DNA from: Microbacterium sp. VKM Ac-2870
GTDB taxonomy: Bacteria; Actinomycetota; Actinomycetes; Actinomycetales; Microbacteriaceae
Assembly: GCF_015350795.1 (NCBI RefSeq)
Contig: NZ_JADKSH010000001.1
Location: 62,461-126,460, forward strand
DNA: 64,000 nucleotides
Direction: 5' to 3'
In this document: in pieces, positions 1 through 64,000 of the stretch
Layout of the letters: each line of letters begins with the position of its first letter
Position numbering within the stretch: the stretch's first letter is position 1
The notes under the pieces: model-generated
The model's input: only the letters and a program-made list of their open reading frames with translations
Database searches by the model: none
Told to the model about the DNA's origin: nothing
Position numbers and translations under genes: made by a program

Positions 1-1178
1 TGCTGACGATCCATGGTTCGAAAGGGCTCGAATGGGACGCGGTGGCGGTCGTGCGGCTCGTGGAGGACGAGCTTCCGACCCGCCCGAAAGATACGCGCGG
101 CTGGTTGGCCTTCGGGGTGCTGCCCTACGGTTTCCGAGGAGACGCTGCCTGGCTTCCGTCGTTCCGCTGGCGTGCGGAAGACTCACCCACTCAGCAGGAC
201 CTCTCCGCCGCCCTGGCCGACTTCGTCGAGGCCGGGCGTGCTCGCCAACTCGAAGAGGAGCGCCGCCTTGCCTATGTCGCCGTCACCCGCGCGCGCTCCC
301 ATTTGCTGCTGACGGGCTCGCTGTGGTCGGGCACGAAATCGGCTCGGCGTCCGAGCCCGTTCCTTCGCGAGATCGCCGACGCGCTCGAGGCTCCGCTCGA
401 GGTTCCCGACGATGCGGGCGAGAATCCCTTCGAAGGACGTCGTCGTCTGTTGCAGTGGCCGCTCGATCCGCTCGGTGCGCGGCGGCGGGTGGTCGAGTCT
501 GCAGCGGAAGCCGTGCGTGCCGCCGCGGCGTCGCCGCCTCCGGCGCCGACGCGCGAACTCGCCCTGCTCCTGGCCGAGCGCGAGGCGCGTGAGCGACCGC
601 CACGGCCCACGGCGCCGGTGCGGATCCCAGCCTCTCGCTTCAAGGACTTTCTCGGCGATGCCCCCGCCCTGGCGCGCGCCATGCCGGAGCGTCCGTATCG
701 CCAGTCCCGACTCGGCACGCGGTTCCACGCCTGGGTCGAGCAGCGCTCGGGGCTCGTCGGGGTCGGCGTCTCACCCGATGACGTGCTCTGGGACGACGAC
801 GAGGGCGATCAGGTCTCTGCCGGCGAACCCGATGCCGAGTTGGCGGCGCTGCAGGAGAAGTTCCTGGCGTCGGAGTGGGCGCAGCTGCAGCCGCTCGAGG
901 TCGAGACCGAGATCGACGTGACGATTGCCGACGCGCTCGGCGACGGGCGCGACCATGTGGTCATCTGCAAACTCGACGCGGTCTACCGTCGAGGCGAGCG
1001 TATCGAGATCGTCGACTGGAAGACCGGGCGCGCCCCGCGGACAGCGGCCGAGCGCGACGAGCGTATGGTTCAGCTTCGGCTGTATCGCACTGCGTACCAC
1101 GCACGCCACGGCGTGCCGCTGGACCAGATCGACGTGGTGCTCTTCTACGTCGACGAGGGTCTCATCCTGCGCGATTGA
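1..1178 (+). CDS. AdnB-like ATP-dependent DNA helicase/nuclease, 3' part only
   Basis: This is the C-terminal part of a UvrD/REP-family helicase fused to a RecB-like PD-(D/E)XK nuclease; the 5' end lies outside the window. Visible pieces in order: helicase motif V (GSKGLEW, first codons), motif VI (EERRLAYVAVTRAR, about 245-300), then a nuclease domain with GTRFHAWVE (about 715-740), CKLDAV and IVDWKTG (about 965-1025) and a QLRLYRTAY helix. Asp and Lys of the nuclease core are present. In Mycobacterium, AdnA and AdnB form a heterodimer that resects double-strand breaks; the following nudC and uvrD2 match the Mycobacterium order, in which AdnB is the last of the pair. The AdnB assignment rests on that order, the family on motifs. 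The stop is 13 bp from the convergent next gene. Confidence 0.85.
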   Translation, partial: LTIHGSKGLEWDAVAVVRLVEDELPTRPKDTRGWLAFGVLPYGFRGDAAWLPSFRWRAEDSPTQQDLSAALADFVEAGRARQLEEERRLAYVAVTRARSHLLLTGSLWSGTKSARRPSPFLREIADALEAPLEVPDDAGENPFEGRRRLLQWPLDPLGARRRVVESAAEAVRAAAASPPPAPTRELALLLAEREARERPPRPTAPVRIPASRFKDFLGDAPALARAMPERPYRQSRLGTRFHAWVEQRSGLVGVGVSPDDVLWDDDEGDQVSAGEPDAELAALQEKFLASEWAQLQPLEVETEIDVTIADALGDGRDHVVICKLDAVYRRGERIEIVDWKTGRAPRTAAERDERMVQLRLYRTAYHARHGVPLDQIDVVLFYVDEGLILRD

Positions 1179-1191
1179 TCGACGACGCCGA

Positions 1192-2520
1192 TCAGGCGGT
1201 GCCGGTCCAGCGCCGCAGAGCGTTTCGAGCGGCGGTGTCCCGATCGATGTCGTCGGCGCTCGAGGATGCCGAGGCCTCACGATCGTCCGCGGGCGCATTG
1301 CTTTCCTCGGCGGGTGACGGGGCGACGGGCACGTCGGAGGTGTGCACTGGCACGCGACCGGAGACCTGCGGCGCCGGGCCCGACGGCGACCAATCCGACA
1401 GCTCGATCGGGACCGTCTCGAGGTGTCCGGTCTGCCCATACGCGGTGTCGTTCTCGTCCGCGAGGAAAGCAGCCAGAGTCTCGGGATCGAAGCTGTCGGT
1501 CTGCATCGAGGTGTCGGCGACCTCTCCCGCACCGGCCGGTACGCGCTGCGTCGCGGCGAGTGCCTGGTCGAGGGTGACGTCGTCGCGCGCGCGCACCGGC
1601 TCGTCCCGCACGCTGGCATCCAGCGATTCGAGCAACGCGACCGCGTCGCCGACGACGGTCTGCTCGCCGGCCTCATGACCGTGTACGAGCCACTTGGCGA
1701 ACTCGAGTTCGGCGTGCAGGCGCGCGCGCTCGGCGAGCAGGGCGTCGGGGGCGCGGTGCGAGCGGCGGGCGTACTCGTCGAGCACATCGGCCTGGGCAGC
1801 CGGCGCCGACGCCGTCCACCGCACGTCGATCGCGGGATCGCCGACCCCGAGGCTTCCCCAGGACAGCAGACCGGTCACGACGGGAGCACCCTCCTCGTCG
1901 TCCTCGAACACGAAGGATGCCGGGTCGACCCCGCCGAGAACGACCGTCGTCTCGAAGCGCCAGAGCGGATCGGAGCCGAGCGAGGTGCTCCACCGACGGA
2001 GAAGGCCGAAGGGAAGCAATCCCGTGGCTTCCGCCCGGTCGAGGAGGCGTTCAGCCTCGTCACGCACCTGCGCAGCGGTGAGCATCGGCAGTCCGGCATC
2101 GCGGATGACGGTGACCGGCAGGTCGTGAACCGCGGCGATCGCTGCGGCGAGCGCGGTTGCTACTCCTCGCCCCGCCGGGACGTGCGCCGCGTCGACGCGG
2201 TAGCCGGGCAGCAGCGTCTGCACGAGGGTGGCGCGCCCATCGACGGTCGTCTGTCCGAGCACGTCCGGGGCGCCGAAGGGAAGCACACCGCGAACGCCGG
2301 CGGTGAGCGAGGTGAGCGCGCGTGCTTCGGCGAGAAGGTCGGCCTCGGCCTGGTCGTTCACGGGCACGCGCACAACCACGCGGCGAGCGTCGTCGAGAGT
2401 CGCGATCGCGCTGTCGTAGCGACCGGAGACACCCTCGGTCAGCGGGGCCACACCGACCACCGCGACGCGGGGCAGGGCCGACGTGACCGACGCGGCTAGA
2501 GTGAGTGGTGAGCGTGCCAT
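1192..2520 (-). CDS. APH/phosphotransferase-fold protein, probable pseudokinase
   Basis: A 442-residue protein with the outline of the aminoglycoside/macrolide phosphotransferase fold: glycine-poor N-lobe, then at 193-204 a stretch aligning with the usual HGDxHxxN catalytic loop, followed by LLSWGSLGVGDPAID (218-232) aligning with the IDWExxxxGDPxxD segment. Catalytic Asp (here Gly), Asn (here Ser) and the metal-binding Asp of IDWE (here Ser) are all missing, and the beta-3 Lys appears to be Arg51. I therefore infer it does not phosphorylate. The last 130 residues are acidic and low complexity. I chose ATG 2520 because a TACCCT box lies 6 nt upstream (leaderless start) and the protein then begins MARSPLTLAAS; an upstream in-frame start at 2607 would run into the nudC promoter region. 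Diverges from nudC. Confidence 0.75.
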   Translation of the reverse strand: MARSPLTLAASVTSALPRVAVVGVAPLTEGVSGRYDSAIATLDDARRVVVRVPVNDQAEADLLAEARALTSLTAGVRGVLPFGAPDVLGQTTVDGRATLVQTLLPGYRVDAAHVPAGRGVATALAAAIAAVHDLPVTVIRDAGLPMLTAAQVRDEAERLLDRAEATGLLPFGLLRRWSTSLGSDPLWRFETTVVLGGVDPASFVFEDDEEGAPVVTGLLSWGSLGVGDPAIDVRWTASAPAAQADVLDEYARRSHRAPDALLAERARLHAELEFAKWLVHGHEAGEQTVVGDAVALLESLDASVRDEPVRARDDVTLDQALAATQRVPAGAGEVADTSMQTDSFDPETLAAFLADENDTAYGQTGHLETVPIELSDWSPSGPAPQVSGRVPVHTSDVPVAPSPAEESNAPADDREASASSSADDIDRDTAARNALRRWTGTA

Positions 2521-2526
2521 GCCCCC

Positions 2527-2532
2527 AGGGTA
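2527..2532 (-). promoter_or_regulatory. -10 box of the pseudokinase gene (leaderless)
   Basis: TACCCT, 6 nt before ATG 2520. It fits the TANNNT consensus and the spacing expected when transcription begins at the start codon; no ribosome binding site precedes this ATG. Confidence 0.6.
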
Positions 2533-2585
2533 GGTGTGCCGCGCCCCGTCCCCGTGTGCGCCACGCCCGTCGAGGAAGGTCCCGC

Positions 2586-3530
2586 ATGTCGTCATCGGCT
2601 GAGTCACCCATTGCGGTTCGTCCGCCCGCGCTTGCGCGCGGCGGCATCGATCGTGCTGCCGAGGAGCGCACCGACACCGGTCTCATCGAGCGGTTGCGTG
2701 CCGATGCCGGTGCACGGGTGGTCGCCGTGCACGGCGACCGCGTGCCGGTGGACGCCTCCGGGGCGCTGCGCACCGTCGCCGTCGGCGAAGTGCGCGAAGA
2801 CAGCGCGTGGGCTTTCCTGGGGCGCGACGCGACCGGTGCCGCAATGCTGCTCGCGGCGACCGCATCCAACGCGGCATCCCCCGTTCGCGAACCCGCCGCG
2901 TTCGAGAGTGACGCCGGATGGGCGTCTCTGCGGGCGGTGGGGGGAACGCTGTCGGCGACCGACGCGGGTGTGGTCGTCGAAGCGGTCGCGCTCGGGCGCT
3001 GGCTTGTCGACGCCCCGTTCTGCTCGCACTGTGGCGCCCGTACGGTGGAGCGGTCGGCCGGATGGGCACGTCACTGCCCCGTGTGCGGGCGGGAGCACTT
3101 CCCGCGCACCGACCCGGCCGTCATCGTCGGGGTGATCTCGCCCGATGGGTCGCGGCTGCTGCTCGGCAAGAACGCCGTCTGGGCGGAGCGAAACGTCTAC
3201 TCGACCTTCGCCGGATTCGTCGAGGCGGGGGAGTCGCTGGAGTCCGCGATCATCCGCGAGGTGCACGAGGAAGCGGGAGTCGAGGTCGGGTCTCTCGACT
3301 ACCGCGGTTCGCAGTCGTGGCCTTACCCGCGCTCGCTCATGCTGGGCTTCCACGCCGTCGCTGCCGATCCCGACGTCGCCCGCGCTGACGGCGAGGAGAT
3401 CGTCGACGTGCGATGGTTCACCCGCGACGAGGTTCTTGCGGCGCTCCGCGGGGAGGGCGATGTCGTGTTGCCGGGCACGTCATCCATCGCGCACCGCCTC
3501 ATCGCCGACTGGGCCGGGGCGCCGGAGTGA
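2586..3530 (+). CDS. nudC: NAD(+)/NADH diphosphatase NudC
   Basis: Hydrolyses NAD(H) to NMN(H) and AMP and, in characterised homologues, removes NAD caps from RNA 5' ends. 314 residues. A zinc ribbon is formed by Cys146, Cys149, Cys164 and Cys167. The Nudix box starts at G210 and contains REVHEEAGV, followed by SQSWPYPRS (242-250), the motif that marks the NADH-pyrophosphatase subfamily. ATG 2586 is preceded by GAGGAAGG, a good Shine-Dalgarno; the longer in-frame ORF would overlap the divergent promoter. Its stop overlaps the GTG of the downstream uvrD2-like gene (GTGA), so the two are probably translationally coupled, as in the mycobacterial nudC-uvrD2 order. Confidence 0.93.
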   Translation: MSSSAESPIAVRPPALARGGIDRAAEERTDTGLIERLRADAGARVVAVHGDRVPVDASGALRTVAVGEVREDSAWAFLGRDATGAAMLLAATASNAASPVREPAAFESDAGWASLRAVGGTLSATDAGVVVEAVALGRWLVDAPFCSHCGARTVERSAGWARHCPVCGREHFPRTDPAVIVGVISPDGSRLLLGKNAVWAERNVYSTFAGFVEAGESLESAIIREVHEEAGVEVGSLDYRGSQSWPYPRSLMLGFHAVAADPDVARADGEEIVDVRWFTRDEVLAALRGEGDVVLPGTSSIAHRLIADWAGAPE

Positions 3531-5242
3531 GCTCATCGCCTCTGGCCGACCTCGACGAACAGCAGCGGGAGGCGGCCTCGTCGCTGCGCGGTCCGCTGTG
3601 CGTGCTGGCTGGGGCAGGCACGGGCAAGACGCGGGTGATCACGCACCGCATCGCGCACGGTGTCGATACCGGTGCGTACTCGCCGTCGCGGGTGATGGCG
3701 GTGACGTTCACCGCCAAGGCCGCTGGCGAAATGCGCGGGCGCCTGCGTGCTCTCGGCGTGCAGGGCGTCGCCGCACGTACTTTCCACGCCACGGCGCTCG
3801 CGCAGCTCAACTTCTTCTGGCCGCAGCTGGCGCGCGACACCGCCCCCTCGATCATCGACAACAAGGTCCGGGTCCTCGGCCAGGCAGCAGACAGCCTCAG
3901 TTTGCGGCTGGACGGGACGACGCTGCGTGACGTCGCCAGTCGCATCGAGTGGCGCAAGGTCGCGATGCGCACGATAGATCAGGATGCCGCCGCCCACCCC
4001 GACGGACTGGGGCCGAAGCTCAGTGCGGACAGGCTGGCCGAGCTGCAGCGCCGCTACGAGAAGCTGAAGGACGAGCGCCGCCAACTCGACTTCGAGGACG
4101 TCCTGCTCGCATGCGCCGGCATGCTGGAGTCGGAGCCGCGGGTCGCGGCGGCGGTGCACGAGCAGTACCGCCACCTCACGGTCGACGAGTTCCAAGACGT
4201 GTCGCCTGTGCAGTACCGGCTGTTGGAGCTCTGGCTCGGCGATCGCCGAGATGTCTGCGTCGTCGGAGATGCGAGCCAGACCATCTATTCGTTTGCCGGC
4301 GCCGATCCTCGCTACCTCCTCGAATTCGTCGATCGTTACGAGGACGCGCGGCTGGTCCGGCTGGAGCGGAACTACCGGTCCGACCCGTCGGTGCTCGCGG
4401 TCGCGAATGCCCTCATGCGCGGGCGTCCGGGTGCGCTCGCCCTCCGCTCCGATCGCACGGCGGGACCGACGCCGACACTCACCGGCTACCCCGACGACGC
4501 CGCCGAGGCGGACGGGGTGGCGTCCGCGATCGCGGGTCAGATCGCCGCCGGCGTCGAGCCCCACGACATCGCCGTGCTCTACCGCGCGAACGCGCAGTCC
4601 GCGTCGCTGTTGGCTGCGCTGGCATCGCGCGGCATCCCCGCCACCGTCCTCGGCGGCAAGCGCTTCTTCGACCTGCCCGAAGTGCGCCAGGCCGTGCTGG
4701 CCCTGCGCGGCGCGTCGGTGGCGCCCCTGGAGACGACGTTTCTGGCCGCAGTGCGCGATGTGCTCCGTTCGCTCGGCCTCACCGAAGATCCGCCCCCGGC
4801 CGGAGGCGCGCTGCGTGACGCCTGGGAGGCGCGGGCAGCGGTGCTGCGCCTGGCGGAGCAGGCTGAGGAAGGAACGACGCTGCGTGCATTCACCGATGAG
4901 CTCATGGCGCGCGGTCGTGACCAGCACGAGCCGACGATGCGCACGGTGACGCTGGCCACGCTGCATGCGGCCAAGGGGCTCGAGTGGAATCACGTGCACC
5001 TGGTGGGCCTGTCGGAGGGGTTGCTGCCCATCTCCTACGCCACGGGGTTCGAGGAGATCGATGAGGAGCGCCGCCTGGCCTACGTCGGCATCACGCGCGC
5101 CGCGCACTCGCTCTCGTTGAGCTGGTCTGAGCGCTCCGGAACGCGTCAGCGACAGCCGTCACGGTTCCTCCAGGAGATCGGCACAGGCACGCTGCGTGCG
5201 GGCGATGCGCGTGCCACGTCCGCCGGACGTGCGCGGCGCTGA
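3527..5242 (+). CDS. uvrD2: UvrD2-like superfamily 1 DNA helicase
   Basis: A 3'-5' SF1A helicase of 571 residues. Motif I GAGTGKT near 29-35, motif II DEFQD at 220-224, motif III GDASQTIYSF, motif IV ERNYRS, motif V TLHAAKGLEW, motif VI EERRLAYVGITRA at 513-525. GTG 3527 overlaps the nudC stop by 4 nt. It ends about 45 residues after motif VI, so the HRDC domain and Cys-rich tail that bring mycobacterial UvrD2 to about 700 residues are absent. Its last 150 bp are also read on the opposite strand by the next gene. The UvrD2 name relies on its place after nudC; the helicase family is certain. Confidence 0.88.
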   Translation: MSSSPLADLDEQQREAASSLRGPLCVLAGAGTGKTRVITHRIAHGVDTGAYSPSRVMAVTFTAKAAGEMRGRLRALGVQGVAARTFHATALAQLNFFWPQLARDTAPSIIDNKVRVLGQAADSLSLRLDGTTLRDVASRIEWRKVAMRTIDQDAAAHPDGLGPKLSADRLAELQRRYEKLKDERRQLDFEDVLLACAGMLESEPRVAAAVHEQYRHLTVDEFQDVSPVQYRLLELWLGDRRDVCVVGDASQTIYSFAGADPRYLLEFVDRYEDARLVRLERNYRSDPSVLAVANALMRGRPGALALRSDRTAGPTPTLTGYPDDAAEADGVASAIAGQIAAGVEPHDIAVLYRANAQSASLLAALASRGIPATVLGGKRFFDLPEVRQAVLALRGASVAPLETTFLAAVRDVLRSLGLTEDPPPAGGALRDAWEARAAVLRLAEQAEEGTTLRAFTDELMARGRDQHEPTMRTVTLATLHAAKGLEWNHVHLVGLSEGLLPISYATGFEEIDEERRLAYVGITRAAHSLSLSWSERSGTRQRQPSRFLQEIGTGTLRAGDARATSAGRARR

Positions 5243-5987
5243 GTCCCACCGACAGGCTCGAGCGTGCCTCGGGATGTTCGGCACCGTCGCCCGGATCGAG
5301 CATCCCCTCGGCGTGCACGCGCAGAAGTCGTGCGGTCAGAAGCGCCGCCTCCACGAGCAGCGCCGGGTCGGTGCGGACGGGGTCACGGCCGAGTAACTGA
5401 GCGGCCACGAGCGGCCACTCGGGATCGTCCGCCGTGCGCTGCGCATGCAGACAGGCGGCGCAGGCGGTGACACCGGGGATGATGACCGGCCCGACCTGCA
5501 CGCGATCGCCGGCGAGCTCCACGGGAAGATGCGTGACATCCGCTGCCATGAGCCGCGCCGCGCGTCGTGGATCGAGCATGCGATGCGCGACGACGATCAG
5601 GGCGATGCCGCGTTGCGGCGCGTCGGACGCCCATCGCGTCAGCCCGACGCGGGTAAGCCCCGCCGCGTCCCACCCCGCCGTCAGCGCGTCGAGTTCGGCG
5701 TGGGTGAGCCCGTCGGGGATTTCCACCTGCACAGGGATCGGTGCTGGCGTCTCCGGCGCCAGCGCGCCCTCGATTCGCGCCGCGAACTGCGTGGCCTCCG
5801 CATCGGTGGCACCGAAGCTGCGCGCCAGGGGGATCAACATCGCGTCGGGGATGCCGTCGCCGAGCGCATCGATCAGACGCTCTTGCCACGGATGGATGCC
5901 GTCGACTCGCACCGGCGCGTCGGTGCCCAGTTGGAGATTCGACGGCGTCCGCCACAGCGGAGGGTGCGAAGGCGCGAGTCGGAGCAT
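5091..5987 (-). CDS. TOMM cyclodehydratase-like (leader-binding/E1-like) protein
   Basis: 298 residues related to the Rv3196 group and to the bacteriocin-biosynthesis cyclodehydratase domain seen in TOMM proteins. The signature is GVTACAACLHAQRTADDPEWP mid-protein and a terminal PHAACLCRS; the two cysteine pairs are probably zinc ligands, as in E1-like adenylating folds. No YcaO protein, flavin dehydrogenase or precursor peptide lies in the window, so a TOMM pathway here is not shown. The coding sequence runs 152 bp antisense into the uvrD2 3' end, and the CLC motif (5181-5189) lies inside that overlap, which argues the overlap is real. ATG 5987 chosen; GTG 6005 is an in-frame alternative and neither has a clear ribosome site. 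Confidence 0.65.
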   Translation of the reverse strand: MLRLAPSHPPLWRTPSNLQLGTDAPVRVDGIHPWQERLIDALGDGIPDAMLIPLARSFGATDAEATQFAARIEGALAPETPAPIPVQVEIPDGLTHAELDALTAGWDAAGLTRVGLTRWASDAPQRGIALIVVAHRMLDPRRAARLMAADVTHLPVELAGDRVQVGPVIIPGVTACAACLHAQRTADDPEWPLVAAQLLGRDPVRTDPALLVEAALLTARLLRVHAEGMLDPGDGAEHPEARSSLSVGLSAAHVRRTWHAHRPHAACLCRSPGGTVTAVADAFRSAQTSSTRASARRA

Positions 5988-6028
5988 GCCCCGATTGTGG
6001 GGCACCCGCTTAGCCGACGACGCGACTG

Positions 6029-6072
6029 TCCACAGGTGCGGGTCGGCTCACGGTGCGGCTCGCACCTGTGGA
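6029..6072 (-). terminator. hairpin downstream of the metalloprotease gene
   Basis: A perfect 12-bp inverted repeat (TCCACAGGTGCG and its complement) around a 20-nt loop, 16 nt past the stop at 6088. No U-run follows, as is common for high-GC actinobacterial terminators. Confidence 0.6.
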
Positions 6073-6087
6073 GGAAGCGGCGCCTGG

Positions 6088-7485
6088 TCAGACGGGGCGG
6101 GGGTCCTCCGGGCCGTCGTCGCCGGCTCCGGCGTCATCCGACGCCCGCTCTTCGGCGGCCTGCGCGAGCAGGGCGTCGATGGCGTCGTCGAGCGCGTCGC
6201 GTTCAGGCTCCTCGCCGCGCGCACGAGCCTGCAGCCGGGCGATGAGTGCCTGCGGATCGTCGATGTCCTCCGCGGTCGGCATGAGGTCGGGGTAGTCCCA
6301 CAGGCCGTCGCGGGCTTCGATACCCACGGCATCCGTCACGGCACGCCACATCGCCGCGGCCTCGCGAAGGCGCCGCGGGCGCAGCTCCAGGCCGACCAGC
6401 GAGGCCATCGCCTGCTCCGCCGGACCGCCGACCGCACGCCGCCGACGCACCGCCTCGGCGATCTTCGGACCCTCGGGCAGTCGTCCGGTGGCGTCGCTGG
6501 TGACGACGTCCACCCAGCCCTCGATCGTCGCCAGAAGGTTCTCGAGACGGGCCAGCGCAGCATCCTGCGCCGGTGTGCGCTGCGGGAGGAGCGCGCCGGA
6601 CTCGATCGCGGAACGCAGTTCGTCGGGGGAGGAAGGGTCGAACCGGGAGGCGAGGTCTTCCAGCGCACCGGTGTCGACGTGAATGCCGCGGGCGAACTCG
6701 GTCACCTGCGAGATGACGTGCAGCCGCAGCCAGCGGGCGTGGCGGAACAGGCGCGCGTGGGCGAGCTCCCGCGTGCCGAGATACAGCGCGAGCTGATCGT
6801 CGGTGACGTCGAGGTCGCGGGCGAAATCGGCGAAGTTCTGGGGCAGGATTGCGGCCACACCGTCAGGCATCACGGGGATGCCGACGTCGCCGCCGGAGAG
6901 CACCTCCTGCGAGAGCCGACCGATCACCCCACCGAGCTGGGCGGCGAACAGCGAACCGCCCACGCGGCGCATGAAGGTTCCGGCGCCCGCGATGAGCTGC
7001 TTCATCTCCTCCGGCGTCTGTTCGTCGATCGCGGAGGTCAGCGCGCCGGCGATGGAGTCGGCGACCGGCTCGGCCAGGTCCTGCCACACGGGCAGCGTGA
7101 CCTCCACCCACTGCCCACGCGTCATCGCCTGCGGCGGCGCGGCGAGGTCGGAGATCGTTGTGGCTTCACCCAGCCACAGCGTGGCGAGCGCGAACGCCTG
7201 ATCGAAGTCCTGCTTGTCACCGGAGGTGATGCCCAGGCCGTCCCTGTTGGCCAGGTGCAGCGCCTGCGTCTTGGCCGCGCTCCAGTCGATGCCGTCGTCG
7301 CTGCCGGTGGCGAAAGCGTGCTGCAGCTGCGCCATCATCTGCTGCAGCATCGCCGGGTCGACGCCCATGCGAGAGAGACCCTCGAGCTGTGCGGGGTCGA
7401 GGCCCGCGCCGCCGCCGAGCAGGTTGCGCAGCATCTCCTGGAAGTCGTCGTCGTCGGGGCGGTCCGGGTTATCGTCGTCAGCCAT
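6088..7485 (-). CDS. DUF2342 zinc-dependent metalloprotease-like protein (Rv3195 family)
   Basis: 465 residues, member of the actinobacterial DUF2342/putative hydrolase family that sits beside the PDZ/Lon protease and UvrD2 in Mycobacterium. The N-terminus is acidic (DDDNPDRPDDDD) followed by glycine/methionine-rich helices; the conserved core contains LGTRELAHARLFRHARW, the ExxH-type segment used to call these proteins zinc metalloproteases, and the C-terminus ends in an acidic helix. No classical HExxH is present, so activity is a family-level inference. No signal peptide or TM segment. ATG 7485 has GAAAGG upstream. It diverges from the PDZ/Lon gene across 135 bp. Confidence 0.8.
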   Translation of the reverse strand: MADDDNPDRPDDDDFQEMLRNLLGGGAGLDPAQLEGLSRMGVDPAMLQQMMAQLQHAFATGSDDGIDWSAAKTQALHLANRDGLGITSGDKQDFDQAFALATLWLGEATTISDLAAPPQAMTRGQWVEVTLPVWQDLAEPVADSIAGALTSAIDEQTPEEMKQLIAGAGTFMRRVGGSLFAAQLGGVIGRLSQEVLSGGDVGIPVMPDGVAAILPQNFADFARDLDVTDDQLALYLGTRELAHARLFRHARWLRLHVISQVTEFARGIHVDTGALEDLASRFDPSSPDELRSAIESGALLPQRTPAQDAALARLENLLATIEGWVDVVTSDATGRLPEGPKIAEAVRRRRAVGGPAEQAMASLVGLELRPRRLREAAAMWRAVTDAVGIEARDGLWDYPDLMPTAEDIDDPQALIARLQARARGEEPERDALDDAIDALLAQAAEERASDDAGAGDDGPEDPRPV

Positions 7486-7620
7486 TTCAGGCGCCTTTCA
7501 GCAGGCGGTTCACGTTGCGTTCTACGCTAATGGCTGGACTTCCCCGCACGGCCGCCTCGGCCCGCCATGGAGGATGTCGCGTGTACGCCGATCGCGAACG
7601 ATCGGCCGGGAAGGTCTGCT

Positions 7621-8739
7621 GTGGCACTGTTCGACGAGGGCACGACGATCGTGCCCGCGCGCCGCCGCCCGTTGTCTCGTTCGCTGCGTGTCGGCGTGTG
7701 GGCGCTCGCCGTGGCGCTCGTGGCTCTGCTCGCGCTGACGCTCATCCCCACCAACTACGTGATCCAGCGCCCGGGGCCGGTGTTCAACACGCTCGGCACC
7801 ACGGAGGACTCCAAGGGAGCAGAGGTGCCGCTGATCACTGTCGCAGGCGCACCCACCTACCCCACCTCCGGCGCGCTCGACCTGCTCACCGTGCAGGTCG
7901 TCGGCAATCGCGAGCGCACACCGTCGTGGTTCGAGCTCGCCCTGGCCTGGCTCGATCCGTCCAAGGCGGTGCTGCCGATCGACGAGGTCTTCCCCGAGGG
8001 GCAGACGACCGACCAGCGCAACCAGGAGAGCGCCGTCATGATGGTCGACTCGCAGAAGGAGGCGACGGCCGCCGCCCTCACCGAGCTGGGCTATGACGTG
8101 AAGCCGATGGTGCGCGTCTACGCGCTGACCGACGATTCGGCGGCGCAGGGGATCCTGCAAAAAGACGACATCATTCGTGCGGCCAACGGCCAGCCGATCA
8201 CCGAGACCGACCAGTTGCGCAGCATCATCAACGCCGGCGCCGGTGCCCCGGTGAAGCTCACGATCGAGCGCGCGGGTGCGAGCCTCAACGTCGACGTCAC
8301 CCCGAAGCAGGCGACGGTGAACGGCACCACGAGCTGGGTCGTCGGAATCTCGTCGATGCACGACTACGACTTCCCGATCGACGTGACGATCCAGCTCAAC
8401 AACGTGGGCGGTCCGAGCGCCGGCATGATGTTCGCGCTCGGCATCATCGACACGCTCACCGACGGCACGCTCAACGGCGGCGAGAACGTCGCCGGCACCG
8501 GCACCATCGATTCGACGGGCACCGTCGGCCCGATCGGCGGCATCCGACAGAAGATGTACGGCGCCGTCGGAGCCGGAGCGACCTATTTCCTCGCCCCGAA
8601 GGACAACTGCGACGAGGTCGTCGGGCACGTGCCCGACGGGCTGAGGGTGTTCTCGGTCGCAACCCTGAAGGACTCGCTCACCGCGCTGTCGACGATCCGC
8701 GACAAGGGCGACCTCGACGCGTTGCCGACCTGCCGCTGA
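7621..8739 (+). CDS. membrane-anchored PDZ/Lon-type serine protease (Rv3194c family)
   Basis: 372 residues. One N-terminal TM helix (about 22-43), an extracytoplasmic region, a PDZ domain (about 130-225) with SAAQGILQKDDIIRAANGQ, and a Lon-type proteolytic domain with Ser266 in GGPSAG and Lys311 in GGIRQK. The Ser-Lys spacing of 45 matches the Lon catalytic dyad, so it should be active outside the membrane. I chose GTG 7621 because GGGAAGG lies just upstream; ATG 7567 is in frame but lacks a ribosome site. Substrates are unknown. The neighbouring metalloprotease and UPF0182 gene are conserved partners. Confidence 0.85.
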   Translation: MALFDEGTTIVPARRRPLSRSLRVGVWALAVALVALLALTLIPTNYVIQRPGPVFNTLGTTEDSKGAEVPLITVAGAPTYPTSGALDLLTVQVVGNRERTPSWFELALAWLDPSKAVLPIDEVFPEGQTTDQRNQESAVMMVDSQKEATAAALTELGYDVKPMVRVYALTDDSAAQGILQKDDIIRAANGQPITETDQLRSIINAGAGAPVKLTIERAGASLNVDVTPKQATVNGTTSWVVGISSMHDYDFPIDVTIQLNNVGGPSAGMMFALGIIDTLTDGTLNGGENVAGTGTIDSTGTVGPIGGIRQKMYGAVGAGATYFLAPKDNCDEVVGHVPDGLRVFSVATLKDSLTALSTIRDKGDLDALPTCR

Positions 8740-8791
8740 GGCTCTCGGCATCCTGGGAGGTTCCTCAGCATCCCTGAAGAACAGCCCCGCT

Positions 8792-8797
8792 TAGGAT
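8792..8797 (+). promoter_or_regulatory. -10 box of the UPF0182 gene (leaderless)
   Basis: TAGGAT ends 6 nt before GTG 8804, so the mRNA probably starts at the start codon. Confidence 0.6.
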
Positions 8798-8803
8798 GGT
8801 GGG

Positions 8804-11722
8804 GTGACCACGACCTCAGCGCCGAACCAGGCCACGCCGAATCCCTTCCGTCGCGCCATCGCCATCACGCTCGCCGTGATCGCCGTCATCGTCGTGGGTT
8901 TCTTCGTGTTCGCCAGCCTCTACGCGGACTGGTTGTGGTACGACCAGCTCGGCTTCTCGAGCGTGCTGTGGACCCAATGGACGGCGCGGGCGATCATGTT
9001 CGTCGTCGGCTTTGTCGCGATGGCGCTGCCGGTGTTCGCGGCCATCCAGTTGGCCTATCGTCTGCGACCGGTCTACGCGCGTCTGACGTCGCAGCTCGAC
9101 CACTACCAAGAGGTGGTGGAGCCGCTGCGGCGGCTCGCGATGTGGGGGATCCCGGTGTTCTTCGGGTTCTTCGCCGGATTCGCCGCTTCGTCGCAGTGGG
9201 AGACCGTGTGGTTGTGGGCCAACGGCGTCAACACGGGCGATCTGGACCCGCAGTTCCAGATGGACACCGGCTTCTACCTGTTCTCGCTGCCCTTCTTCAG
9301 CTCGGCGCTCGGCTTCGCGTCAGCCGTCCTGCTCGTGTCGCTGATCGTCACCGCCCTCGTCGCCTACCTCTACGGATCTGTGCGGATCGGTCAGCGTGAA
9401 CTGCGCATCTCGAAGGCGGCACGCATCCAGCTCGCGGTGATCGCCGCGCTATATCTGCTTGTGCAGGCGACGAGCCTGTGGCTCGACCGCTACAAGACCT
9501 TGACCCAGCAGAGCGACCGCATCACGGGCGCCAGCTATGTCGACGACCATGCGATCATCCCGGGCCTCACGATCCTCGCCATCGCCGCCGCGATCGTCGC
9601 GGTGCTGTTCATCGTCACCGCCGTCATCGGCCGCTGGCGTTTCCCCCTCATCGGCACCGGGCTGCTCGTCGTGTCGGCGCTGGTCGTCGGCATCGGCTAT
9701 CCGTGGGTGGTCACGAACATCCAGGTTCGTCCGAACCAGGAGACGCTCGAGAGCCCGTATTACCAGCGCAACATCGATGCCACCAAGAAGGCCTACGGCA
9801 TCGACGGTCTCACCAAGAGCGACTTCCAGGCCGTGACCAACGCGGCTCCCGGGCAGTTGCGATCGGATGCCGACACGACGGCATCCATCCGCATCATGGA
9901 CCCCGCGATCATCTCTCCGACCGTCCGCCAGCTCGAGCAGTACCGCTCCTACTACCAGTTCACGAACCCGCTCGACGTCGACCGCTACCAGATCGACGGC
10001 AAGTCACAGGACACCGTCGTCTCCGTGCGCGAGCTGAACATGGCCCAGTTGGGCCAGGCAGCGTCGTGGTACAACTCGACTCTCGTCTACACACACGGCT
10101 ATGGCATGGTCGCCGCGAAGGGCAACGAGCGCACGGCCGACGGCAACCCCGTGTTCGTAGAACGCGGCATCCCCACCACGGGCGCCCTGACGACAGCGGA
10201 GAAGTACGAGCCGCGCATCTATTTCGGCGAGAACTCGCCGACGTACTCGATCGTGGGCGCGCCGGAGGGCACCGCCGACATCGAGCTGGACTACCCGCGC
10301 GGCACCGGCGACGCGGCACAGACCAAGACGACATTCACCGGCAACGGCGGCCCCAAGATCGGCGATCCGTTCAACCGGCTCATCTACTCGCTCAAGTTCC
10401 AGTCGACCGACATTCTCTTCTCGGACGGGATCAACGCCGACTCGCAGATCCTCTACGACCGCGACCCCGTGACGCGGGTCAACAAGGTGGCGCCCTACCT
10501 CGAGCTCGACAATGACCCGTACCCGTCGGTGGTCGATGGGCGTGTCGTCTGGATCGTCGACGGCTATACCCTGAGCGCCAACTACCCCTACTCGTCGATC
10601 GTGAGCCTGCGCGACGCCATCAGCGACACCACCAACACCACACCGCGGGTTGCCCTCGACGACGTCAACTACATCCGCAACTCGGTGAAGGCCACCGTCG
10701 ACGCTTACGACGGCAAGGTGACCCTTTACGCGTGGGACGACAACGATCCGCTGCTGAAGACCTGGCAGAAGATCTACCCGTCGACGATCAAGCCGCTGTC
10801 TGACATGAGCGCCGATCTGATGAGTCACGTGCGCTACCCGACCGACCTCTTCAAGGTGCAGCGCGCCATGCTCGGCACCTACCACGTCGACGACGCCGGA
10901 TCGTTCTACCAGCGCGACAACGCCTGGAAGACTCCGAACGACCCGGTGTCCAAGCAGGAGGTGCTGCAGCCGCCGTACTACCTGACGATGAAGATGCCGG
11001 GTCAGGATGCGCCCAGCTACTCGATGTTCACGACGTTCATCCCGGGCGGTGACGATACGCGCAACGTGCTGATGGGCTATCTGTCCGTCGATTCGGATGC
11101 CGGCGCGAAAGCCGGCGTGAAGGATCCGAATTACGGCAAGTTGCGCATGCTGGAGATCAACGCGGAGACCCCGGTCCCCGGCCCTGGTCAGGTGCAGAAC
11201 AAGTTCAACTCCGAGCCGAGCGTGTCGTCGTTCTCGAACCTGTTGAACCAGAACCAGTCGCAGGTGCTCAACGGAAACCTGCTGACACTACCGGTCGGTG
11301 GCGGCCTGCTCTACGTGCAGCCCGTGTTCGTGCAGTCCTCGGGCTCGACCAAGTTGCCTACCCTACAGAAGATCCTCGTCGGCTTCGGCAACCAGGTCGC
11401 GTTCGAGAACACCTTGCAGGACGCGCTCGACAAGCTGTTCGGCGGCGATTCGGGAGCGAACGCCGGTGACGGCGGCGTGGCTGCATCGCCCGCGCCGACC
11501 GCCACGCCCTCGCCGAGTGCCACACCGGGGACGGGGGGCTCGGGCTCGACCGGAGGTGCGGGCACCAGCGTCGACTTCCAGGCGACGCTCAAAGACGCCC
11601 AGCAGGCGATGATGGACCGCCAGGCGGCACTCACCCAGGGTGATTGGACCAAGTACGGTGAGGCCGACGCGCGACTGACGGCGGCCATCCAGAAGCTCCT
11701 CCAGCTCGAGGGCCAGGGCTGA
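8804..11722 (+). CDS. UPF0182 family large integral membrane protein
   Basis: 972 residues. About seven hydrophobic helices lie in the first 310 residues, including a Trp/Tyr-rich turn (YADWLWYDQLGF) typical of the family, followed by a roughly 560-residue extracytoplasmic domain (NQETLESPYY onwards). Near 885-920 is an Ala/Pro/Thr/Ser/Gly-rich linker, then a short C-terminal helical segment. Function is not established in any homologue I know. GTG 8804 has a leaderless-type -10. The gene closes the block shared with Mycobacterium and is convergent with the carotenoid operon, from which a hairpin separates it. Confidence 0.88.
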   Translation: MTTTSAPNQATPNPFRRAIAITLAVIAVIVVGFFVFASLYADWLWYDQLGFSSVLWTQWTARAIMFVVGFVAMALPVFAAIQLAYRLRPVYARLTSQLDHYQEVVEPLRRLAMWGIPVFFGFFAGFAASSQWETVWLWANGVNTGDLDPQFQMDTGFYLFSLPFFSSALGFASAVLLVSLIVTALVAYLYGSVRIGQRELRISKAARIQLAVIAALYLLVQATSLWLDRYKTLTQQSDRITGASYVDDHAIIPGLTILAIAAAIVAVLFIVTAVIGRWRFPLIGTGLLVVSALVVGIGYPWVVTNIQVRPNQETLESPYYQRNIDATKKAYGIDGLTKSDFQAVTNAAPGQLRSDADTTASIRIMDPAIISPTVRQLEQYRSYYQFTNPLDVDRYQIDGKSQDTVVSVRELNMAQLGQAASWYNSTLVYTHGYGMVAAKGNERTADGNPVFVERGIPTTGALTTAEKYEPRIYFGENSPTYSIVGAPEGTADIELDYPRGTGDAAQTKTTFTGNGGPKIGDPFNRLIYSLKFQSTDILFSDGINADSQILYDRDPVTRVNKVAPYLELDNDPYPSVVDGRVVWIVDGYTLSANYPYSSIVSLRDAISDTTNTTPRVALDDVNYIRNSVKATVDAYDGKVTLYAWDDNDPLLKTWQKIYPSTIKPLSDMSADLMSHVRYPTDLFKVQRAMLGTYHVDDAGSFYQRDNAWKTPNDPVSKQEVLQPPYYLTMKMPGQDAPSYSMFTTFIPGGDDTRNVLMGYLSVDSDAGAKAGVKDPNYGKLRMLEINAETPVPGPGQVQNKFNSEPSVSSFSNLLNQNQSQVLNGNLLTLPVGGGLLYVQPVFVQSSGSTKLPTLQKILVGFGNQVAFENTLQDALDKLFGGDSGANAGDGGVAASPAPTATPSPSATPGTGGSGSTGGAGTSVDFQATLKDAQQAMMDRQAALTQGDWTKYGEADARLTAAIQKLLQLEGQG

Positions 11723-11725
11723 GCA

Positions 11726-11763
11726 ACGAGCCGTCGGGTGCCTACGGGTGTCCGACGGCTCGT
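11726..11763. terminator. bidirectional terminator between UPF0182 and crtEb
   Basis: Inverted repeat ACGAGCCGTCGG / CCGACGGCTCGT (12 bp, 14-nt loop) in the 70 bp between two convergent genes. Confidence 0.7.
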
Positions 11764-11792
11764 GCCTGCGAGTTCGGCGGACGGTTCGAGTG

Positions 11793-12665
11793 TCAGCGGA
11801 CCAACGCGAACCAGATGAGCAGCAAGGTGACCGCGAAACCCGTGAACTGATTGAGCCACAGGAACCGGTCCCACCCGCGGGTGGCGGTCGCGGCATCCGC
11901 GTCGGACACGGAGCGATACGGCCACACCGTCACGATGTAGGGCGCAGCGAGTACGACGGCCAGCGGCCCCGGCCATGTCGCACCGAGCATGGCGATGCCC
12001 GACAGTGCGTAGCAGATGATCGCGAGGCGGACGGTGATGCGGGCGCCGAACGCCGTCGCGATCGAGCCGATGCCGGCTTCACGGTCGGCCACGACATCCT
12101 GGACGGCGCCGAACGCATGCGAGGCGATGCCCCACAGCGCGAAGGCGACGATCACTGCGGCGAGCTGCCATGTCCAGACGGCGCCGCCCAGAATGAGGGC
12201 GTAGACGGCGGGGGAGAAGAAATGGATGCTGCTGGTCACCGAATCGGCGACCGGACGCTCCTTCAACCGCAGCGGCGGCGCGGAGTAGAACACGACGAAG
12301 AAGAGGCTCGCGGCAAGGGTGAGCCATGACAGCGGTGACCCGACCGCGATCAGATAGATGACGAAGGGTACGCACGACAGCCCTGCGGCCCACAGCGTGA
12401 CGCGGTGGAAGCGGCGATCGAGCACAGCGCCGTGCGCGCCGCCCTTTCGCGGGTTTCGCATGTCGGATTCGTAGTCGAAGACGTCGTTGATCCCGTACAT
12501 GGCGAGGTTGTAGGGGATGAGGAAGAAGATCGTTCCGATGATGAGCGTCGCATCGACCCGCCCGGTCGTCAGCAGCAGAGCGGCGGCGAACGGATAGGCG
12601 GTGTTGATCCAGCTCACTGGCCGTGAGGCGATGAGCAACTGGCGCAGTGTGGCTCCTGCGGTCAT
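11793..12665 (-). CDS. crtEb: lycopene elongase CrtEb (UbiA prenyltransferase)
   Basis: 290 residues, UbiA superfamily, eight to nine TM helices. The prenyl-diphosphate/Mg motif NDVFDYESD (60-68) and second motif DVVADREAG are intact. In Corynebacterium glutamicum CrtEb adds two C5 units to lycopene to give the C50 flavuxanthin, which CrtYe/Yf then cyclise to decaprenoxanthin; the same product type is inferred here from the gene set. ATG 12665 overlaps the crtYf stop by 4 nt. Last gene of the operon. Confidence 0.92.
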   Translation of the reverse strand: MTAGATLRQLLIASRPVSWINTAYPFAAALLLTTGRVDATLIIGTIFFLIPYNLAMYGINDVFDYESDMRNPRKGGAHGAVLDRRFHRVTLWAAGLSCVPFVIYLIAVGSPLSWLTLAASLFFVVFYSAPPLRLKERPVADSVTSSIHFFSPAVYALILGGAVWTWQLAAVIVAFALWGIASHAFGAVQDVVADREAGIGSIATAFGARITVRLAIICYALSGIAMLGATWPGPLAVVLAAPYIVTVWPYRSVSDADAATATRGWDRFLWLNQFTGFAVTLLLIWFALVR

Positions 12666-13006
12666 CGCGAACTCCCCGTCTCGGTCTGCGCACCTCGTGA
12701 GACGTTGCGGTCTGGCCGGCGCAGCAGCTCGGCGACGGCCGGCAGTGCGAACGACGCCACGATCGGGTACGAGAGGTCTTCGATCGGAGCGAGCCCGAGG
12801 CGGATGCCGCTGATCAGGTGTTCCGGGTACGTGAACAACCCCGCGGCGATCATGACGTTGTCGAACACGATCGTGAGCACGACGAGGACGACCGCGGTCA
12901 CGCCGCTCGCCCGCAGTCGCGCACCGAACTGCGGGCGACGCACGGTGGCCAGCACGGCGCACAGCCCGAGCAGCGCGAAGGGAAGGACGATCACCGGATA
13001 CGTCAC
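12662..13006 (-). CDS. crtYf: C50 carotenoid cyclase subunit CrtYf
   Basis: 114 residues with three hydrophobic helices. It belongs to the small lycopene-cyclase-domain proteins that act as heterodimers (CrtYe plus CrtYf, or LbtB/LbtC). The conserved region reads FDNVMIAAGLFTYPEHLISG followed by PIEDLSYP. GTG 13006 overlaps the crtYe stop (GTGA) and the stop overlaps the crtEb ATG, so three cistrons are coupled. The e versus f label follows position in the Corynebacterium operon. Confidence 0.88.
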   Translation of the reverse strand: MTYPVIVLPFALLGLCAVLATVRRPQFGARLRASGVTAVVLVVLTIVFDNVMIAAGLFTYPEHLISGIRLGLAPIEDLSYPIVASFALPAVAELLRRPDRNVSRGAQTETGSSR

Positions 13007-13374
13007 GACGCCTCCCGTGTCGGGGCGGGCCGCCGGCGTGCGCGACCGCCGAGACGGCGGACGGCGGTGTGGACGACGAGAGTGAGGTAGCTCAGAAACG
13101 CGAGGAAGACGGGCTCTTCGAGCGGCAGGTGCGGGGCGAGATCGATGCCCAGCAGGTAGGGGCTGTCGCCCTTGACGAAGACCCCGGTCACGATGCCGAC
13201 GGCATCCCACGCCAGGAAGAAGACGGTCCCGATGACGATCGCCGCGAGCGTGCGTGCGCGCACGCGTTCGACTGCTGCGTCGTGACGGGCCCAGAGCGCG
13301 AGGCGGAAGCGGGCATCGAGCGCCATTACCCCGCCGATCGATACCAGCAGGACGAGGAGATACGCGCCCGGCAT
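13003..13374 (-). CDS. crtYe: C50 carotenoid cyclase subunit CrtYe
   Basis: 123 residues, three TM helices, start MPGAYLLVLLVSIGG. It shares with CrtYf the pattern AWDAVGIVTGVF...LEEPVFLAFLSYL (the LEEP segment parallels IEDL in CrtYf). Partner of CrtYf in forming epsilon-ionone end groups on C50 carotenoids. ATG 13374 is one base from the crtI stop. In-frame sequence upstream of this ATG is antisense-like readthrough inside crtI and is not part of the protein. Confidence 0.88.
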   Translation of the reverse strand: MPGAYLLVLLVSIGGVMALDARFRLALWARHDAAVERVRARTLAAIVIGTVFFLAWDAVGIVTGVFVKGDSPYLLGIDLAPHLPLEEPVFLAFLSYLTLVVHTAVRRLGGRARRRPAPTREAS

Positions 13375-13375
13375 G

Positions 13376-14965
13376 TCAGGAGTCGTCCGCGGCGAGGCGG
13401 CGACTCGCGCCGACACCGGAGGGCTCGGGCAATCGCGCAGCTCCCCGGTCGCCGCGGAGCCGTTTGACCACGAGCTCCGCGGAGATGAGGCACATCGGCA
13501 ATCCGATGCCCGGAAGTACCGACGTTCCGGCGTAGAAGAGCCCCTTGACCTTGCGTGACGCATTGCGAGGCCGGAAGACGGCACTCTGGCCCAGCGTGTG
13601 TGCGAGCCCGAGGGCACCGCCGCGCCAGGCTCCGAGGTCGGCTTCGAAGTCGGCGGGCGCGATCGTCCGCCGCACGCGGATGCGGTCGGCAAGATCCGGG
13701 ATACCGGCCCACGCGGAGATCTGCGCAATGACGCGGTCGGCGGCCTGCTCGATGGCGGCGGCGCCGGCGCCCTCTATGCCGCCGCGGCCGAGCGAAGGAT
13801 CGGCGGGCATGGGGACGAGGACGAAGAGGTTCTCGCTGCCGGCGGGAGCAACCGATGCGTCGGTCGCGGACGGGCGGCAGATATACAGCGACGCAGGATC
13901 GGGGATTTTCGTCCGCGGCCCGAAGACGTCGCCGAAGTTCTGCTCCCAGTCGCGCGCGAACAGCAGCGTGTGGTGGGCCAGCTGCGGGAGTTCGCCGTCG
14001 ACGCCGAGCAGAATCAGCAGCGCGCCGGGACCGGGGTTGCGCTTGCGCCACCACCGCTCGGGGTAGGTCTGCAGCGACGACGGCAGCATCGTCGTTTCGG
14101 TCTCGTGCAGGTCGGCGGACGACACCACGATGTCGGCTTCTCGGATCGTGCCGTCGGCGAGGCGGATGCCGATGGCACGTGCATCGTGCGTCAGGATCTC
14201 CGCCACGGGTGACGAGGTGTGGATCGTGGCTCCCTGTGCCCGCGCGACGCGGGCGACGGCGGCGATGACTTCGGTGAACCCGCCCTGCGGATACAGCACG
14301 CCTTCATCGAGGTCGAGGTGACTCATGAGGTGATACAGGCTCGGTGCGTCGAACGGGGACGATCCGAGGAACACCGCGGGATAGCCCAGAATCTGCCGGA
14401 GCACCGGATCGCGGAACCGGCGCGCCACGTGGGCGTGCAGCGAGCGCGTCAGTAGCGGTGCGAGTCGCGGCAACTGCCCGGCGACGGCGGGGTCGCGGAG
14501 GCCCTGCGTCGAGGCATAGGTGTCGTAGAGAAAACGCGACACCGCCAGGTCGTAGGCGTCTTTGGCGGAGTCGAGGTACTCATCGAGGCGGGCGCCCGCA
14601 CCCGTTTCGCGGCTCTCGAAGAGGGCTCGTGCCTGCTCCCGGCCTGACACGACGTCGACCGCTTCGGCCGTCTCGCCCGGCTCGGGCTCCGGATATACGC
14701 GATAGGCAGGGGTGAGGGGAGCGAGGTCCAGCTCGGCGGTCGCCGAGGTGCCGCACAGGCGGAAGAAGTGATCGAACACCTCGGGCATGAGGTACCAGCT
14801 GGGGCCGGTATCGAAGCGGAATCCGTCGCTCTCCCACGAGCCGGCGCGCCCGCCGACCTCGTCGGCGGCTTCGTGCAGCTCGACGCTCCAGCCGTCACGG
14901 GCCAGCAGCGCCGCGGTGGCCAGACCCGAGATTCCGCCGCCGATGACGAGGGCCGTGCGGGTCAT
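13376..14965 (-). CDS. crtI: phytoene desaturase CrtI
   Basis: 529 residues. N-terminal dinucleotide-binding motif IGGGISGLATA (8-18) and the family segment FDTGPSWYLMP; C-terminal FAD-binding region near GLFYAGTSVLPGIGLPMCL. Converts phytoene to lycopene in four desaturation steps at the membrane. ATG 14965 overlaps the crtB stop. Third carotenoid step in the operon. Confidence 0.95.
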   Translation of the reverse strand: MTRTALVIGGGISGLATAALLARDGWSVELHEAADEVGGRAGSWESDGFRFDTGPSWYLMPEVFDHFFRLCGTSATAELDLAPLTPAYRVYPEPEPGETAEAVDVVSGREQARALFESRETGAGARLDEYLDSAKDAYDLAVSRFLYDTYASTQGLRDPAVAGQLPRLAPLLTRSLHAHVARRFRDPVLRQILGYPAVFLGSSPFDAPSLYHLMSHLDLDEGVLYPQGGFTEVIAAVARVARAQGATIHTSSPVAEILTHDARAIGIRLADGTIREADIVVSSADLHETETTMLPSSLQTYPERWWRKRNPGPGALLILLGVDGELPQLAHHTLLFARDWEQNFGDVFGPRTKIPDPASLYICRPSATDASVAPAGSENLFVLVPMPADPSLGRGGIEGAGAAAIEQAADRVIAQISAWAGIPDLADRIRVRRTIAPADFEADLGAWRGGALGLAHTLGQSAVFRPRNASRKVKGLFYAGTSVLPGIGLPMCLISAELVVKRLRGDRGAARLPEPSGVGASRRLAADDS

Positions 14966-15828
14966 ACGTTGCTCCGTTTCGGGGGACGTCCCGCGAGGGC
15001 GCGGGCCGCGATGGTGGCTTTGACCGGGGCGGGCACCGACACGCGGGCCGTCTCATCGTCGTCGCGCAGCCGCCGGGCGAGCTCCGCGAAGAGGCCATGG
15101 GCGGTGGTGACCGCGCGTCGGCAGTCGGTGGGGAGATCGGCGATGGCGACGGCGGCAGCGTCGAGGTCGGCGTCGATGCGGTCGAGGATGGCTGTGCGAT
15201 CGTGGCGGCCGTCCTGCAGGCCGAGGTAGTCGCGCCCGAGCCGGCTCTCATCGTCGTTGCGGTCGCGGAGGAAGTTCACATCCTGGAATGCCGCTCCCAG
15301 ACGCCGCGCTCCCTCGACGAGGGTGGGATCGGGCTCGATCGGGCTCGAGCGCCCGGCGTTGACGAAGACCTGCAGACACATCAGGCCGACGACTTCGGCC
15401 GAGCCGTAGACGTACTCGTCGTGTGACGCGTCGTCGTGCTGGGTGCGCGTGAGATCGGTGCGCATCGAGGCGAAGAAGGGGCGCACCAGGTCGTGCCCGA
15501 TGCCGCACTCGCGGGCCGCGAGAGCGAACGCGTGCACGATGAGGTTGGTGCTGAAACCCCGCGCGACGGCGGACAGCGTCTCGGCTTCGAGTTCGTCGAG
15601 GAGCAGTCGCTGTGTGGCAGCGGGTAGTCCGGTTTGATCGGCGGCACCATCGACGACCTCATCGGCGATGCGCACGAGCGCGTAGATGCTCCGCACATGC
15701 GTGCGCACACGCGGGCCGAGCAGTCTGCAGGCCAGGGCGAACGAGGTCGAGTACGCCGAGATGACGGTCGCCGCCGCCTCTTGCGCGCACCGGTCGTAGA
15801 GCGAGCCTCCGTCGAGGGAATCGCTCAC
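14962..15828 (-). CDS. crtB: phytoene synthase CrtB
   Basis: 288 residues of the squalene/phytoene synthase family. The two aspartate-rich motifs are DEVVD (near 56-60) and NFLRDRNDDESRLGRDY (near 185-200). Condenses two GGPP to phytoene. ATG 15828 overlaps the crtE stop by 4 nt. Confidence 0.95.
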   Translation of the reverse strand: MSDSLDGGSLYDRCAQEAAATVISAYSTSFALACRLLGPRVRTHVRSIYALVRIADEVVDGAADQTGLPAATQRLLLDELEAETLSAVARGFSTNLIVHAFALAARECGIGHDLVRPFFASMRTDLTRTQHDDASHDEYVYGSAEVVGLMCLQVFVNAGRSSPIEPDPTLVEGARRLGAAFQDVNFLRDRNDDESRLGRDYLGLQDGRHDRTAILDRIDADLDAAAVAIADLPTDCRRAVTTAHGLFAELARRLRDDDETARVSVPAPVKATIAARALAGRPPKRSNV

Positions 15829-16904
15829 GGGATGCGTCTTTCGATCGTGCCTGCGACTTCGGCGAGCAGCGCGACGGCAGCTGCCGGAAGCAGGGGTGAC
15901 GCCGCACGGGTGCGGGCTCGTCGCAGTCGGTCATCGATGAGGGCGACGAGGTCGTCACGCGCTCCGCTGGCCTCGAGTTCCTTCTGCGCGCGGCGCACGG
16001 CGATCGGCCCGGTGTGCGCGACGGCGAGGGCGGAACTGACGCGCGGCCACGCAGCGGTGTCGCGCGCGAGCGCGATGAGGGGAGTGCGCTTGGCTTCACG
16101 CAGATCCGCACCAGGAGCGCGTCCCGCCTGACTGCGGGAACCGAAGGTACCGATCAAGTCGTCGACGAGCTGGAACGCGAGGCCGAGGTCAGCGGCGGCC
16201 AGCGACAGCTGCGTGCGCGCCGCGTCGCTCGCGCCGGCCATGACAGCGCCGGCGAGCAGCGGCGCCTCGAACGAGTATGCGGCGGTCTTGTCGTGCGCGG
16301 CGTCGAGCAGGGCATCGGTGTCGGGATAGTCGGCGCGCGCCGCGTGCTCGACATCCGCCAGTTCGCCGACCGCGGAGACCAGGATGGCGTCGTCGATGAT
16401 CTCGAACAATGCACGTCGTGTGGCGTGGTCGACGTCGGCGTCGGCGACCAGTCGACTCGCCTCGAAGAGCAGCAGATCGCCGGCGAGCACCGCAGCGGCG
16501 TCGCCCACGGTCGCCGATTGCTCGGGTGTTGCCCCGAACGCCTGGGCTCGCGTGCGGAAGCGCCCGCTCACATTCGGGATGCCGCGGCGCTCGAGGTCGC
16601 GATCGATGAGGTCGTCGTGCACGACGAAGGCGCTGTGGAGCAGCTCGAGGGCGGCGGCGATGTCCCAGATCGCGTCATGGTCGACCTCGGACGAGGCATC
16701 GGCATGGCCGACGAAGGCGCGGTAGGACGCCACCACGAGCGCTGGCCGCAGGCGCTTACCGTCGGAGGTTGCTGCCGTGGCGGCGGCCGCCAGGGCAATC
16801 GCTGCCTCGCCCAACCGCGCCGCGCGCTGTTCGAGACGCTGCAGCGACCTGTCGATCGCGGCATCCATTCGCGCGCGCGCTGCGTCGTCGAGCAATCCGA
16901 TCAT
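15825..16904 (-). CDS. crtE: geranylgeranyl diphosphate synthase CrtE
   Basis: 359 residues, trans-isoprenyl diphosphate synthase. First aspartate-rich motif HDDLIDRDLERR, second QLVDDLIGTFG, where the third Asp of DDxxD is Gly, a variant I have seen in other actinobacterial polyprenyl synthases. Supplies GGPP to CrtB. ATG 16904 (MIGLLDDAAR) overlaps the idi stop; an upstream in-frame start at 16967 lies inside idi and is less likely. Confidence 0.92.
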   Translation of the reverse strand: MIGLLDDAARARMDAAIDRSLQRLEQRAARLGEAAIALAAAATAATSDGKRLRPALVVASYRAFVGHADASSEVDHDAIWDIAAALELLHSAFVVHDDLIDRDLERRGIPNVSGRFRTRAQAFGATPEQSATVGDAAAVLAGDLLLFEASRLVADADVDHATRRALFEIIDDAILVSAVGELADVEHAARADYPDTDALLDAAHDKTAAYSFEAPLLAGAVMAGASDAARTQLSLAAADLGLAFQLVDDLIGTFGSRSQAGRAPGADLREAKRTPLIALARDTAAWPRVSSALAVAHTGPIAVRRAQKELEASGARDDLVALIDDRLRRARTRAASPLLPAAAVALLAEVAGTIERRIP

Positions 16905-17449
16905 GAGGCCCTCCGCACGGTCGACTCTGCGAACACGCCCAGCTGTTCTGCCTGCAACACCAGCCACGGGCTGAAAGCCCAGGGGGTCGCCGCCAGCGAG
17001 ACAGCGAGGTCGGCGGGGTCTACCCAGCGCGCCTCCGCAACCTCCGACGGGTTCAGCCGCGGTTCGTCGTCGACGATCGCCGTGTACACGGGGCAGATCT
17101 CGTGTTCGACGATGCCGCTGGCGTCGACCGCGCGGTACCGGAAAAGGGGCAGCGCCAGCTGGACGTCGCGCAGCACGAGCCCGAGCTCTTGCTCGGCGCG
17201 ACGGTGGACGGCGTCGAGCACCGGCTCAGCGGGGCGGGGATGCCCGCAGAACGAGTTGCTCCACACACCCGGCCAGGTGCGCTTGTCGAGCGCGCGCCGG
17301 GTGACCAGCGTTTCTCCGCGGGCGTTGTACACGTGGCATGAGAATGCGAGATGGAGGGCAGTATCGGTGCCGTGCACACTGGCTTTCGGTGCGGTGCCGA
17401 TCTCATCCCCGTTGTCGTCGAGCAAGACCACATATTCTGTCGGGGACAC
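16901..17449 (-). CDS. idi: isopentenyl-diphosphate delta-isomerase, type I
   Basis: 182 residues, Nudix-fold IPP isomerase. Active-site Cys in SNSFCGHP and Glu in EHEICPVY are present, with the His and Glu metal ligands (LHLAFSCH, RRAEQELG). Interconverts IPP and DMAPP, feeding both CrtE and the C5 additions by CrtEb. GTG 17449 is preceded by AAGGAG at good spacing. It is the first gene of the seven-gene crt operon. Confidence 0.94.
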   Translation of the reverse strand: MSPTEYVVLLDDNGDEIGTAPKASVHGTDTALHLAFSCHVYNARGETLVTRRALDKRTWPGVWSNSFCGHPRPAEPVLDAVHRRAEQELGLVLRDVQLALPLFRYRAVDASGIVEHEICPVYTAIVDDEPRLNPSEVAEARWVDPADLAVSLAATPWAFSPWLVLQAEQLGVFAESTVRRAS

Positions 17450-17461
17450 AATCTTCTCCTT

Positions 17462-17482
17462 ATTGCTAGTTTAGCTAGCGAT
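17462..17482. promoter_or_regulatory. candidate CrtR operator
   Basis: Inverted repeat ATTGCTAG-N5-CTAGCGAT (7 of 8 positions match) in the 72-bp gap between idi and the MarR gene. A TAAACT box for the operon on the minus strand (17468-17473) lies inside it, so a bound repressor would block transcription of crt and could also affect its own gene. Confidence 0.6.
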
Positions 17483-17521
17483 TTTAAGGGATACTACCTT
17501 TCGAGTGAGGGGGTGTCCAGC

Positions 17522-17989
17522 GTGACAGACCGATGGATCCCGACGACGGACCGTGACCAACTTGTGCGTGATGCCCTGGTCGCGGTGCGTTCCTTCAGCG
17601 ATTCTATGGACCGTATGCACGGCGTGCTGCGTTCTGACATGGATATGAACGGTTCCGACCTGGCAGCGTTGCGGATGCTCATCGTCCGCGAGCAACGGGG
17701 GGAGTGGGTGTCGCCCCACGAGATCGCGAAGCACCTGGCGATCTCGACGGCATCGACGACGAAGCTGCTCGACCGTCTCACCGAACGAGGGCATATCGAG
17801 CGTCGCCCGCACCCCGCCGACCGGCGCGCCCGCATCGTCGTGCTCACTGACCGTGCGCGCAGCGAGTTCTACCGCCATCTCGGACACCGCATGACGAAGA
17901 TGCGCGATGTGATGGACGGATACAGCGACGAGGAGCTGCGGTCGATCGCTCGGTTCCTCGATGACATGGAGGACGCGCTCATCGAGTAA
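17522..17989 (+). CDS. crtR: MarR-family regulator, CrtR-like
   Basis: 155 residues. Winged helix-turn-helix around WVSPHEIAKHLAISTASTTKLLDRLTERGHIERR with the wing DRRARIVVLT, and helical N- and C-termini for dimerisation. Divergent from idi-crtE; in Corynebacterium glutamicum the similarly placed CrtR represses crt and is released by GGPP, and I infer the same here. GTG 17522 has GAGGGGGTG upstream; GTG 17513 is the alternative start. Confidence 0.8.
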   Translation: MTDRWIPTTDRDQLVRDALVAVRSFSDSMDRMHGVLRSDMDMNGSDLAALRMLIVREQRGEWVSPHEIAKHLAISTASTTKLLDRLTERGHIERRPHPADRRARIVVLTDRARSEFYRHLGHRMTKMRDVMDGYSDEELRSIARFLDDMEDALIE

Positions 17990-18005
17990 TCGTGCGAGGC
18001 AAAGT

Positions 18006-18048
18006 GAAAGGCTCCTGATCTGGGATAATCCCTGATCAGGAGCCTTTC
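18006..18048. terminator. 43-nt near-perfect palindrome, bidirectional terminator
   Basis: A 15-bp outer stem (starting GAAAGGCTCC), one T-T mismatch, then an inner GGGAT/ATCCC stem around a single A. It lies between the crtR stop and the 3' end of tRNA-fMet on the other strand and would terminate both. Confidence 0.85.
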
Positions 18049-18053
18049 TTCTG

Positions 18054-18127
18054 TTGCGGGGACAGGATTTGAACCTGCGACCTCTGGGTTATGAGCCCAG
18101 CGAGCTACCGAGCTGCTCCACCCCGCG
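18054..18127 (-). tRNA. initiator tRNA-fMet (CAT)
   Basis: 74 nt. Cloverleaf with anticodon CAT. Initiator features are visible: C1 opposite A72 unpaired, and three G-C pairs (GGG/CCC) at the bottom of the anticodon stem. The 3' CCA is not encoded. Confidence 0.95.
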
Positions 18128-18265
18128 GCACAAGGAATAGCCTAACACGGCTTCGGAGCACCGGCGAACAGCGCCGAACTCCCCGGGGCCTCGTGCGCGG
18201 CCGTCGACGACGCGCCGGGGCTCGCACCGTTGCCGCCGGACGGGCCGACGGGGGAGGATGGTGCG

Positions 18266-18382
18266 ATGACCTCGGCATCCACTCACGCCCCGATGGTGCG
18301 GTGGTTCGTTGGGCCGCTCATCGTTCGGACGCCACGACGCTCGGCCTTCTTCGGTGCGCACGCGTACGGAGCACACGGATGA
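18266..18382 (+). CDS. candidate 38-residue ORF coupled to the nitrilase gene
   Basis: ATG 18266 is preceded by GGGGGAGG at good spacing and the ORF runs to a TGA that overlaps the nitrilase ATG (ATGA). The product starts MTSASTHAPMVRWFV and is basic with one short hydrophobic run. It could be a real small protein, a translational-coupling leader, or chance. I do not recognise it. Confidence 0.35.
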   Translation: MTSASTHAPMVRWFVGPLIVRTPRRSAFFGAHAYGAHG

Positions 18383-19182
18383 CCGCGGATGCCGTGGGTA
18401 TCGCGGTGGCGCAGTTCGCTCCCACCGCCGATGCCGCACACAACATCCGTGAGATCGAAGAGCTGACCGTACGGGCTGCGGCCCGAGGCGCGCGCGTGGT
18501 GCTCTTCCCGGAGTACGCGAGCTACTTCGTCGACCCGTTCGACGCGAGTCTGGCCGCACACGCGCAGGATCTGGACGGTCCCTTCGTCGAAGCGCTCACG
18601 GCGATCGCGGCGCGCAGCGGCGTCGTGGTCGTGGGCGGCCTCGTCGAGCGGGGCGCGGGCGACCGCGTACGCAACGCCGTGGTGGCGGTCGACGAGCGCG
18701 GCGTGGTAGCGGTGTACCGCAAACTCCACCTGTATGACGCGTTCGGCCAGCGCGAATCCGACTGGGTCGAACCGGGCGAGCTGAGCGCCCCCGAGACGTT
18801 CGAGGTGGACGGTCTGACCATCGCGTTGATGACGTGCTACGACCTGCGCTTCCCCGAGGTCGCGCGATTGTTGGCGGATGCCGGTGCGCACGTCGTGCTC
18901 GTTGCGGCGCAATGGGTGCGTGGTCCGCTCAAGGAGCACCACTGGCGGACGCTCCTGCACGCGCGCGCGATCGAGAACACGCTCTATGTGGCCGGCGCCG
19001 ATCATCCGCCTCCGCTGGGGGTGGGAGCGTCCATCGTCGTCGACCCGCAGGGGGTCGAGGTCGCCGGTGTCGGAACGGCAACGGACGTCGCGGTGGCCTT
19101 TGCGGATGCCGGCACCGTCGAGCGGGTGCGTCGTGTCAATCCGGCGCTGTCGTTGCGGCGCTTCCGCGTCGTTCCGCGCTGA
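18379..19182 (+). CDS. nitrilase-superfamily amidohydrolase, possible omega-amidase
   Basis: 267 residues with the full catalytic triad Glu45 (FPEYASY), Lys115 (YRKLHLYD) and Cys153 (MTCYDLRFPE). This is the Nit/carbon-nitrogen hydrolase group. The convergent neighbour is a GTK/KAT-type aminotransferase; in Bacillus and mammals such a pair forms glutamine transaminase plus omega-amidase, removing alpha-ketoglutaramate. I infer that role from the pairing. ATG 18379 follows a GGAG at moderate distance. Confidence 0.85.
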   Translation: MTADAVGIAVAQFAPTADAAHNIREIEELTVRAAARGARVVLFPEYASYFVDPFDASLAAHAQDLDGPFVEALTAIAARSGVVVVGGLVERGAGDRVRNAVVAVDERGVVAVYRKLHLYDAFGQRESDWVEPGELSAPETFEVDGLTIALMTCYDLRFPEVARLLADAGAHVVLVAAQWVRGPLKEHHWRTLLHARAIENTLYVAGADHPPPLGVGASIVVDPQGVEVAGVGTATDVAVAFADAGTVERVRRVNPALSLRRFRVVPR

Positions 19183-19202
19183 TCGCCCAGGGGCCGGAAG
19201 AC

Positions 19203-20420
19203 TCAGCGGGCGAGGCCAGCCAGTCCCGCCAGGCGGCCGGCCGCGTCGGCGATGACATCTTCCCGTTTGCACGCCGCGAAGCGCACGAGGGTGGCGTAGT
19301 CCGCGCGATGCGGCCTGCTCACGAAGGCGGTCAGCGGGATCGCCACGACACCCACGCGCTCCGGGAGCGCGCGACAGAAGTCGGCGGCATCCGTCCCCGG
19401 AGCCATCAGCGCTCGGGCATCCGCCACCGTGAAGTATGAACCTGCGGGTCGTGACACGGTGAAGCCGGCGGCTTCCAATCCGACGCCGAGCAGATCGCGC
19501 TTAGCGCGCAGCGCCGCCGCAACACCGCTGAAGAAGTCGTCGGGCAGCGCGAGGCCGGCCGCGATCGCGTGCTGGAACGGCGTGCCGTTCACATACGTCA
19601 AGAACTGCTTCACCGCGAGTACAGCGTCGACGAGGTCGGCCGGTCCCGATACCCATCCGATCTTCCAACCGGTTGTCGAGAAGGTCTTGCCGGCCGAGGA
19701 GATCGACAGCGTGCGTTCGTGCGCGCCGGCCAGTGTTGCGAGTGGTACGTGCGGTTCGCCGAAGACGAGGTGCTCGTACACCTCGTCGGTGACGACGATC
19801 GCGTCGTGGCGTTCGGCCAATCGAACGATCTCTTGACGCGTCGCGGCTGAGAAGACCGCGCCGGTCGGATTGTGCGGATCGTTGACCAGGATGATGCGGG
19901 TGTGATCGGTGACAGCGCGCGAGAGATCGTCGAGGTCGGGCTGGAAGTCGGGCCAGCGCAGCGGCACGGTGACCAGTCGCGCGCCCGCCAGTGCGACGCA
20001 CGCCGCATACGAGTCGTAGTACGGCTCGAAGACGACGACTTCGTCGTCGGGGGAGTCGATCAGTGCGAGAAGAGTGGCGGCGAGCGCTTCGGTGGCACCG
20101 GCCGTGATCAGGATCTCGGTGTCCGGGTCGGGTGTCAGACCGTAGAACCGCTGCTGATGATCGGCGACCGCGTCACGCAGCGCCGCGACCCCGCGTCCGG
20201 GAGCGTACTGATTCGCTCCGGAGGAGATCGCGTCGCGAGCGGCGTCGAGCACAGCGGCCGGTCCGTCTTCGTCGGGAAAGCCCTGGCCGAGGTTGACCGC
20301 ACCCGTGTGCGCGGCGAGCGCGCTCATCTCGGCGAAGATCGTCGGCGCGGCGGCGCCGGTGTCGGATAGCAGTCCCGCGCCCTGCGCGGTGCGGCGCCAG
20401 GCGCCCGGAATCTCTCGCAT
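19203..20420 (-). CDS. class I/II PLP aminotransferase, GTK/KAT type
   Basis: 405 residues. Fold type I: NLGQGFPDEDGP (43-54) is characteristic of the glutamine transaminase K/kynurenine aminotransferase group, NDPHNPTGAVF near 180, and PLP Lys245 in SSAGKTFSTTGWK. Probably transaminates Met, Gln, Phe or related amino acids; a DapC-type role is the alternative. ATG 20420 has TAACCT 7 nt upstream. Stop lies 20 bp from the nitrilase stop. Confidence 0.85.
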   Translation of the reverse strand: MREIPGAWRRTAQGAGLLSDTGAAAPTIFAEMSALAAHTGAVNLGQGFPDEDGPAAVLDAARDAISSGANQYAPGRGVAALRDAVADHQQRFYGLTPDPDTEILITAGATEALAATLLALIDSPDDEVVVFEPYYDSYAACVALAGARLVTVPLRWPDFQPDLDDLSRAVTDHTRIILVNDPHNPTGAVFSAATRQEIVRLAERHDAIVVTDEVYEHLVFGEPHVPLATLAGAHERTLSISSAGKTFSTTGWKIGWVSGPADLVDAVLAVKQFLTYVNGTPFQHAIAAGLALPDDFFSGVAAALRAKRDLLGVGLEAAGFTVSRPAGSYFTVADARALMAPGTDAADFCRALPERVGVVAIPLTAFVSRPHRADYATLVRFAACKREDVIADAAGRLAGLAGLAR

Positions 20421-20427
20421 CGCGCTC

Positions 20428-20433
20428 AGGTTA
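20428..20433 (-). promoter_or_regulatory. -10 box of the aminotransferase gene (leaderless)
   Basis: TAACCT, 7 nt before ATG 20420. Confidence 0.55.
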
Positions 20434-20520
20434 CATGCATAGGGTGGGTCGAGTGCGGCCATAAGCAACACACAGGATTGCGCGACATTCTGGTCAGGAC
20501 CTGGGAAGAAGGAAGCACAC

Positions 20521-22065
20521 ATGAGCGAGAACATCCCCTCCAACACCGACCCGCAGGATGCTGCCGCGAAGGGCGACGACGCCACGCAGAGCCACGTCGC
20601 CCCGCAGGACGATGCCTCCGGCGCGACCGCCTCGTACGAGCGTCCGCCCATGCCGGCGCAGTCGGCGACCTACGCGGCTCAGGCCCCTGCGGCGCCGTCT
20701 GGCTACGCAGCCCACGCTCCGTACACGGCTCCGACGGCGCCTGTGCACGGAACGCACGCCCCGGCGTACGGTGCACCGGCGTACGGCTCCGCACCCTACG
20801 GCGCGCATCCCACCGCGCCTTACGCCACAGCAGCGGCGGCATCGGCGGAGCCGGCGGCACCGTCCGCCAAGGTCGGCGCCGGAAAGATCGTGGGCATCAT
20901 GGTCGCGGCTGCTCTCGTCGGCGGCGCCGCGGGCATCGGCGGCGCCGCGGCTGGGGCGTCGCTGTTTCCGCAGTCGCAGACCGTCGTCAATGGCGCACCG
21001 TCGACGGTCACGGTCAACAACACCGCATCGGTGAACCAGACCACGGCGATCGCCGCAAAGGTGCTGCCGAGCGTCGTGACGATCTCGGCGACGGCGGGCT
21101 CCTCGGGCGGCACCGGATCCGGTGTCGTGCTGAGCGCCGACGGGTACGTCGTCACGAACACCCACGTGGTCACCCTCGACGGCCAGACCGGCGATGCGAA
21201 GCTCTCGGTGACGACCTCCGATGGCAAGGTCTACGCGGCGACCATCGTGGGCACCGACCCGACCTATGACCTCGCCGTGATCAAGCTCACGGATGCGTCC
21301 GGGCTCACCCCGATCGAGTTCGGCGACTCGTCGAAGCTGAACGTCGGCGACCAGACGGTCGCGATCGGAGCGCCGCTCGGCCTTTCGAACACCGTCACCA
21401 CCGGCATCGTCAGCGCGCTGAACCGCTCCATCCAGATCGCCTCGTCGGCGGCGCCCGAAGGTGACTCTGCGGAGCAGACTCCGCAGCAGGGCGACAACGG
21501 CTCGCCGTTCCAGTTCGACTTCGGGCAGGGTCAGCAGCAGCAGTCGACGCCGAAGAGTTCGATCTCCATCGCCGTCATCCAGACGGATGCTGCCATCAAC
21601 CCGGGCAACTCGGGTGGCGCGCTCGTGGACGGACAGGGCAAGCTCATCGGCATCAACGTCGCCATCGCTTCGGCGGGCGGCTCGAGCTCGAGCGGTCAGT
21701 CCGGCTCGATCGGCGTCGGCTTCTCGATCGAGTCGAACATCGTGCAGCGCGTGACCGATGAGCTCATCAAGAACGGCAAGGCCACGCACGGTCTGCTCGG
21801 CGCGGGTGTCCGCGACGCCGCCAGCCAGGACGGCGCGACGGTCGCTGGCGCCTACATCGCCGACGTCACTTCGGGCGGTGCGGCTGCCGGAGCCGGGCTG
21901 AAGAAGGGCGACGTCGTGACGTCGTTCAATGGATTCCCCGTCACCAACGCGACCGACCTCACCGCTCAGGTGCGGGCTCTCGCGGCCGGCTCGAAGGCGA
22001 CTATCGTCTACCAGCGCGGCGGCAAGTCGGCCAGCGCCGAGGTCACACTGGGTCAGCTTCAGTAA
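20521..22065 (+). CDS. HtrA/DegP-like trypsin-type protease with PDZ domain
   Basis: 514 residues. Cytoplasmic N-terminus of about 120 residues rich in Ala, Pro and Tyr (AYGAPAYGSAPYG repeats), one TM helix (121-148), then an extracytoplasmic trypsin domain with His215 (TNTHVV), Asp250 (YDLAVIKL) and Ser364 (GNSGGAL), and a C-terminal PDZ domain (about 425-510). A Gln/Ser-rich insert (about 310-345) interrupts the protease domain. Role: envelope protein quality control. ATG 20521 has AAGGAAG upstream. Confidence 0.93.
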   Translation: MSENIPSNTDPQDAAAKGDDATQSHVAPQDDASGATASYERPPMPAQSATYAAQAPAAPSGYAAHAPYTAPTAPVHGTHAPAYGAPAYGSAPYGAHPTAPYATAAAASAEPAAPSAKVGAGKIVGIMVAAALVGGAAGIGGAAAGASLFPQSQTVVNGAPSTVTVNNTASVNQTTAIAAKVLPSVVTISATAGSSGGTGSGVVLSADGYVVTNTHVVTLDGQTGDAKLSVTTSDGKVYAATIVGTDPTYDLAVIKLTDASGLTPIEFGDSSKLNVGDQTVAIGAPLGLSNTVTTGIVSALNRSIQIASSAAPEGDSAEQTPQQGDNGSPFQFDFGQGQQQQSTPKSSISIAVIQTDAAINPGNSGGALVDGQGKLIGINVAIASAGGSSSSGQSGSIGVGFSIESNIVQRVTDELIKNGKATHGLLGAGVRDAASQDGATVAGAYIADVTSGGAAAGAGLKKGDVVTSFNGFPVTNATDLTAQVRALAAGSKATIVYQRGGKSASAEVTLGQLQ

Positions 22066-22086
22066 TACGCAGACGGCATCCGTCTC

Positions 22087-22124
22087 ACGAACGCCACTTC
22101 GCCTTTCGGTGGGGTGGCGTTCGT
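22087..22124. terminator. terminator hairpin after the HtrA-like gene
   Basis: ACGAACGCCAC / GTGGCGTTCGT (11 bp) around a GC-rich loop, 21 nt past the stop; also serves the convergent small gene. Confidence 0.7.
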
Positions 22125-22143
22125 CGCGTCTGCGGGCGGAGCC

Positions 22144-22359
22144 TCAGCGCGGCGTGCCGTCCGTCGTGTCGTTGTCGCCGGACTGCTCGTCGAGGAAGAC
22201 CTCGACGGGCACCGAGATCGCGACACCTGCAGCGCCCAGGATGCCGAGATCGTCGACCGGAGGCGGCAGGACCTCCGCAGGCCCGCGCGCGTCGAGGGGT
22301 TCGGACGGCAGCCCGCCCCACTCGGACGGTTCTTCAGGACGGCTCTGGAAGATACCCAT
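22144..22359 (-). CDS. small conserved hypothetical protein (71 aa)
   Basis: Acidic 71-residue protein starting MGIFQSRPEEPSEWGGLPSEPL, no TM or signal peptide, Pro/Glu-rich, with a hydrophobic middle (GILGAAGVAISVPVEVFL). The overlapping ORF in another frame has biased low-complexity composition and is not credible. I recall similar MGIF-type small proteins in related genomes but know no function. Confidence 0.65.
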   Translation of the reverse strand: MGIFQSRPEEPSEWGGLPSEPLDARGPAEVLPPPVDDLGILGAAGVAISVPVEVFLDEQSGDNDTTDGTPR

Positions 22360-22397
22360 GTCCCCATTGTGCGGGGCAGGGCGAACGCTGGGGTGGA

Positions 22398-23336
22398 TCA
22401 GTCCGGCTCGGCGGTGGCTTCGATGTCGCGTTGCTGCTCTCGCTTGCGCGGGGCCCGCGAGCCGATGGCGCCGGCGACCGACCCGAGCGCGCCCGCTGCC
22501 TTCCGCCCACCGGCGCCCACGGCACCGCCTGCACGTCGCACGACAGCCAATGCCGAGCTCTCCACGCGTTCGGCGCCCGGACGCGGCTCGAGCTCGGTCG
22601 GGTAGACCGAGGGGGGCACCCCGAAAGCGCGCCGTGAGCCGATGATGACGCGGCGGCCGAGCAGGTGGTTGCCGGTTCCGCCGATGGCCGCCCCGATCCC
22701 GAACGGCAGCGCTTTGCCGATCACCGAGGCGCTGCCCTTCGTGGCGAATTGGCGGATGAACGAGCTTTTGAGCCGGTCCACGAGCGGGCCGACTGCGGCG
22801 CGCGGCAATGACCGGGTGATGAGTTCACCCCAGTAGCCCGACCTGTCGGTTCCCGTGCCGGCAACCTGACGACCGAGTTGGGCGACCAGGTCGACTCCCT
22901 CTTGTCCGAGCATCAATGTCAGCACGAGCGCTCGCGCGCGATCGGGGTTCTCCACGCGAATGCCGTGCAGCTCTGCGAGTGACTGGGCGAACAGCGCCGT
23001 GGCTTCGAGGAACCCGACCGTTTCCACTCCCGACAGCGCGAGGGTCACGCCGGTGCCGATGCCCGGAACGACCGCCGTCGCCCCCACGGCCGCGCCGCCC
23101 GTCGTCACCGCGGCCAGATAGCGTCGCTCGAGCATCCGCACGATCTCTGCAGTGGTGGCGTGAGGGTGGCGCAACCGGATGCTCCGCAGATGGGCGATGA
23201 CGGCGGGGCGCTGCACCTGCAGAACGCGGTCGAGCGCGCGCACGGTGCGCGGGTGCTCGGGCGACCCCTCCGGGGGGAGCCCGCCGTCCCAGGGCGCGTC
23301 ATCGGAGAGCGAATGGATGCGGTGGATCTTGGCCAT
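22398..23336 (-). CDS. hypothetical protein, EcsC-like
   Basis: 312 residues. N-terminal helical region, then a Gly/Ala-rich hydrophobic stretch (AVTTGGAAVGATAVVPGIGTG) and another near GKALPFGIGAAIGGTGNHLLG, resembling EcsC-family membrane-associated proteins. The tail is Ala/Gly/Arg-rich and probably disordered. Family assignment is tentative. ATG 23336 has TAGGAT 9 nt upstream. Confidence 0.65.
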   Translation of the reverse strand: MAKIHRIHSLSDDAPWDGGLPPEGSPEHPRTVRALDRVLQVQRPAVIAHLRSIRLRHPHATTAEIVRMLERRYLAAVTTGGAAVGATAVVPGIGTGVTLALSGVETVGFLEATALFAQSLAELHGIRVENPDRARALVLTLMLGQEGVDLVAQLGRQVAGTGTDRSGYWGELITRSLPRAAVGPLVDRLKSSFIRQFATKGSASVIGKALPFGIGAAIGGTGNHLLGRRVIIGSRRAFGVPPSVYPTELEPRPGAERVESSALAVVRRAGGAVGAGGRKAAGALGSVAGAIGSRAPRKREQQRDIEATAEPD

Positions 23337-23345
23337 GTCGGCACG

Positions 23346-23351
23346 ATCCTA
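23346..23351 (-). promoter_or_regulatory. -10 box of the EcsC-like gene
   Basis: TAGGAT, 9 nt before ATG 23336; leaderless or with a 2-3 nt leader. Confidence 0.5.
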
Positions 23352-23466
23352 TGGACGACCCCTGGGCGGGGGCTGAACGGCGCGGTATGACATCCGCGCC
23401 GGAAGATCGGCTCGAAAGAGGCGTGCTCTCTGTGGACGACTCGCGGCAATCGTCGGACCGGCTTGC

Positions 23467-23472
23467 TAGGTT
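23467..23472 (+). promoter_or_regulatory. -10 box of the ABC transporter operon (leaderless)
   Basis: TAGGTT, 6 nt before GTG 23479. Confidence 0.6.
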
Positions 23473-23478
23473 TGACGG

Positions 23479-24861
23479 GTGAGCGCCCCCCAGCCGATCC
23501 CCCAGGACGACGACGGCGTGCACGCCCTCCCGCCGCTTCCACCGGTCGCGGCTGCAGAAGCTGCTGCGCAGCTGGATCGCCAGCCCGCGGACGCCGATGA
23601 ACCTGCGGCGGAAGGCGCTGCGCCGCCTTCGAAGCCGCCGCGCCCCCGTCGGCCGCCGGCCAAGCGTCCGGCACAGCCGCGCAAGCCGAAATCGACGGTT
23701 CCGCCCCGCCCGAAGATCGCGCCGGAGCTGGCTGCTGCCCGGTTCGAGGCTGCCGCCGTAGATTCCGGGCAGGTCCCGCCGGACGCCGGCATCGACGCGG
23801 ACGCGGCGACCGTGGGATCGGAACCGGTCGCCGCTGCGCCGGAGCCCGAGCCGGTCGTATCCGCGAAGCAGGTTGTCGAGCCCGAGCTGGAGCCGGAACC
23901 GGAGGTCGTCGAGCCGGAGCCGGAGATTGTCGAGCCCGAACCCGTCAATGTCGGATCCGAGGTCGCGCAGACCGAACCGGAGCCCGACGTCATTGACGCC
24001 GAGCACGAGTCCGACCTCGCACTCCTGATGGTCGATGATGCCGACGACGAACGAGAATCCCGCCCCGCGGAGGCTATCGGTGAGTCCGATATCTCGTCGA
24101 GCCCGCCCGCGGTGCGCCTGCGGGCCGTGACGAAGACATTCGGGTCGACGGTGGCGGTCGACGCCATCGACCTGCGGATCGAGGCGGGGACGTTCTACGG
24201 AATCGTGGGTCCGAACGGCGCGGGCAAGACGACGACGCTGTCCATGATCGCGGGGCTCCTGCGCCCCGACCGCGGCGATATCGAGATCGCGGGCGTCGAC
24301 CTCGCCGCCGATCCACGACGTGCCAAGCAGCAGATGGGGATCCTGCCCGATCGACTTCGCACCTTCGACCGGCTGACCGGCCGGCAGCTGCTGCACTATT
24401 ACGGTGTGCTGCGGGGGTTGCGCTCCTCGGTCGTCGAAAGCCGAAGCGCGGAGTTGGCCCGTGCGTTCGATCTCACCGATGCGCTGTCGCGTCCGGTCTC
24501 CGACTACTCCGCCGGCATGACGAAGAAGATCATGCTCGCCGGCGCGATGATCCACTCTCCCCGTGTGCTCGTGCTCGATGAACCCTTCGAATCGGTCGAC
24601 CCCGTTTCCTCCGCCGTGGTGCTCGACATCCTGTCGGCGTATGTGTCCCACGGCGGCACGGTCGTGCTCTCCAGCCACGGCATGGAGCTCGTCGAAAGGG
24701 TGTGCTCGGGGCTTGCTGTCATCGTCGGCGGCCGAGTGCTCGCCGAGGGCACCGTCGACGAGGTGCGCGGTGGTCTCACGCTCGAAGAGCGTTTCATCCA
24801 ACTGTCCGGCGGCATCAGCGATGCGGAGGGCCTGGAGTGGTTGCACACGTTCTCCGACTGA
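23479..24861 (+). CDS. ABC transporter ATPase with long disordered N-terminus
   Basis: 460 residues. The first 210 are Pro/Ala/Lys-rich then Glu/Pro-rich (EPEPEVVEPEPEIVEPEP and similar). The ATPase domain follows: Walker A GPNGAGKTT, Q-loop, signature SDYSAGMTKK (in place of LSGGQ), Walker B VLVLDEPFE, H-loop SSHGM. Similar to EcsA-type exporter ATPases. Forms a complex with the overlapping permease. GTG 23479 is supported by the leaderless -10. Confidence 0.88.
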   Translation: MSAPQPIPQDDDGVHALPPLPPVAAAEAAAQLDRQPADADEPAAEGAAPPSKPPRPRRPPAKRPAQPRKPKSTVPPRPKIAPELAAARFEAAAVDSGQVPPDAGIDADAATVGSEPVAAAPEPEPVVSAKQVVEPELEPEPEVVEPEPEIVEPEPVNVGSEVAQTEPEPDVIDAEHESDLALLMVDDADDERESRPAEAIGESDISSSPPAVRLRAVTKTFGSTVAVDAIDLRIEAGTFYGIVGPNGAGKTTTLSMIAGLLRPDRGDIEIAGVDLAADPRRAKQQMGILPDRLRTFDRLTGRQLLHYYGVLRGLRSSVVESRSAELARAFDLTDALSRPVSDYSAGMTKKIMLAGAMIHSPRVLVLDEPFESVDPVSSAVVLDILSAYVSHGGTVVLSSHGMELVERVCSGLAVIVGGRVLAEGTVDEVRGGLTLEERFIQLSGGISDAEGLEWLHTFSD

Positions 24862-26390
24862 GGCTCGACCTGCTCGTCGGGGCGCTGCGCGGCGAACGCC
24901 GTCAACGTGTGCGCACCATCTTCGGGTTCGTTCTCGTCGCTCTCGCCGTGGGCGCTGTGTGCGCTGCGACCGCCCGGTTGGGCTCTTCGTCGGAAGGGGC
25001 CGCTTTCGCGGTGACGATCGTGGCCACGTCCGCCCTCACACTGGGGTTCTTCGTCACGGCCCTCGTGGGTGGCATCGACGATCAGCTCGATCCGCGGCGA
25101 TTCGCTGTGCTCGGAGCATCTCCTCGTGAAACGGCGTGGGTGACCTTGTTGGCCAGCACCATCAGCGTCCCGGTGCTGGCACTCGTGGTGGTCGCCGTCG
25201 CGCTCGGTGCCTTGTGGGCGCGACACGGCACGCCCGTCGGACTGATCGTGCTGTCCTCGATCGTCGGCGTCCTCACCTGCATGCTGCTGGCGAAGATCGC
25301 GCTGGCCATCGGCGGCATCCTGCACGACCGTCGGTCTCGGGAGCTCACCGGCATCTTCCTCATCGCCGTGATCGTCGTGGTGGTGCCGGTGGTGGTCTTC
25401 CTCGCGTCGCTCGAGTGGACCGACGGTGTGCCGTCGGCGCTCGCCGAAGCAGTGGACGTCCTCGCCCTGACGCCTCTGGGAGCGGCGTGGGCGATCCCCG
25501 GTCGGGCGGTGGAAGGGAACCTCGCCGGCTCCCTCGCCGTCGCGCTGGCCTCGGTGGCGGTGCTCGCCGCGGCGTGGGTGTGGCTTGTCCGCCGCCTGAT
25601 GACGACGACCGATCGCCCGGGCTCCGCGCGCGAGCGTCGAGGGCTGGGGTGGTTCGATCTCACGGGTGGCACACCCGCCGGAGGAGTGGCCGCGCGCAGC
25701 CTCGTCTACTGGCTCCGCGACCCGCGATACCTGGTCAACATGATCATCGTGCCCATCGCCGCGGCGGTCACCGTCGCCCCGCTCGTGCTCGTCGGCGTGC
25801 CGTTGTCTTTCGCGATTCTGATCCCCGCGCCGCTCATTGCGCTCTTCCTCGGGTGGATGCCGCACAACGATCTCGCCTACGACTCGACGGCGCTGTGGAT
25901 GCATATCGCGGCGGCCGTGCGCGGTGCCGCCGATCGGGCGGGACGCCTCGTACCGATCGCGCTGGTCGGCGTGGTCGTGCTTGCCGTGGCCATACCCGTG
26001 ACGATCTCGGTCCACGGCCGGTGGGCGATTCTGCCGGCCATGATCGGCGTGTGCGCCAGCCTGTTCCTGAGCGCACTGGGCCTGTCATCGCTCGCCTCCG
26101 TGGTGGCGCCCTACGCGGTATCCCGCCCGGGAGACAGCCCCTTCCAGCAGCCGCAACGCACCGGAGGCGGGCTCTCGCAGGGAGTCGTCATGGTCGGCGC
26201 CCTGGTCCTCAGCATCCCTGCGTTGTGGTGGGCATGGCTCGCCCTCACGGTCGATGATCAGTGGGCCTGGACTGCGCTGTGGGGCGGGGTCGGCATCGGC
26301 GTGGTGGTTCTGCTGGGCGGGATCTTCGGCGGGGGAGCGGTGTTCGATCGCACCGGCGCGCGGCTGATGGAGTTCGCCGAGTCGACCTGA
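24837..26390 (+). CDS. ABC transporter permease
   Basis: 517 residues, about 12 hydrophobic helices with no soluble domain. Begins VVAHVLRLRLDLLVGALRGE. GTG 24837 has GGAGGG 6 nt upstream and overlaps the ATPase 3' end by 25 bp, so the two are coupled. Substrate unknown; the pair resembles Ecs-type exporters more than importers (no binding protein). Confidence 0.82.
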   Translation: MVAHVLRLRLDLLVGALRGERRQRVRTIFGFVLVALAVGAVCAATARLGSSSEGAAFAVTIVATSALTLGFFVTALVGGIDDQLDPRRFAVLGASPRETAWVTLLASTISVPVLALVVVAVALGALWARHGTPVGLIVLSSIVGVLTCMLLAKIALAIGGILHDRRSRELTGIFLIAVIVVVVPVVVFLASLEWTDGVPSALAEAVDVLALTPLGAAWAIPGRAVEGNLAGSLAVALASVAVLAAAWVWLVRRLMTTTDRPGSARERRGLGWFDLTGGTPAGGVAARSLVYWLRDPRYLVNMIIVPIAAAVTVAPLVLVGVPLSFAILIPAPLIALFLGWMPHNDLAYDSTALWMHIAAAVRGAADRAGRLVPIALVGVVVLAVAIPVTISVHGRWAILPAMIGVCASLFLSALGLSSLASVVAPYAVSRPGDSPFQQPQRTGGGLSQGVVMVGALVLSIPALWWAWLALTVDDQWAWTALWGGVGIGVVVLLGGIFGGGAVFDRTGARLMEFAEST

Positions 26391-26431
26391 TCGGCTGTGC
26401 ATGAACGCGGCCCCGGTGGGCGCGGCGCCGA

Positions 26432-26437
26432 TAGAAT
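26432..26437 (+). promoter_or_regulatory. -10 box of the DUF3039 gene (leaderless)
   Basis: TAGAAT, 8 nt before ATG 26446; this decides against the longer in-frame start at 26401. Confidence 0.6.
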
Positions 26438-26445
26438 CGGTCACC

Positions 26446-26718
26446 ATGAGCCCCCTCGATAGCCCCGACGCACCCGGCGACGGCGGAGTCGCCACTCTCG
26501 ACCGCGAGCTCGAGGAGCTCCTGCGCGAAGAGAACGTCGAGCCCGGTGATCACGAGCGCTTCTCCCACTACGTGAAGAAGGAGAAGATCCTCGAATCGGC
26601 GCTCACAGGAAAGCCCGTGCGGGCGCTCTGCGGCAAGAAGTGGACGCCCGGACGCGACCCGGAGAAGTTCCCGGTCTGCCCGACGTGCAAAGAGATCTAC
26701 GAATCGTTGATGACCTGA
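26446..26718 (+). CDS. DUF3039 family protein
   Basis: 90 residues. Acidic N-terminus, helix LERELEELL-type, then HYVKKEKI and a zinc-ribbon-like RALCGKKWTPGR...FPVCPTCKEIYE with three cysteines. Widely conserved small actinobacterial protein of unknown function. It is convergent with pncB, 9 bp apart. Confidence 0.85.
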   Translation: MSPLDSPDAPGDGGVATLDRELEELLREENVEPGDHERFSHYVKKEKILESALTGKPVRALCGKKWTPGRDPEKFPVCPTCKEIYESLMT

Positions 26719-26727
26719 CCGCGGAAC
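26719..26727. other. 9-bp convergent spacer, no terminator
   Basis: DUF3039 and pncB meet tail to tail with no visible hairpin, so readthrough antisense RNA is likely. Confidence 0.4.
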
Positions 26728-28062
26728 TCAGGCGTCGATGTAGACGGTCGGCAGCGCGGGATCAGATCGGCTGAGGGCAAGAGCTGCCACAGGTAGCTCT
26801 TCGCGCGCGACCGCGTGGTGAGCCCGCGCCAGCGCGACGCCGGTCGGGCCTTCGAAGTTCGTGTCGGTGTCACCGTGGTCGACGAAGGTCACCTGCAGTG
26901 CCCGCGCATCCGGGTGGTCGAGCTCGGTCTGCACGGCCTCGAAGCCGTCAGAGACGGCGATGAGCTCGCTCGTGGCCGTACCCCGGTCGAGGGTGCGGAA
27001 CGCCGCCTTCCGGCCACCCTTTGAGGCCTTGTCGAGCGATGCCTTCGCGACCGAGACCCAGCCGCCCTCGGCATCCTGTCTCGCGACGAGCTTGTAGACC
27101 ATTCCTGCCGTGGGGGCTCCCGATCCGGTGACGACCGACGTTCCCACGCCGTAGGCGTCGACGGGCGAGGCCGCGAGAGCCGCGATCGCGAACTCGTCGA
27201 GATCGCTCGTCACGGTGATCCGGGTCGCCGTGGCGCCGAGCGCGTCGAGCTGGGCGCGTACCTCGGCGGCGACCGTCGGCAGGTCTCCGGAGTCGATGCG
27301 CACGCCGCCGAGGCCCGTGCCGGCCACCCGGATGGCTGTTTCGACGCCGCGGCGGATGTCGTAAGTGTCGATGAGAAGTGTCGTGTCGACGCCCAGGGCG
27401 GCGACCTGGCTGCGGAAGGCCTGCTCCTCGGTGTCGTGCAGCAGGGTCCACGCATGAGCGGCCGTTCCCATCGTCGGGATGCCCCACTCACGCCCGGCCT
27501 CGAGGTTGCTGGTGGCGCCGAAGCCGGTGATGTAGGCGGCGCGGGCGGCGGCGACGGCAGACTGCTCGGCGGCGCGGCGCGATCCCATCTCGGCGAGCGG
27601 GCGATCGCCGGCAGCGATGCTCATGCGTGCGGCGGCGTTGGCGATGGCGGAGTCGTGGTTGAGGATGCTGAGCGCAAGGGTCTCCAGCACGACGGCCTCG
27701 GCGAACGAGCCCTCGACGGTGAGGATGGGGGATCCCGGAAAGTAGATCTCGCCCTCGAGGTAGCCACGGATCGTCCCGCCGAAGCGGTAGTTTTCCAGGA
27801 ATCGCAGCGTCTCGTCCGCGACGACACGATTGTCGCGGAGGTAACGCAGCTCGTCGTCGCCGAACCGGAATGCGCGCAGCTGTTGCAGCAGGCGGCCCGT
27901 GCCCGCCACGACACCGAAGCGGCGGGCGCCGGGAAGGCGGCGACCGAACAGCTCGAAAACGCAGCGGCGGGCCGCCGTGCCGTCGCGGAGGGCGGCGTCG
28001 ATCATCGTGAGCTCGTACCGGTCGGTCAGCAGGGCGGACGACGGGGCCTCGGCGCGGGTCAT
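26728..28062 (-). CDS. pncB: nicotinate phosphoribosyltransferase
   Basis: 444 residues. Converts nicotinate plus PRPP to nicotinate mononucleotide (NAD salvage). Conserved EMGSRR (158-163) and the phosphorylatable His203 in GTAAHAW; PRPP-site segment RIDSGDL. ATG 28062 has TAGAGT 6 nt upstream. Divergent from murI. Confidence 0.94.
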   Translation of the reverse strand: MTRAEAPSSALLTDRYELTMIDAALRDGTAARRCVFELFGRRLPGARRFGVVAGTGRLLQQLRAFRFGDDELRYLRDNRVVADETLRFLENYRFGGTIRGYLEGEIYFPGSPILTVEGSFAEAVVLETLALSILNHDSAIANAAARMSIAAGDRPLAEMGSRRAAEQSAVAAARAAYITGFGATSNLEAGREWGIPTMGTAAHAWTLLHDTEEQAFRSQVAALGVDTTLLIDTYDIRRGVETAIRVAGTGLGGVRIDSGDLPTVAAEVRAQLDALGATATRITVTSDLDEFAIAALAASPVDAYGVGTSVVTGSGAPTAGMVYKLVARQDAEGGWVSVAKASLDKASKGGRKAAFRTLDRGTATSELIAVSDGFEAVQTELDHPDARALQVTFVDHGDTDTNFEGPTGVALARAHHAVAREELPVAALALSRSDPALPTVYIDA

Positions 28063-28068
28063 GCCGTC

Positions 28069-28074
28069 ACTCTA
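28069..28074 (-). promoter_or_regulatory. -10 box of pncB (leaderless)
   Basis: TAGAGT, 6 nt before ATG 28062. Confidence 0.6.
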
Positions 28075-28115
28075 GCGACGGTGCCTGATGAGCGACGCGC
28101 GCTCGAAGCGGCGGG

Positions 28116-28121
28116 TAGGGT
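28116..28121 (+). promoter_or_regulatory. -10 box of the murI-rph-rdgB operon
   Basis: TAGGGT, 8 nt before GTG 28130; this fixes the murI start inside the longer ORF. Confidence 0.55.
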
Positions 28122-28129
28122 GGGGGATC

Positions 28130-28966
28130 GTGAATGACGCGCCGATCGGGATCTTCGACTCGGGGGTCGGCGGGCTCACGGTGGCTCGCGCCGTGTCGCA
28201 GCTGCTGCCCCGAGAATCCGTGCTCTACATCGGCGACACGGCCCACTCGCCGTACGGTCCGAAGCCCATCGCCGACGTCCGCCGCTACAGCCTCGAGGTT
28301 CTGGACACGCTCGTCGACCAGGGCGTGAAGATGCTCGTGATCGCCTGCAACACGGCATCCGCCGCCATGCTCCGCGATGCGCGTGAGCGCTACGACGTGC
28401 CCGTCGTCGAGGTGATCGGACCGGCCGTGCGTACGGCGATCTCGACGACCCGCAACCGCCGCATCGGCGTGATCGGTACCCTCGGCACCATCGGCTCGGG
28501 GGTCTACCAGGACATGCTCGGCGTCAACGAAGACCTCTCCGTCTTCGCGCAGGCATGTCCCCGTTTCGTGGAGTTCGTCGAAGCGGGCATCACCGGCTCG
28601 GCGGACGTGCTGCGTGTGGCCGAGGAGTACCTGGCTCCGCTGCGTCATGCCGGCGTCGACACTCTCGTGCTCGGATGCACGCACTATCCGTTCCTCGAGG
28701 GCGCGATCAGCTACGTCATGGGCCCCGAGGTCTCGCTCGTCTCCAGTGACTCGGAGACCGCGAAGGACGTCTACCGCCAGCTCGTGTCGCGCGATCTGCT
28801 CGCCGGCCCGGATGCCGTCGCCACCCATGTCTACGAAGCCACCGGCGACTCCGCCGAAGACTTCCTCCGTCTCGCCGACCGCCTGATGGGGCGCGGTGTC
28901 TCCAGCGTGCGCCTCGTTCAGACCGGCGTCATCGATCTCCCGCAGCCCGGAAAGGCCCCCGCATGA
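28130..28966 (+). CDS. murI: glutamate racemase
   Basis: 278 residues. Supplies D-glutamate for peptidoglycan. Catalytic cysteines Cys73 (ACNTASA) and Cys183 (GCTHYPF), with [11 protein letters not shown] (8-18) and the [11 protein letters not shown] motif. GTG 28130 leaderless. Stop overlaps the rph ATG by 4 nt. The murI-rph-rdgB order is common in actinobacteria. Confidence 0.96.
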
Positions 28967-29700
28967 CCGAGAACACCACCCGCGCCGACGGGCGCACCGT
29001 CGACCAGCTTCGCCCCGTGACGATCGAACGCGGGTGGAGCGCGCACGCCGAGGGGTCGGCGCTGATTTCCTTCGGCGGTACGAAGGTGCTCTGCACCGCA
29101 TCGTTCACCGGCGGCGTGCCGCGGTGGCTCACCGGCAAGGGCAAGGGCTGGGTCACGGCGGAGTACGCGATGCTGCCGCGGGCCACGAACTCCCGCAACG
29201 ATCGTGAAGCGGTCAGGGGCAAGATCGGCGGCCGCACGCACGAGATCTCGCGCCTCATCGGCCGGGCGTTGCGTGCCGTGGTCGACACCAAGGCGCTCGG
29301 CGAGAACACGATCGTCATCGACTGCGACGTGCTGCAGGCCGACGGCGGCACCCGTACCGCCGCGATCACGGGAGCCTACGTCGCACTGGCCGACGCGATC
29401 GAGTGGGGTCGGGCCAAGGGTCTCGTCGCCAAGAATGCGAAGGTGCTGCTCGATTCGGTCTCAGCCGTGTCGGTCGGCATCATCGACGGCGAGCCGATGC
29501 TCGACCTTGCCTACGTCGAGGACGTGCGCGCCGAGACCGACATGAATGTCGTCGTCACCGGGCGCGGACTATTCGTCGAGGTGCAGGGCACCGCCGAGGG
29601 TGCACCGTTCGACAAGCGTGAACTCGATGCGTTGCTCGAGCTCGGTGTCGCCGGGTGCGCCGACCTGCGCGATGCGCAGACCGAGGTACTCGCGTCGTGA
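28963..29700 (+). CDS. rph: ribonuclease PH
   Basis: 245 residues. Phosphorolytic 3'-5' trimming of tRNA precursors. Starts R-A-D-G-R-T (residues 7-12), RNase PH core with [20 protein letters not shown] and [15 protein letters not shown]. Coupled to murI (ATGA) and rdgB (GTGA). Confidence 0.96.
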
Positions 29701-30344
29701 GCGCGGTCCCGAACTCCTCCATGGCGGTCGGCGGCGCACGTCGCGTCGTTCTCGCGACCCACAATCCGCACAAGGTGGAGGAGTTCGGCGCGATCGTCGC
29801 GAGGGTGCGACCCGATCTCGAAGTCGTCGGCTACGACGGTCCCGAACCCGTCGAGGACGGGGTGACCTTCGCGGCCAACGCGCTGATCAAGGCTCGCGCG
29901 GCTGCTGCCCACACGGGCTTGCCCGCGCTGGCCGACGATTCGGGCGTGTGCGTGGATGTGCTCGGCGGTTCACCGGGGGTGTTCTCCGCGTATTGGGCCG
30001 GACACCGCAAAGACGCGCGCGCCAACCTCGAGCTGCTGCTCGACCAGCTCTCCGACGTCTCCGATCCGCACCGCACCGCGCAGTTCGTCTCAACGATCGC
30101 CCTGGTGGTGCCCGGTCCCGACGGTTCGGTACTTCGCGAGGAGACCGTCGAAGGGGTGTGGCCGGGTCGGCTTGCCACCGCGCCGTCGGGCGAGGGTGGT
30201 TTCGGCTACGACCCGATCTTCTTGCCCGACGACCAGGGTGGACGTTCGGCAGCCGACCTGTCGGCCGAGGAGAAGAACGCGGCGTCGCATCGGGCGCGTG
30301 CCTTCGTCGCGCTCGCGCCGTTGCTGAGCGCCCTGGAGCGATAA
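29697..30344 (+). CDS. rdgB: RdgB/HAM1 family non-canonical purine NTP pyrophosphatase
   Basis: 215 residues. Hydrolyses dITP/XTP to the monophosphate, cleaning the nucleotide pool. [11 protein letters not shown] (20-30) and [14 protein letters not shown] are family motifs, with [10 protein letters not shown] near the end. GTG 29697 overlaps the rph stop; ATG 29721 is possible but has no ribosome site. Confidence 0.94.
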
Positions 30345-30397
30345 CCGCTTTCATTCCCGACTAGGCGCAAACCGCCGTGCGGGGTGGGTCGGCGTCA

Positions 30398-30403
30398 TAG
30401 CCT
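30398..30403 (+). promoter_or_regulatory. -10 box of the CDF exporter gene (leaderless)
   Basis: TAGCCT, 6 nt before ATG 30410. Confidence 0.6.
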
Positions 30404-30409
30404 CGTCAT

Positions 30410-31327
30410 ATGCACGATCACGCACCGACAGGCATCCGGGAGTCGAGCAACCGCCGTCTGCTGACGATCTCACTCTGCCTGACCGCCACCGTCATGCTCG
30501 TGCAAATCGTCGGGGCGGCGCTCACCGGGTCGCTTGCGCTGCTCGCCGATGCGGCGCACATGTTCACCGACTCGTCGGCGCTCGTGATCGCCCTGATCGC
30601 CTCGACGGTCGCGGGACGCCCCGCGGACGACCGCAATACGTACGGATACCAGCGCGCCGAGGTGTTCGGCGCGCTGATCAACGCGGTCATCCTCATCGCC
30701 CTCATGGTGTGGATCGCGATCGAGGCCGTGCAGCGCCTCATGAACCCTGCCGAAGCGGAGGTCGCGGGCGGGCTCATGCTGGTGGTCGCGGCGGTCGGCC
30801 TCATCGCCAACGCGGTGTCCATGTATCTGTTGAGCGCCGCGCAGAAGCGCAGCATCAACGTGCGCGGCGCGTACATCGAGGTGCTGGGCGATCTGATCGG
30901 CTCCGCCTTGGTCATCGTCGCCGCCGTCATCATCTGGACGACCGGATGGATGCCGGCGGACGCCCTTGCCTCGCTGCTCATCGCCGTCATGATCCTGCCC
31001 CGCGCGATCGGGTTGTTCCGCGAGGTCTTCTCCGTTCTGGGCGAGCGGGCGCCGAGGGGAACCGCGGTCGCGGAGATCCGCGACCACATCCTCGGCGAGA
31101 CGGGTGTCGTCGATGTGCACGACGTGCACGTGTGGCAGCTCACCCGCGGCGCGCCGGTGTTCACGGCCCACGTCGTCGTCGCCGATGACGTCCTCGCCGG
31201 CCGTGAGGGCGGTTCGGCGTCGCTGCTGTCTCGCCTGCAGACGTGCCTCTCGCGTCACTTCGACGTCGAACACTCCACCTTCCAGTTCGAACCGGCCGGC
31301 CACCGCGAGCACGACGCCCACGTGTAG
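30410..31327 (+). CDS. CDF family cation efflux protein (CzcD-like)
   Basis: 305 residues, six TM helices plus a cytoplasmic C-terminal domain with HDVHVWQLTRG. The TM2 metal site is LADAAHMFTDS (HxxxD). In TM5 the usual HxxxD reads EVLGD, so the His is Glu, which may shift metal preference. Exports zinc, cobalt or another divalent cation by proton antiport. No metal-responsive regulator adjoins it. Confidence 0.9.
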   Translation: MHDHAPTGIRESSNRRLLTISLCLTATVMLVQIVGAALTGSLALLADAAHMFTDSSALVIALIASTVAGRPADDRNTYGYQRAEVFGALINAVILIALMVWIAIEAVQRLMNPAEAEVAGGLMLVVAAVGLIANAVSMYLLSAAQKRSINVRGAYIEVLGDLIGSALVIVAAVIIWTTGWMPADALASLLIAVMILPRAIGLFREVFSVLGERAPRGTAVAEIRDHILGETGVVDVHDVHVWQLTRGAPVFTAHVVVADDVLAGREGGSASLLSRLQTCLSRHFDVEHSTFQFEPAGHREHDAHV

Positions 31328-31366
31328 GTCCGCAGCGGTCGACTCGGCTATGCGACGATGCTGAGC

Positions 31367-32158
31367 ATGGACGACAGATCCGGTGACGAGCTCAGCGCGC
31401 TGCGGCGCCGCGCATACGGACCGCATGCCGACATCGCCGGCGATGCCACGGCGCTGGATCGGCTGCGTGACCTCGAGAACCAGGCGCGGGCCTCTAGGAG
31501 CGCAACGACATCCACCGTCGAGGACGCGCCGTCACAGTCGGCCGGGGATCCTCGACCGCCGGAGCAGCAGGTGACCGCCGTCGCTGGCGTCGACTCTCCG
31601 ACGGCTCTCGCACAGGAGCCGGAGAACGAGCCGTCATCTCGTTCGCTGACACCTCCCCGGATCGGCCGCGCTCTGCTGATCGGGTGGGCGGCATCCATCG
31701 TCGTCGTGGCCGTCGTCGTGGGTGCCCTGGTGTTCGGGCTCGCCTCGATGCGTCCGGTCGTCACGGATGCGGGCGCGAGGCAGGTCGCCGCGTTGCAGAC
31801 GCCGGCCACGGGGGTGAAGACGGGTGAATCGATGGCGTTCTTCGCGCAGGCGATCGGTCTGTATCGTTACGCCGGCCTCATCGTCGCGGTGTTCGACAGG
31901 GGTGTGATGGATCCCGATCAGACATGTCTCGTCGTGGGCCCAGAAGCGAGCGTGGCCGGTGACGGGGAAATTCGATTCGCCAGCGGCTGCACTGCGGGTA
32001 CGTTTCGCGCCACAGCGACGGTAACGGTCTCGCACAAGAGTCCCGCCGAGTTGCGCGACGCGTTTGCCGACGGCACGGCGCTGCAGTTCATCTGGGACGG
32101 CACCGCTGTCGCGGTCTTCGCCGCCGATCCTCCGGCGCCCACGAACGCCCCGGCCTGA
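31367..32158 (+). CDS. hypothetical protein with one TM helix
   Basis: 263 residues. Basic/acidic cytoplasmic N-terminus (DELSALRRRAYGPHADI, then a disordered Ser/Pro/Glu segment), one TM helix near 105-128 (WAASIVVVAVVVGALVFG), and an extracytoplasmic domain with two cysteines (QTCLVVGPE, SGCTAGTF) that may form a disulfide. Function unknown. ATG 31358 is three codons upstream and possible. Confidence 0.75.
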   Translation: MDDRSGDELSALRRRAYGPHADIAGDATALDRLRDLENQARASRSATTSTVEDAPSQSAGDPRPPEQQVTAVAGVDSPTALAQEPENEPSSRSLTPPRIGRALLIGWAASIVVVAVVVGALVFGLASMRPVVTDAGARQVAALQTPATGVKTGESMAFFAQAIGLYRYAGLIVAVFDRGVMDPDQTCLVVGPEASVAGDGEIRFASGCTAGTFRATATVTVSHKSPAELRDAFADGTALQFIWDGTAVAVFAADPPAPTNAPA

Positions 32159-32161
32159 CCC

Positions 32162-34561
32162 TCAGTCCTCTCGACGTACGTCCGCGGGCTCGACGTCGGG
32201 TCGCAGCCCGCGCCAGCGAGCATGCCGGAGCGTGCCTCCCGGCGTGAACTCCGCGTACTCGACCTCGCCGACCAGCTCGGGTCGCAGCCAGAGGGCGTCG
32301 GCGGCGTCGGCGGCAGGCACGCCGATGAACGGGTTCGTCTCCGTGCGCAGCGGATCGAGAAGGGCAGCGAGTCGGGCACGTTCACGCTCGCTGAACCCGG
32401 AACCCACTCGACCGACGTAGCGAAGACCGTCTTCATTCGGGATGCCGAGCAGCAGGGAGCCGATACCGCCGCGCCGCTCGCCCCTGCCCGGTCGGATGCC
32501 GCCGATCACGACGGCCTGCATCGCGGTGAGCTTCACTTTGAGCCACTGCTCGGAGCGTGCGCCCCGGCGATAGGGCGAACCCGGATCCTTCACGACCACG
32601 CCTTCGAGACGGAGGTCGGCGGCGGCCGCGAGGGCGTCGAGGATGTCGTCGGCCACCGGCGGGACGGCGAGCACCGGCGCGGCGTCTGCGGCCAGCGCCT
32701 CCAGCGCTTCGCGTCGCTCGCGGAGCGGCCGGGTCGTGAGGTCGTCGTCGCCCCGACGCAGGACGTCGAACATGAAGTAGCTGATCGGCGTGCGCTCGGC
32801 CTCTCGGGCGATCTCGTGCGGTGACGTCAGGTGCATGCGCGATTGCAGCCGGCTGAAGCTGGGGCGACCCGCGGCATCCAAGGCCACGATCTCACCATCG
32901 AGCACCGCCGGTGTCGGTCCGAGACCGATGTCACCGGTCGTGAGCTCGGGGTAGCGGTCGGTGATATCGGTGCCGCTGCGGGCGCGCAGCCGCAGGCGCG
33001 TTCCGTCCCACACGCCGATGGCACGGATGCCGTCCCACTTGAACTCGACCCACGGCACATCACCCCAGCGTCGCCCGGCTGCCTGGGCGAGGGCCGGGGT
33101 TGTGGAGACGGCGAGCATCGGCGCGTCCGCCCCGGACGGCGCGCGCGACGGGGCGCGGTGGCCGGCGCGCGCGGCGCGCACCGGCGGGGTCGCGGCATCC
33201 TTCGTGCGGTGCAGTAGCCACTGCGATTTCTCGCCCGCGCCCGAGGTGCGGATGAGCGCGATCCGCACCTGTCCGAGCGGGCCGTCGGGGCGGCCGGTGA
33301 GCGTCGCGATCACCTCGTCGTCGCGCCACTTCTCGACGGCGAGCGTGCCGGTGTCCCAGACCGTCATCGTGCCCGCACCGTACTCGCCGGCCGGAATCGT
33401 GCCCGAAAAGGCGAGGTACTCGAGCGGATGCGGTTCGGTCATGACAGCGAGATGGTTGCGATCGGGCGATGACGGGATGCCGCGCGGCACCGCCCAGCTG
33501 ACGAGCACCCCCTCCCGCTCCAACCGCAGGTCGTAGTGCAGCCGCGACGCGTGGTGCTCCTGAATCACGAACCGCCGTGGCTCGGTCGATTCGCTCCGGC
33601 TCGCGGACGCGAGGGGGAGCGCGGGAGGGAAAGGCTCGGGGGTGGCACTGGGGGTGCGTTTGGAGATGTAGAGGGCGAGCGGGTCGGCCGTCAGCGGGGC
33701 GAGCGGCGCGAGGAGGTCGCCGTCGGCGGCGACACGGTGCAGCACCTCGTCGAGGAGGAGGTGGCGCAGGTCGGGATCGTCGAGTTCCGCCCACGTGCGC
33801 GGGGCCGCGACGGTCGGACGCGATCGCCCCCGCAGCGAGTACGGGGCGATCGTGGTCTTGGCGGCGTTGTTCTGACTCCAGTCGACGAAAACCTTGCCGG
33901 GACGGGCCGCCTTGCTCATGGCGCTGACCACGAGATCGGGGTCGTCCGCCTCGAGTGCCCGCGCAAGCTCGCGCGCGAAGGCGGAGATGTCGTCGCTCGT
34001 GCGCGTGGCGTCGAGCGGCGCGTACAGGTGGATGCCCTTCGACCCGCTGGTCACCGGCAACGGGTCTATGCCCATGCCCGACAGGATGCCGCGGGCCCGC
34101 CGGGCCACCTCCGCGCACTCGGCCAACCCCACCCCCGGCCCGGGATCGAGGTCGAGGACGAGCCGGTCGGGGACGCCGCGGCCTCCGCCGTCGAAACACC
34201 ACTGGGGAGTGTGCAGTTCGAGGCTTGCGACCTGCGCGAGGTACACGAGCCCGGCAACACTGTCGATGAGGGGGTAGTCCTTGGCGCCGCCCGAGTGGTC
34301 GATCGCGTGCCGCGGCATCCACTCGGGTGCGCCGGCTTCGAGATCCTTCGCGAAGAAGGGCGGCTCTCCCGTGCCCTCGGGCCAGCGCAGGCGCGTCACC
34401 GGGCGGCCGGCCAGATGCGGCAGCATCACGGGGGCGATGCGCGAGTAGTAGTCGATGACCTCGGCCTTGGTGGTGCCGGTGTCGGGGTAGAGCACCTTGT
34501 CGAGGTTGCTCAGTCGCAGGCGGCGACCGTCGACCTCGACCACCTGCGCTGCCTGTGCCAT
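32162..34561 (-). CDS. ligD: multidomain NHEJ DNA ligase LigD
   Basis: 799 residues in the order polymerase-phosphoesterase-ligase, as in Mycobacterium LigD. Polymerase domain (about 1-300): metal Asp137 and Asp139 in LVLDLDPG and a third Asp in KVFVDWSQNN. 3'-phosphoesterase domain (about 330-470): FVIQEHHASRLHYDLRLE. ATP-dependent ligase domain from about 490: Lys508 in EFKWDGIRA is the adenylated residue. Repairs double-strand breaks with Ku, which is encoded divergently 59 bp away. ATG 34561 has TAGCCT 6 nt upstream. Confidence 0.96.
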   Translation of the reverse strand: MAQAAQVVEVDGRRLRLSNLDKVLYPDTGTTKAEVIDYYSRIAPVMLPHLAGRPVTRLRWPEGTGEPPFFAKDLEAGAPEWMPRHAIDHSGGAKDYPLIDSVAGLVYLAQVASLELHTPQWCFDGGGRGVPDRLVLDLDPGPGVGLAECAEVARRARGILSGMGIDPLPVTSGSKGIHLYAPLDATRTSDDISAFARELARALEADDPDLVVSAMSKAARPGKVFVDWSQNNAAKTTIAPYSLRGRSRPTVAAPRTWAELDDPDLRHLLLDEVLHRVAADGDLLAPLAPLTADPLALYISKRTPSATPEPFPPALPLASASRSESTEPRRFVIQEHHASRLHYDLRLEREGVLVSWAVPRGIPSSPDRNHLAVMTEPHPLEYLAFSGTIPAGEYGAGTMTVWDTGTLAVEKWRDDEVIATLTGRPDGPLGQVRIALIRTSGAGEKSQWLLHRTKDAATPPVRAARAGHRAPSRAPSGADAPMLAVSTTPALAQAAGRRWGDVPWVEFKWDGIRAIGVWDGTRLRLRARSGTDITDRYPELTTGDIGLGPTPAVLDGEIVALDAAGRPSFSRLQSRMHLTSPHEIAREAERTPISYFMFDVLRRGDDDLTTRPLRERREALEALAADAAPVLAVPPVADDILDALAAAADLRLEGVVVKDPGSPYRRGARSEQWLKVKLTAMQAVVIGGIRPGRGERRGGIGSLLLGIPNEDGLRYVGRVGSGFSERERARLAALLDPLRTETNPFIGVPAADAADALWLRPELVGEVEYAEFTPGGTLRHARWRGLRPDVEPADVRRED

Positions 34562-34567
34562 GGCGCC

Positions 34568-34573
34568 AGGCTA
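34568..34573 (-). promoter_or_regulatory. -10 box of ligD (leaderless)
   Basis: TAGCCT, 6 nt before ATG 34561. Confidence 0.6.
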
Positions 34574-34620
34574 GCGTCCAGCCCCTGGCGCCGCCGCGCA
34601 GGAGCCGGTTGGATGGGCCC

Positions 34621-35469
34621 ATGAGAGCGATCTGGAAGGGTGCGTTGACCTTCGGTCTCGTGAACGTGCCGGTGAAGGTGTATTCGGCGATCGATGATCA
34701 CGACGTCCCGCTGCACCAGGTGCACGCCGCCGACGGCGGACGCATCCGATATCAGCGCATCTGCGAGCTCGACGGGGAGGTCGTGCCGTACGCGGAGATC
34801 GATAAGGCGTACGACGACGGAGATCGCACCGTCGTGCTCACCGCTGACGACATCGCGTCGCTGCCGTCCGAGCGCAGTCGCGAGATCGAGGTGGTCGAGT
34901 TCGTGCCGAGCGATCAGATCGACCTGCTCACCCTTGACCGTCCCTATTACCTCGAGCCTGACTCGACCTCGCCGAAGGCGTACGTGCTGCTGCGAAAGAC
35001 GCTGGAGCAGACCGAGCGCACCGCGGTGGTGCGGTTCTCGCTGCGCCAGAAGACCCGGCTCGCAGCGCTGCGGGTGCGCGGTGACGTGCTGGTGCTGCAA
35101 ACCCTGCTCTGGGCCGACGAGGTGCGCGAGGCGTCGTTTCCGGCGCTCGACGAGCCCGTCAAGATCTCGGCGAAGGAGCTCGAGCTGTCGGCGTCGCTGG
35201 TGGAGAGCTTTTCGGCCGACTTCGACCCCGATCAGTTCGTCGACGAGTACCAGCAGGAGCTGCGCACCCTCATCGACGCGAAGCTCGAGAAGGGCGACGC
35301 GCTCGACACGTCCGTGACGTTCGGCGACAGGGCGGAGAAGGATGCCGGAGGTGAGGTGATCGACCTGATGGCGGCGCTGAAAGCCAGCGTCGAACGCAGC
35401 CGTGCAGCACGCACAGAGCACGAAAAGGTGGCCCCGCCCAAGAAGGGCAAGGCCACCAAAGCGTCGTGA
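34621..35469 (+). CDS. ku: Ku protein
   Basis: 282 residues. Homodimeric double-strand-break end-binding protein of bacterial NHEJ; recruits LigD. Starts MRAIWKGALTFGLVNVPVKVY, the usual Ku N-terminus, with the Ku core through about 250 and a Lys-rich C-terminal tail (APPKKGKATKAS), which in mycobacterial and Bacillus Ku contributes to DNA contact. A TTGGAT box sits 6 nt before ATG, a weak leaderless promoter. Confidence 0.96.
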   Translation: MRAIWKGALTFGLVNVPVKVYSAIDDHDVPLHQVHAADGGRIRYQRICELDGEVVPYAEIDKAYDDGDRTVVLTADDIASLPSERSREIEVVEFVPSDQIDLLTLDRPYYLEPDSTSPKAYVLLRKTLEQTERTAVVRFSLRQKTRLAALRVRGDVLVLQTLLWADEVREASFPALDEPVKISAKELELSASLVESFSADFDPDQFVDEYQQELRTLIDAKLEKGDALDTSVTFGDRAEKDAGGEVIDLMAALKASVERSRAARTEHEKVAPPKKGKATKAS

Positions 35470-35481
35470 GCGAAGGGTGAC

Positions 35482-36207
35482 TCAGACGGCGGGTGCGTCG
35501 TCTTCGAGCGGCTCGACCGTCTCGGGGGCAAGGCCGGCGGCATTCTCCTTCTTCACCTTGCGGCGCTCAGAGAAGTAGTGCCAGATCGTGACCAGCGCGG
35601 TCCCGCCGACGGCGGCGAGCAGGATGAGGTCGATGTAGTTCTCGACGAACGTCGCCACCGGCGGGATGAAGCCGATGACGTAGCCGAACATCGTCAGGCC
35701 GAAGCCCCAGAGGATGGCGCCGATGAGGTTGTAGAGCGAGTACTTGCGCCACGGCATGTGGCCGACGCCAGCGGCAACCGGTGCGAAGGTGCGCACGATC
35801 GGCACGAAGCGGGCGAGGATGACCGTCAGCCCGCCGTACTTCTCGAAGAACGCGTTGGTGCGCTCGACGTTCTTGCGGCTGAAGAGTCCGGACTCTTTGC
35901 GCTCGAAGACCGCGGGGCCGCCCTTATGCCCGATGAGGTAGCCCACCTCGCCGCCGACGAAGGCCGCGAGACCGATCAGCAGAGCCACCCACCAGACGTC
36001 CACGCCGAAGATCCCGTGGGGCGTGGTGGCCGTCGAGTGCGACAGCAGGCCCGAGATCACGAGCAGGGTGTCACCCGGCAGAAGGAAGCCGACGAGCAGA
36101 CCCGTCTCGGCGAAGACGATGAAGCAGACCACCAGCAGAGCCCACGGACCCGCGTTCTGAATGATCGCGGCGGGGTCGAGCCAGGGGATGAGGGCGAGAG
36201 CGTGCAC
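35482..36207 (-). CDS. DedA family membrane protein
   Basis: 241 residues. SNARE-associated/DedA fold: FAETGLLVGFLLPGDTLL, GGEVGYLIGHKGG, and ILARFVPIVRTFAPVAAG, the signature glycine- and arginine-containing re-entrant region. Homologues are lipid flippases or scramblases. Five hydrophobic stretches and an acidic C-terminus. GTG 36207 start. Convergent with ku, 12 bp apart. Confidence 0.92.
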   Translation of the reverse strand: MHALALIPWLDPAAIIQNAGPWALLVVCFIVFAETGLLVGFLLPGDTLLVISGLLSHSTATTPHGIFGVDVWWVALLIGLAAFVGGEVGYLIGHKGGPAVFERKESGLFSRKNVERTNAFFEKYGGLTVILARFVPIVRTFAPVAAGVGHMPWRKYSLYNLIGAILWGFGLTMFGYVIGFIPPVATFVENYIDLILLAAVGGTALVTIWHYFSERRKVKKENAAGLAPETVEPLEDDAPAV

Positions 36208-36340
36208 AGAGTTCCCGTCGGTAGATCGGCGGTGGAGATTCGCTCGACAGAGCGGTCGCGGTCAGTCTATCGGGGCGCTTCCCGTGTGATTCCGGTGAAT
36301 CGGCTGATCAATCCAAGGATCGACGGACGACCGATTTCCG

Positions 36341-36422
36341 TGCGGAAGGTGGGACTTGAACCCACACGCCCGAAGGCACAGGAACCTAAATCCTGCGTGT
36401 CTGCCAATTTCACCACTCCCGC
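36341..36422 (-). tRNA. tRNA-Leu (TAG)
   Basis: 82 nt with a long variable arm. Acceptor GCGGGAG pairs with CTTCCGC; anticodon stem CAGGA/TCCTG with loop TTTAGGT gives anticodon TAG. CCA not encoded. Its 5' 33 nt recur at 37463-37495. Confidence 0.94.
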
Positions 36423-36537
36423 GGAGTGACCAGTCTATCCGGCGGTGGTGACGGCCTTCGGGGTCTCGGCGCCCGCGTGCGCGGCGGCGCGGGGGCGTCC
36501 GCCGATGACCCAGTACCCGAGTCCGACGACGATGGCG
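36390..36537. repeat. direct repeat, left copy (tRNA-Leu 5' part plus fnt 3' end)
   Basis: 148 bp matching 37463-37610 at constant offset 1073 with about 12 mismatches (about 92 percent). Left copy includes the 5' 33 nt of the intact tRNA-Leu and a fragment of fnt. The match stops sharply at 36537. Confidence 0.9.
36435..36537 (-). pseudogene. fnt C-terminal remnant
   Basis: Encodes about 33 codons ending GGRPRAAAHAGAETPKAVTTAG, equivalent to the C-terminus of the intact channel gene at 37508. Differences from the intact copy are mostly silent or conservative, so it came from a diverged homologue, not a recent copy. Confidence 0.85.
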
Positions 36538-36538
36538 C

Positions 36539-36946
36539 GTGGTGGCCGACATCCGAACTCCGTGGGCAACGGATGCCACCGGTGCGAAAGTCGCTACGCG
36601 CTATGAGGCTACGGGTAGTGTCCTTACGCAGGTCGTGGAGCATGTGGGCGCCAACTACCCCGTTGTCGCTGATCCGACTTTTGATCACCCGAATTTCTTC
36701 CAATATCGAGTTCGATTCGACCGAGCCGAGACCTCCACAATTGCATCCGGGGGCGCGGGTATGATCGCCTCTATCGGTTGCGGTTCCATGCTTCCGGTAT
36801 GCGTGCTCGCGGGCGCTACGATCTGGTGGAACGCGAGTGTCGCAAACAACTCCGGTCAGTGCGTTCAGGTTACTGCGACGCAGCCTTACGTCGTTCCGAC
36901 TTTGATTTGGTGGGTCGATCAATATAGCGAGGGGCCCTGCCGATGA
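36539..36946 (+). CDS. 5'-truncated secreted-protein gene in foreign insert
   Basis: 135 codons from GTG 36539, which lies two bases past the repeat junction; no ribosome site and no signal peptide, so the original 5' end is probably lost. The N-terminal part (TPWATDATGAKVATRYEATG, then LTQVVEHVGANYPVVADP) resembles a conserved region of secreted actinobacterial proteins. The C-terminal 65 residues are Gly/Ala-rich and hydrophobic with four cysteines, resembling a small secreted effector. GC is about 55 percent against about 70 around it. The stop overlaps the next gene (ATGA). Confidence 0.6.
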   Translation: MVADIRTPWATDATGAKVATRYEATGSVLTQVVEHVGANYPVVADPTFDHPNFFQYRVRFDRAETSTIASGGAGMIASIGCGSMLPVCVLAGATIWWNASVANNSGQCVQVTATQPYVVPTLIWWVDQYSEGPCR

Positions 36947-37164
36947 CGATGCAAGACAAGCGAGTGGCTCGCTCCGGCTGGTTCGCCACCATTACGCGGC
37001 CCGGCCTGCACCTCTTCGCCTCAGCAATGATGTTCGGGATGATCGTCATGGGTGTTGGTTTGAGCATCGCAGTGCCCGCTGCTGCCGCCGCAATCACGGT
37101 CGGCATTGCTCTGCCAGCTGCAGCCTGGTGGTACTGGATGATGCGCGTTTCCCGATCGAACTAG
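36943..37164 (+). CDS. small two-TM membrane protein
   Basis: 73 residues, two hydrophobic helices (LHLFASAMMFGMIVMGVGLSI and AAAAITVGIALPAAAWWYW) joined by a short loop, basic N-terminus. ATG 36943 overlaps the previous stop. Might protect the producer from the upstream product, but that is speculation from arrangement only. Confidence 0.6.
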   Translation: MTMQDKRVARSGWFATITRPGLHLFASAMMFGMIVMGVGLSIAVPAAAAAITVGIALPAAAWWYWMMRVSRSN

Positions 37165-37462
37165 GTTCGCGGGTCAGATAGAGCCCCGACCACACATTGG
37201 TCGTGCCTCTCGCCGACTAGTCCAGCGTCTGCGCAAGCAGTGACGCACTCTATGATTTGCCGCGCCTCAGCGAAGATCGGGGTTGCCCCCGTGATCCTCG
37301 CATTTTGCTGCGCCTCCGTCGCGATCGTGCTGGTTCTCGTTCGCAACGACGAAACGGGCGTCGGGCTGATGTAGAAACGGCTGTCGGCTGACGAAGATAC
37401 GCAGCCGTTGCCGCCGCCGAGGGATTCACGCCGAGGCCCGTCACCAACGGCCCGAGCGCAAG
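37165..37462. other. non-coding remainder of the insert
   Basis: 298 bp with no convincing gene. It holds an inverted repeat AACGGCTG / CAGCCGTT (37376-37409, 18-nt loop) that could be a terminator. A minus-strand ORF here starts inside the tRNA remnant and is Arg-rich noise. Confidence 0.5.
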
Positions 37463-37495
37463 ATCCTGCGTGTCTGCCGATTTCACCACTCCCGC
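37463..37495 (-). pseudogene. tRNA-Leu 5' remnant
   Basis: 33 nt matching the first 33 nt of tRNA-Leu (one mismatch) and then diverging inside the anticodon stem; it cannot fold as a tRNA. Confidence 0.85.
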
Positions 37496-37610
37496 GGAGC
37501 GACAAGCCTATCCGGCGGTGGTGACGGCCTTCGGAGCGTCGGCCTCCGTGTGGGCGGCGGCGCGGGGGCGTCCGCCGATGATCCAGTACCCGAGTCCGAC
37601 GACGATGGCG
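37463..37610. repeat. direct repeat, right copy
   Basis: Partner of 36390-36537. Here the fnt part belongs to the intact gene and the tRNA part is broken, the mirror of the left copy. Confidence 0.9.
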
Positions 37611-38335
37611 CCGCCGACGAGGTTGCCGAGTCCGACCCAGAGCATGTTGTTGGCGAAGAGGCCCCACGTGAAGTGCGGGTCGCCGCTGAACAGGCCGATG
37701 CCGTAGGTGGTCATGTTCGCCACGACGTGCTCGAAGCCCGAGCTGATGAAGGCGAGGATCGCGGCGAAGATGAGGAGGATCTTGGCGACGTCGGAGCGCA
37801 CGCGGGCGCACATCCAGATCGCGAGGCAGACGAGCACGTTGCAGAGGATGCCGCGGACGAATAGCTGCAGGGGGCCTTCTTCGGCCTTGGCGGCGAGCAT
37901 GTCGGCGAGCATTTTGCCCGCAGGGGCGTTGGCGTGAAGGACGCCGGATGCGACGATGAGCCCCGCGAAGACAAGGGCGCCGACGAGGTTGGCGACGAAC
38001 GTCGCGGCCATCGTGCCGATCGCGCGCCACCACCCCACCGCACCCATCAAGGCGCCCTGGGGGAGGATCATCATCGCGCTCGTCAACAGGTCGGCGCCCG
38101 CGAAGACCACGAGGGTGAGCGCGACGCCGAAGACGAGGCCCGCCACGAGCTTGGCGAGGCCGTCGCCGGCGGCGATGAGCGGTCCGGCGGTCGCGACCAT
38201 GAGCACGACGCCGATCCCGATGTACGCGCCGGCCAGCATTCCGGAGACGGCGAAGCGCCCGGGGGAACCCAGTCCCTCGGCCTTGTGGATGGCGGCATCC
38301 GCCTGCGCCTGCAGAGTTTCCGGGATCGTAAGCAC
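37508..38335 (-). CDS. formate/nitrite transporter (FNT) family channel
   Basis: 275 residues, six TM helices. FNT motifs include AGADLLTSAMMILPQG and the ILCNVLVCLAIWM re-entrant region, with SSGFEHVVANM. Moves nitrite, formate or a related monovalent anion. GTG 38335 has TAGACT 6 nt upstream. No nitrite reductase lies nearby. Confidence 0.92.
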   Translation of the reverse strand: MLTIPETLQAQADAAIHKAEGLGSPGRFAVSGMLAGAYIGIGVVLMVATAGPLIAAGDGLAKLVAGLVFGVALTLVVFAGADLLTSAMMILPQGALMGAVGWWRAIGTMAATFVANLVGALVFAGLIVASGVLHANAPAGKMLADMLAAKAEEGPLQLFVRGILCNVLVCLAIWMCARVRSDVAKILLIFAAILAFISSGFEHVVANMTTYGIGLFSGDPHFTWGLFANNMLWVGLGNLVGGAIVVGLGYWIIGGRPRAAAHTEADAPKAVTTAG

Positions 38336-38341
38336 GAACCG

Positions 38342-38347
38342 AGTCTA
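38342..38347 (-). promoter_or_regulatory. -10 box of the fnt gene (leaderless)
   Basis: TAGACT, 6 nt before GTG 38335. Confidence 0.6.
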
Positions 38348-38426
38348 CTCTGTGGTCCGACCACAACGGGAGAACGGGCTGTGGAAAACTGCGGCCGCCG
38401 TAGAGCGCGGATGTCAGGATGCCGGG

Positions 38427-39629
38427 GTGAGCCCCTCCACCTACGCCAGTGACGCGCCGCCGTTCGAGCGCGCCGGTGGGTCCGGCGGTCAAGCGGCTGT
38501 CGTTCAGGCGATCGCGGAGCGGGTGCGCAATCGCTTGCGTGAAGAGCAGGCCGACCCCTTGCGGCATCCGGAGCGTGCTCAGCAGGTGGCCGCCGCCGAG
38601 GTTCGCCGCCACAACGATTTCGCCCTCGCACGCGGGTTGGAGTTCATCGAGGACGAGGGCGCAGCGGTGCGCGAGATGCTCGCACGGGTCACGGGCTACG
38701 GACCGCTCCAAGCGTTGCTCGATGATCCCGAAGTGGAGGAGATCTGGATCAATGGGCCGGGAGCGGTCTTCGTCGCTCGCTCCGGGCGCAGCGAGCGAGT
38801 GCCCTTGCGGCTGAGCGACGACGCGGTCCGTGACCTCGTCGAGAAGATGCTCCACGCGACCGGGCGCCGCGTCGATCTCAGCCAACCGTTCGTCGACGCC
38901 TCACTTCCGGACGGCAGTCGCTTGCACGTCGTCATTCCCGACATCACTCGGGCCCATCTCGCCGTCAACATCCGCAAGTTCCTGCCCGCGCGGCGCACCC
39001 TGGACGATCTGGTCGCGGCGGGGTCGATCCCGACGAACGCAGCCGACCTGCTGCGTGAGGCGATGGTCGAGGGACGCAATGTTCTGGTCTCGGGTGCGAC
39101 GCACGCAGGAAAGACGACGCTGCTCGCAGCACTCATCGGCGCGTGTCTGCCGGATCAGCGGATCATCACGGTCGAGGAGACCTTCGAGCTCGCAGTGACG
39201 GCGCCGGACATCGTCGCACTCCAAGGGCGTCAGCCGAGCCTCGAGGGCACCGGGGCTGTGAGCCTTCGGCGCCTCGTCAAGGAAGCACTGCGCATGCGCC
39301 CCGATCGCCTCGTCGTGGGTGAGGTTCGCGACGCCGAAGCTCTCGATCTGCTGCTGGCGCTGCACACGGGTGTTCCGGGTGCAGCGACGATCCACGCCAA
39401 CTCGGCCGATGATGCGCTGTCGCGACTTGCGACGCTTCCTCTGCTGGCCGGCCGCAACATCGACGCGGCGTTCGTGCAACCCGCCATCGCCACGGGAGTT
39501 CACCTGGTCGTCCACTGTCGGCGCGCGCGCACCGGCGAGCGGTTCGTCGAGGAGATCGTCGAGACGACCGGCTCGATCGATGACGGCGTCGCCACCACCC
39601 GATCGCTGTACCGCCGGGGGCGGCGATGA
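38427..39629 (+). CDS. tadA: TadA/CpaF family secretion ATPase
   Basis: 400 residues. Hexameric motor of Tad/type IVc pili. Walker A in SGATHAGKTTL (about 221-231), Walker B/Asp box around MRPDRLVVGEVRDAEA, His box with HTGVPGAATIHANS. GTG 38427 chosen; upstream in-frame sequence overlaps the divergent fnt promoter. First gene of the operon; a TadZ-like gene, which precedes tadA in Mycobacterium, is not present here. Confidence 0.93.
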   Translation: MSPSTYASDAPPFERAGGSGGQAAVVQAIAERVRNRLREEQADPLRHPERAQQVAAAEVRRHNDFALARGLEFIEDEGAAVREMLARVTGYGPLQALLDDPEVEEIWINGPGAVFVARSGRSERVPLRLSDDAVRDLVEKMLHATGRRVDLSQPFVDASLPDGSRLHVVIPDITRAHLAVNIRKFLPARRTLDDLVAAGSIPTNAADLLREAMVEGRNVLVSGATHAGKTTLLAALIGACLPDQRIITVEETFELAVTAPDIVALQGRQPSLEGTGAVSLRRLVKEALRMRPDRLVVGEVRDAEALDLLLALHTGVPGAATIHANSADDALSRLATLPLLAGRNIDAAFVQPAIATGVHLVVHCRRARTGERFVEEIVETTGSIDDGVATTRSLYRRGRR

Positions 39630-40483
39630 CGATCGTCTGGGGTGCGCTGCTCGCTGCCGGCATCCTCCTCGTGCTCTCGCCATGGCTGTGGCCGGCATCC
39701 GACCGCGCTGAGCGCGCGCGCTCCGACGGGCGCATCGCGCGGCTGTTGCAGGAGGCTGGGTTCGCGCATTCCTCAGCGTTCAGGCCGGTGCTCATTGCAG
39801 CGGTCGTCTCGGTCGTCTGCGCGGCGGTTGCTTGGTTGGCTACGGGTCTGGGCGCGGTTGCGCTCGTGGCTGCTGGCGCCGGTGCTGTTGCGCCCTTCTC
39901 CTGGTTGCGCGCACGCGGTCGCCGCTTGCGTCGCTCGCGCCGGGCGCTCTGGTCCGATGTCTGCGATCTGCTCATTTCTTCGGCGCGAGCGGGAATGTCC
40001 CTGCCGGATGCCGTGTCCGCCCTCGCCGTCAACGGGCCTCCGCCGCTGCGTCCTGCCTTCGCGCGGTTCGGCGCGGATATGTCGGCCTCGGGACACTTCG
40101 ATTCCAGCGCCCTGCGGCTGAAGGCGACGCTTGCCGATCCTGTCGCCGACCGCATCATCGAGACCCTCCGCATGGCACGCCAGGTGGGTGGCACAGAACT
40201 CACCGGTGTTCTGCGTGCGTTGTCGGCATCCGTGCGGGCCGACGCGACGCTGCGGGCCGAAGTGGAGGCGCGCCAGTCGTGGGTGCGGGGTGCCGCGATC
40301 GTCGGGGTCGTGGCGCCATGGATCGTGCTCGGACTTCTTGCGCTGCGTCCCGAGGGTGCGACGGCGTACTCCAGCCCGGCGGGGGTTCTTGTCGTGATCG
40401 TCGGGGCCATTGTCTCGGTGGGGGCCTACCGACTCACGATCCGGATCGGCCGGCTGCCCGAACCGCGGCGGTGGTTCGCGTGA
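39626..40483 (+). CDS. tadB: TadB-like inner-membrane platform protein
   Basis: 285 residues, type II secretion F domain. Two N-terminal TM helices, cytoplasmic helical domain (SDVCDLLISSARAGMSLPDAV), two C-terminal TM helices. ATG 39626 overlaps tadA stop (ATGA). Confidence 0.88.
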   Translation: MTIVWGALLAAGILLVLSPWLWPASDRAERARSDGRIARLLQEAGFAHSSAFRPVLIAAVVSVVCAAVAWLATGLGAVALVAAGAGAVAPFSWLRARGRRLRRSRRALWSDVCDLLISSARAGMSLPDAVSALAVNGPPPLRPAFARFGADMSASGHFDSSALRLKATLADPVADRIIETLRMARQVGGTELTGVLRALSASVRADATLRAEVEARQSWVRGAAIVGVVAPWIVLGLLALRPEGATAYSSPAGVLVVIVGAIVSVGAYRLTIRIGRLPEPRRWFA

Positions 40484-41406
40484 ATCTCGTGAGCCTCACG
40501 GCGTCCGCGGTCATCCTGGGCGTCGCGTTCGCATCGGGCCTCCTTCTGGTCGCGGGAAGGATGCCGAGGTGGGCCGCACCATCGCTTTCACGGCGTATCG
40601 CGCCCTATCTGCGCGACATCGCCGACCCGCGGGGTATGACTCCGCTCACGCCGACGCCGCTGGCTTCGTCGTGGCGACTCACCCGCGATCGGCTGGCCGC
40701 TGGCTGGGTGGGCATGAGCGGCGGGGCGACCGTGACACGTCGTCTGCGCCAGGCGGCGTGGACGCAGGATGTGCTCGGCTTCCGTGCCATGCAGCTGGGA
40801 TGGGCTGTCGGCGGGCTTGCGACGGGCGGAGCCTTCGCGGTCGCTCTTACCCTCGCGGGGCGGGGCGGCCCCACGGCCGCGTTCATAACGCCGTTGCTCA
40901 CCGCCGCGGGAATCCTACTGTGCGACTACCGACTTTCGCGCGCCGCTCGGCATCGGGTATCGCGGGCGGAGGAGGAACTGCCCACGGTGCTCGAGTTCCT
41001 TTCCCTGTGTCTGGCCGCGGGTGAGGGCCTCCGTGACGCACTGCGGCGGGTTGGAGACGTCGGATCGGGTGTGCTTACGGGAGAGTTGAGGGGAGCCGTG
41101 CTCGCCAGTGGCACGGGTTCGAGCCTGCCGGACGCATTGCTGTCGGTGGCAAAAGGCCTGGACGTGCCGGCGCTCTCGCGTGCGGTGGAGCATCTGGTCG
41201 CGGCGATGGACCGCGGTGCGCCGCTCGCGCACGTTCTGCAGGAGCAGGCCGTCGACGCGCGCGAAGACGCGAAGCGCGGCCTGCTCGAATCAGCAGGGCG
41301 CAAGGAGATCCTCATGCTCCTGCCGCTGGTGTTTCTGATTCTCCCGCTGTCGGTGCTGTTCGCGATCTTCCCGGGCATCGTGATGCTGCGACTCGGCGTC
41401 GGCTGA
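40480..41406 (+). CDS. tadC: TadC-like inner-membrane platform protein
   Basis: 308 residues, second T2SF-domain protein (EEELPTVLEFLSLCLAAGEGLRDALRRVG and LPLVFLILPLSVLFAIFPG at the end). GTG 40480 overlaps the tadB stop (GTGA). With TadB forms the pilus assembly platform. Confidence 0.88.
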   Translation: MNLVSLTASAVILGVAFASGLLLVAGRMPRWAAPSLSRRIAPYLRDIADPRGMTPLTPTPLASSWRLTRDRLAAGWVGMSGGATVTRRLRQAAWTQDVLGFRAMQLGWAVGGLATGGAFAVALTLAGRGGPTAAFITPLLTAAGILLCDYRLSRAARHRVSRAEEELPTVLEFLSLCLAAGEGLRDALRRVGDVGSGVLTGELRGAVLASGTGSSLPDALLSVAKGLDVPALSRAVEHLVAAMDRGAPLAHVLQEQAVDAREDAKRGLLESAGRKEILMLLPLVFLILPLSVLFAIFPGIVMLRLGVG

Positions 41407-41462
41407 CTCCCGCTCTGTGGATAACTCCGGCGCCGACCCGTGGACTCGAACACACTCGACTC

Positions 41463-41642
41463 ATGGAAACGTCACAGCGATCTGCGCTCCGGGATCTCGC
41501 CGAGGACGAGACCGGAGACGTCCCCGGCTGGGTGCTCGTCACACTGATGACCGCAGGTTTGGTGGTGGCAATCTGGACTCTCGCGGGCCCCGCGCTCGCT
41601 GACCTGTTCCAGCAAGCGCTCAGCCGCGTCTCGGGCTTCTGA
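41463..41642 (+). CDS. Flp-like pilin / DUF4244 small protein
   Basis: 59 residues, easily missed by length. A Glu/Asp-rich cytoplasmic head (LAEDETGDVPGW) followed by one hydrophobic helix, the layout of Flp pilins and of actinobacterial DUF4244 proteins that sit at this exact place after TadC. Likely the major pilin. No RBS is obvious. Confidence 0.8.
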   Translation: METSQRSALRDLAEDETGDVPGWVLVTLMTAGLVVAIWTLAGPALADLFQQALSRVSGF

Positions 41643-41653
41643 TCGAAACCGTC

Positions 41654-42043
41654 GTGAGCGGCATCCAGAGCGACGAGCGTGGCTCGAGCACCGTCGAGTT
41701 CGTGCTCGTCGGAACGCTGCTCACGGTCCTGACTCTGGGCGTCTTGCAGCTCGCGCTCGCCGTCTACGTGCGCAATGTGGTGCACGATGCCGCCGTCGAA
41801 GGAGCCTACTTCGGGGCGCTCGCCGACACCGACACGGCAGCGGGAGCGGCGCGCACCGCACAGTTGATCACGACGGCGGTCGGCGACGGTATCGGCGCCC
41901 AGGTGACAGCGGTCGAGACCGACTCGGTGCGCGGTCCTGAGGTCCAGGTCACTGTGGTCGCCACCCTGCCGCTCGTGGGTCTGCTCGGTGTGCCCGCGGG
42001 GATGGAGGTGACCGCCCGTGCGCCCAGCGAGAGCTTCGACTGA
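41654..42043 (+). CDS. TadE-like pseudopilin
   Basis: 129 residues. Short N-terminus DERGSSTVEFVLVGTLLTVLTLGVLQ: the Gly/Ser-Glu-Phe processing-like site followed by a TM helix is typical of TadE. Minor pilin or assembly factor. GTG 41654. Confidence 0.85.
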   Translation: MSGIQSDERGSSTVEFVLVGTLLTVLTLGVLQLALAVYVRNVVHDAAVEGAYFGALADTDTAAGAARTAQLITTAVGDGIGAQVTAVETDSVRGPEVQVTVVATLPLVGLLGVPAGMEVTARAPSESFD

Positions 42044-42482
42044 ACCGAACCTCCTCGATGACGAGGGATCGGCGTCGCTGGAATTCATCACCGTCGGCCT
42101 CATCATGCTCGTGCCGCTCGTCTACCTCATCATCGCGCTCGGCACGATCCAATCGCAGGCGTTGGGCGTCGAGACCGGTGCCCGTCAGATCGCCCGCACC
42201 ATCGCCTCGGCGCCCGACACCGCGACCGCCGACCTCCGCGCGAATCGCGTTCTCGACGCCATCGTCACCGAGTACGGCATCGACCCTTCTCGCGTGGCCG
42301 TCGACGTGCGGTGCACGAGCGTAGGTCCATGTCCTGCGGCCGGGGCAACGGTCTCGGTGACGGTCACGACGGAGGTCGCCCTGCCGCTCGTTCCGCCGGT
42401 GTTCGGGCTCGATCGAGCGGCGCGCGTGCCCGTCACCGCAACCGGTGTGCAGAAGGTGTCACGCTACTGGGTCGAGCCATGA
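42018..42482 (+). CDS. second TadE-like pseudopilin
   Basis: 154 residues. DDEGSASLEFITVGLIMLVPLVYLII at the N-terminus is the TadE pattern again, followed by an extracytoplasmic domain with two cysteines (CTSVGPC). GTG 42018 overlaps the previous gene by 26 bp. Confidence 0.83.
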   Translation: MRPARASTEPNLLDDEGSASLEFITVGLIMLVPLVYLIIALGTIQSQALGVETGARQIARTIASAPDTATADLRANRVLDAIVTEYGIDPSRVAVDVRCTSVGPCPAAGATVSVTVTTEVALPLVPPVFGLDRAARVPVTATGVQKVSRYWVEP

Positions 42483-42907
42483 CCCGCCGGTGCTTCGCAC
42501 GAATCCGTGAGGACGAGGACGGCAGCGTGCTGATCCTCGCGCTCGGATACGCCGTGATCGCGATCGTCCTGGTGCTCGTCTGCGTCGATGCGACAAGCCT
42601 CTACCTCACGCAGAAGCGTCTGGACGCCGCTGCGGACGCCGCCGCCCTCGCGGGCGCCGACGGCTTCACGCTGGTCGTCGCGGATGGAGCCCCCAGCGCG
42701 CGACTCACGGATGCGGGCGTCTACGACCAAGCGCGCGAACTTCTCGACGCGATGCAGACCGCCGAGCTGGTCGCGGCATCCGCCCCGGACGGGCTCTCGG
42801 CGCGTGTCACCGTGGCGACCGTGTGGCATCCGCCGGTGCTGACGCTCTTCGTGCCGGAGGGATGGCCGCTGCAGTCGACCGCGACGAGCCGCACGGCTTT
42901 GCGTTAG
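42479..42907 (+). CDS. TadG-like pilus-assembly/helicase-secretion-neighbourhood protein
   Basis: 142 residues. EDEDGSVLILALGYAVIAIVLVLV, then LYLTQKRLDAAADAAALAGAD, the TadG/Rv3654c-type N-terminus. Last gene of the tad operon. ATG 42479 overlaps the previous stop. Its stop TAG shares bases with the convergent MFS stop (TTAG). Confidence 0.83.
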   Translation: MTRRCFARIREDEDGSVLILALGYAVIAIVLVLVCVDATSLYLTQKRLDAAADAAALAGADGFTLVVADGAPSARLTDAGVYDQARELLDAMQTAELVAASAPDGLSARVTVATVWHPPVLTLFVPEGWPLQSTATSRTALR

Positions 42908-44220
42908 TCGCTGGCCGGGGCGGACCGCCCCCGCGGAACGAACCGCGGCACCCAGCGGATGAAGCCCGCCGCCCCTGCCAGCCCGATCACACCGATCACC
43001 CCGGTCGCGACCGACAGCGACACCACGGCCGCGATGGCCGAGACGAGCAGGGGAGCGATGGCGCCCCCGGCATCCGTCAAGGTGCGCCACGACCCGAGGA
43101 ACGCCGCCGGATCCTCCTGCGGTGCCACATCGGCGCCGAGGGTGAGCAGGATGCCGCTCGACAACCCGTTGCCCACGCCCAGCACCGCGGCGAACAGCGC
43201 GAACCACATCGCCGCCTGCGTGAGGTCGTGAGTAAACGCGAGCGCGACGAAGCCCGACCCCATCAGCACCATCGCCGGCAGTGCCGCCCAGAGACGGCCG
43301 AAGCGGTCCATCACCTGGCCGCTCGCGTAGAAGAGGGCGAAGTCGATCGCCCCCGAGATGCCGACCACGAGCGCGATCGTCTGCGCGTCGAGCCCGATCG
43401 ACAGCCCCCACAGCGGCAGCACCACTTGCCGCGCCGAGCGCACGGCAGACAGGGATGCCGCCGCGAGTCCGAGCCGCGACAGCACCGGGCGAAACTGCCA
43501 CATGGTGCGGAACACCCCGACGCGCTCGGGCACCGGAATCGACCCCGTCACCGGCTCGCCGGTGTCTTCCGCGAGCCGCGGGTCGCCGGAGGTGCGCGTG
43601 ATGCGGGGGACCGGCACGGCGTCCTCCGGGTCGGGTCCGAACACCAGCAGCGCGATCGTGGCGATAAGGCACCCGCCGAAGAACCAGACCGTCGAGTGCT
43701 CGTCCTGGAAGATCGCAATGAGCGCCGCCGCAAGGAACGGACCCACGAACATGCCGAGGCGGAACGTGCCGCCCAGCAGCGACAGCGCCCGCGCCCGGTA
43801 GGCGAGCGGCACCCTCGTCGTCATGAACGAGTGACGGGCCAGGCCGAAGGCTGCCGCGCAGAAGCCGATGAGGAACACCGCCGCCGCCAGCACGAGCAGG
43901 CTGGGCGCGAACAGCATCCCGGCCACCCCGCCGACGGCGAGCACACCGCCGATGATCATCGTCATCCGCTCACCGATGCGGCTCACCGCCCAGCCGGCCG
44001 GGATATTGCCGCACAGCTGCCCCACGACGAGGGCGGATGCCACGAGTGCCGCGGTCGGGACGTCGGCGCCGAGCTGAGCCGCGATGACCGGGAACAGCGG
44101 CACGACGGCGCCCTCGCCGAGGGCGAAGAGCACCGTCGGACCGTAGATCATGGGGGCGAGGCGCCACAGCATCGGGCCCATTCCCGGCTCGGGCGCGGAC
44201 TCTGAAGCGCGGCTGGTCAT
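42904..44220 (-). CDS. MFS transporter
   Basis: 438 residues, 12 TM helices. Motif A-like sequence [15 protein letters not shown] (loop 2-3) and [12 protein letters not shown] in the second half. Substrate unknown; drug/metabolite exporter type. ATG 44220 ([10 protein letters not shown]) has TAACGT 7 nt upstream; earlier in-frame Met codons lie beyond that promoter. Confidence 0.88.
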
Positions 44221-44227
44221 CGTCTTC

Positions 44228-44237
44228 ACGTTACTCT
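44228..44237. promoter_or_regulatory. overlapping divergent -10 boxes of the MFS gene and prfB
   Basis: TAACGT on the minus strand (44228-44233, 7 nt before ATG 44220) and TACTCT on the plus strand (44232-44237, 8 nt before ATG 44246). They share two bases; polymerase probably cannot use both at once. Confidence 0.6.
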
Positions 44238-44245
44238 GGAGTGCC

Positions 44246-45358
44246 ATGCTTGATTTCGATCCTTCCGCCGACATTCAGGCGCTGCGTTCCACCTTCTCCG
44301 ACATCCAGGCGGTGGTCGACGTCGAGGGACTGCGTGCCGAGATCGCGCGCCTGTCCGAAGAGGCAGGCGCCCCCGACCTCTGGGACGACGTCGAGAAGGC
44401 GCAGAAAGTCACCAGCGCCCTCAGCCACCGCCAGTCCGAGCTCAAGCGGGTGACCGATGTCGAGCGTCGTCTCGACGATCTCGACGTTCTCGTCGAGATG
44501 GCTCACGAGATGGACGACGAAGAGACGGCCGGCGAGGCGCGTCGCGAGATCACCGCTCTGCAGGATGTCATCGGTCAGCTCGAGGTGCAGACGCTCCTCG
44601 ACGGCGAGTACGACGACCGTCCCGCGGTCGTCACCATCCGCTCCGGCGCGGGCGGCGACGACGCCACCGATTTCGCCGAGATGCTGCTGCGCATGTACCT
44701 GCGCTGGGCTGAGCGTCACAAGTACTCCGTCAAGGTCATGGACACCTCCTACGCCGAGGGCGCCGGCATCAAGTCGGCCACGTTCGAGATCGACGCGCCC
44801 TACGCGTACGGCACCCTCTCGGTCGAAGCCGGAACGCATCGCCTGGCCCGCATCAGCCCCTTCGGCGGTGCCGACAAGCGTCAGACCTCGTTCGCCGCGG
44901 TCGAAGTGATCCCCGCGCTCGAAGAGGCCGTCGAGGTCGAGGTTCCCGAAGGCGACATCCGCGTCGACGTTTTCCGTTCGTCGGGGCCGGGCGGCCAGTC
45001 GGTCAACACGACCGACTCCGCCGTGCGCATCACGCACCTGCCCACGGGCCTGGTCGTCTCGATGCAGAACGAGAAGAGCCAGATCCAGAACCGCGCCGCC
45101 GCCATGCGTGTTCTCCAGACGCGACTGCTGCTGCTCAAGCGCGAAGAAGAGGCCGCCAAGAAGAAGGAGCTCGCCGGAACGATCACGGCCAGCTGGGGCG
45201 ACCAGATGCGCTCCTACTTCCTCTACGGCCAGCAACTCGTGAAAGACCTGCGCACCGGCTACGAGGTCGGAAACCCCGCGGTGGTCTTCGACGGCGATCT
45301 CGACGGACTCATCGCCGCCGGCATCCGTTGGCGCAAGCGCAAGGGCGACGACGACTGA
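44246..45358 (+). CDS. prfB: peptide chain release factor 2
   Basis: 370 residues. Recognises UGA and UAA: SPF at 204-206 and catalytic GGQ at 249-251 ([14 protein letters not shown]). It reads straight through, so it has no programmed frameshift. ATG 44246 ([10 protein letters not shown]) is leaderless; the longer in-frame ORF upstream overlaps the MFS gene. Next to ftsEX-smpB, as in many actinobacteria. Confidence 0.97.
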
Positions 45359-46174
45359 TCAGTCGCGCCTCAGCCATCCGGTGACCGCCTCGCGGAACGC
45401 CTCGGGCTGTTCGACCCACGGATAGTGTCCGCAGTCGCTCAGCCAGACGATCTCGGCGCCGAGCGCCTCGGCGTAGTCGGCGACCGGCTGCACGCCGGTG
45501 AGTAGATCGCCGTCCCCCGCGACGACCAGCGTCGGCGGGAGCGCGGCGTGGCGGATACGCTCGGCCCCGTCGGTCGGGATGTCGCTGAACCACGCGGATG
45601 CCGCGGCCAGACTCACCGCTCCCACGCGGGCGTGGGCCTGCTCCATCGCTGTCCAGCGCGCGTACCCGGCGGCTGACTGTCGCCGGAACTGGTCGACGAA
45701 CGCCTCATCGTCGGAGGCCGTGGGCTCGGTGAGCGCCGCCAGCGCGGCGGCGACCTCGGGTTCGGCGCGGCCGGCCCCGACGCTCTCCGCATCCCACGGC
45801 GTGCCGGTCAGCCAGGTCGCGGGGGGCGTGACCAGCGCGAGCCGGGCGACGCGATCGGGGAAGCGCACCGCGGTCGCGAGGGCCAGCCGTGTTCCGGCGG
45901 AGTGTCCGAGTACGCGCGCCGAGGGGAGTCCGAGGGCATCGAGCAGGGCGACGACGTCATCGGCATCCGTCCACCATCCGCGGGAGAGGCCGCGACTCTG
46001 CGATGTTCCGCGCGGATGCAGAACCACGATGCGCGCGTACGCGCCGATGCCGGCCAGATCCTCGAGGTACTCGGGATCGCGGCACGGGCCGCCGGGCAGC
46101 ACGATCAGCGGGGGAGCGGCGGCGTCTCCCATGGTCGACACGGCGAACGGAAGATCGAGATCGAGGCGCTCCAC
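45359..46174 (-). CDS. alpha/beta hydrolase
   Basis: 271 residues. Nucleophile elbow GHSAGTRLAL (Ser in GHSAG), oxyanion region VLPGGPCRDPEYL, C-terminal Asp/His region (VAGDGDLLTG, SDCGHYPWVEQP). Proline iminopeptidase-like subgroup suggested by GGPC and HPRGTSQS. GTG 46174, leaderless. Convergent with prfB with no spacer. Confidence 0.87.
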   Translation of the reverse strand: MERLDLDLPFAVSTMGDAAAPPLIVLPGGPCRDPEYLEDLAGIGAYARIVVLHPRGTSQSRGLSRGWWTDADDVVALLDALGLPSARVLGHSAGTRLALATAVRFPDRVARLALVTPPATWLTGTPWDAESVGAGRAEPEVAAALAALTEPTASDDEAFVDQFRRQSAAGYARWTAMEQAHARVGAVSLAAASAWFSDIPTDGAERIRHAALPPTLVVAGDGDLLTGVQPVADYAEALGAEIVWLSDCGHYPWVEQPEAFREAVTGWLRRD

Positions 46175-46180
46175 ATTCCC

Positions 46181-46186
46181 ACGCTA
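46181..46186 (-). promoter_or_regulatory. -10 box of the alpha/beta hydrolase (leaderless)
   Basis: TAGCGT, 6 nt before GTG 46174. Confidence 0.55.
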
Positions 46187-46272
46187 GCGCTGCGTGTGCG
46201 GCGATCATCGCTGCCACCGAGCCCCGTCGACACGCGGCGAGTGTCGCACCCGGCATCCGACGATCACCGACG

Positions 46273-46278
46273 TAGGCT
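46273..46278 (+). promoter_or_regulatory. -10 box of ftsEX
   Basis: TAGGCT, 9 nt before ATG 46288. Confidence 0.5.
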
Positions 46279-46287
46279 CGTCGAGTC

Positions 46288-47343
46288 ATGATCCGGTTCG
46301 AGCACGTCACCAAGAAGTACCGAGGGACCAGTAAGCCGGCGCTGAGCGACGTCGACTTCGAGGTGCAGCGCGGGGAGTTCGTCTTCCTCGTCGGCGCGTC
46401 CGGCTCGGGAAAATCGTCCTGCCTGCGTCTCATCCTGCGCGAAGACAGCCCGAGCGAGGGGCGCGTCGTCGTGCTCGGTCGCGATCTGCGGTCGCTGTCG
46501 ACACGCAAAGTGCCTTACTTCCGCCGGCACATCGGCTCGGTGTTCCAGGACTTCCGTCTACTGCCGAACAAGACCGTGTTCCAGAACGTCGCGTTCACGC
46601 TGCAGGTCATCGGGGCTTCGCGCGGATTCATCCAGCAGGCCGTGCCCGAGGCGCTGGCGCTGGTCGGCCTCGACGGCAAAGAGAAGCGCCTGCCCCACGA
46701 GCTCTCCGGCGGTGAGCAGCAGCGTGTGGCCATCGCCCGTGCGATCGTCAACCGCCCTCAGATCCTCCTCGCCGACGAGCCCACCGGAAACCTCGACCCG
46801 GCGACCTCGATCGACATCATGCAGCTGCTGTCGCGCATCAACGCGGGCGGCACCACCGTGGTCATGGCGACACACGAGGCCGGCTTCGTCGACCAGATGA
46901 AGCGTCGCGTCATCGAGCTGCGCGGCGGCGTCATGATGCGCGACGACCGCCACGGCGGCTACGGCGACACCTCTTCACTGCCCTCGCTCACTCCGCAGGT
47001 CGAGAAGGGGGCTGCTGCGACCGCAGCGCTCACCGCCGTGCTCGAACTGCAGCGCGAGATCGCGCAGTCGCCGGTCGAGCCCGTGCCGCCGCGCACGCGT
47101 ACGGCTCCGGATGCCGCGGCATCCGCCACTGCACAGTCCCGCCCGAATGCGCAGCCGCCGATGCAGAGACCTGCGCCGCTTCCGCCGGAGCCGGCGCCGC
47201 AGACCCGGCCCATCTCCATCGATGCTCCGGAGGTCGATCTGGGCGAGCTCGGCCTCGGCGACATCGACCTGGGCAAGCTGGGCGTCGCCGACCGCGTGCG
47301 CCGAGACACCGACGAGAACGACGAAGTGGGACCCACCTCATGA
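46288..47343 (+). CDS. ftsE: cell-division ATPase FtsE
   Basis: 351 residues. ABC ATPase domain in the first 225: Walker A GASGSGKS (36-43), signature LSGGEQQRVAIARAI, Walker B ILLADEPTGNLDP. The C-terminal 125 residues are an Ala/Pro-rich disordered extension ending in an acidic helix (EVDLGELGLGDIDLGKLG), absent from the usual 220-230-residue FtsE. Acts with FtsX to control peptidoglycan hydrolases at the septum. Stop overlaps ftsX ATG. Confidence 0.95.
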   Translation: MIRFEHVTKKYRGTSKPALSDVDFEVQRGEFVFLVGASGSGKSSCLRLILREDSPSEGRVVVLGRDLRSLSTRKVPYFRRHIGSVFQDFRLLPNKTVFQNVAFTLQVIGASRGFIQQAVPEALALVGLDGKEKRLPHELSGGEQQRVAIARAIVNRPQILLADEPTGNLDPATSIDIMQLLSRINAGGTTVVMATHEAGFVDQMKRRVIELRGGVMMRDDRHGGYGDTSSLPSLTPQVEKGAAATAALTAVLELQREIAQSPVEPVPPRTRTAPDAAASATAQSRPNAQPPMQRPAPLPPEPAPQTRPISIDAPEVDLGELGLGDIDLGKLGVADRVRRDTDENDEVGPTS

Positions 47344-48254
47344 GGATGCAACTGATTCTCGGCGAGGCACTCACGGGGCTTCGCCGCAACGCATCGATGG
47401 TGATCTCCGTCGTGCTGGTGACCTTCGTGTCGCTGACCTTCGTCGGTGCGGCCATGCTCATGCAGATGCAGATCGGGAAGATGCGCGACTACTGGTCCGA
47501 CCGCGCGCAGGTGTCGATCCTCATGTGTCGTGCCGACTCGACGGCGACGACGTGCGCCGACGGTGCGGCCACGCAGGAGCAGATCGATGCCGTTTCGCAG
47601 CGGCTGTCGAGTCCCGCGCTCGGCGGTGTCGTGCGCGATGTGCGCTTCGAGTCGTCGGACGAGGCGTACCAGAACCTCCTCAAGCTCTACGGCGACGAGT
47701 ACAAGGACTACGTCACTCCCGCGCAGCTGGGTGACACGTACTTCGTGGGCCTCGTCGACCCGGAGAAGGCCGACGTCATCACCGAGGCGTTCAACGGGGC
47801 AAAGGGTGTCGAAGGCGTCAAGAACCAGCTGCAATACCTCGAGCCCCTGTTCTCGGCGCTGACCATCGCGACCTACATCGCCGTCGGCATCGCCGGGCTG
47901 ATGCTGATAGCGGCCGTGTTGTTGATCGCCACGACCATCCGCCTGTCTGCGTACGCGCGAAGACGGGAGGTGGGCATCATGAGACTCGTGGGCGCCTCGA
48001 ACCGTTTCATCCAGACGCCGTTCATCCTCGAGGGCGTGTTCGCGGCGTTCATCGGGTCGGTGATGTCGGGAGCCGCGATTCTCGTCGGCGTGCACTTCGG
48101 TGTCGATCAGTACCTCAAGGGTCGCGTGACCTTCATCACCGACTGGGTGGACCTCGGCGACGCAGCCATCGTCATCCCGATCATCATCATCATCGGTCTG
48201 GTTCTCGCCGCGCTGTCGGCAGGCTTCGCGATCCGGCGGTGGCTGCGGGCGTGA
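47340..48254 (+). CDS. ftsX: cell-division permease-like protein FtsX
   Basis: 304 residues, four TM helices (one N-terminal, three C-terminal) with a large extracellular loop after TM1 that carries two cysteines (ILMCRADSTATTCADG). Transduces FtsE ATP hydrolysis to periplasmic hydrolases. ATGA overlap with ftsE. Confidence 0.95.
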   Translation: MRMQLILGEALTGLRRNASMVISVVLVTFVSLTFVGAAMLMQMQIGKMRDYWSDRAQVSILMCRADSTATTCADGAATQEQIDAVSQRLSSPALGGVVRDVRFESSDEAYQNLLKLYGDEYKDYVTPAQLGDTYFVGLVDPEKADVITEAFNGAKGVEGVKNQLQYLEPLFSALTIATYIAVGIAGLMLIAAVLLIATTIRLSAYARRREVGIMRLVGASNRFIQTPFILEGVFAAFIGSVMSGAAILVGVHFGVDQYLKGRVTFITDWVDLGDAAIVIPIIIIIGLVLAALSAGFAIRRWLRA

Positions 48255-48339
48255 GATACACTGATGGGCTGCCGTGTCTGCGGCATCCCGTCGATCGTCG
48301 GCGGACCACTCAGCAGGACCAGTCAACGAAGGATCAGCC

Positions 48340-48816
48340 ATGCCCAGGGAACGCGGGGAGAAGGTCGTCGCGACCAACCGTCGCGCGCGCCACGATTACG
48401 CCATCGAGAAGACGTACGAGGCGGGCCTGGTGCTCACGGGCACCGAGGTCAAGTCACTGCGTCAGGGCCGGGCGAACCTGAGCGACGGTTACGCGTACAT
48501 CGACGGTGGTCAGGCCTACCTCGACGCCGTGCACATTCCGGAGTATTCGCAGGGGCACTGGACCAACCACGCCTCAAAGCGCACCCGCAAACTGTTGCTA
48601 CACAAGGAAGAGATCGTCAAGCTCTCGCACGCGGTGAGCGCCGGCGGATACACGCTCGTTCCGCTCAAGCTCTACTTCTCCGATGGCCGCGCCAAGGTCG
48701 AGATCGCGGTGGCCAAGGGCAAGCGCGAGTTCGAGAAGCGCCAGACGCTGCGCGAACGCGAAGACAAGCGCGAGGCCGAACGCGCCATGCGCAGCCGCAA
48801 CCGCCTCGGCGAGTAG
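48340..48816 (+). CDS. smpB: SsrA-binding protein SmpB
   Basis: 158 residues. [28 protein letters not shown] and the basic C-terminal tail ([11 protein letters not shown]). Delivers tmRNA to stalled ribosomes. ATG 48340 preceded by GAAGGA. The tmRNA gene itself lies 0.8 kb downstream. Confidence 0.97.
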
Positions 48817-48832
48817 TCCGGGACTCCGGCCG

Positions 48833-49486
48833 TCACCGCGCGACGAATCGCGCTTCCACTCCCGCCGACACGACGATCTCATCGGGGCGGAACTGCACCG
48901 CAGAGCCGGCCGCGTCGAACGCGGCGGCTTTCGCCATCGATCGGGCCGGGGGAGCGGATGCCGACCCCAGCAGCCCCAGGTCGGCGATCTCGATCGGCCG
49001 CACATCGTGACGGCCGATCGCCGCGGCGTACGCGCTCGCGCGCGCGACGGCGACAGCCACGGCATCCGTCGCGACCGCGCGTTCGATCCGCGTCCGCGTT
49101 TCGGGTGTGAGCTGCCACTCAACAGGGCCGACCTGCAGGCCGTCCGTCGCGGCGATGGTGTTGAGCCACTCCGAGAGGACGAGGGGATCGGCGAAGGTTG
49201 CCGAGAAGTCCACCGACGCGTGATGCACCAGCTCGAGTTGCTTTCCCTCGCTGTTCCACGGCCGGTCCGCCCAGACCGACATGCGCGCGCTCGTCCAGTC
49301 GATGAGCGTCCCCGTCCCCGCCAGAGCGGTGAGGTCGGCCCGCAGCGGCTCGCTCAGTGCGGTGACGCGCTCGACGACGGCGCTGCGCGTCGGCCCGTCG
49401 GCGGATGCCGTCACGTGCGCGACGGCACGCTCGGGGAGCACGCTCGTCTGACTCTCGCCACGGACGGTGATCGTGACATCGCTCAT
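48833..49486 (-). CDS. SIMPL domain (DUF541) protein
   Basis: 217 residues. Starts MSDVTITVRGESQTSVLPERAVAHVT and has the alternating amphipathic pattern of the SIMPL/DUF541 family (VVERVTALSEPLRADL, then RARASAYAAAIGR-type helix). Unlike most members no signal peptide is present, so it looks cytoplasmic. ATG 49486 has TACAGT 7 nt upstream. Confidence 0.85.
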   Translation of the reverse strand: MSDVTITVRGESQTSVLPERAVAHVTASADGPTRSAVVERVTALSEPLRADLTALAGTGTLIDWTSARMSVWADRPWNSEGKQLELVHHASVDFSATFADPLVLSEWLNTIAATDGLQVGPVEWQLTPETRTRIERAVATDAVAVAVARASAYAAAIGRHDVRPIEIADLGLLGSASAPPARSMAKAAAFDAAGSAVQFRPDEIVVSAGVEARFVAR

Positions 49487-49493
49487 GGGGTAA

Positions 49494-49499
49494 ACTGTA
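49494..49499 (-). promoter_or_regulatory. -10 box of the SIMPL gene (leaderless)
   Basis: TACAGT, 7 nt before ATG 49486. Confidence 0.5.
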
Positions 49500-49585
49500 A
49501 TGCTCGGGTGCCGACGGCATCCGATGACAACTCCACAGTGTGACAGTGGCTCATTCGCCGCAAGGCACTTCACTGCAAGGCACAA

Positions 49586-49952
49586 GGGGCTGATCGGTTT
49601 CGACAGCGTCTGTGAATCTGCGAGAAGCGGGCCGAGGATGCAGAGTTATCTCGTTAACGATCTCTGCGAAACTACAAGTGCCGAATCCAAGCGCACTGAC
49701 TTCGCCCTCGCTGCCTAAGCGAGCCCGATAGTCCGTCAGACCGTGTGTGACCCCGCCACGGATCCTGGCGTCATCTAGGGGTCTTGCTGTGTGACGGCGT
49801 CTGGACGTCACACGGGACTCTTTCCAGGCTGGGCTTGTCGACTTAGGTGTCTGTGACAAAGGTCGGAGCCGAGCAGAACGTCTTCACAGACTGCGCCCGG
49901 AGAAAACGCAGTATCCCAGCGTTGGACGGGGGTTCGATTCCCCCCAGCTCCA
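49586..49952 (+). ncRNA. ssrA: tmRNA
   Basis: 367 nt. Acceptor stem GGGGCTG/CAGCTCC with T-arm GGTTCGATTCC at the 3' end; CCA not encoded. The tag frame is AESKRTDFALAA followed by TAA at 49716-49718; the resume codon is probably GCC at 49680, judged from frame and comparison with other tags. Works with SmpB, encoded 0.8 kb upstream. Confidence 0.95.
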
Positions 49953-49973
49953 CGACGTCACTGTCACAGGCGT

Positions 49974-50008
49974 AGGCCCCGGCATCCGATTCATGGATGC
50001 CGGGGCCT
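49974..50008. terminator. terminator of ssrA
   Basis: Perfect 14-bp stem (AGGCCCCGGCATCC and complement) with a 7-nt loop, 21 nt past tmRNA; the stem itself contains both orientations of the abundant octamer. Confidence 0.85.
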
Positions 50009-50018
50009 TCGTCGTCTG

Positions 50019-51263
50019 TCAGCTGGCCGTGCGCTTCGTGCGACGGCGCATCAGCAGGATGCCGCCGGCGATGAGCAGTGCGCCGCCGATACCGCCCACG
50101 ACCACCACGCCCGTGTCGTCGCCACCGGTGGCGGGCAGCGTGGCCTTGGTGCTGGCGTCGGCCGCTGGCGTCGCCGTGGAGGCCCCGCTCGGCGCCGGCA
50201 GTGCCGCGTTCACCACGTAGCGGGCGACGGTGGTGCCGTCCTGCGCCGTGATCGTGATGGTCACTGTGCGCCCCGCTACCGTCGTGGAAGCTGTGGCATT
50301 CGGATTCGTCGTCGTGACCTTCACAGCGCTGGCGGCCAGCGTGGTCTGCGGGTCGGTGATCGTCGAGCCGGCCGTAGTGGCTGCGGCATCCAGGGGCACG
50401 GAAACTCCGTCGACGGTGATCGCCGCGGCGGTCGCGTCGTTGGAGACCAGGAGGTTGGTGCGCAGCGCCGTGACGTCCTGGTCGGTGAGGCCGATCGTCG
50501 TGCGCAGGTACGCGTCGATGCCGCCGTACTTCGAGGCGACGTCGGATTCGAATGTGCCCTGCAGCAGCTGGGGAGTCGCCCACCCGACCTTCAGCTGGGT
50601 GTTCGACAGCAGGTAGTCGTGCAGGATGTCGGACTCGCTGACGCCGAGAATGTTGTAGAGGAGGTCCATCACGGTGCCGGTGCGGTCCATGCCGTGCGAG
50701 CAGTGGATGAGCACGGTCCCCGTGGTGTCCTGAGCGATGAGGCGGAGAATCTGCGCGTACGCCGTGATCATGGGTCCACGATCGGTCGGACCGTTGTAGC
50801 CCTTGTCGACGAGGTCGTGGTACATCACGGTGTCGTCGGGATAGTTGCCGTCGGCGCCGAACATGGAGATGTTGACTGCCTTCGCGCCGGGGATCGGCAC
50901 ATCGGGCTTCGCGGCGATCTGGGTGGGCGTGCGAAGGTCGATGACGAGGTTCACGTGGTACGTGGTCGCCAGGGTGGCGGCGCCGTCGCTGGTGATCTTG
51001 TCGAGCGACTCGGTGCGCAGCAGACGCGGCGCGTTCACGAGCTGGCCGTTGAGGCCGGTGAACGATCCGAGCTCACGGCCGTTGACGAGGCCAGAGACGT
51101 CGGTGATGGCGTGGTCCTTCGCGGTCAGCGGGGGCTGGTTGGAGGAGTCGTCGGCGCTGGCGCTCGTGGCGCTCAGACCGACAGAGCAGACGACGGCGGC
51201 GGCGACGAGGGTAGTCGCGCCGAGTCGGCCAAGGATTCCGCGTCGGGTGCGGTGCGTGATCAC
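50019..51263 (-). CDS. LPXTG-anchored secreted tyrosine phosphatase-like protein
   Basis: 414 residues. Signal peptide (about 1-37, cleavage near SASA-DD), phosphatase domain with the Cx5R loop HCSHGMDRTG (Cys188, Arg194) as in the Tyr_phosphatase 3/DSP family, then a Thr/Ala-rich repeat-like region and a sortase signal LPATG (376-380) plus TM and RRRTKR. It should sit on the cell wall. GTG 51263 has AAGGA upstream. Confidence 0.87.
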   Translation of the reverse strand: MITHRTRRGILGRLGATTLVAAAVVCSVGLSATSASADDSSNQPPLTAKDHAITDVSGLVNGRELGSFTGLNGQLVNAPRLLRTESLDKITSDGAATLATTYHVNLVIDLRTPTQIAAKPDVPIPGAKAVNISMFGADGNYPDDTVMYHDLVDKGYNGPTDRGPMITAYAQILRLIAQDTTGTVLIHCSHGMDRTGTVMDLLYNILGVSESDILHDYLLSNTQLKVGWATPQLLQGTFESDVASKYGGIDAYLRTTIGLTDQDVTALRTNLLVSNDATAAAITVDGVSVPLDAAATTAGSTITDPQTTLAASAVKVTTTNPNATASTTVAGRTVTITITAQDGTTVARYVVNAALPAPSGASTATPAADASTKATLPATGGDDTGVVVVGGIGGALLIAGGILLMRRRTKRTAS

Positions 51264-51491
51264 TGTTTTCCTTACAGTCGAGGGACGGTCGTCCGGCCTC
51301 GCGCACGCCGTTCGGGTGCGGCGAGGGGGCGGACGATCGTCCAGACTGCGGTGTGCGGACGGCGAGAACTGCAACGTCTGATGAACCCGCGCTGACCAGG
51401 GTCGATGCGTATCGCCAGCGTCGACTATGTGGTCACTGGGAATCCGACCGCGACCGTGTGTCGCAGGTGGGCGGCGCTACGTCAGCTGCCG
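51264..51491. other. spacer with no gene
   Basis: 228 bp between the phosphatase start and the lipoprotein stop. I see only the phosphatase ribosome site and no ORF or hairpin I can support. Confidence 0.5.
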
Positions 51492-52091
51492 TCAGCGGGT
51501 CGCCGTGACGGGCATGAGCAGCAGGCTCTGCTTGGTGTCGGAGACGGCAACCCAGCCGTCGCCGAACTGATACGTCATGCCGTGGCCGGTGTCGTCGGTG
51601 TTGATCGCCTGCGCGGGGTCTTGGGTGATGTAGAAGCCGGATTCGGCAGGCTCGCGGCGCCAGCCTTCTTTCTCGAGCTGGGCGGCGGCCGTCGCGGCTT
51701 TGTCGGAGGTGATCGGGGCCCATCCGAAGTCGATGAGGTTGCCCGACGAGACGGAGTAGTTCGCCCAGGTGCAGATGATGCCGTTGTCCAGTGGTGCGCT
51801 GGGCGGCTGCGTCTCGAAAGTGAAGGGCTTCTGCTTGTACGTCCACCCCTTGGCCTTGAACTCCGCGAGGGTATCGGGCTCGATCATCTGCTCGCAGTTG
51901 CCCACGGCGCTGCTGGTCTCTGTGGGCAACGGGGTGGGCTCGCCTGCCGCGTCGGTCGGCGTGGGCGAGACGGCGTTGCCCGTGGTGGTGGGGGCAGGCG
52001 ACGGCGTGGACGTCGCGCACGCGCTGAGCAGCAGCACCGAAGCGAGAGCGATCGCGGAAAGGGCGAGGGGCGCGAAGCGAGAACGTGTCAT
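51492..52091 (-). CDS. lipoprotein
   Basis: 199 residues. Signal peptide with lipobox LLSAC (Cys near 27), then a Ser/Thr/Pro-rich linker (TPSPAPTTTGNAVSPTPTD) and a small domain with two further cysteines (GNCEQM, IICTWANYS). Function unknown. Lies 17 bp downstream of hisN and probably shares its transcript. Confidence 0.8.
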   Translation of the reverse strand: MTRSRFAPLALSAIALASVLLLSACATSTPSPAPTTTGNAVSPTPTDAAGEPTPLPTETSSAVGNCEQMIEPDTLAEFKAKGWTYKQKPFTFETQPPSAPLDNGIICTWANYSVSSGNLIDFGWAPITSDKAATAAAQLEKEGWRREPAESGFYITQDPAQAINTDDTGHGMTYQFGDGWVAVSDTKQSLLLMPVTATR

Positions 52092-52108
52092 CGGTGCTGT
52101 CCGGTCGG

Positions 52109-52951
52109 TCAGAGGGTGGCGGCGTCGGGAGCGCCGAGGAGAGTGAGGAAGTCGGAGTGGAGGACGCCGTTGGTGGCGAGAGAGGAACGCGATGAAATCG
52201 AGTCGGCGCCGTCGATGTCGGTGAACCGGCCGCCGGCCTCGTGCACGATCGGCACGAGCGCGGCGATGTCGTACTCCTTGACGCCGAACTCGGCCACGAA
52301 CTCGAGGCGGCCCTCGGCGAGCAGCATGTACGGCCAGGTGTCGCCGTAGCCGCGGTCGCGCCAGACGGCACGGCTGAGGCGCAGGAGGTCGTCCGTACGT
52401 CCGACGTCGTCCCATTGGGCGATCGACTGGAAGCTGACGCTGGCGTCTGCCATCGTCGCGACCGACGAGACGCCGAGGCGGCGCGCGCCGCCCTCGGGGG
52501 TGTTCGTCCATGCGCCCTGTCCGGATGCCGCCCACCAGCGCCGTCCGAGAGCGGGTTGACTGGCGACGCCGACCCGTGGAACGCCGTCGATCGCCAGCGC
52601 GATGAGGGTTGTCCACATCGGGATGCCCTTGAGGTAGTTGGCCGTGCCGTCGATCGGATCGATGATCCACTGGCGGTGGGCGTCACCCGACGTTCCGTAC
52701 TCCTCGCCCAGGATGCCGTCGTTCGGGCGCTCGGTGGCCAGGATGCCTCTCAGCGCTCGCTCCGTAGCGAGGTCGGCCTCGGTGACATGCGACGCGTCGG
52801 CCTTGAGCTGCACGTCGAGATCGGCGGCGTCGAAGCGCGCCATCGCTACGGCATCCGCCGCCTCAGCGAGGCGCAGCGCAAGCTGAAGATCATCGGTGAG
52901 GTCACCGTCGAAGGGCGTGCTCCAGGCAGACGCGGTGGCGGGGGAGGTCAC
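52109..52951 (-). CDS. hisN: HisN-type histidinol-phosphatase (inositol monophosphatase family)
   Basis: 280 residues. Metal-site motifs GEEYG (82-86), DPIDGTANYL (98-107) and C-terminal KEYDIAALVPIVHEAGG. Could be histidinol-phosphate phosphatase or inositol monophosphatase; no other his gene is near. GTG 52951 chosen because TATCCT lies 7 nt upstream; an upstream in-frame extension to 53059 has no support. Confidence 0.85.
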   Translation of the reverse strand: MTSPATASAWSTPFDGDLTDDLQLALRLAEAADAVAMARFDAADLDVQLKADASHVTEADLATERALRGILATERPNDGILGEEYGTSGDAHRQWIIDPIDGTANYLKGIPMWTTLIALAIDGVPRVGVASQPALGRRWWAASGQGAWTNTPEGGARRLGVSSVATMADASVSFQSIAQWDDVGRTDDLLRLSRAVWRDRGYGDTWPYMLLAEGRLEFVAEFGVKEYDIAALVPIVHEAGGRFTDIDGADSISSRSSLATNGVLHSDFLTLLGAPDAATL

Positions 52952-52958
52952 ATTCCCA

Positions 52959-52964
52959 AGGATA
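52959..52964 (-). promoter_or_regulatory. -10 box of hisN (leaderless)
   Basis: TATCCT, 7 nt before GTG 52951. Confidence 0.6.
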
Positions 52965-53065
52965 CGCTGAGGGGCGGCCTCGATTCGCGACGGGGCGTTC
53001 GGGATGGTAACGTTGTCCCTCGGTTCGACAGTGATCTTCTCGAGAGATTCGGCGGACAACGGAAC

Positions 53066-53141
53066 GCACCTCTAGCTCAATCGGCAGAGCAACTGACTCT
53101 TAATCAGTGGGTTCTGGGTTCAAGTCCCAGGGGGTGCACCA
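53066..53141 (+). tRNA. tRNA-Lys (CTT)
   Basis: Cloverleaf with acceptor GCACCTC/GGGGTGC, anticodon loop CTCTTAA (anticodon CTT) and encoded 3' CCA (53139-53141). Confidence 0.96.
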
Positions 53142-53148
53142 CCGAGCG

Positions 53149-53185
53149 AAGGCCCGGACTCTGAGTGGATCAGAGTCCGGGCCTT
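53149..53185. terminator. terminator after tRNA-Lys
   Basis: Perfect 16-bp stem (starting AAGGCCCGGACT), 5-nt loop, followed by TCTG; also lies past the stop of the convergent MFS gene. Confidence 0.85.
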
Positions 53186-53228
53186 CTGCGTTCCTGGCCG
53201 TCGCTTCCCGAGCTCCCCCGGGGTCCGG

Positions 53229-54455
53229 CTACGCCGCGTCTCCGACGAGCACGGCGGCGGCTTCCTCCCCGGCATCCGCTTCATGTCCGTCGATGCGAGC
53301 CAGCGCACGACGTCCGATGAGAATCGTCGCGGCCGAGACGAGCACCGAGATCGCGGCGAAGACGAACGGCACCGAGGGTGTGAAGGCAGCTGCCAGCGCG
53401 GCGGCGATCGGGGGAGCAGCAGCCCCACCGAGGAAGCGCACGGCGGAGTAGGCCGACGATGCCACCGAACGCGGCAGGTCGGTCGCCTCCATCACCGACT
53501 CGGTGAGGATGGTGTTCATCAATCCCAACAGCAGGCCACCCACGATGATGCAGACCACGAGGCCCGCGGGGGTGCCGACGACCACCGCGGCCACCAGGAG
53601 GTCGATCGCCAGCAGCGGCAAGATCAGCAGCATCGCGGTGCTGCGCGACAGGCGCCGCAGCAGAATCGGAGCGATCCAGACGCTCGTGATCGCGAGCGCC
53701 ACACCCCAGCCGAAGAACGTCAGGCCGATACCCATCGCCCCGAAGCCCAGGGGGAACGGCGAGTAGGCGAGCAGCACGAAGAATCCGATGTTGTAGAACA
53801 GGGCTGCGATCGCCAGCACCGCCAGCGCGGGCTGCGTCAGCGCCGTGAACGGTGCCGACAGCTTCACCGGTGTGCGCTTCTCGTCACCGCCGCGCAGCAG
53901 CGTGAGCACGGCGACGAACCCGACCGCCATCAGCACGACCACGCCGAAGAACGGTCCGCGCCAGCTGATCTCTCCCAGGATGCCGCCCAGCAGCGGTCCG
54001 ATCGCGATGCCCAGGCCGAGGGCCGCCTCGTACAGGATGATCGCGGCTGAGCTGCCGCCCGACGCCGCACCGACGATCGTCGCCAGCGCGGTCGAGATGA
54101 ACAGAGCGTTGCCGAGACCCCACCCCGCGCGGAAGCCGATCACGGCATCGACGCTGCCCGACAGAGCGCAGAGCAGGCCGAACACGACGATCAGGCCGAG
54201 TCCGATGAGCAGCGTCGCCTTCGTGCCGATGCGCGACGAGATCCAGCTCGTGATCAGCATCGCCAGCCCGGTGACGACCAGATAGCTGGTGAAGAGCAGC
54301 TCGGTCTCGACCGGGCTCGCCTTCAGCGACTTGGCGATGGCGGGAAGGATCGGATCGACCAAGCCGATGCCCATGAACGCGATCACACACGCGAAGGCGA
54401 CAGCCCACACCTGGGGCGGCTGGCGCCAAATACTGACCGTGGCGGAGCCGCTCAT
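53229..54455 (-). CDS. MFS transporter, drug-efflux type
   Basis: 408 residues, 12 TM. FMGIGLVDPILPAIA in TM1 and ISSRIGTKATLLIG (motif A). ATG 54455 overlaps the stop of the MarR gene just upstream, so it is probably under that regulator. Confidence 0.88.
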   Translation of the reverse strand: MSGSATVSIWRQPPQVWAVAFACVIAFMGIGLVDPILPAIAKSLKASPVETELLFTSYLVVTGLAMLITSWISSRIGTKATLLIGLGLIVVFGLLCALSGSVDAVIGFRAGWGLGNALFISTALATIVGAASGGSSAAIILYEAALGLGIAIGPLLGGILGEISWRGPFFGVVVLMAVGFVAVLTLLRGGDEKRTPVKLSAPFTALTQPALAVLAIAALFYNIGFFVLLAYSPFPLGFGAMGIGLTFFGWGVALAITSVWIAPILLRRLSRSTAMLLILPLLAIDLLVAAVVVGTPAGLVVCIIVGGLLLGLMNTILTESVMEATDLPRSVASSAYSAVRFLGGAAAPPIAAALAAAFTPSVPFVFAAISVLVSAATILIGRRALARIDGHEADAGEEAAAVLVGDAA

Positions 54456-54883
54456 CGAACCGCCTCCGTCACGCGTGTGCGGGCATTGACGATGTCGGCC
54501 GCGCGTCGCATCGTCGCCCACTCCTCATCGTCGAGATCGGCGAAGCGCGGCGCGAGCGCGTCGCTCAGCACCCGCAGCCACTCATCGAGCGCCCGCTGCC
54601 CGGCATCCGTCGACGACACCACGGTCGCCCGCGAATCGTCGGGATCGGGCGTGCGCTCTACGAGGCCCGCCTCCGCCATCTGCGCGACGAGACGTGTGAG
54701 GCCGGGCTGGGTGACCCGGCTCAGTGCCGCGAGGTCGCCGATGCGCTGCGGCCCGTTGTCGCGCAGCAGAACGAGCGTGCGCCACTGCGCCGCGGGTGCC
54801 TCGGCGTGTGTTTCGAGTGCCGCCATCCGGGTGAGGGCGTGCGCTCCGAGGAGCAATCGCAGAATGTCGTCGGAATGTTGCAT
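54452..54883 (-). CDS. MarR-family regulator of the MFS gene
   Basis: 143 residues. Winged HTH around RIGDLAALSRVTQPGLTRLVAQM and wing DPDDSRATVV. ATG 54883 with TATACT 6 nt upstream (leaderless). Co-transcribed with the MFS gene (ATGA). Confidence 0.88.
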   Translation of the reverse strand: MQHSDDILRLLLGAHALTRMAALETHAEAPAAQWRTLVLLRDNGPQRIGDLAALSRVTQPGLTRLVAQMAEAGLVERTPDPDDSRATVVSSTDAGQRALDEWLRVLSDALAPRFADLDDEEWATMRRAADIVNARTRVTEAVR

Positions 54884-54889
54884 ATCAAC

Positions 54890-54907
54890 AGTATATACCG
54901 AAGGTAT
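54890..54907. promoter_or_regulatory. promoter/operator of the MarR-MFS operon
   Basis: Minus-strand -10 TATACT (54890-54895) abuts an inverted repeat ATACC-GAA-GGTAT (54895-54907), a plausible autorepression site. Confidence 0.5.
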
Positions 54908-54947
54908 GGAAACGCTTCGGGTCGCTGACGCAAGGATCACGGCAGCG

Positions 54948-54976
54948 TTGACACTTCGGTCTCTGGCGAACAGAAT
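54948..54976 (+). promoter_or_regulatory. promoter of bdhA
   Basis: TTGACA (54948-54953), 17-bp spacer, CAGAAT (54971-54976); about 45 nt of leader with GAAGGAG before ATG 55025, unlike the leaderless genes around it. Confidence 0.55.
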
Positions 54977-55024
54977 CGCCTCGCGCGGTCACCACGTGAG
55001 TGTGTGCGAACGAAGGAGTCGAGC

Positions 55025-55777
55025 ATGACGGAGCAGAACCTCGCCGGACGTCGGGCGGTGGTCACCGGGGGAGCAAGCGGCATCGGCCTCGCGTGTGCTC
55101 AGGAGTTCGCCGCCCGCGGCGCGCACGTCGTCATCGCCGACCTGAACGCCGACGCCGCTCACGCGGCATCCGATGCGATCGGCGGCGAGGCGTGGACCGT
55201 CGACCTCTCCGACACGGCCGCGCTCGAAGGCCTCGCCCTCGACACCGACATCCTCGTGAACAACGCCGGCGTGCAGACGATCGCCCCGATACCGGAGTTC
55301 TCGCCCGACCGTTTCCGCTTCATGCAGCGCCTCATGGTCGAGTCGCCCTTCCTTCTCATCCGCGCCGTGCTGCCCGGCATGTATGACCGTGGCTGGGGAC
55401 GCATCATCAACATCTCCAGTGCTCACGGCCTGCGCGCCAGCGCGTACAAGTCGGCCTACGTCACCGCCAAGCACGCCCTGGAAGGGCTCTCGAAGGTCAC
55501 CGCGCTCGAGGGTGGGCCGCATGGCGTGACGAGCAACTGCATCAACCCGGCGTACGTGCGCACGCCTCTGGTCGAGCGCCAGATCGCCGATCAGGCGCGG
55601 GTGCATGGCATCGCCGAAGACGAGGTCGTCGAAACGATCATGCTCACGGAATCGGTGATCAAGCGGCTCATCGAGCCTTCGGAGGTCGCCTCGCTCGCCG
55701 GATGGCTGGCCAGCGACCACGCGGGAATGGTGACCGGCGCGAGCTACACGATGGACGGCGGATGGACCGCGCGATGA
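55025..55777 (+). CDS. bdhA: 3-hydroxybutyrate dehydrogenase (SDR family)
   Basis: 250 residues. NAD-binding TGGASGIG (14-21), NNAG, catalytic Ser in NISSAHG and Tyr145-x3-Lys149 (YVTAK). Oxidises 3-hydroxybutyrate to acetoacetate; the following CoA-transferase and thiolase support that substrate. ATG 55025 has GAAGGAG 6 nt upstream. Stop overlaps the next ATG. Confidence 0.9.
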   Translation: MTEQNLAGRRAVVTGGASGIGLACAQEFAARGAHVVIADLNADAAHAASDAIGGEAWTVDLSDTAALEGLALDTDILVNNAGVQTIAPIPEFSPDRFRFMQRLMVESPFLLIRAVLPGMYDRGWGRIINISSAHGLRASAYKSAYVTAKHALEGLSKVTALEGGPHGVTSNCINPAYVRTPLVERQIADQARVHGIAEDEVVETIMLTESVIKRLIEPSEVASLAGWLASDHAGMVTGASYTMDGGWTAR

Positions 55778-56736
55778 GCCACCATCCCTCCGCCGAGACA
55801 CGACCGGGCGCCCGAAACGCGGGTACGTCCGAGGCGCCCGGTCGTGTCTCGGCGAGGGATGCGCGAGCAGCGGCGGTGCCTGTCGCGGGCGGCGAGTTGC
55901 AGGTGGGCGTGTGGGATGCCGCGTCGGGCGCGCCCACGATCGTCGCCGTGCACGGGGTCACGTCGTCACACCTGGCGTGGCAGTGGCTGGCCGACGCATT
56001 GCCGGGCGTGCGGATCGTCGCGCCCGACCTCCGCGGCCGCGGTCGCAGCAACACGCTGACCGGCCCCGCGGGTCTGGCAGCCCACGCCGATGACCTCGCC
56101 GCCGCCTGTGCGCATCTCCACGTCGCGCCCGACCTCGTCGTCGCGCACTCGATGGGCGCGTTCGTGGCCGTCGTGTTCGCGCACCGGCATCCGTCGCTGG
56201 CGCGCCGTCTCGTGCTCGTCGACGGCGGCCTTCCCTTGCCGCCGCACCCGGAGCTGTCGCCGGACGAGCTCGTCGCCGCGATTCTCGGGCCCACAGCGGC
56301 CCGCCTGTCGATGAGCTTCGACACGGTCGATGACTACCTCGCCTTCTGGCGCGGGCACCCCGCATTCGCGGCGGACTGGTCGCCGAGGCTCGAGCGGTAC
56401 CTCGCCTACGACCTCGACGAGCACGGCGACGGTGTGTACCGGCCCGCTACCAGCTACGCGGTGACGGTCGAAGACACTGTCGATATGAACACGCGCTCCA
56501 CGCTGCGCGACGCCCTCGACGTGCTCAGCGTGCCGACGACGCTCGTGACGGTGCCGCGCGGTCTGCAGGACGAGACCCCCGGGCTCTATCCGCCCGCCCA
56601 TCTCGCCGCACAGTTGCAGGCGTGCCCGTCGGTCGCGCACATCGCGTGGCCCGAGTTCAACCACTACACGGTCGTGCTGTCCGCAGCCGGTGCCGACCGG
56701 CTCGCCGCGCTGGTCGAGGAGCAGCTCGGGGTGTAG
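55774..56736 (+). CDS. alpha/beta hydrolase
   Basis: 320 residues from ATG 55774. Nucleophile in AHSMGAF, oxyanion VHGVTSSH, Asp and His in later loops (FNHYTVVL). The first 34 codons contain a long palindrome (55791-55854) and read as low-complexity sequence; if that is an intercistronic hairpin, the true start is GTG 55876 (VPVAGGELQVGVW), which gives a more normal N-terminus. Perhaps acts on a polyhydroxybutyrate- or ester-derived substrate of the module. Confidence 0.82.
   Translation: MSHHPSAETRPGARNAGTSEAPGRVSARDARAAAVPVAGGELQVGVWDAASGAPTIVAVHGVTSSHLAWQWLADALPGVRIVAPDLRGRGRSNTLTGPAGLAAHADDLAAACAHLHVAPDLVVAHSMGAFVAVVFAHRHPSLARRLVLVDGGLPLPPHPELSPDELVAAILGPTAARLSMSFDTVDDYLAFWRGHPAFAADWSPRLERYLAYDLDEHGDGVYRPATSYAVTVEDTVDMNTRSTLRDALDVLSVPTTLVTVPRGLQDETPGLYPPAHLAAQLQACPSVAHIAWPEFNHYTVVLSAAGADRLAALVEEQLGV
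55791..55854. repeat. long inverted repeat at the 5' end of the hydrolase gene
   Basis: 22-bp perfect arms (55791-55812 and 55833-55854) with a 20-nt loop, extendable by 6 bp past a one-base bulge. It lies 14 nt after the bdhA stop. Confidence 0.85.
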
Positions 56737-56749
56737 CTCGCGGCTGCGG

Positions 56750-57538
56750 TCAACGGGCGCCCGCGGCCACGCGCGTCGACAGTTGATGTGCGTGCGCGAG
56801 CAGGGTACGGCCGAGTTCGGGGACGCGCTCCGGGGAGAAGCGGAACTCGACACCGGTCAGGCTCAACGCCCACTGCGGATGTCCCGACCGGGTGAACACC
56901 GCCGCGCCCAGCCCGTAGCTGCCCTCGACGATCAGTCCGGGGTTCAGCGCGTACCCGCGTGCATGCGTGTCGCGCAGCCGTGCGCGCAGCCGCGGTTCGG
57001 CGTGGGCTGCTCCATGCTTCTCAGCCAGTTCGGGATGCCGCTCGAAATACGCGTCCACATCGTGGGAAGGGAGGAACGCGAGAATCGCGAGCCCGGCCGA
57101 TGCAACACCCAGCGGAAAGCGGACGCCTTCCGACAGCACGAACGACCGGATCGGAAACGCGCCGTCCTCGCGAATGAGACACACCGTCTCGTCGCCGCGA
57201 CGCACCGACAGGAACGCGCTCTCTTCGGTGCGCACCGCCAACGACCGCACGATGTCGCGCGCGATGGCCGTGATGTCGTAACGGGATGCCGCGACCGTGC
57301 CCATGAGATAGAGCTCCGGTCCGGGGATCCAGGCGCCGGTGTTCTCATCCTGGTCGACGAGGCCCTCGCGACGGAGCGCACTGAGCAGACGGTGGGTCGT
57401 GGGTCGCGTGAGATCGGCGCGGCGCGCGAGATCGGCGACGGAGAAGCCATCCTCGCCCGCGGTCGTCACCAGCCGCAACAGCGCCGCCGCCCGCGCCACC
57501 GACTGGGCTCCGGGTACGGTTCGCCGCGATGGGTCCAT
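56750..57538 (-). CDS. IclR-family regulator
   Basis: 262 residues. N-terminal wHTH (GFSVADLARRADLTRPTTHRLLSALRREGLV) and C-terminal ligand domain (YDITAIARDIVRSLAVRTEESAFL). Divergent from the CoA-transferase genes and therefore their probable regulator (PcaR/PcaU-like position). ATG 57538 has TACCGT 7 nt upstream. Confidence 0.9.
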   Translation of the reverse strand: MDPSRRTVPGAQSVARAAALLRLVTTAGEDGFSVADLARRADLTRPTTHRLLSALRREGLVDQDENTGAWIPGPELYLMGTVAASRYDITAIARDIVRSLAVRTEESAFLSVRRGDETVCLIREDGAFPIRSFVLSEGVRFPLGVASAGLAILAFLPSHDVDAYFERHPELAEKHGAAHAEPRLRARLRDTHARGYALNPGLIVEGSYGLGAAVFTRSGHPQWALSLTGVEFRFSPERVPELGRTLLAHAHQLSTRVAAGAR

Positions 57539-57539
57539 G

Positions 57540-57570
57540 ATGTGGACGGTACGCCACGCGACATCCACAT
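57540..57570. promoter_or_regulatory. IclR operator candidate and -10 box
   Basis: Inverted repeat ATGTGGA-N17-TCCACAT covers the iclR -10 TACCGT (57546-57551, minus strand). Probable autoregulatory site in the 107-bp divergent gap. Confidence 0.5.
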
Positions 57571-57645
57571 GGCAAACAGTGACGTGCGCGCCCGCCACCA
57601 GCGACGCAGGATGGAAGCGCACGCGCGATGACAAGGGAGTGATTC

Positions 57646-58446
57646 GTGATCGACAAGACCTACCGCTCGGCCGCCGATGCCGTCGCCGACATCCCCGACG
57701 GTGCGACGCTGGCCGTCGGAGGTTTCGGCCTTTCCGGCAACCCCATCTCCCTGATCGAGGCGCTGCTTGCGCAGGGCACCGGCGACCTTTCTGTCGTGTC
57801 GAACAACTGCGGCGTCGACGACTGGGGTCTCGGGGTGCTGCTGAACGCGAAGCGCATCCGCAAGATGACATCCTCGTACGTCGGCGAGAACAAGGAGTTC
57901 GAGAGGCAGTTCCTCTCCGGTGAACTCGAACTCGAGCTCACTCCCCAGGGCACTCTTGCGGAGAAGCTGCGCGCCGGTGGGGCGGGTATCGCGGCCTTCT
58001 ACACGCAGACCGGCGTCGGCACCCAGGTGGCCGAGGGTGGGCTGCCCCGGAGGTACGACGGGGCGGGAGGCGTTGCCGTCGCTTCGCCGCGCAAGGACGT
58101 GCGGGCGTTCGCGGTCTCCGGCGAGGAGCGCGAGTATGTGCTCGAAGAGGCGATCGTCACCGACTTCGCCCTCGTTCACGCCGCCAGAGGCGATACCCAC
58201 GGCAACCTCGTCTTCCACAAGGCGGCCCGCAACTTCAACCCGCTCGCCGCGATGGCGGGACGCATCTGTATCGCGCAGGTCGAAGAACTCGTCGCCCCCG
58301 GTGAACTCGACGCCGACAGCATCCACCTGCCCGGCATCTACGTGCACCGCATCGTCGAGGTCGGCCTCGACATCGAAAAGCGCATCGAACGCCGCACCGT
58401 CACTGCGGGCGACGATGACGCGCGCCGAACCCCGGACGGAGCCTGA
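57646..58446 (+). CDS. scoA: 3-oxoacid CoA-transferase subunit A
   Basis: 266 residues. CoA-transferase family I alpha subunit: [27 protein letters not shown]. With subunit B activates acetoacetate (or 3-oxoadipate) using succinyl-CoA. GTG 57646 has AAGGGAG upstream. One base separates it from subunit B. Confidence 0.92.
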
Positions 58447-58447
58447 C

Positions 58448-59101
58448 ATGGCGCTCACCCGCACCGAGATGGCTGCCCGCGCGGCCGCCGAACTTGCGGA
58501 CGGCTCTTACGTCAACCTCGGCATCGGTCTGCCGACGCTGGTGCCGAACGTCGTCCCAGCGGGCGTGACCGTGGTGCTGCAGTCCGAGAACGGCATCCTC
58601 GGAGTCGGGCCCTATCCGACCGAGGCGAACGTCGATCCAGATCTCATCAACGCCGGGAAGGAGACGGTGACGGTGCTGCCGGGCGCCGCATTCTTCGACT
58701 CCGCGCTGAGTTTCGGAATGATCCGCGGTGGAAAGATCGATGCCGCCATTCTCGGCGCCATGCAGGTGTCGGCGACCGGCGACCTCGCCAACTGGATGAT
58801 CCCTGGGAAGATGGTCAAGGGCCCGGGCGGCGCGATGGATCTCGTGCACGGCGCGGCGCGGGTCATCGTGCTGATGGAGCACGTTGCCCGCGACGGTTCG
58901 GCCAAGATCGTCGACACGTGTTCGCTGCCGCTCACCGGGCGCGGCGTGGTCGACCGCATCATCACCGATCTGGCGGTCATCGACGTGACCGCCGATGGGC
59001 TCGTGCTCATCGAGACCGCACCGGGGGTCAGCGTCGACGAGGTCGTCGCCGCGACGGAACCGAACCTCATCATCGCCGACACACTGAAGGAGATCGCATG
59101 A
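58448..59101 (+). CDS. scoB: 3-oxoacid CoA-transferase subunit B
   Basis: 217 residues. Catalytic Glu47 in [17 protein letters not shown] at the N-terminus. Substrate could be acetoacetate or 3-oxoadipate (PcaJ); bdhA and thiolase in the locus favour acetoacetate. Stop overlaps the thiolase ATG. Confidence 0.92.
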
Positions 59102-60282
59102 CCGCCGATGACGTCGTGATCGTGGCCGCTGCCCGCACCCCGCAGGGCCGGCTGAAGGGACAGCTCGCCTCGTTCACGGCTCCGCAGCTGGGCGGTTTCG
59201 CCATCGCCGGGGCTCTCGCGAAAGGCCGGATCCCTGCGGATGCCGTCGACGCCGTGATCATGGGGCAGGTGCTGCCGGCCGGATCGGGCCAGAACCCCGC
59301 TCGGCAGGCGGCTCTCGCCGGGGGTCTCGGGTGGGACGTCCCGGCATCCGCGGTGAACAAGGTATGCCTCTCCGGACTCACGGCCATCATCGACGCGAAG
59401 CGCATGATCGCCTCGGGAGACGCGACCGTCGTCGTCGCGGGTGGCATGGAATCGATGACCCGCGCGCCGCACCTGCTGATGGGATCGCGTGACGGCTGGA
59501 CCTACGGCTCGGTCGAGGTGCTCGATCACATGGCCTACGACGGACTCACCGATGCGTATGACCGAGAGAGCATGGGCGCGTCGACCGAACGGCTCAATCC
59601 TCGTTTCGAGGTCACGCGCGAGCAGCAGGACCACGTCGCAGCGCTTTCCCATCGGCGTGCCGCCGCCGCGCGCGACGGTGGCATCTTCGAGGCAGAGATC
59701 GTGCCGGTCGAGGTGGTGCCGCGCCGTGGCCCCGCCGCGATCGTCTCGAGCGACGAGGGCATCCGCGCCGACACCACCGAGGAAACGCTCGCGGGTCTGC
59801 GTCCCGCCTTCGCCGCCGACGGATCGATCACCGCGGGCAACGCGTCACAGATCTCCGACGGGGCCGCGGCGGTCGTGCTGACCACCCGCGCGCACGCCGA
59901 CGTCAACGGATGGCCCGTGCTGGCTGTCGTCGGCGCCGCAGGCCAGGTCGCCGGTCCGGACAACTCGCTGCACGCCCAGCCGGCGCGCGCCATCGAACAG
60001 GCGCTGCAACGGCAGCATCTCTCGGCATCCGATCTCGACCTCGTCGAGATCAATGAGGCGTTCGGCGCCGTGGTCGCTCACTCTCAGCGCGAATTGGGCG
60101 TCGGGGAGGACATCGTCAACGTGCACGGCGGCGGGATCGCGCTCGGGCATCCGATCGGTGCCTCCGGCGCGCGTCTGGTCGTGCACGCGGTGCACGAGCT
60201 CGTGCGCCGCGGCGCCGGCACGGCGGCCGTCGGGCTGTGCGGCGGCGGGGGCCAGGGCGAAGCGCTCATCCTGACCCGCTGA
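59098..60282 (+). CDS. acetyl-CoA acetyltransferase (thiolase)
   Basis: 394 residues. Nucleophile Cys90 (NKVCLSGL), His351 (GHPIGASG) and Cys381 (GLCGGGGQG). Cleaves acetoacetyl-CoA to two acetyl-CoA, completing the pathway from 3-hydroxybutyrate. ATG 59098 coupled to scoB. Confidence 0.93.
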
Positions 60283-60375
60283 CGGCGTGCGACTATTCGA
60301 TAGACGAATGTCTGGCGAACTGATGACTTCGATAAGAGAGCCGTGAGATCGCTTCAGCCGGGCCGTGCCACTGGT

Positions 60376-60381
60376 TAGCGT
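60376..60381 (+). promoter_or_regulatory. -10 box of the SGNH hydrolase (leaderless)
   Basis: TAGCGT, 6 nt before GTG 60388. Confidence 0.55.
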
Positions 60382-60387
60382 CGCCAC

Positions 60388-61524
60388 GTGACATCACTAC
60401 ACAGAACGTCTCACCGCCGACGCCGCCGCGCGGCGACCCTCCTCGCCGTGATCGTCGCGGCCGGCACGGTCGGAGCGGTGGCGCCGGCGTCAGCGACCAC
60501 GACCACGACCACGACCGACGTCGTATCCGCGTCCACGACCGTCTCGAGCCTGCACGGGCTGCACTATGTCGCGCTGGGTGATTCCTACGCGAGTGGTTAC
60601 GGCCTGAAACCCTTCGGCAACAAGCCCGCGTTGGGGTGCTACCAGGCCGAGCACGACTACCCGCACCAGGTCGCTGCGACGCTGGGGCTCACCCTTGACG
60701 ACCGCACTTGCGCCGGCGCCTCGACGGCCAATGTCACCGACACGCCTCAGTCCACCGACACCGGCGCGGGCACCGCGCCCGTGCAGGCCGATGCGCTGAG
60801 GCCCGACACCGATATCGTGACGATATCCATCGGCGGCAACGATCTCGGCTTCACGGACGTGATCCAGAACTGCATCGCTTCCGCGGACGATGGCCCGCTG
60901 TTCTTCGACATCAACGGCGCCAGCTACACCCACTGCCGTGACTACTACGCTCCCGTCGTAAATGGCGTAGAGCAGGACAAACTGGGCGCGATCATTCGTG
61001 ACACCCTGGCGCCCCGCCTCAGTCACATGTTCGACGTGATCTCTCAGCGCGCGCCGAAGGCCAAGGTGTTCGTCGTCGGGTATCCGACGATCGCGCCCGA
61101 CACCTCCCACGCACCGCACGGCTGCTTCTCCAGCATCTTCGGTGATTCGGGTTTCGAGCCGCCCTTTCCGACCAACACGTTCCCTTTCACCAGCGCCGAC
61201 ACGGCATACATCCACCGCGAGGAGGTCACGCTGGACGACACGCTCGCTTCCGCCACTCGCGCTCACGGCTTCACCTACGTGCCTACCCTGGATGCGTCGG
61301 CCGCACACAGCGCCTGCGCGCCCGCGGCCGATGCGTGGATCGCAGGGCTGACCCTCACCGACCACGCGACCCTCGCCAACAGCAAGCCGATCGACGGAAC
61401 GAACTACGGCGTGCTGCTGGGAGCGATGCACCCGAACGCCGCCGGCGTCGCCTTTCTCCGCGACCAGGCGGCCACCGCGATCGCCCGCGCGTTCTGTCAC
61501 CACCACGGGGGAGCCGATAGCTGA
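60388..61524 (+). CDS. secreted SGNH/GDSL hydrolase
   Basis: 378 residues. Arg-rich N-region, signal peptide with likely cleavage after APASA (about 36), then GDSYASGYG (Ser66), GGNDLGF and MHPNAAG with the His. The Asp normally three residues before that His is Gly, as in some Streptomyces esterases that use a Ser-His dyad. Eight cysteines in the mature part suggest disulfides. Secreted lipase/esterase. Confidence 0.87.
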   Translation: MTSLHRTSHRRRRRAATLLAVIVAAGTVGAVAPASATTTTTTTDVVSASTTVSSLHGLHYVALGDSYASGYGLKPFGNKPALGCYQAEHDYPHQVAATLGLTLDDRTCAGASTANVTDTPQSTDTGAGTAPVQADALRPDTDIVTISIGGNDLGFTDVIQNCIASADDGPLFFDINGASYTHCRDYYAPVVNGVEQDKLGAIIRDTLAPRLSHMFDVISQRAPKAKVFVVGYPTIAPDTSHAPHGCFSSIFGDSGFEPPFPTNTFPFTSADTAYIHREEVTLDDTLASATRAHGFTYVPTLDASAAHSACAPAADAWIAGLTLTDHATLANSKPIDGTNYGVLLGAMHPNAAGVAFLRDQAATAIARAFCHHHGGADS

Positions 61525-61582
61525 ACCCTCGGGTGCCTTCCCGTCTACTCGATAGGCTCGACCGGACGGGGAGGCTGGCCGA

Positions 61583-62842
61583 GTGAACGCAGCTCGTGAG
61601 ACACCGCCGCCCGCGGTCTTCGTGCGGTATTGGGCTGCGGCGGCGATCAGCTCGTTCGGAACCGCGGTGACGACGGTCGCCATGCCCGTGTTGGTCGTTC
61701 AACTTCTCGGCGCGAGTGCTTTCGAGGTCGGCATGGTGAACGCGGCGCAGTTCATCCCCTATGCGCTGCTGGGAGTGATCGCCGGTGTGTACACCGACCG
61801 CTGGCGGCGCCGCCCGATCCTGGTGTGGGCCAGCGTCGGGCGCGCGTTGTCACTCGGCGCGATCCCGGTGCTGTGGCTCTGCGGCATCCTCGAGGTCTGG
61901 ATGCTGGTGGCCGCACTGCTGCTGTTCGGATCGTTCTCGGTCTTCGGCTTCGCCGCCGCGCAGTCGCTGCTTCCGCGCCTCGTGGCGAGGGGCGACCTCT
62001 TGCGTGCCAACGTGCGTCTCGATCAAACGGATGCCGCGGCACAGACCATGGGCCCGTCGATCGGCGGCGGCCTCGTCGGGCTCCTCGGCGCACCGATCGC
62101 ACTCATCGTCGACGCGGTGAGCTACCTCGTCGATGCCGCACTCAACGCGACCCTGCGCGTCGATGAGGAGCGTCAGGGCGAGCGACCCCGCGGAGTGGGC
62201 GCCGAGATCCGCGAGGGCTTGGCATGGACCTACCGGCACCCCACGCTGGGTCCGCTGACCCTCTCGACACACGTCTGGTTCATCGCGAACGGCGCGGCGA
62301 TGACGGTGTTGTCTCTTCTCGCGCTGAGGGAGCTGGGATTCTCCCCATTCACCTTCGGGCTTCTGCTGACGGTCTTCGGCGTGGCGAGCTTGATCGGCGC
62401 CTCCTGTGCGGCCGTGATCACGACGCGAGTGGGCGCGGGGCGCGCCATCATCGGCGCCCGTGCGATGTACCCGGTGGCGTGGCTCCTCGTTGCGGTCGCC
62501 CCGGCGGCGCCCGGCGGCACCGTCGCTCTGTTCGTGGCGCTCATGCTGCAGGGGCTCGCGATGGGGACGGAGAACTCGCCCGAGCAGATGCTGTGGCAGA
62601 CGCTCACCCCCGACCGATTGCTGGGGAGGACGAACGCGACGCGCCGCGCCGGCAACCGCACACTCGCGGCGTGCGGGGCGCTTGTCGCCGGCGGCGCCGC
62701 TGGACTGGTGGGGGAGCGCCCCGCGCTGGTCGGCATCGCGGTCATCTTCGCCGTTGCCGCGGCGATAGCGGCATTCTCGCCGCTGCGGGTCAGTGAGAAC
62801 CGATCCCCAGGGCCGGAAGAAGAACGTCGTCCACCAGGGTGA
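61583..62842 (+). CDS. MFS transporter
   Basis: 419 residues, 12 TM. MFS_3-like: GVIAGVYTDRWRRRPIL (motif A) and AAQSLLPRLVARGDLLRAN with the LDQTDAAAQTMGPSIGG stretch typical of that group. GTG 61583 preceded by GGGGAGG. Overlaps the convergent TetR gene by 53 bp. Confidence 0.88.
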   Translation: MNAARETPPPAVFVRYWAAAAISSFGTAVTTVAMPVLVVQLLGASAFEVGMVNAAQFIPYALLGVIAGVYTDRWRRRPILVWASVGRALSLGAIPVLWLCGILEVWMLVAALLLFGSFSVFGFAAAQSLLPRLVARGDLLRANVRLDQTDAAAQTMGPSIGGGLVGLLGAPIALIVDAVSYLVDAALNATLRVDEERQGERPRGVGAEIREGLAWTYRHPTLGPLTLSTHVWFIANGAAMTVLSLLALRELGFSPFTFGLLLTVFGVASLIGASCAAVITTRVGAGRAIIGARAMYPVAWLLVAVAPAAPGGTVALFVALMLQGLAMGTENSPEQMLWQTLTPDRLLGRTNATRRAGNRTLAACGALVAGGAAGLVGERPALVGIAVIFAVAAAIAAFSPLRVSENRSPGPEEERRPPG

Positions 62843-63416
62843 TGACGTAGTCGCGGTCGACGGTGTGACCGAGCATGAGCGACTTGTAGGCCGTCATCGA
62901 AGGGATGACCTGCGCGAGCAGGTGGACGTCGACATCGGTAGATACCTCGCCCCGCTCGATCGCCCGCTGGATGAGAGTGCGGATGGCAGCGGCACGCGGC
63001 TCGACGATCACGGCGCGCGCCGCATCAGCGAACTCGGGAGAGGCCGACATCAGGGAGACCATGCCGGCCATGATGCGGAGCTTCCGCTCGCCGTCCTTCA
63101 CGGCCGGCGTCTTGATGTTCGCGACCAGATCGCCACGAAGGGATCCGGTGTCGGGCAGGTCTGTCGGGTGGCTGCTCTTCATGCAGGCGACCGCGTCGAT
63201 GACCAACTCGGCCTTCGACGGCCAGCGTCGATACACGGTCGCTTTGCCCGCCCGCGCGCGGGTGGCGACCATGTCGACCGTCATCCCCTCGTAGCCCTTC
63301 TCCGCGAGCACATCGAGCGTCGCCGAGAGGATCTCCGGATCGCGGGAATGGTCGCGCTTGCGGCCGAGCTTGGGGGTGGAGTCGACGTCCTCCGCGCTGA
63401 GGGTTGTGTCTGCCAT
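62790..63416 (-). CDS. TetR-family regulator
   Basis: 208 residues. N-terminal HTH (GMTVDMVATRARAGKATVYRRWPSK) and C-terminal ligand domain of the TetR_C_16-like type. Divergent from an MFS exporter whose promoter holds three palindromes; probable repressor of both. ATG 63416 with TATACT 6 nt upstream. Confidence 0.9.
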   Translation of the reverse strand: MADTTLSAEDVDSTPKLGRKRDHSRDPEILSATLDVLAEKGYEGMTVDMVATRARAGKATVYRRWPSKAELVIDAVACMKSSHPTDLPDTGSLRGDLVANIKTPAVKDGERKLRIMAGMVSLMSASPEFADAARAVIVEPRAAAIRTLIQRAIERGEVSTDVDVHLLAQVIPSMTAYKSLMLGHTVDRDYVITLVDDVLLPALGIGSH

Positions 63417-63422
63417 GGGAAC

Positions 63423-63490
63423 AGTATAGTTCAGGAACTCGCACGTTCAGGAACCAGTTGGTTTCGGAACTGGCTGGTGTCGTATATAGT
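63423..63490. promoter_or_regulatory. TetR/MFS divergent promoters and operator array
   Basis: Minus-strand -10 TATACT (63423-63428) for tetR; plus-strand -10 TATAGT (63485-63490) for the exporter. Between them are three 10-bp palindromes, GTTCAGGAAC at 63429 and 63445 and GTTTCGGAAC at 63461, exactly 16 bp apart, plus CCAGTT/AACTGG arms at 63454-63459 and 63468-63473. Confidence 0.65.
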
Positions 63491-63497
63491 CTCCCGC

Positions 63498-64000
63498 ATG
63501 ACCTCACCTTCACCCGCTGCCGCCGCCTCGGCGCACTCGTCACGGCGATGGCTGACGCTCGCCGTCGTCGGCCTGGCTCAACTCATGGTCGTGCTCGACG
63601 CGACCGTCGTGAACATCGCCCTCCCGGCCGCGCAGGCCGACCTGCAGTTCTCCAACGGAGACCGCCAGTGGATCATCACGGCGTACTCCCTGGCGTTCGG
63701 TTCGTTGTTGCTGCTGGGCGGACGCCTGTCGGACCTCATCGGACGCAAGCGCGCCTTCATCATCGGGCTCATCGGCTTCGCGCTCGCCTCCGCCTTGGGC
63801 GGAATGGCGGGCTCCTTCGGCATGCTCGTGTTCGCCCGTGCCCTGCAAGGCGCGTTCGGCGCCCTCCTCGCCCCGACCGCGCTGGCCGTGCTGACGACGA
63901 CCTTCACCGACCCGAAGGAGCGCGGCCGCGCGTTCGGTGTCTTCGGTGCGATCGCGGGTGCCGGCGGAGCCATCGGCCTCTTGCTCGGCGGCATCCTCAC
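63498..64000 (+). CDS. DHA2-type MFS drug exporter, 5' part
   Basis: 167 codons visible, the gene continues past the window. TM1 LAQLMVVLDATVVNIALP and motif A GGRLSDLIGRKRAF fit the 14-TM EmrB/QacA group. ATG 63498 has TATAGT 7 nt upstream. Regulated by the divergent TetR protein. Confidence 0.88.
   Translation, partial: MTSPSPAAAASAHSSRRWLTLAVVGLAQLMVVLDATVVNIALPAAQADLQFSNGDRQWIITAYSLAFGSLLLLGGRLSDLIGRKRAFIIGLIGFALASALGGMAGSFGMLVFARALQGAFGALLAPTALAVLTTTFTDPKERGRAFGVFGAIAGAGGAIGLLLGGIL

Follow-up and report, generated by a model that had tools for sequence, protein, structure and literature searches.

The window analysed here, a stretch of 64,000 nucleotides from Microbacterium sp. VKM Ac-2870, carries, antisense between an adnB-type gene and nudC, a gene whose product has an antibiotic-kinase fold and a degenerate active site, and the question raised by this locus is what such a protein is kept for. 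The gene spans positions 1192–2520 on the minus strand and encodes 442 amino acids plus a stop codon, with a kinase domain of the Mph/APH fold at residues 1–306. The protein belongs to the Pfam family APH (PF01636), with 43.5 bits against a cut-off of 23.2, and the curated models closest to it are those of the Mph macrolide kinases, all of which stay far under their cut-offs (56.7 bits versus 550 for the NCBIfam Mph(A) model, and less for the other Mph models listed). Among solved structures, Mph(A) is likewise the best match by sequence (5igh, E 2.7e-15), and identity to the Mph(A) and MphH enzymes is 24–25%. The AlphaFold model has a mean pLDDT of 84.1 over 442 residues, with core blocks mostly above 95, and in structure comparison the predicted fold reached Z 26.7 against Mph(A) (5igi; 284 residues), the same score as against APH(2'')-IIIa, and Z 26.3 against MphH; in two structure listings, all of the 50 matches listed in each were antibiotic-kinase structures. 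The phosphotransferase scaffold that a first-pass annotation had attributed to this protein is therefore supported by both the Pfam match and the predicted fold.

The same annotation had proposed that the catalytic Asp, the metal Asn and the second metal Asp are missing while GDPxxD is kept, and had placed the defect at 1861–1944. These positions encode, on the minus strand, residues 193–220, which extend from the catalytic loop through the second metal position. When aligned to Mph(A), the HGD.....H and IDW of the enzyme correspond to LGG.....S and LSW in the window protein, where L195, G196 and G197 replace HGD, S202 replaces His/Asn and S220 replaces Asp. The GDPxxD motif is intact as GDPAID at residues 227–232 (1825–1842, minus strand), with D228 and D232 being Asp in every row tabulated. 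The alignment thus bears out the site, the three losses and the retained motif, but the name given to the first metal ligand has to be amended: the position holds Ser either way, and the closest active relatives have His there instead of Asn. This is the case for MphH, in which the catalytic and metal residues are described as Glu196, His201 and Asp214 (PMC5760710). According to the same source, MphH functions with Glu196 as catalytic residue in place of Asp and, by analogy, Glu at the catalytic position may be tolerated. R51, a basic residue of the N-lobe (2368–2370, minus strand), is Arg in 66 of the 74 one-per-genus rows of the window's family; since Mph(A) also has an Arg at this position, R51 does not count as a loss.

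Active Mph/APH kinases are recognised by an Asp or Glu in HGD together with two metal ligands, and the window protein presents G197, S202 and S220 at these positions. As far as the predicted model goes, it fits the description of a pseudokinase, namely a kinase fold from which the phosphotransfer residues have been lost. An intact catalytic Asp elsewhere would be at odds with this description, and it was looked for by homologue alignment and in the predicted model. The homologues were the best 80 of 535 loci from a scan of named genomes, nearly all of them Microbacterium, which together with the window make up the 81 Microbacterium-like rows; 59 of these 80 loci were used in a 60-row alignment. 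No shifted Asp was conserved at 188–206 in the Microbacterium-like rows, and D199 of the window protein was discarded as a candidate, Asp being present there in only 19 of the 81. Further along, Asp occurs at 207 in 50 of the 81 rows and D208 reaches a conservation of at least 90% in the 60-row alignment; both were rejected as catalytic residues, as they are predicted to lie at the end of or after the strand 203–207, past the catalytic loop. Judging from these residues, the window protein very probably performs no phosphotransfer.

The gene is nearly universal in one bacterial order. When the window protein served as query, a match was obtained in 296 of 299 genomes of the window's family (f1, presumably the Microbacteriaceae), representing 84 of 85 genera and as a rule with one match per genome, and a 13-row profile found a match in 293 of the 297 order genomes sampled, two of these matches (G329 and G419) resembling another APH-type gene. 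Of 296 genomes sampled from the class, 30 gave a match at 1e-10, of which 27 were members of the order and three were Mph-like kinases (L162–L164). In these large genome searches the 5–7 best-ranked candidates were scored per genome, and the same setting found nearly all order genomes. In three genomes with no match (G022, G256 and G438) the AdnB match stops at or near a contig edge, and a match was likewise absent from G144, G308, G347 and G473. The gene is kept even in sub-megabase genomes, being present in those of 0.8–0.9 Mb. Additionally, a contig titled as a Microthrixaceae metagenome-assembled genome (L302) contains an orthologue with 54% identity to the window protein, like the surrounding Microbacterium rows, and this record may be mislabelled or contaminated.

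Within the 81 Microbacterium-like rows, position 197 is occupied by Gly in 75, Ser in 5 and His in 1, and by Asp or Glu in none. The replacements are themselves conserved (L195 and G197 in 75 rows each, R153 in all 81, Asp or Glu at 155 in 77), which gives the replaced site the appearance of a new constraint; Asp at 220 is found in 26 of the 81. This conservation would be expected if the protein were still an enzyme, either an atypical kinase or a fold reused for other chemistry, as happens in other kinase-like folds, for example in SelO and in the polyglutamylation catalysed by SidJ. The same alternative gains from the Arg at 51 and from an acidic residue at 65 in 67 of the 74 f1 genera, as well as from the Glu that MphH uses in place of Asp (PMC5760710). 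However, the catalytic base and the first metal ligand are both missing in nearly all f1 rows, no Asp is conserved at 188–206 in the Microbacterium-like rows, and the residue in place of Asp197 varies among genera (Ser, Ala, Gly, Thr, Asn and others), which makes a surviving enzymatic activity unlikely. Asp197 is missing in 72 of the 74 one-per-genus rows of f1; the two exceptions that have it (L038 and L098) are both devoid of the metal ligands, and two further rows (L072 and L090) have Glu.

Outside the window's family, the active site ranges from complete to dead. HGD, His and Asp are complete in every sampled row of six of the 19 families, 16 rows in total (one in f2, four in f5, one in f13, five in f14, one in f17 and four in f20), and UvrD2 was matched in the same stretch at one locus from each of these six families (L165, L168, L173, L174, L177 and L178). 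Orthologues with all residues had been named in the first-pass annotation as a finding that would refute a dead kinase; they do exist in these six families, and the inactivity of the window protein is not overturned by them. Their existence instead indicates that catalytic loss is derived. In f3, f6 and f15, HGD is kept and the second metal Asp is absent from all sampled rows. On the tree set, Asp197 is present in 2/74 rows of f1, 1/11 of f4, 2/8 of f7, 5/6 of f9, 2/3 of f10, 3/9 of f12, 3/12 of f18 and in all rows of the 12 remaining families; it has thus been lost in rows of seven of 19 families, the window's family and six others. A 172-row tree built with the catalytic columns left out requires at least 11 changes of Asp197 and at least 23 of Asp220, counts that carry no direction and come from a quick tree in which 53 of the 169 inner branches are open. 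Since the complete set returns in different families and corresponds to that of known enzymes, reading the changes as losses is the sensible choice. A loss-only count of 26 events was set aside in favour of the 11 changes, being inflated by the two Asp-bearing rows within f1. The rows derive from 254 loci, reduced to 208 after removal of duplicates, with f1 brought from 109 to 74 by taking one per genus; L145 was left out as too short, and L151–L153 (the sole matches of G329 and G419 and the second match of G322) were left out as resembling other APH-type genes.

Two families deserve separate mention. In f18, represented by 12 loci, Asp has been lost in 9 rows and, despite these losses, R153 and R155 are kept in all 12 and Y147 in 11, which makes this family a good place for testing ligand binding without catalysis. 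In f7, with 8 loci, the second metal Asp is kept in 7 rows, the catalytic Asp is lost in 6 and the N-lobe Arg in all 8, a decay order that is the reverse of that seen in f6. One orthologous group therefore spans the range from a complete to a dead active site, and it lets one ask what the scaffold does without the chemistry.

The residues that accompany the intact motif were evaluated by comparing 42 HGD-bearing rows, taken as one per genus from 13 families and chosen for Asp197, with the 74 rows of f1. Of the 55 columns at least 90% conserved in the HGD rows, 38 are occupied by the same residue in 80% or more of f1 rows, unlike the other 17. The changed columns include H195, R153 and R155, each 100% conserved in the 42 HGD rows, Y147, conserved in 95%, and D197, which is 100% in these rows by selection. 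R153 and R155 are perhaps substrate-binding, as their conservation suggests; R153 is nevertheless kept in the window and its Microbacterium-like relatives, in which an acidic residue occupies 155, as given above. H132, W177, D228 and D232 are unchanged between the HGD rows and f1, and R51 is lost in f4 and f7. The raw counts gave the impression of co-loss of R155 with Asp (57 rows with both, 7 with Asp only, 17 with R155 only and 88 with neither), but just 7 phylogenetically independent pairs were available, and among the columns listed no association with Asp loss was verified in these pairs either for R155 or for the tail (sign tests, p 1 and 0.5, respectively). In f18, moreover, R153, R155 and Y147 are kept although 9 of its 12 rows are without Asp.

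The repeated changes could also mean that the whole orthologous group has been mainly non-catalytic from early on, with HGD elsewhere as a remnant or serving an accessory reaction. The loss of Asp in rows of seven families and the even more numerous changes of the second metal Asp, missing from the sampled f3, f6 and f15 rows despite their HGD, are consistent with such an origin. On the other hand, the strict conservation of H195, R153 and R155, and the near-strict conservation of Y147, in the HGD rows points to real catalysis there, and a mainly non-catalytic function of the whole group from early on is an improbable reading.

A third alternative, a macrolide or aminoglycoside resistance kinase, draws on the fact that the nearest solved structures are Mph and APH enzymes. 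In addition, a published resistome of M. yannicii PS01 includes a 435-aa predicted aminoglycoside phosphotransferase with 61% identity to M. testaceum (PMC3655929), and the orthologue identified here in the same strain (L275) has 435 aa and is 60–61% identical to M. testaceum orthologues. One orthologue has thus probably already been counted as a resistance gene, and dead members may inflate resistance-gene counts. A resistance function is very improbable for the window protein, however, as the catalytic residues are missing, the best NCBIfam score falls far short of its cut-off and the gene is near-universal and fixed in location.

The gene is under purifying selection. In 17 independent close pairs, picked by a UvrD2 synonymous distance of 0.02–0.6, the pooled dN/dS of the pseudokinase core was 0.165 (0.03–0.59 for single pairs), compared with 0.227 for NudC, 0.200 for the AdnB part and 0.109 for UvrD2. 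These values replaced an earlier calculation over 1566 pairs (medians of 0.445 for the pseudokinase, 0.403 for NudC, 0.402 for the AdnB part and 0.257 for UvrD2), in which the synonymous distances were high and saturated. A decaying pseudogene, which in-frame stops in at least four family matches (G012, G019, G203 and G239, all extending past residue 308 into the tail) and in G320 of the order might suggest, is hardly credible in view of this dN/dS, of the great majority of listed matches being without stop and of the presence of the gene in reduced genomes. Since the gene is kept in place in nearly all sampled relatives though its catalytic residues have been lost, it seems to have a job other than phosphorylation, and we consider it likely that it is kept for a non-catalytic function.

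The surroundings of the gene were also held to be informative in the first-pass annotation, which described a dead kinase in a conserved DNA-repair and NAD neighbourhood. In the window, the 3' part of the adnB-type gene (1–1178, plus strand) belongs to a 1095-aa frame starting upstream of the window and is convergent with the pseudokinase gene; its name was inferred from the UvrD_C and PDDEXK_1 domains and from a tandem 1200-aa frame before it, which overlaps the 1095-aa frame. On the other side, nudC (2586–3530, plus strand; 213 bits with the NAD(+) diphosphatase model, cut-off 158) is divergent from the pseudokinase gene and is followed by a UvrD-type helicase gene (3527–5242, plus strand), named UvrD2 from its position and size. 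A 304-aa protein is encoded at 5091–6005 on the minus strand, with a sub-threshold match to TIGR03882 (TOMM leader-peptide-binding; 35.0 bits versus 36.9) and none to Pfam models at E up to 1; its relatives lie near UvrD2 in most f1 loci, and three loci from other families of the class give weak matches. Among 60 loci, 40 from f1 and 20 from elsewhere in the order, a match was found to UvrD2 in 60, to NudC in 57 and to AdnB in 53, so that the dead kinase, devoid of Asp197 in all 81 Microbacterium-like rows, does sit in conserved synteny. Of 20 further loci from divergent lineages, 9 had no NudC and the four belonging to f4 had no AdnB; the f4 genomes tested do contain frames with a nuclease domain and of AdnAB size, but at another place. 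Within these loci, each about 14 kb long, a NudC match was missing in 3/60 and 9/20, and NudC was rejected as an obligate neighbour. Genes were ordered by open-frame start, and seeming swaps of the pseudokinase and NudC may be artefacts.

The block itself appears to be older than the gene within it. Outgroup regions were obtained from 10 of 12 genomes, all from other families of the class. In 7 of these ten loci, NudC and UvrD2 come after AdnB with the same orientation, and in 2 of the 7 the AdnB and NudC matches are separated by about 100 bases. No orthologue was found with the orthologue profile in the ten loci, the sole match being an ordinary APH in L359. This APH, from another family of the class, has HGD, VDW and GDP and is placed between AdnB and UvrD2 in antisense orientation, where members of the order have the pseudokinase. 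The most likely history, judged by gene order, is that the adnB-nudC-uvrD2 block existed first and the pseudokinase gene was later inserted into it in antisense. The synteny part of the neighbourhood argument stands, but its weight as a clue to function is weakened, because this block exists without the gene in other families, the gene occurs without NudC and the AdnAB-type nuclease genes of the f4 genomes tested sit elsewhere.

Beyond the kinase domain, residues 308–442 (1195–1599, minus strand) form an acidic tail with low to middling pLDDT that is probably largely disordered. A C-terminal helix is predicted at residues 422–439 (1204–1257, minus strand; pLDDT about 70–74) and carries an A(L/F/I)xRW motif, which 73 of the 81 Microbacterium-like rows have within their last 20 residues (47 with a stricter pattern). 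Tail length differs among families: it is at most 12 aa in f2, f5, f8, f10, f15, f16 and f17, many other members have an acidic tail, and tails of at least 40 aa occur in 89 of 139 genera. Since the complete-set families f13, f14 and f20 can have tails, the tail is no mark of death, and a link between tail gain and catalytic loss is unsupported by the independent pairs. The tail of the window protein contains a single acidic-Thr-x-x-hydrophobic motif, ETVPI, at residues 368–372 (1405–1419, minus strand). This motif is present in 66 of the 89 tails against 41.7 ± 4.3 in shuffled ones, a test that overstates certainty because related sequences are not independent. The enrichment was verified in f1 alone (35/49 versus 24.0 ± 3.1) and in 11 other families (31/40 versus 17.6 ± 2.7), none of 500 shuffles reaching as high in either set. 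In the same tails, Ser, Ala and reversed versions of the motif showed no enrichment, and that of the Thr motif vanished with the hydrophobic residue at +2 or +4, save for a slight +2 excess outside f1 (22/40 versus 17.5 ± 2.8). FHA domains favour phospho-Thr with certain +3 residues, and 7 FHA matches are found in the window's genome. A reading of the tail by FHA proteins can be entertained on these grounds, though it is rather doubtful.

The explanation that we prefer, and regard as reasonably probable, is that of a lineage-specific pseudokinase acting as a non-catalytic binder or scaffold; the sensor or scaffold role suggested in the first-pass annotation is plausible. From distribution and synteny, an Mph/APH-type small-molecule kinase gene would have become established in an ancestor of the order, in antisense orientation between adnB and nudC, and been inherited thereafter. 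The ancestor of the window's family would then have lost, once for the whole family, the catalytic loop and part of the conserved, perhaps substrate-binding, set; what stayed, under the purifying selection measured above, is the fold together with the Arg/acidic pair of the N-lobe and the GDPxxD core. The states on the tree place losses of the same Asp in parts of other families as well. The kinase domain could hold a ligand or a protein; the ligand is perhaps a nucleotide, whose continued binding is conceivable, if somewhat less likely than its loss. The tail may recruit a partner and, more tentatively, its Thr motifs might be phosphorylated by Ser/Thr kinases and read by FHA-domain proteins. 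The boldest extension, an order-wide signalling hub in which a recurrent pseudokinase with a phospho-Thr tail read by FHA proteins would join Ser/Thr-kinase signalling to the ligand of the active site, possibly controlling AdnAB/UvrD2-linked DNA repair, is a long shot.

In the literature searched, consisting mostly of papers available without subscription, no report or function was found for this orthologous group, and, as regards essentiality, the main text of a Bifidobacterium breve transposon paper (PMC5514069) contains neither "phosphotransferase" nor "helicase". The group appears to be new as a family, and its kind, superfamily kinases turned pseudokinase, is already known. Mph(A) and MphH are the best relatives by sequence and fold, and Mph(A) shares the Arg at the R51 position; the pseudokinase differs from them in lacking the catalytic base and both metal ligands and in its low identity and scores below the Mph cut-offs. 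For the proposed tail mechanism, an analogous model is offered by the pseudokinase domain of MviN (ActPs3), whose tail is reported to be phosphorylated by PknB and to recruit FhaA through its FHA domain (PMC12599244). MviN is likewise an actinobacterial pseudokinase with a C-terminal tail, but its domain is of the Ser/Thr-kinase family and part of a transmembrane protein, whereas the window protein has the Mph/APH fold and its phosphorylation is only proposed.

The closest published pattern is that of the bacterial spore kinases (BSK family; YtaA, CotS, YutH and YsxE), which have the choline/aminoglycoside-kinase (CAK) fold and in which, as described in their source, the catalytic Asp seems to have disappeared from several classes independently of one another, structural His and Asp residues were kept, and a major non-catalytic function was inferred by the authors (PMC2860764). 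The pseudokinase resembles it in the loss of Asp and in the persistence of H132, D228 and D232, which are presumably the equivalent residues. However, BSKs occur in endospore formers and comprise several paralogous classes, whereas the pseudokinase is as a rule a single gene per genome, found in one actinobacterial order, located in the adnB-nudC-uvrD2 block and often provided with a long acidic tail. To our knowledge, Microbacterium makes no endospores, and none of the 10 NCBIfam families listed is a spore-coat model.
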